From NCBI GenBank assembly GCA_932294295.1, contig OW028579.1:32375250-32439249 (forward strand): a stretch of DNA of 64,000 nt, given 5' to 3'. Below are positions 1 to 64,000 of the stretch, piece after piece (position 1 is the first letter of the stretch; the number at the start of each line of letters is the position of its first letter). Under the pieces are notes generated by a model. The model saw only the letters and a list, made by a program, of their open reading frames with translations. It did no database searches and was not told the DNA's origin. A program made the translations under genes and the position numbers. Source of the DNA: Alitta virens. Taxonomy: Eukaryota; Annelida; Polychaeta; Phyllodocida; Nereididae.

Positions 1-426
1 TTTAAATAAACACCATGAGTTTATAAAACACAATATGGAAAAAGCTTTAGAATGGTCCACTTAAATCTGCATGTTTGCGCAGGGAATTAGATTTCGAATA
101 TCCAGAAAAAGAAACTGAAACTACTTTATTCAATTAGTATTTTAAAAATCCTTTATAAAAACCTGCTTCACACACATTCAGCTAGATCAGTTTTCAGTGA
201 TACGTTTTTTTTGTCTTTTATTAGTTTATTTGTTTGAATATCACCTATCTTATGCTTGGCGACAAGCAGGAAGTTTTTTTTTGGTAATAATAGGATTGCA
301 CAATGTTGGGTCCACAACTGTGTTTAATGTATATACCACACGGGTTGGTCTTTTACTTGCCAGGGCATGGGTATCGAGTTCAAAGCACAACCAATATAAC
401 TTCGTCTGGGAACCACTGTACAAGCA
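1..426. other. AT-rich DNA without recognised gene
   Basis: I see no convincing exon here. Open frames on both strands around 197-520 overlap the SINE fragment that follows and have no recognisable domain, so I treat this as intergenic sequence. Confidence 0.5.
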
Positions 427-560
427 GTTGGGTGGCCTAGTGGTAAAGCCATCAATTGGTTGTGCCTTGTACTTGGTGTCTATGTTGAGGCAATTAAAAT
501 ACCCCACCCATGTAACATGATGTTAATTCTAAGCTTGTCATCCCATCATTGCGCCTGCCA
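427..560 (+). repeat. tRNA-derived SINE fragment
   Basis: The segment begins with an A-box-like stretch (GTGGCCTAGTGGTAAAG) and continues into the body motif TACTTGGTGTCTATGTTGAG, followed by GCAATTAAAATACC and a tail resembling ATCCCATCATTGCG. The same body recurs near 1770, 25870, 26107, 30598, 56450, 62319 and 62690, so this is a dispersed SINE family. The B-box portion is missing or degraded here. Confidence 0.6.
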
Positions 561-1049
561 GTGACGAGTAATTAATATAAGCTGAATAAACACCAGACCC
601 AGACAATGCATCACAATGCATCACTAAGCTAGTGCACATCCATCCCCCACAGTATGCTTATGTCTTTTATTGTTTATGTAATGTACTAACCGTATTGAAC
701 TACTACATACTATGTACAAATAAAATGTCTTAAATCTTAAATCCCATCAGAGATTGGGCTCTTTTTGATTGCTGGGTTGGAATTCAAATCCATGACCCCA
801 AAGAATACTGACAAACTCCTCAACCACTTGACTACTGAATTGTCAATTCTGCGGTTGAATTCTGTCGGAGTAAAAGTATGGTCTGAATGCGAGTAAAGCA
901 TATTTCCAATGTAGAGGTTATATATATATATATATATATAAATATGGTTATTAATACACTTCTACTTGAAGTAAAAGGTATATTATATTAAATGAATATC
1001 AGTTTGTATAGCTAATTACAATAATATAAAATAAAAAGAAACATAGGAG
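561..1049. other. Non-coding tract with TA microsatellite
   Basis: It contains a possible minus-strand tRNA-like SINE head around 765-870, with the box-B-like string TTGGAATTCAAATCC read in reverse, and a (TA)n run at about 919-942. Nothing else is recognised. Confidence 0.4.
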
Positions 1050-1422
1050 TCATTTTGAACAGAGCAAGTCCATTAAATTATTTTGCTCCTCATCATTAAG
1101 CAAGTCACACATATTGTCCTTCATTTCTTTAATTACTTGTATGATGCTAGTATCCTCATCAGTCAAATGGTAGAGAGTATTGCGAAATGTTTTGATATTC
1201 ATCACTCAGCTTTTGGGATATCAAGTACAGATTACCTGCTGTAATGCTTGTAGGTGATGATACAACATGTTTGGCCAGAAATTTTATTTTAGCATTGTCA
1301 CTCATTTGCATCGCTCGTAACATGCCCACGAATCTAGTAAAAACTTGTTCCAATACACGGGGAGCATTATCCGAGTCATGTAACTTATTTTGCATTTCCA
1401 AATTGTAATCAGGGGTAACCAA
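1050..1422 (-). pseudogene. Frameshifted coding remnant, minus strand
   Basis: On the minus strand an open frame from about 1422 runs to a stop near 1159. A second frame then continues without a stop to TGA at 1050-1052 and reads as a plausible acidic C-terminus (...HLTDEDTSIIQVIKEMKD...). The two frames overlap around 1160-1200, so a single frameshift would join about 120 codons. Both halves are rich in Leu, Asp, Glu and Lys, like genuine coding DNA, but I recognise no family and see no clear splice site. It may be a pseudogene, a transposon-gene remnant or chance. Confidence 0.3.
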
Positions 1423-2100
1423 ATGGCCTCAATATCGAAGGGGCCTTAACATTGGAAGGTCTTAATTGCAGATGTCCAATGTATATTTAAATATTTGCCA
1501 GACATATACTATTTCCTTCAGTTATTGAATTCATGCAGTTATCAGCAAAACTGCAGATATGTTATTATTAAGGCATTAGTTCTTACCTACATGTTCAGTT
1601 AAACATGAATACATAATACTCTGATTGGCAACAAATACTGCACTCTCCCTTTCAAGTGGTTAAACAATTTATGTATGTATACAAAAGGTACAGCCATGAT
1701 TGCCTACATGGCCTTGAGTATACATATAGTTGAATTATTGTATTCATGACGTATTATGAGATTGATATGTACATTGTACTTGGTGTCTATGTTGAGGCAA
1801 TTAAAATACCCCCACCCAAGGGGATATAATGATAGTCTCATTAAGTTATTTTTCTTTGTGATTAATTCAAATATATATATATATATATATATTTGATCAA
1901 TAATAAAATGTGAGGCAGATAAAGTGGTAAGATGTTCATATGTAAATAAAAATATAGATGAAAACTACTTCAGTACTGTAACATAGTTAGTAATTCTATT
2001 TCAAAGTCAAGTACACTATTTTGGGCCAATTTGGAAATACAGACTAATTTAAGTTGAGCATATTATCAGGTTCAGTTGTCAGCTAGAGGTGGAAGTATAT
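1423..2100. other. Intergenic DNA with SINE-body fragment
   Basis: A short SINE-body piece (TACTTGGTGTCTATGTTGAG plus downstream sequence) lies at about 1770-1830 and a (TA)n run at 1871-1892. The rest is AT-rich and unassigned. Confidence 0.5.
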
Positions 2101-2106
2101 GACGAT
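2101..2106 (+). repeat. Target-site duplication, left copy (GACGAT)
   Basis: The six bases GACGAT abut the left end of the giant inverted repeat and recur in direct orientation at 19873-19878, immediately outside the right end. A preceding T is also shared, so the duplication could be counted as 7 bp. This is the expected scar of staggered-cut integration of the whole 17.8-kb unit. Confidence 0.8.
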
Positions 2107-2139
2107 ACTACTATATGGGGTAGGTTTGATACCGGTATC

Positions 2140-2760
2140 TTTTTCCATGCTAATTTTCATCCTCGATGTCCTCTAGCCGACCCCCCCAAAAATCACCAAA
2201 AATTTGACCCCACTTGACCTTTCTCTTTGCACCCAGGCACTTCCCATGCTAACTTTCATCGACCCCCCGTCCCCCTTGATCCCACTTGACCCCCCACTTG
2301 ACCCTAATTGACCCTCTTTGATCCCCTGTCCCCATGCTAACTTTCATCGATCCCCATATTTAATTAGCACACAGGCACTTCCCATGCTAACTTTCATCGA
2401 CCCCCCCCCCCTTGATCCCACTTGACCCCCTTTTGATCCCCTGTCCCCATGCTAACTTTCATTGACCCCCCCCTTGATCCCAATATTTAATTAGCACACG
2501 GGCACTTCCCATGCTACCTTTCATCAACCCCCCACCCCCACCCCCCCCTGGATCCCACTTGACCCTACTTGACCCCTCTTCCCATGCTAACTTTCATCGA
2601 CCCCCCCCTTGATCCCACTTGACCCCCCTTTGATCCCCTGTCCCCATGCTAACTTTCATTGACCCCCCCTCCTTGATCCCAATATTTAATTAGCACAGGG
2701 GCACTTCCCATACTAACTTTCATTCTCTATGTCCTCTAGCCCCACCCCCCCCCCCCCCCC
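2140..2760 (+). repeat. C-rich subterminal tandem repeats, left arm
   Basis: Irregular tandem units combine CCATGCTAACTTTCATCGA, C-runs of 5-16, CTTGATCCCACTTGACCCC, and ATTTAATTAGCACA followed by GGGCACTT. Unit order and length vary, as in arrays expanded by slippage or unequal exchange. The C-run lengths differ between arms but the differences cancel. Confidence 0.75.
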
Positions 2761-3277
2761 ATTTGCATCCCCCCTGTCTAATAAGCCACTCCCTCTCTAA
2801 TAAGTCACTCTAATCTACTCAGATATATAAACAGAAGTCTAGAACAAATATAGATAGGCTAGACAATTCTAGACAGATATTCTAGGCTAGACAACTAAAC
2901 GCTACAGTCCTCTGACCTAAAAAGCATAGATCTGCTATTTTTACCCTTGTGACTCACCAGAGGGGAGACCAGTGTTATTTACCCTAGTCAAAGGTCATGA
3001 CCTCACCAGGTGAGAGCTGTCACCTCGATCCTCTCCTTTGAAGGATGATAGTTTAGCCTAATGCTTACAATTCTACCCCTTTGATCATTGTTGACAGTGA
3101 AAATTGACATTATTTCACATGAGTCAGTTTCTAAAAATAAATTACCTATATGCATTACTATTACATACTAGGCTCATTATACTTAAGTATGGATACATCC
3201 TACCCCCTGTCTATCCTTTGATGTTATTTGATGGTAACTGATCAATGTCTCACTACTTCATCTTATGACTCATCTGT

Positions 3278-3595
3278 TTGGATCTAAAAATACTCTATAA
3301 CAGCAACATGATCATACATGCTGAACAAAAAATAACTCTGGTCTCTATAAATAAAGAGAGAGAAACATTTTATCATTCAGAAATGGAAAGACACACAGAT
3401 AAAATCAGTCTTAAAAAGCTTACTGTTACTTTCAATACTGAGAAAAACATAATTCACCCAATAATTCCTGATGATGAAAGTAGAAATGGCATAATTTGGC
3501 AACTTGAAGCTATGAGGAGATTGAATGAAGAAGGAACAAAGGATCATGACCCCAATGAAGAGACTGGTATGAGTCATTCACTGCAGGTCATCTAA
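3278..3595 (+). CDS. Protein-like open frame in the element (left arm), unknown
   Basis: This 105-codon frame is the only stretch of the arm with protein-like composition, being rich in Lys, Glu, Asp and Ile in its second half (for example ...PIIPDDESRNGIIWQLEAMR...). It lacks an ATG at its beginning; the first ATG is at codon 11. A possible acceptor AG lies near 3304 and a weak donor (CTG|GTATGA) at 3567, so it could be a captured host exon. I recognise no family and see no promoter. Chance is a real alternative. Confidence 0.2.
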   Translation: MDLKILYNSNMIIHAEQKITLVSINKERETFYHSEMERHTDKISLKKLTVTFNTEKNIIHPIIPDDESRNGIIWQLEAMRRLNEEGTKDHDPNEETGMSHSLQVI

Positions 3596-3618
3596 GGTCA
3601 TCAACTGTAGGTCATCTA

Positions 3619-5215
3619 AGGTCATCAAGTATGCTGCATGTCCAGACTTGTTTGGCCCTCCCATGCATATAGACCAATCAAATTACACACTAATCTCATT
3701 CATACAGCACAATGATCTCAGACAGGATATTGTTATTCATATGAGACCTGAATCCCTCCTCACTAGAAAGACCATTATGGACCACATGGAAAAATGTATG
3801 ACCACCGGTCAGGGCCCAAGGGCATGGACAATTTTACTTCTTGTCATAAAAATAACAAAAATAAAACATCAACTAAAAAAAAAGGCAAACAACAAAAACA
3901 TAAATCTATCTTAATTATAAAACACAAGCTTAATTGTGAAATTTTAAAATGAAATTACAAGAGTAAAAAAAATTAATGACTAACGATATGCATCAATTTA
4001 CATACTCAGACCTCATAATTTCACAACAACTTAACATACCTCGTTAATGGTCGTAAGTTAAAATTACATAACCTGTACATAGCTCATTAATGATCATTAT
4101 ATTTTTCTTTTGTGTCAAGGTGTTCATAATTAACACGTTTACATAACTCATAGGTCATCAAGTATGCTGCATGTCCAGACTTGTTTGGCCCTCCCATGCA
4201 CATAGACCAATCAAATTACACACTAATCTCATTCATACAGCACAATGATCTCAGACAGGATATTGTTATTCATATGAGACCTGAATCCCTCCTCACTAGA
4301 AAGACCATTATGGACCACATGGAAAAATGTATGACCACCGGTCAGGGCCCAAGGGCATGTACAATTTTACTTCTTGTCATAAAAATAACAAAAATAAAAC
4401 ATCAACTAAAAAAAAAGGCAAACAACAAAAACATAAATCTATCTTAATTATAAAACACAAGCTTAATTGTGAAATTTTAAAATGAAATTACAAGAGTAAA
4501 AAAAATTAATGACTAATGATATGCATCAATTTACATACTCAGACCTCATAATTTCACAACAACTTACATACCTCGTTAATGGTCGTAAGTTAAAATTACA
4601 TAACCTGTACATAGCTCATTAATGATCATTATATTTTTCTTTTGTGTCAAGGTGTTCATAATTAACACGTTTACATAACTCATAGGTCATCAAGTATGCT
4701 GCATGTCCAGACTTGTTTGGCCCTCCCATGCACATAGACCAATCAAATTACACACTAATCTCATTCATACAGCACAATGATCTCAGACAGGATATTGTTA
4801 TTCATATGAGACCTGAATCCCTCCTCACTAGAAAGACCATTATGGACCACATGGAAAAATGTATGACCACCGGTCAGGGCCCAAGGGCATGGACAATTTT
4901 ACTTCTTGTCATAAAAATAACAAAAATAAAACATCAACTAAAAAAAAAGGCAAACAACAAAAACATAAATCTATCTTAATTATAAAACACAAGCTTAATT
5001 GTGAAATTTTAAAATGAAATTACAAGAGTAAAAAAAATTAATGACTAACGATATGCATCAATTTACATACTCAGACCTCATAATTTCACAACAACTTAAC
5101 ATACCTCGTTAATGGTCGTAAGTTAAAATTACATAACCTGTACATAGCTCATTAATGATCATTATATTTTTCTTTTGTGTCAAGGTGTTCATAATTAACA
5201 CGTTTACATAACTCA
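3619..5215 (+). repeat. Three tandem copies of a 532-533-bp repeat, left arm
   Basis: Copies begin at 3619, 4152 and 4684 with AGGTCATCAAGTATGCTGCA and end before 5216. They differ by only a few substitutions and a one-base indel. Each contains an 88-codon frame starting at a TTG, identical except for Trp/Cys in the middle copy. I regard this frame as non-coding. Confidence 0.85.
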
Positions 5216-7130
5216 TTAATGTTGTATAATGTCACATGTCCACATTGGTACACAGATAACTCATCATAATTTCACAATCGCAATCGGTATTCACCAATAC
5301 ATAGACATAACCAGGCCACCATTGACTCATCACAATTTCACAATGACCATTGATATTCATCAATGCACAGACAATTTCACAAGAGGTTAGTCTCACATCA
5401 GTGCACAACAGTGTAGAGAACATGTCAAGACATGTATGACCACCTGTCTGGGGCCCAGGAGCATGGACACTTCTACCTATTGTCATAAAAAGAATAAAAA
5501 TAAAACATAACTAGAAAAAAATTAATATATGAAATAAAAAGGCAAACAATAAAAACACAAACCTATCTTAATTATAAAACACTAACTTATTACTGAAATG
5601 TTAAAATGAAATTACAAGAGTAAAAAAAATTAATGACTAATGATATGTATCAATGCACAGACATATTCAGACCCTCTATGACACTCAGATGACTCATCAT
5701 AATTTCACAATATTTTTACAAAAGTAAAACATTTAATTTTACAATCTGCAAAACTACAAAAACATTAAAAAAATGTCAACTGATCAATTTTAAAGATTAA
5801 AACTTAAATATAAAATAACAATTGTCTTCATTAAAGAAACAGACTAATTGAACTGACCGTAGGGAAGCGTATATTGACTTATTTGTTTCTCAATCTGTAA
5901 TTAAATCACCTCAATAACCCTTGTAGTGTAAGCCTACTTTGAAAAAAGCTAAAGTAAAACAGAAAAACAGCTGTGTACTGTTAGGCAGTGTTAGCCACTT
6001 AAAAGACTCATCATAATTTCACAAAGGGTTGGTTCCACATCAGTGCACACAGCATGTCCACAATGGCTGACTATATGCATCAACGCACAGATATGGCCAG
6101 ACATCTATGACCACCTGGTCAGTGTCTTAGCTATATTCAAAATCCTATATGTTGTTGAGATATGGTTCAATGATTCATTTTCAAGAGATCATGTCTTCTA
6201 TCCTATATGGAGAAGGTATGTTTCACATCAGTGCAAAGAAAGTTCATTGTCATAAAAAGAACAAACAAGAAATACATATAACTAACAAAACAAACTGCAA
6301 AACATGCCCCTATAATAAAAATTTAATTTTGAAATTTAAAAAGTTGCATCTTATCACTATATTAAAAATTAAAACTTAAATATTAAATTACAAAATAACC
6401 ATTGTCTAAGTTAAAGTAACTGTTTAAACTGACCATAGAGAAACATATTTTGACTTACTTTTTTCTCCCATCTGCAATTAAATCACTTCAGTATACACTA
6501 TCCTTGCAGCCACTTTAATTGTATTATTTGTAAAAAATGTTACCAAAAATTAATATGACATAAAGTTACCAAAAACCAACACTACATACTTATTTCTCTA
6601 ATTTAAAATCAAATACAAACGATGCAAACCTTTTATCCAAAACTAAACAAAAGTCAATAAAACGGAGAATTTCAGAAAAACTGTGCACTTAGTAGATTGC
6701 ACAGTGGGAGTTAGGCAGTGTTTTAATATCAATGCACATGAATGCAGTGAGTATGTGAGGAAAATAAAACTTAGAACTTAAATATATAAACTACATGCTC
6801 AACAACAAGATATAATCATAACTGAAAAAAAAAACATATCCTAAAACATATATCTAATTTTGAAACTATTTCAGATTTACTTGTAAAATACATTAAAAAT
6901 TAATACGACATAAAGTTACCAAAAATAAACACAACATACTTATTTATCTAATTTAAAATTAAATACAAAAGATGCAAACCTTTTATCCAAAATTAAACAA
7001 AAGTCAATAAAACAGAAAATGTAAGAAAATCTGTGCACTGTTAACCACTTAGTAGACTGCACAATGGGAGTTAGGCAGTGGTTTCATATCAATGCACGTG
7101 AATGCAGTGAGTAAGTGAGGAAATTAAAAC
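5216..7130 (+). repeat. Decayed relatives of the 532-bp repeat and a 350-bp duplication
   Basis: Strings such as GACTCATCATAATTTCAC, ATGACCACC, TTGTCATAAAAA and GATATG(T/C)ATCAAT recur with increasing divergence towards the centre. A second duplication pairs about 6541-6790 with 6893-7130, both containing GATGCAAACCTTTTATCCAA. The mirror lies at about 14849-16763. Confidence 0.6.
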
Positions 7131-10100
7131 TTAGAACTAAAATATATATATAAAACTACATTCTCAAAAACAAGAAATAATCATAAATAGGAAAAACACA
7201 TATACAAAAACATGTATCTAATTTTGAATCTATTTCAGATATGTAAAATCAAAATTAGAAAAATTAAAAAATTAAATATTAAAATATGCAGAATGTCAAA
7301 CTTCCCCAAATTTCATAACCATAATGACTCTTAAGATAGTTTTCCCCTTAAATATATGTTGAGGAAAGCATCCCCTATTTGTCCCAATTGCTGCCAGTTT
7401 CTCCATACCTGCATGATCAGAGGGCCAGCAATGGGGGCTATAATTCAATACCAACATAATCAAAGTAGTATATGCCAGTATACTATCCCAATATTTACAC
7501 AACATGCATCCACAAATTGCTATAAGCATTTTTTAAGATGCAATGCAATTGTGAAAATATATTATAAGATAGTTTAGTTTCTTGTATGGAAGGTAGTCAC
7601 AAAGCAAGCCTGCTCAGGTAGTTCAACCAACTTGAAAGGTGAGAGGTTCATATATTACTCACTAATAATACAAATAATCAGAAATATATTGTTCACATTT
7701 TACTGAAAATGTATGAATAAAAGATAGCATAACTGATATATACATAGAATAATTTATCCTACTCAAGAACAATAATACAATATAGTGTTAAGTTTGAAAA
7801 AAAAACAAGATCTGCATAACTTCTAAATTATCATTTGGCAGTTAAAGAGTAACTCAGTGACTCTGAGTGGAAAAGGTTACACAAATTGTATTTTCTTCAT
7901 TATATTGCAACTAACATTAATATCTCCAAGCTATTGTTTCGATCAAACAATGCAACAATGCTTTCCTCTTTGATGCAAGTAGAGACTTCAAATGTGGTAT
8001 ATGCAAGCAAGGCAATCATCACATGACATTTTATTCTGATCTATAATCCTCAGTTGAGACATAGGCACAGAGATAAAGTCAAATATGTTATTTAATAGTC
8101 ATGTTCTAGCAGTTGTATGATCACCCAAAGAGATTATGTTTAATGATAGGAATAACCGATATTTCTTGCCTAAACCTTTGCTTAACTAGACTTGGTGGAA
8201 GTGATTGTACAGAGTAGCTTGTGTATAACCTGTGCTAATGATATACAATATAAAACATTGCAGCTGGTGATGTATTATTTCTGAGAAATGAATGCATCAA
8301 CTACTAACCGCTAGCAATATTGTTTATAAAAAGTTTCTATTACCCTGAGTTTGTTGTACTTCATTTAGATGGCAAATTTATTTGGCATTTTGCTGTGGTT
8401 GGCCGACTCTCTAAGCAACTGATATTAATTCAAATGAACAGGTCAAGTCTTGTTTATGACAGATTTAAATTTCATAGAATAACATGCATTATATTCTAAG
8501 CATTAAACCTTAATAGTGTGCATAATTGTTTTACAATTGTCTACTGGCATTGTCCAAGAAGCAGAGGGTTAAACACTGATGTCCAGAAAGTGAGACATGT
8601 TTCCTTAACTTTATTATTGTATAGACACTGTCAATTGCTTAGTAGACTCAATAAGTATCTTATTTCTCAAATTAAAAAATTGCATAATAAAGGTAAAAAA
8701 AATATGCCTGCAAAATACACCAAACTTATTTATTACCGTATCAAAATTCTAAGATGTACATATATTACTCAAATGTAACACAAAACAAAAGCCCAATATC
8801 AAAGCTAAATAATTACAAAATTTATAAAACCAAATTACTATGACCCCTCTTTAAGCTGAGCAAGACTAGACCATCTTTATTATTTCTCACTTCCCCTAAT
8901 TTATTACTCCCCTTAATCTGCACTGGCTACTTTAGCCATCTTGTTCATAAATAATCTCTCTTAGGCAGTTTCTCCATTCTGACAAAAATATATCACAGTG
9001 TATGGTGGCATGCATCCCATATTATGTAGATCACACAGAATTCATCACCACCTCCATGATCAAAGGGTCACCTACCTGCATACTGTCCATTATATTTTTT
9101 CAGTAGGCATTCAGTAATTAGCAATTGGATGCAATGAAATTGTGCCAATATATAAGTCAGTTACAAATTTAGTTTTACCCAGTCAACTTTAGTTCACCAG
9201 TTCTAACTTAAAAGGTGAGAGAATTGACAAATTATCAATATATCAGGTAACATATTTTACCACAACATTTATTGTATAATTTGTAAAATATTGATACATG
9301 ACTGTAATATTTGTTACAAAAAATGTGCATGGCTTCATGATAAAATGTAAACTTATGTCTCAAATTTAATATAAAAATACAAAGCTAAAAACCTTAATAT
9401 TACAAACTATGTGGTTGGCCTTCTGGGTTCCTATAGGTGATGACAAATGTCTCTTAAATAGTTTTTCATTATAATCTAACTTAAACCTTTAGCAATATGT
9501 AGTGGAATGCACTAAATTCTAGCAGCAATCAAACATATGTCCCATGGACATGGTCTCTGTTATCATAAGATACACTTACATATTTTGAAATTTAAAGAGT
9601 AAACTTACAAAAAAGCATAATTATTTCCATCAATTAGATTCCAATCAAATGTTATAAGAAAATATTCTCTAAATCTAAAAAAGCTTAAGACTTTTAAAGC
9701 TTAAATTTTTCTCTCTCCCTAGTTCATTACACTAGTCTGCACCATCAATCACATGTTTTGTGAGCATACATGCCCCAGGGTATTTCACTTTTGTTGTTAT
9801 GAAGAAAACTACAAAAATGTCTTAAACAAAAAATTATATATAATAAATATTGCAAGATATGTGTTTGCACACCTCCTATGCACCTGCTGGCAGCAGTGAA
9901 GGCAGAATTCACTGCTATGATATCAAGGGGTCATAATATTATATCGACATAATTTCCACAATGTATTTATAAAACAGGTACTTAATGCCAAGCATTTGTG
10001 AGATGCAATGACATTTTTCGGTGTGTAAAAATAGAAGACTTCAGTTTCATAAAAGTCAATCACAAATTAAATCTGCTAGCTCAAAATAACTACAGTTTAT

Positions 10101-10918
10101 CAGTACTTTTTGTCAGAGGGGAGAGATAAATATAAATATTATTCCTTAACTGTCAACCTTACAATGGTTTAAAGACAGACATTTATGCCAGGAACAAATC
10201 AGAAACTAATTATAGTTTTCACTTTAAACTGAAACTTCACACAAGTTAATACATTTTGTTAAGACATGAACTAACTTTCAATTAAATTAATCTGCCAAAA
10301 AAATGTTATACAAATATTTATATATATATAGAATAAAATAAGATTTTTAGGAATGAAAATTACAAGTTGGTACTATTGTAAACACATTTATTATATAACT
10401 GGTTTTCCTTACTGTAAAACATTGGCAAGTACTACAAATTATTCACTACATGGATCATTACTAGAATTGTGGATTGTCATCAATATAAATCAGTCTGTTT
10501 CCACTAGAAAATTCAATATCATGAGGTATGGACAATAACTTTGAACTTCTTTTTATAAGCCCAGCAAAGCGTCTGCTGGATGATTTCCATTAAATCATTA
10601 TAATGTAATTAGAGTGTGTATCAGTGACTTTGGGTAAAAATTTTACATTTAAAAATCATGAGAGCCAAATGTAGAGCACCTTCTTCATTTTCTTCCAGGT
10701 ATATGAAAAGGACCACATCCAAGTTCCTGATAATAATTCTGCATTAGTTTGTTTCATCTTTTATTACAAAAGATACAAAATAGCCAGTTATCTGATAATT
10801 TAAAAAAGACATGACTTATGGAACACAGTGCTCCTGAACAAAAATAAATCTGTTGGAATTCTAAATATTTCATGTGCTCAGTTAAAAATGTATATGCATG
10901 TGCTTGTGAAAAGGGTGG
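7131..10918. other. AT-rich inner part of the left arm
   Basis: I see no gene, splice structure or recognisable transposon domain. Short open frames (7296-7577, 8518-8778, 10353-10538) lack coding character. The mirror is 11061-14848. Confidence 0.5.
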
Positions 10919-11062
10919 GGGCACCCACGCCGCAATCTATGAGACCGCCCGGCGCAAGCACGGGCGCGAGGGCGGATTCCATTTAGCATGACAGAGTGGA
11001 ATCCGCCCTCGCGCCCGTGCTTGCGCCCGGGCGGTCTCATAGATTGCGGCATGGGTGCCCCC
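10919..11062. repeat. GC-rich hairpin tip and 15-nt central loop
   Basis: Complementary GC-rich blocks (GGCGCAAGCACGGGCGCGAG on the left, its complement on the right) flank the asymmetric spacer TTTAGCATGACAGAG at 10982-10996. The tip is strikingly GC-rich inside an AT-rich element. It carries one one-base length difference and one substitution between arms. A single strand could fold here into a hairpin. Confidence 0.8.
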
Positions 11063-14000
11063 ACCCTTTTCACAAGCACATGCATATACATTTTTAACTG
11101 AGCACATGAAATATTTAGAATTCCAACAGATTTATTTTTGTTCAGGAGCACTGTGTTCCATAAGTCATGTCTTTTTAAAATTATCAGATAACTGGCTATT
11201 TTGTATCTTTTGTAATAAAAGATGAAACAAACTAATGCAGAATTATTATCAGGAACTTGGATGTGGTCCTTTTCATATACCTGGAAGAAAATGAAGAAGG
11301 TGCTCTACATTTGGCTCTCATGATTTTTAAATGTAAAATTTTTACCCAAAGTCACTGATACACACTCTAATTACATTATAATGATTTAATGGAAATCATC
11401 CAGCAGACGCTTTGCTGGGCTTATAAAAAGAAGTTCAAAGTTATTGTCCATACCTCATGATATTGAATTTTCTAGTGGAAACAGACTGATTTATATTGAT
11501 GACAATCCACAATTCTAGTAATGATCCATGTAGTGAATAATTTGTAGTACTTGCCAATGTTTTACAGTAAGGAAAACCAGTTATATAATAAATGTGTTTA
11601 CAATAGTACCAACTTGTAATTTTCATTCCTAAAAATCTTATTTTATTCTATATATATATAAATATTTGTATAACATTTTTTTGGCAGATTAATTTAATTG
11701 AAAGTTAGTTCATGTCTTAACAAAATGTATTAACTTGTGTGAAGTTTCAGTTTAAAGTGAAAACTATAATTAGTTTCTGATTTGTTCCTGGCATAAATGT
11801 CTGTCTTTAAACCATTGTAAGGTTGACAGTTAAGGAATAATATTTATATTTATCTCTCCCCTCTGACAAAAAGTACTGATAAACTGTAGTTATTTTGAGC
11901 TAGCAGATTTAATTTGTGATTGACTTTTATGAAACTGAAGTCTTCTATTTTTACACACCGAAAAATGTCATTGCATCTCACAAATGCTTGGCATTAAGTA
12001 CCTGTTTTATAAATACATTGTGGAAATTATGTCGATATAATATTATGACCCCTTGATATCATAGCAGTGAATTCTGCCTTCACTGCTGCCAGCAGGTGCA
12101 TAGGAGGTGTGCAAACACATATCTTGCAATATTTATTATATATAATTTTTTGTTTAAGACATTTTTGTAGTTTTCTTCATAACAACAAAAGTGAAATACC
12201 CTGGGGCATGTATGCTCACAAAACATGTGATTGATGGTGCAGACTAGTGTAATGAACTAGGGAGAGAGAAAAATTTAGGCTTTAAAAGTCTTAAGCTTTT
12301 TTAGATTTAGAGAATATTTTCTTATAACATTTGATTGGAATCTAATTGATGGAAATAATTATGCTTTTTTGTAAGTTTACTCTTTAAATTTCAAAATATG
12401 TAAGTGTATCTTATGATAACAGAGACCATGTCCATGGGACATATGTTTGATTGCTGCTAGAATTTAGTGCATTCCACTACATATTGCTAAAGGTTTAAGT
12501 TAGATTATAATGAAAAACTATTTAAGAGACATTTGTCATCACCTATAGGAACCCAGAAGGCCAACCACATAGTTTGTAATATTAAGGTTTTTAGCTTTGT
12601 ATTTTTATATTAAATTTGAGACATAAGTTTACATTTTATCATGAAGCCATGCACATTTTTTGTAACAAATATTACAGTCATGTATCAATATTTTACAAAT
12701 TATACAATAAATGTTGTGGTAAAATATGTTACCTGATATATTGATAATTTGTCAATTCTCTCACCTTTTAAGTTAGAACTGGTGAACTAAAGTTGACTGG
12801 GTAAAACTAAATTTGTAACTGACTTATATATTGGCACAATTTCATTGCATCCAATTGCTAATTACTGAATGCCTACTGAAAAAATATAATGGACAGTATG
12901 CAGGTAGGTGACCCTTTGATCATGGAGGTGGTGATGAATTCTGTGTGATCTACATAATATGGGATGCATGCCACCATACACTGTGATATATTTTTGTCAG
13001 AATGGAGAAACTGCCTAAGAGAGATTATTTATGAACAAGATGGCTAAAGTAGCCAGTGCAGATTAAGGGGAGTAATAAATTAGGGGAAGTGAGAAATAAT
13101 AAAGATGGTCTAGTCTTGCTCAGCTTAAAGAGGGGTCATAGTAATTTGGTTTTATAAATTTTGTAATTATTTAGCTTTGATATTGGGCTTTTGTTTTGTG
13201 TTACATTTGAGTAATATATGTACATCTTAGAATTTTGATACGGTAATAAATAAGTTTGGTGTATTTTGCAGGCATATTTTTTTTACCTTTATTATGCAAT
13301 TTTTTAATTTGAGAAATAAGATACTTATTGAGTCTACTAAGCAATTGACAGTGTCTATACAATAATAAAGTTAAGGAAACATGTCTCACTTTCTGGACAT
13401 CAGTGTTTAACCCTCTGCTTCTTGGACAATGCCAGTAGACAATTGTAAAACAATTATGCACACTATTAAGGTTTAATGCTTAGAATATAATGCATGTTAT
13501 TCTATGAAATTTAAATCTGTCATAAACAAGACTTGACCTGTTCATTTGAATTAATATCAGTTGCTTAGAGAGTCGGCCAACCACAGCAAAATGCCAAATA
13601 AATTTGCCATCTAAATGAAGTACAACAAACTCAGGGTAATAGAAACTTTTTATAAACAATATTGCTAGCGGTTAGTAGTTGATGCATTCATTTCTCAGAA
13701 ATAATACATCACCAGCTGCAATGTTTTATATTGTATATCATTAGCACAGGTTATACACAAGCTACTCTGTACAATCACTTCCACCAAGTCTAGTTAAGCA
13801 AAGGTTTAGGCAAGAAATATCGGTTATTCCTATCATTAAACATAATCTCTTTGGGTGATCATACAACTGCTAGAACATGACTATTAAATAACATATTTGA
13901 CTTTATCTCTGTGCCTATGTCTCAACTGAGGATTATAGATCAGAATAAAATGTCATGTGATGATTGCCTTGCTTGCATATACCACATTTGAAGTCTCTAC

Positions 14001-16763
14001 TTGCATCAAAGAGGAAAGCATTGTTGCATTGTTTGATCGAAACAATAGCTTGGAGATATTAATGTTAGTTGCAATATAATGAAGAAAATACAATTTGTGT
14101 AACCTTTTCCACTCAGAGTCACTGAGTTACTCTTTAACTGCCAAATGATAATTTAGAAGTTATGCAGATCTTGTTTTTTTTTCAAACTTAACACTATATT
14201 GTATTATTGTTCTTGAGTAGGATAAATTATTCTATGTATATATCAGTTATGCTATCTTTTATTCATACATTTTCAGTAAAATGTGAACAATATATTTCTG
14301 ATTATTTGTATTATTAGTGAGTAATATATGAACCTCTCACCTTTCAAGTTGGTTGAACTACCTGAGCAGGCTTGCTTTGTGACTACCTTCCATACAAGAA
14401 ACTAAACTATCTTATAATATATTTTCACAATTGCATTGCATCTTAAAAAATGCTTATAGCAATTTGTGGATGCATGTTGTGTAAATATTGGGATAGTATA
14501 CTGGCATATACTACTTTGATTATGTTGGTATTGAATTATAGCCCCCATTGCTGGCCCTCTGATCATGCAGGTATGGAGAAACTGGCAGCAATTGGGACAA
14601 ATAGGGGATGCTTTCCTCAACATATATTTAAGGGGAAAACTATCTTAAGAGTCATTATGGTTATGAAATTTGGGGAAGTTTGACATTCTGCATATTTTAA
14701 TATTTAATTTTTTAATTTTTCTAATTTTGATTTTACATATCTGAAATAGATTCAAAATTAGATACATGTTTTTGTATATGTGTTTTTCCTATTTATGATT
14801 ATTTCTTGTTTTTGAGAATGTAGTTTTATATATATTTTTTAGTTCTAAGTTTTAATTTCCTCACTTACTCACTGCATTCACGTGCATTGATATGAAACCA
14901 CTGCCTAACTCCCATTGTGCAGTCTACTAAGTGGTTAACAGTGCACAGATTTTCTTACATTTTCTGTTTTATTGACTTTTGTTTAATTTTGGATAAAAGG
15001 TTTGCATCTTTTGTATTTAATTTTAAATTAGATAAATAAGTATGTTGTGTTTATTTTTGGTAACTTTATGTCGTATTAATTTTTAATGTATTTTACAAGT
15101 AAATCTGAAATAGTTTCAAAATTAGATATATGTTTTAGGATATGTTTTTTTTTTCAGTTATGATTATATCTTGTTGTTGAGCATGTAGTTTATATATTTA
15201 AGTTCTAAGTTTTATTTTCCTCACATACTCACTGCATTCATGTGCATTGATATTAAAACACTGCCTAACTCCCACTGTGCAATCTACTAAGTGCACAGTT
15301 TTTCTGAAATTCTCCGTTTTATTGACTTTTGTTTAGTTTTGGATAAAAGGTTTGCATCGTTTGTATTTGATTTTAAATTAGAGAAATAAGTATGTAGTGT
15401 TGGTTTTTGGTAACTTTATGTCATATTAATTTTTGGTAACATTTTTTACAAATAATACAATTAAAGTGGCTGCAAGGATAGTGTATACTGAAGTGATTTA
15501 ATTGCAGATGGGAGAAAAAAGTAAGTCAAAATATGTTTCTCTATGGTCAGTTTAAACAGTTACTTTAACTTAGACAATGGTTATTTTGTAATTTAATATT
15601 TAAGTTTTAATTTTTAATATAGTGATAAGATGCAACTTTTTAAATTTCAAAATTAAATTTTTATTATAGGGGCATGTTTTGCAGTTTGTTTTGTTAGTTA
15701 TATGTATTTCTTGTTTGTTCTTTTTATGACAATGAACTTTCTTTGCACTGATGTGAAACATACCTTCTCCATATAGGATAGAAGACATGATCTCTTGAAA
15801 ATGAATCATTGAACCATATCTCAACAACATATAGGATTTTGAATATAGCTAAGACACTGACCAGGTGGTCATAGATGTCTGGCCATATCTGTGCGTTGAT
15901 GCATATAGTCAGCCATTGTGGACATGCTGTGTGCACTGATGTGGAACCAACCCTTTGTGAAATTATGATGAGTCTTTTAAGTGGCTAACACTGCCTAACA
16001 GTACACAGCTGTTTTTCTGTTTTACTTTAGCTTTTTTCAAAGTAGGCTTACACTACAAGGGTTATTGAGGTGATTTAATTACAGATTGAGAAACAAATAA
16101 GTCAATATACGCTTCCCTACGGTCAGTTCAATTAGTCTGTTTCTTTAATGAAGACAATTGTTATTTTATATTTAAGTTTTAATCTTTAAAATTGATCAGT
16201 TGACATTTTTTTAATGTTTTTGTAGTTTTGCAGATTGTAAAATTAAATGTTTTACTTTTGTAAAAATATTGTGAAATTATGATGAGTCATCTGAGTGTCA
16301 TAGAGGGTCTGAATATGTCTGTGCATTGATACATATCATTAGTCATTAATTTTTTTTACTCTTGTAATTTCATTTTAACATTTCAGTAATAAGTTAGTGT
16401 TTTATAATTAAGATAGGTTTGTGTTTTTATTGTTTGCCTTTTTATTTCATATATTAATTTTTTTCTAGTTATGTTTTATTTTTATTCTTTTTATGACAAT
16501 AGGTAGAAGTGTCCATGCTCCTGGGCCCCAGACAGGTGGTCATACATGTCTTGACATGTTCTCTACACTGTTGTGCACTGATGTGAGACTAACCTCTTGT
16601 GAAATTGTCTGTGCATTGATGAATATCAATGGTCATTGTGAAATTGTGATGAGTCAATGGTGGCCTGGTTATGTCTATGTATTGGTGAATACCGATTGCG
16701 ATTGTGAAATTATGATGAGTTATCTGTGTACCAATGTGGACATGTGACATTATACAACATTAA

Positions 16764-18360
16764 TGAGTTATGTAAACGTGTTAATTATGAACACCTTGAC
16801 ACAAAAGAAAAATATAATGATCATTAATGAGCTATGTACAGGTTATGTAATTTTAACTTACGACCATTAACGAGGTATGTTAAGTTGTTGTGAAATTATG
16901 AGGTCTGAGTATGTAAATTGATGCATATCGTTAGTCATTAATTTTTTTTACTCTTGTAATTTCATTTTAAAATTTCACAATTAAGCTTGTGTTTTATAAT
17001 TAAGATAGATTTATGTTTTTGTTGTTTGCCTTTTTTTTTAGTTGATGTTTTATTTTTGTTATTTTTATGACAAGAAGTAAAATTGTCCATGCCCTTGGGC
17101 CCTGACCGGTGGTCATACATTTTTCCATGTGGTCCATAATGGTCTTTCTAGTGAGGAGGGATTCAGGTCTCATATGAATAACAATATCCTGTCTGAGATC
17201 ATTGTGCTGTATGAATGAGATTAGTGTGTAATTTGATTGGTCTATGTGCATGGGAGGGCCAAACAAGTCTGGACATGCAGCATACTTGATGACCTATGAG
17301 TTATGTAAACGTGTTAATTATGAACACCTTGACACAAAAGAAAAATATAATGATCATTAATGAGCTATGTACAGGTTATGTAATTTTAACTTACGACCAT
17401 TAACGAGGTATGTAAGTTGTTGTGAAATTATGAGGTCTGAGTATGTAAATTGATGCATATCATTAGTCATTAATTTTTTTTACTCTTGTAATTTCATTTT
17501 AAAATTTCACAATTAAGCTTGTGTTTTATAATTAAGATAGATTTATGTTTTTGTTGTTTGCCTTTTTTTTTAGTTGATGTTTTATTTTTGTTATTTTTAT
17601 GACAAGAAGTAAAATTGTACATGCCCTTGGGCCCTGACCGGTGGTCATACATTTTTCCATGTGGTCCATAATGGTCTTTCTAGTGAGGAGGGATTCAGGT
17701 CTCATATGAATAACAATATCCTGTCTGAGATCATTGTGCTGTATGAATGAGATTAGTGTGTAATTTGATTGGTCTATGTGCATGGGAGGGCCAAACAAGT
17801 CTGGACATGCAGCATACTTGATGACCTATGAGTTATGTAAACGTGTTAATTATGAACACCTTGACACAAAAGAAAAATATAATGATCATTAATGAGCTAT
17901 GTACAGGTTATGTAATTTTAACTTACGACCATTAACGAGGTATGTTAAGTTGTTGTGAAATTATGAGGTCTGAGTATGTAAATTGATGCATATCGTTAGT
18001 CATTAATTTTTTTTACTCTTGTAATTTCATTTTAAAATTTCACAATTAAGCTTGTGTTTTATAATTAAGATAGATTTATGTTTTTGTTGTTTGCCTTTTT
18101 TTTTAGTTGATGTTTTATTTTTGTTATTTTTATGACAAGAAGTAAAATTGTCCATGCCCTTGGGCCCTGACCGGTGGTCATACATTTTTCCATGTGGTCC
18201 ATAATGGTCTTTCTAGTGAGGAGGGATTCAGGTCTCATATGAATAACAATATCCTGTCTGAGATCATTGTGCTGTATGAATGAGATTAGTGTGTAATTTG
18301 ATTGGTCTATATGCATGGGAGGGCCAAACAAGTCTGGACATGCAGCATACTTGATGACCT
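16764..18360 (-). repeat. Three tandem copies of a 532-533-bp repeat, right arm
   Basis: This is the mirror of the left-arm triplet, including the same distinguishing substitution in the middle copy. The triplication therefore predates formation of the palindrome, or the arms have been homogenised. Confidence 0.85.
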
Positions 18361-18383
18361 TAGATGACCTACAGTTGATGACC

Positions 18384-18701
18384 TTAGATGACCTGCAGTG
18401 AATGACTCATACCAGTCTCTTCATTGGGGTCATGATCCTTTGTTCCTTCTTCATTCAATCTCCTCATAGCTTCAAGTTGCCAAATTATGCCATTTCTACT
18501 TTCATCATCAGGAATTATTGGGTGAATTATGTTTTTCTCAGTATTGAAAGTAACAGTAAGCTTTTTAAGACTGATTTTATCTGTGTGTCTTTCCATTTCT
18601 GAATGATAAAATGTTTCTCTCTCTTTATTTATAGAGACCAGAGTTATTTTTTGTTCAGCATGTATGATCATGTTGCTGTTATAGAGTATTTTTAGATCCA
18701 A
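18384..18701 (-). CDS. Mirror copy of the protein-like open frame (right arm)
   Basis: The translation is identical to the left-arm copy. It exists because the arms are inverted copies, so it is not independent evidence that the frame is coding. Confidence 0.2.
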   Translation of the reverse strand: MDLKILYNSNMIIHAEQKITLVSINKERETFYHSEMERHTDKISLKKLTVTFNTEKNIIHPIIPDDESRNGIIWQLEAMRRLNEEGTKDHDPNEETGMSHSLQVI

Positions 18702-19218
18702 ACAGATGAGTCATAAGATGAAGTAGTGAGACATTGATCAGTTACCATCAAATAACATCAAAGGATAGACAGGGGGTAGGATGTATCCATACTTAAGTAT
18801 AATGAGCCTAGTATGTAATAGTAATGCATATAGGTAATTTATTTTTAGAAACTGACTCATGTGAAATAATGTCAATTTTCACTGTCAACAATGATCAAAG
18901 GGGTAGAATTGTAAGCATTAGGCTAAACTATCATCCTTCAAAGGAGAGGATCGAGGTGACAGCTCTCACCTGGTGAGGTCATGACCTTTGACTAGGGTAA
19001 ATAACACTGGTCTCCCCTCTGGTGAGTCACAAGGGTAAAAATAGCAGATCTATGCTTTTTAGGTCAGAGGACTGTAGCGTTTAGTTGTCTAGCCTAGAAT
19101 ATCTGTCTAGAATTGTCTAGCCTATCTATATTTGTTCTAGACTTCTGTTTATATATCTGAGTAGATTAGAGTGACTTATTAGAGAGGGAGTGGCTTATTA
19201 GACAGGGGGGATGCAAAT

Positions 19219-19839
19219 GGGGGGGGGGGGGTGGGGCTAGAGGACATAGAGAATGAAAGTTAGTATGGGAAGTGCCCCTGTGCTAATTAAATATTGGGAT
19301 CAAGGAGGGGGGGTCAATGAAAGTTAGCATGGGGACAGGGGATCAAAGGGGGGTCAAGTGGGATCAAGGGGGGGGTCGATGAAAGTTAGCATGGGAAGAG
19401 GGGTCAAGTAGGGTCAAGTGGGATCCAGGGGGGGGTGGGGGTGGGGGGTTGATGAAAGGTAGCATGGGAAGTGCCCGTGTGCTAATTAAATATTGGGATC
19501 AAGGGGGGGGGGTCAATGAAAGTTAGCATGGGGACAGGGGATCAAAAGGGGGTCAAGTGGGATCAAGGGGGGGGGGGGTCGATGAAAGTTAGCATGGGAA
19601 GTGCCTGTGTGCTAATTAAATATGGGGATCGATGAAAGTTAGCATGGGGACAGGGGATCAAAGAGGGTCAATTAGGGTCAAGTGGGGGGTCAAGTGGGAT
19701 CAAGGGGGACGGGGGGTCGATGAAAGTTAGCATGGGAAGTGCCTGGGTGCAAAGAGAAAGGTCAAGTGGGGTCAAATTTTTGGTGATTTTTGGGGGGGTC
19801 GGCTAGAGGACATCGAGGATGAAAATTAGCATGGAAAAA
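19219..19839 (-). repeat. G-rich subterminal tandem repeats, right arm
   Basis: This is the mirror of the left subterminal array and is G-rich on the plus strand. It contains several runs of 7-13 G separated by short spacers, which could form G-quadruplexes. Confidence 0.75.
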
Positions 19840-19872
19840 GATACCGGTATCAAACCTACCCCATATAGTAGT

Positions 19873-19878
19873 GACGAT
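19873..19878 (+). repeat. Target-site duplication, right copy (GACGAT)
   Basis: This is a direct repeat of 2101-2106, abutting the right end of the inverted repeat. Confidence 0.8.
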
Positions 19879-19914
19879 CTGATGAGGTTTAGAGGACTGC
19901 ATTTTCAATCAATC

Positions 19915-20064
19915 TGTCAATCAATCAGTGAATCAATCAATCATTAAATCAATCAATCATTCATTCATTCAATCATTCATTCATTTAATCAATCAGTCAT
20001 TCAATCAATCAATCAATTAATCATTTTATGTATGTATGTATGTATGTATGTATCTATCGGTCTG

Positions 20065-20097
<33 letters not shown>

Positions 20098-20190
20098 TTA
20101 TCTGCCTATCTATCTATCTGTCTGTCTATATGTCCAGCTGTCTATCTATCTATCTATTTGTCTATCTGTCTATCTATCTATCTATCGTTA
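19915..20190 (+). repeat. Compound tetranucleotide microsatellite
   Basis: Impure (AATC)n/(ATTC)n is followed by (TATG)n at about 20028-20052 and (TATC)n with TCTG variants to about 20186. Open frames across it only translate the repeat. Confidence 0.9.
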
Positions 20191-20227
20191 ATTGCAATTA
20201 TATACATTCATATGGCGCTCTTTTTTC

Positions 20228-20229
20228 AG
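20228..20229 (+). promoter_or_regulatory. Candidate 3' splice site of the 5' exon
   Basis: CTCTTTTTTCAG|AGAAC looks like a good acceptor 90 bases upstream of the first ATG. If used, the first coding exon begins at 20230 and untranslated exons lie further left. The giant palindrome could then sit inside a 5' intron of this gene. Confidence 0.35.
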
Positions 20230-20318
20230 AGAACTCACCCAAGGGAAGAACAATTTGCGCTTCAGTGACTTTTTGAACTCAGTGACACGCAGAAGTTCGT
20301 TTTGTAATTTGGACTAAG

Positions 20319-63922
<43,604 letters not shown>

Positions 63923-64000
63923 TAACCAATGACTCCAGACAGTCTGAGTGAAAGGGGGCTAACATTTAACTCCTTCCTATGGACCACCTGTTCCAAGCTT

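Follow-up and report, generated by a model that had tools for sequence, protein, structure and literature searches.

The 64-kb window of the Alitta virens genome analysed here contains a near-perfect palindrome between two direct GACGAT repeats, as the initial annotation had proposed. Comparison of the window with itself gave a single inverted match of 2107-19872 onto itself (99.831% identity over 17,774 columns; the 14 mismatches and 10 gap openings count every difference twice, once per arm). The claimed span of 2101-19878 does bound the palindrome but takes in the duplications; because GACGAT occupies 2101-2106 and 19873-19878, the element proper is 2107-19872. Its features, in window coordinates, are as follows.

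2101-2106, no strand: left target-site duplication GACGAT, read directly.
2107-19872, no strand: the complete palindrome (17,766 bp), with 99.83% identity between its arms (self-BLAST, arm alignment).
2107-2112, + strand: terminal trinucleotide repeat (ACT)2, read directly; mirror (AGT)2 at 19867-19872.
2107-3019, + strand: Maverick terminal repeat region with C-rich subrepeats (BLASTN to the partner elements L021, L025, L034 and L035); mirror at about 18960-19872.
3270-3794, + strand: Maverick polymerase-side unique end (BLASTN, TBLASTN); mirror at about 18185-18709.
3619-5216, + strand: a direct repeat unit of about 533 bp in three copies, including a Maverick ORF fragment (repeat search, BLAST); mirror at about 16763-18360.
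5217-10905, + strand: AT-rich arm interior (ORF frames, Pfam, BLAST, genome tag search); mirror at about 11074-16762.
10906-10980, + strand: left side of the GC-rich central stem (sequence, fold z -31.8); right side at about 10998-11073.
10981-10997, + strand: central loop ATTTAGCATGACAGAGT, read from the sequence and searched for as a pattern between tag pairs.
19873-19878, no strand: right target-site duplication GACGAT, read directly.

Aligned against each other, the arms differ in 17 columns. Eight fall in the central stem and loop and six are changes in C-run length; the other three, at 7143/14836, 9701/12278 and 10802/11177, are substitutions elsewhere in the arms. The terminal repeat region matches both kinds of partner-element end by BLASTN. 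Further in, arm positions 1164-1596 correspond to 1327-1729 of L021 (88%) and 1594-1688 to 2055-2149 (97%), and the polymerase-side unique end overlaps a remnant ORF at 3269-3595 in the ORF list. Judged by this similarity, the outermost 1.7 kb of each arm corresponds to a partner Maverick's polymerase-side end, and most of the remaining arm matches none of the partner pieces compared. One genome end is present twice, inverted, around a loop, as in a snap-back genome.

The initial annotation had reported no enzyme gene, and we found none: the palindrome contains no ORF of at least 150 aa (ATG, GTG or TTG start), and 10 of the 25 stop-to-stop frames of at least 55 aa in one arm, scanned against Pfam, gave no match over the curated cut-off (best E 0.087). 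Neither a family-B polymerase nor an rve integrase was found in the palindrome's ORF list or by Pfam in those 10 frames, and the scanned part of the frames gave no recognised gene in the arm interior. A search of the window with Rfam (gathering thresholds) and ARAGORN returned nothing. The possibility of a coding element was dropped, the 10 scanned frames offering only weak matches below the cut-off.

To place the palindrome in its genomic setting, we searched the 671-Mb genome for its 18-bp terminus, a search that the initial annotation had suggested. The terminus occurs 23 times, against none in a reversed control, and other copies with 6-bp duplications were found. A tag from the arm interior, used as a probe for further palindromes, gave 90 matches, which resolve into 42 inverted pairs and six unpaired tags; all 90 differ from the search pattern by two mismatches, with the genome letters alike in the 40 displayed. 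Fifteen of the 42 pairs have identical spacing, and 34 of the 42 enclose the loop pattern, which occurs in both orientations. All 30 listed tag pairs on C1-C9 sit inside a terminal pair, and 28 of these 30 elements measure 15.2-18.4 kb (sizes and classes are counted among the 100 listed of 154 places, and palindromes are called by the presence of a tag pair, probed at a single position in the arm, 11 of the 30 having been read in whole or in part). The copies form a lineage of dozens of palindromes without recognisable genes and with subfamilies of their own. Chance can be excluded for the window's palindrome because it is so long and is repeated elsewhere in the genome.

Insertion is recorded at the ends of these elements. 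Palindromes and partners alike carry perfect 6-bp target-site duplications in 18 of the 19 elements read at both ends (two of the 18 require an adjusted end), C1:26886369 being the one without. The left end of one other copy reads (ACT)3, and otherwise it is (ACT)2. One copy sits in a LINE, whose reverse-transcriptase frame becomes continuous again once the element and one of its duplications are taken out; a paralogous empty site in a LINE thus stands in for the empty alleles of other individuals that the initial annotation had asked for. These observations bear on whether the palindrome could be an assembly or library artefact, such as a missed hairpin adapter or a foldback read. Long reads can contain foldback artefacts (PMC12870357), but the duplications join left and right flanks at 18 of 19 places, the inverted pairs number 42, with the 15 identical spacings, and substitutions are common to both arms yet different between copies. 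We regard an artefact as the least probable of the explanations weighed here, and a negligible one.

The genome also contains an autonomous-looking element that shares the terminus, which the initial annotation had proposed to look for. L021, of which 10 kb was read, begins with the identical 18-bp terminus and encodes DNA_pol_B_2 (E 1.6e-45), rve (8.2e-16) and Chromo (6e-07); besides this terminus, roughly 0.9 kb of terminal repeat is shared with the palindrome, as is unique sequence from the polymerase side. A 1-kb PolB probe found 23 places in the genome at 96-100% identity. Of the listed elements with these ends, 13 of the 16 untagged ones contain a match and none of the 30 with a tag pair does. 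Among the 13 listed PolB-bearing elements, 11 measure 19.0-19.7 kb, longer than 28 of the 30 tag-pair elements. The integrase was seen in one partner, L021, alongside the chromodomain. By visual inspection, an ORF of L025 (117-851) shows a Walker-like motif; it has no Pfam match of its own; one of its 18 homologues, at 34% identity, carries PF04665, which we take to be an A32-type ATPase, and a PDB search with this ORF returned nothing. Searches of PHROGs gave two weak matches among six proteins, and profiles identified no capsid gene in the outer parts of the partner elements that were read.

These partners also weigh on a different assignment, in which the palindrome would belong to some other superfamily of DNA transposons, of foldback or long-TIR type and making 6-bp duplications, and would resemble Mavericks at its ends only. 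Duplications of 6 bp do occur outside Mavericks, and the end letters are unlike published vertebrate Maverick motifs, but the likeness extends beyond the tips, to the 0.9-kb terminal repeat and to polymerase-side unique sequence with an ORF, and the same-ended partners carry PolB, one also with integrase. Other superfamilies were dropped in view of the sequence in common with the PolB/integrase element, and we consider this assignment very unlikely. The copies with 6-bp duplications and the partner with the same terminus support the earlier proposal of a giant non-autonomous Maverick/Polinton relative; its alternative, an unrelated new class of element, gives way to a derivative of a known class.

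The two arms of a copy resemble each other more closely than copies resemble one another. At 43 informative columns (seven from one 7-base deletion), the left arm equals the right in 396 of 398 cells, whereas between copies as many as 26 substitutions are seen over some 3.7 kb. Centres are likewise informative. The copy at C3:46634905-46652690 has a re-made centre with a mirrored junction, and a GG/GGG asymmetry between the loop sides is in phase with the loop in the window element, in a C12 copy and in a C5 copy (23.3 Mb); a C4 copy (26.2 Mb), read on one side, agrees with this phase. We infer that the arms of each copy are re-made from one another during copying, with foldback copying as the probable homogenising step.

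Alternatively, the same Maverick-derived palindrome could have had its arms kept alike after insertion by gene conversion within the chromosomal copy, as happens in sex-chromosome palindromes. Conversion would likewise yield element-specific variants common to both arms, and long, nearby inverted repeats are good substrates for it. Conversion is at least not complete, because private arm differences persist in 8 of the 10 copies compared (one to three each, in 3.3-3.7 kb), the other two having none in 3.7 and 1.1 kb; the re-made centre with its mirrored junction and the loop-side asymmetries also fit foldback priming more simply. We therefore consider conversion improbable, although less so than a misassigned superfamily.

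Our preferred reading, which we hold with good though not complete confidence, is that a Maverick/Polinton lineage resident in this genome has a non-autonomous satellite of snap-back (palindromic) form, presumably integrated in trans, to which the element belongs. A replicating Maverick-derived molecule would have lost its far end, and the free 3' strand of the truncated molecule would have folded back at the GC-rich centre and been extended to the surviving terminal origin, so that the product had two polymerase-side ends. Both termini would retain a protein-primed replication origin and an integrase site, so that a Maverick polymerase could copy the molecule and a Maverick integrase insert it with a 6-bp duplication; protein priming is suggested by family membership. 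The palindrome would then have spread as a lineage of its own, its two arms re-made from each other when copied. The initial annotation had raised replication through a closed hairpin end as a possible source of the symmetry; the hairpin intermediate is retained, but as a central snap-back hairpin and not a resolved telomere, and an origin through a telomere resolvase was set aside because the loop lies at the centre.

Several observations count against a Maverick satellite: the six unpaired arm tags, ends (ACT..AGT) in other letters than those of vertebrate Mavericks, the one element without a duplication, and three listed elements of 15.6-15.9 kb with neither arm tag nor PolB. Two of these three, C6:16040205 and C4:44272536, were read at both ends and begin on the left like an arm, as does C10:30755780, in which the 3.4 kb read inside is partner sequence of the other end. 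The 15.6-kb elements are weakened as a monomeric parent, their left end being arm-like yet the listed ones lacking the arm tag, and no monomer was found whose sequence continues across the position of the palindrome centre. The whole arm may descend from a Maverick, but about 5.7 kb per arm, the arm interior, has no counterpart in the four 10-kb pieces of partner sequence compared (L021, L025, L034 and L035).

More tentatively, and in our view with the odds against it, the palindrome may be a self-sustaining satellite virus of Mavericks: an enzyme-free snap-back genome that is more numerous in the germ line than its helper lineage (42 tag pairs, 23 PolB places) and is homogenised in each cycle by foldback copying. 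Packaging by the helper is conceivable, most copies staying under helper length. Convergent transcription of the arms might also yield long double-stranded RNA directed at the helper's polymerase-side region; the element would then act as a hyperparasite, or as an antiviral locus built into the host genome.

To our knowledge, Maverick replication has been inferred mainly from gene content. Arms re-made from each other, together with fossil centres, would constitute a chromosomal record of end copying and strand foldback, and the palindrome family makes protein-primed replication in an animal testable. Together the two lineages would form a helper-satellite pair that occurs naturally in the genome of an animal. 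The family also indicates that giant palindromes can reach high copy number in spite of their reputation for instability, and it is a warning to repeat annotators, as such palindromes resemble assembly errors.

Among known systems, the palindrome has in common with Maverick/Polinton (adintovirus-like) elements a 6-bp duplication, long terminal repeats and, in kind, a terminal trinucleotide repeat. Vertebrate Mavericks end in AGT..ACT or AG..CT, with the motifs (AGT)2, (AG)3 and (AC)3A (PMC8097293); the (ACT)2, once (ACT)3, of the palindrome is of the same kind in other letters. In kind, these ends also resemble adenovirus jumping-back ends (PMC4974454). Unlike Mavericks, the palindrome has no polymerase, integrase or recognised capsid gene, and it has the polymerase-side end twice, in near-perfect symmetry. 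Foldback, Galileo and long-TIR Mutator-like elements have long inverted arms and subterminal repeats and are mobilised in trans, with other target-site duplication lengths and other transposases; the arms here are several times longer and nearly meet in mid-element, and neither the 6-bp duplication nor the partner enzymes, rve integrase and PolB, are those of Foldback or Mutator-like elements.

The nearest known systems are yeast hairpin plasmids and AAV snapback genomes. The 'Hairpin plasmid' of Kikuchi (1985) is reportedly a hairpin-form deletion derivative of a yeast killer plasmid, a linear element with a protein-primed polymerase, and is said to be cytoplasmic, without integration; the palindrome may be likened to it as a derivative, and is integrated. 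AAV snapback (self-complementary) genomes, 5'-SBG, are described in PMC8235507 as palindromic, with one genome end twice around a symmetric or asymmetric centre, and as replicating with helper functions. The palindrome likewise holds one end twice around a centre; AAV uses parvovirus replication and yields particles from culture, whereas here dozens of copies form an integrated lineage in an animal genome. The titles and abstract openings listed in open-licence literature searches describe no palindromic Maverick derivative. By analogy, the palindrome seems to be an animal counterpart of the snap-back parasites of laboratory viruses.

The 17.8-kb palindrome flanked by GACGAT that the initial annotation described was borne out as a single inverted match at window positions 2107–19872, with 99.831% identity. 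C-rich repeats lie subterminally in each arm, which also has three repeats of 533 bp and an extended AT-rich interior, and no open reading frame of at least 150 amino acids lies within the palindrome. At the centre, a GC-rich stem is capped by a 17-nt loop (10981–10997); the surrounding 201 bases have a folding energy of −132.5 kcal/mol, compared with a shuffle mean of −37.8. The arm alignment contains 17 differing columns: six C-run length changes, three substitutions outside the central stem and eight differences in the stem or loop. That just three substitutions separate the 8.8-kb arms, with the centre and C runs excluded, speaks for a recent insertion.

Elsewhere in the window, TCAA and TATC microsatellites (19905–20186) start 27 bp past the right duplication. 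A 67-bp unit repeated 54 times in tandem (21495–25041) looks tRNA-gene-like by eye, and neither ARAGORN nor Rfam reported a tRNA in it. Three overlapping frames (26846–29810) resemble LINE endonuclease/reverse transcriptase by eye, and a 31-bp minisatellite (18 copies, 96%) occupies 34953–35511.

Further copies with the 18-bp terminus and 6-bp duplications, for which the same annotation had proposed a search, were found in the window's own genome (671 Mb, 23 contigs, of which those named here are numbered with a C). The terminus had 23 matches (control, 0), 14 of which make up seven palindromes of 14.5–17.8 kb, the window copy included; all seven carry a duplication (GACGAT, CATGTT, CATGCC, CATAAC, GGTACA, CTCGTG and CATGGC). 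Two of these duplications need care in reading: the C7:20.6 Mb copy has an additional ACT at its left end, and the C1:61.41 Mb copy has 87 additional bases, of a different terminus type, ahead of CATGGC. The latter type also forms the left end of an element at C4:26.16 Mb (duplication CTTATT). A second subfamily, with terminus ACTACTAAGAGG (96% over 162 bp), includes three palindromes read whole, two with a duplication and one (C1:26886369) without. Eight additional pairs, read at their ends only, all have perfect duplications; judged by those ends, three are palindromic and five are not. In total, the duplication is present in 18 of the 19 elements whose two ends were read. The C1:61.41 Mb copy is inserted in a LINE; once the element and one CATGGC are taken out, its flanks join into a single open reverse-transcriptase frame, in which the usual motifs can be made out by eye. 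The joined flanks are a paralogous empty site.

In two palindromes (pieces L010, right end, and L052, 1490–2001), one end has been extended or replaced by a third terminus type (ACTACTAAGAGGGGTAGGTCTGATCCCTCCCTAG), as if ends had been exchanged among Maverick lineages. Two identical 2.2-kb stretches, separated by 310 kb, each contain a 226-bp mini-element (1001–1226 in both L026 and L027) that has the window palindrome's 18-bp termini, a 54-bp inverted repeat (96%) and the duplication GCTAGA.

A tag from the arm interior matched the genome 90 times, 45 per strand (control, 0), forming 42 plus–minus pairs 2.2–4.5 kb apart (random expectation, about 0.015) and six singles; the spacing is exactly 3866 in 15 pairs. 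The loop pattern had 36 matches, 31 of them exact (control, 0); a loop match lies between the tags in 34 of the 42 pairs, and one lies outside every pair. The terminus pattern had 154 matches (74 + 80; control, 0). Among the 100 of these listed, 48 pairs were formed (30 tag-pair, 2 single-tag and 16 untagged elements), with four termini unpaired. The tag-pair elements among these matches include 28 of 15.2–18.4 kb and two of 22.6 and 23.5 kb, and the untagged ones measure 15.6–15.9 kb (three), 19.0–19.7 kb (eleven), 20.9 kb and 23.3 kb. In the two long tag-pair elements (C9:34093229–34115856 and C2:2391831–2415314), the left tag is 12.7 kb from the left end, whereas the right tag is 6.3 and 6.9 kb from the right end, as though one arm of each had been lengthened by about 6 kb.

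A 1-kb PolB probe (40 of 171 candidates scored) matched at least 23 places at 96–100% (two partial or split) and at least 17 further places at 66–69%. Among the matches listed, a 96–100% place lies, by position, inside 13 of the 16 untagged elements, and none lies in the three of 15.6–15.9 kb, the 30 tag-pair elements or the two single-tag elements. Because 28 of the 30 palindromes are shorter than the PolB-bearing elements, there is a hint that packaging may limit size. PF03175 had at least 189 matches (72 of 1,321 candidates scored), many in open frames of 1,282–1,552 amino acids, and none in 14 control genomes, indicating that additional PolB lineages are abundant.

The initial annotation had also looked to an autonomous element sharing the terminus, and a candidate was identified: L021 (C1:35296937) starts with the same terminus as the palindrome and encodes DNA_pol_B_2 (1,074-residue frame, 1.6e-45) and rve plus Chromo (402-residue frame, 8.2e-16 and 6e-07). 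Its polymerase has 32 relatives in a protein search, the three organism-named ones being from two bivalves (Argopecten and Pinctada) and Nymphon, a sea spider. Downstream of the integrase frame is a minisatellite whose frames read as KKGVNNKPK-like repeats. Three other pieces, L025, L034 and L035, represent the other Maverick end and have about 0.8–1 kb in common with the arm, with other genes beyond. One L025 frame has 18 relatives, 1 of 18 carrying PF04665, and a near relative of this Maverick putatively exists elsewhere in public data, given a protein 97% identical to L025 117–851 on a 924-bp contig (ENA source, nine members). Sequence shared between the arm and L021 comprises the terminal repeat region, arm 1164–1596 (88%) and arm 1594–1688 (97%), the last recurring inside the other 533-bp repeats; the palindrome thus bears the polymerase-side Maverick end in two copies. 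The remaining arm, the greater part of it, had no match in these four pieces, which counts against the reading we favour, a snap-back, non-autonomous Maverick satellite.

Were the arms merely inherited as a pair, one-arm variants would arise and be passed on as such; the opposite was observed. Across ten palindromes and three arm stretches (indels counted, missing stretches set aside), left and right arms carry the same state in 396 of 398 element cells at 43 informative columns, 7 of which come from one 7-base deletion. The two discordant cells are one column in a related C1 pair. Between copies there are at most 26 substitutions over about 3.7 kb, whereas arms within a copy differ by 0–3. 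A tree pairs the two arms in most copies, though support is low, except in three near-identical sets (window and C12; C4:7.05 Mb and C11; the C1 pair). Variants shared by the arms within copies, with copies differing, point to new copies beginning with nearly identical arms; arms kept alike by gene conversion are a possible alternative. The C1 pair (C1:26886369 and C1:17095381) lies 9.8 Mb apart; the right-flank 30 bp of the former is, by eye, an inverted copy of the left-flank 30 bp of the latter, and the sole discordant arm column is swapped in keeping with these flanks.

For the snap-back reading, the clearest fossil centre is C3:46634905, where the stem departs from the usual sequence at GGGTCAG and enters a 533-bp repeat, within which it folds back with a loop of roughly 75–83 nt. 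The identical junction is mirrored on the opposite side, which is most simply explained if the second arm was written once the junction already existed. Asymmetry is kept between copies only near the loop. In three copies for which both sides were read, a GG/GGG difference keeps the same phase relative to the loop, and the single side read in a fourth is consistent. In the second subfamily GGG occurs on either side, with an additional block of about 11 bases flanking the loop on each. Foldback priming beside the loop would predict such persistent asymmetry, because the annealed part would escape recopying. Loop orientation (22 plus and 12 minus among 34 pairs, one pair with both being scored by the first) is inseparable from insertion orientation because the arms are symmetric. 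Asymmetric centres at C4:7.05 and C5:44.9 Mb and small one-sided losses at the centre at C1:61.41, C5:23.35 and C7:20.64 Mb count against the snap-back reading; they may be later deletions.

A yeast hairpin plasmid is reportedly a parallel. The palindrome's terminal (ACT)2 resembles adenovirus ends, in which a duplicated trinucleotide is used for jumping back (PMC4974454), and vertebrate Maverick ends (PMC8097293), although its end letters differ from published ends, which we count against the favoured reading. The closest worked example of such palindromic molecules is provided by the snapback genomes of AAV (PMC8235507).
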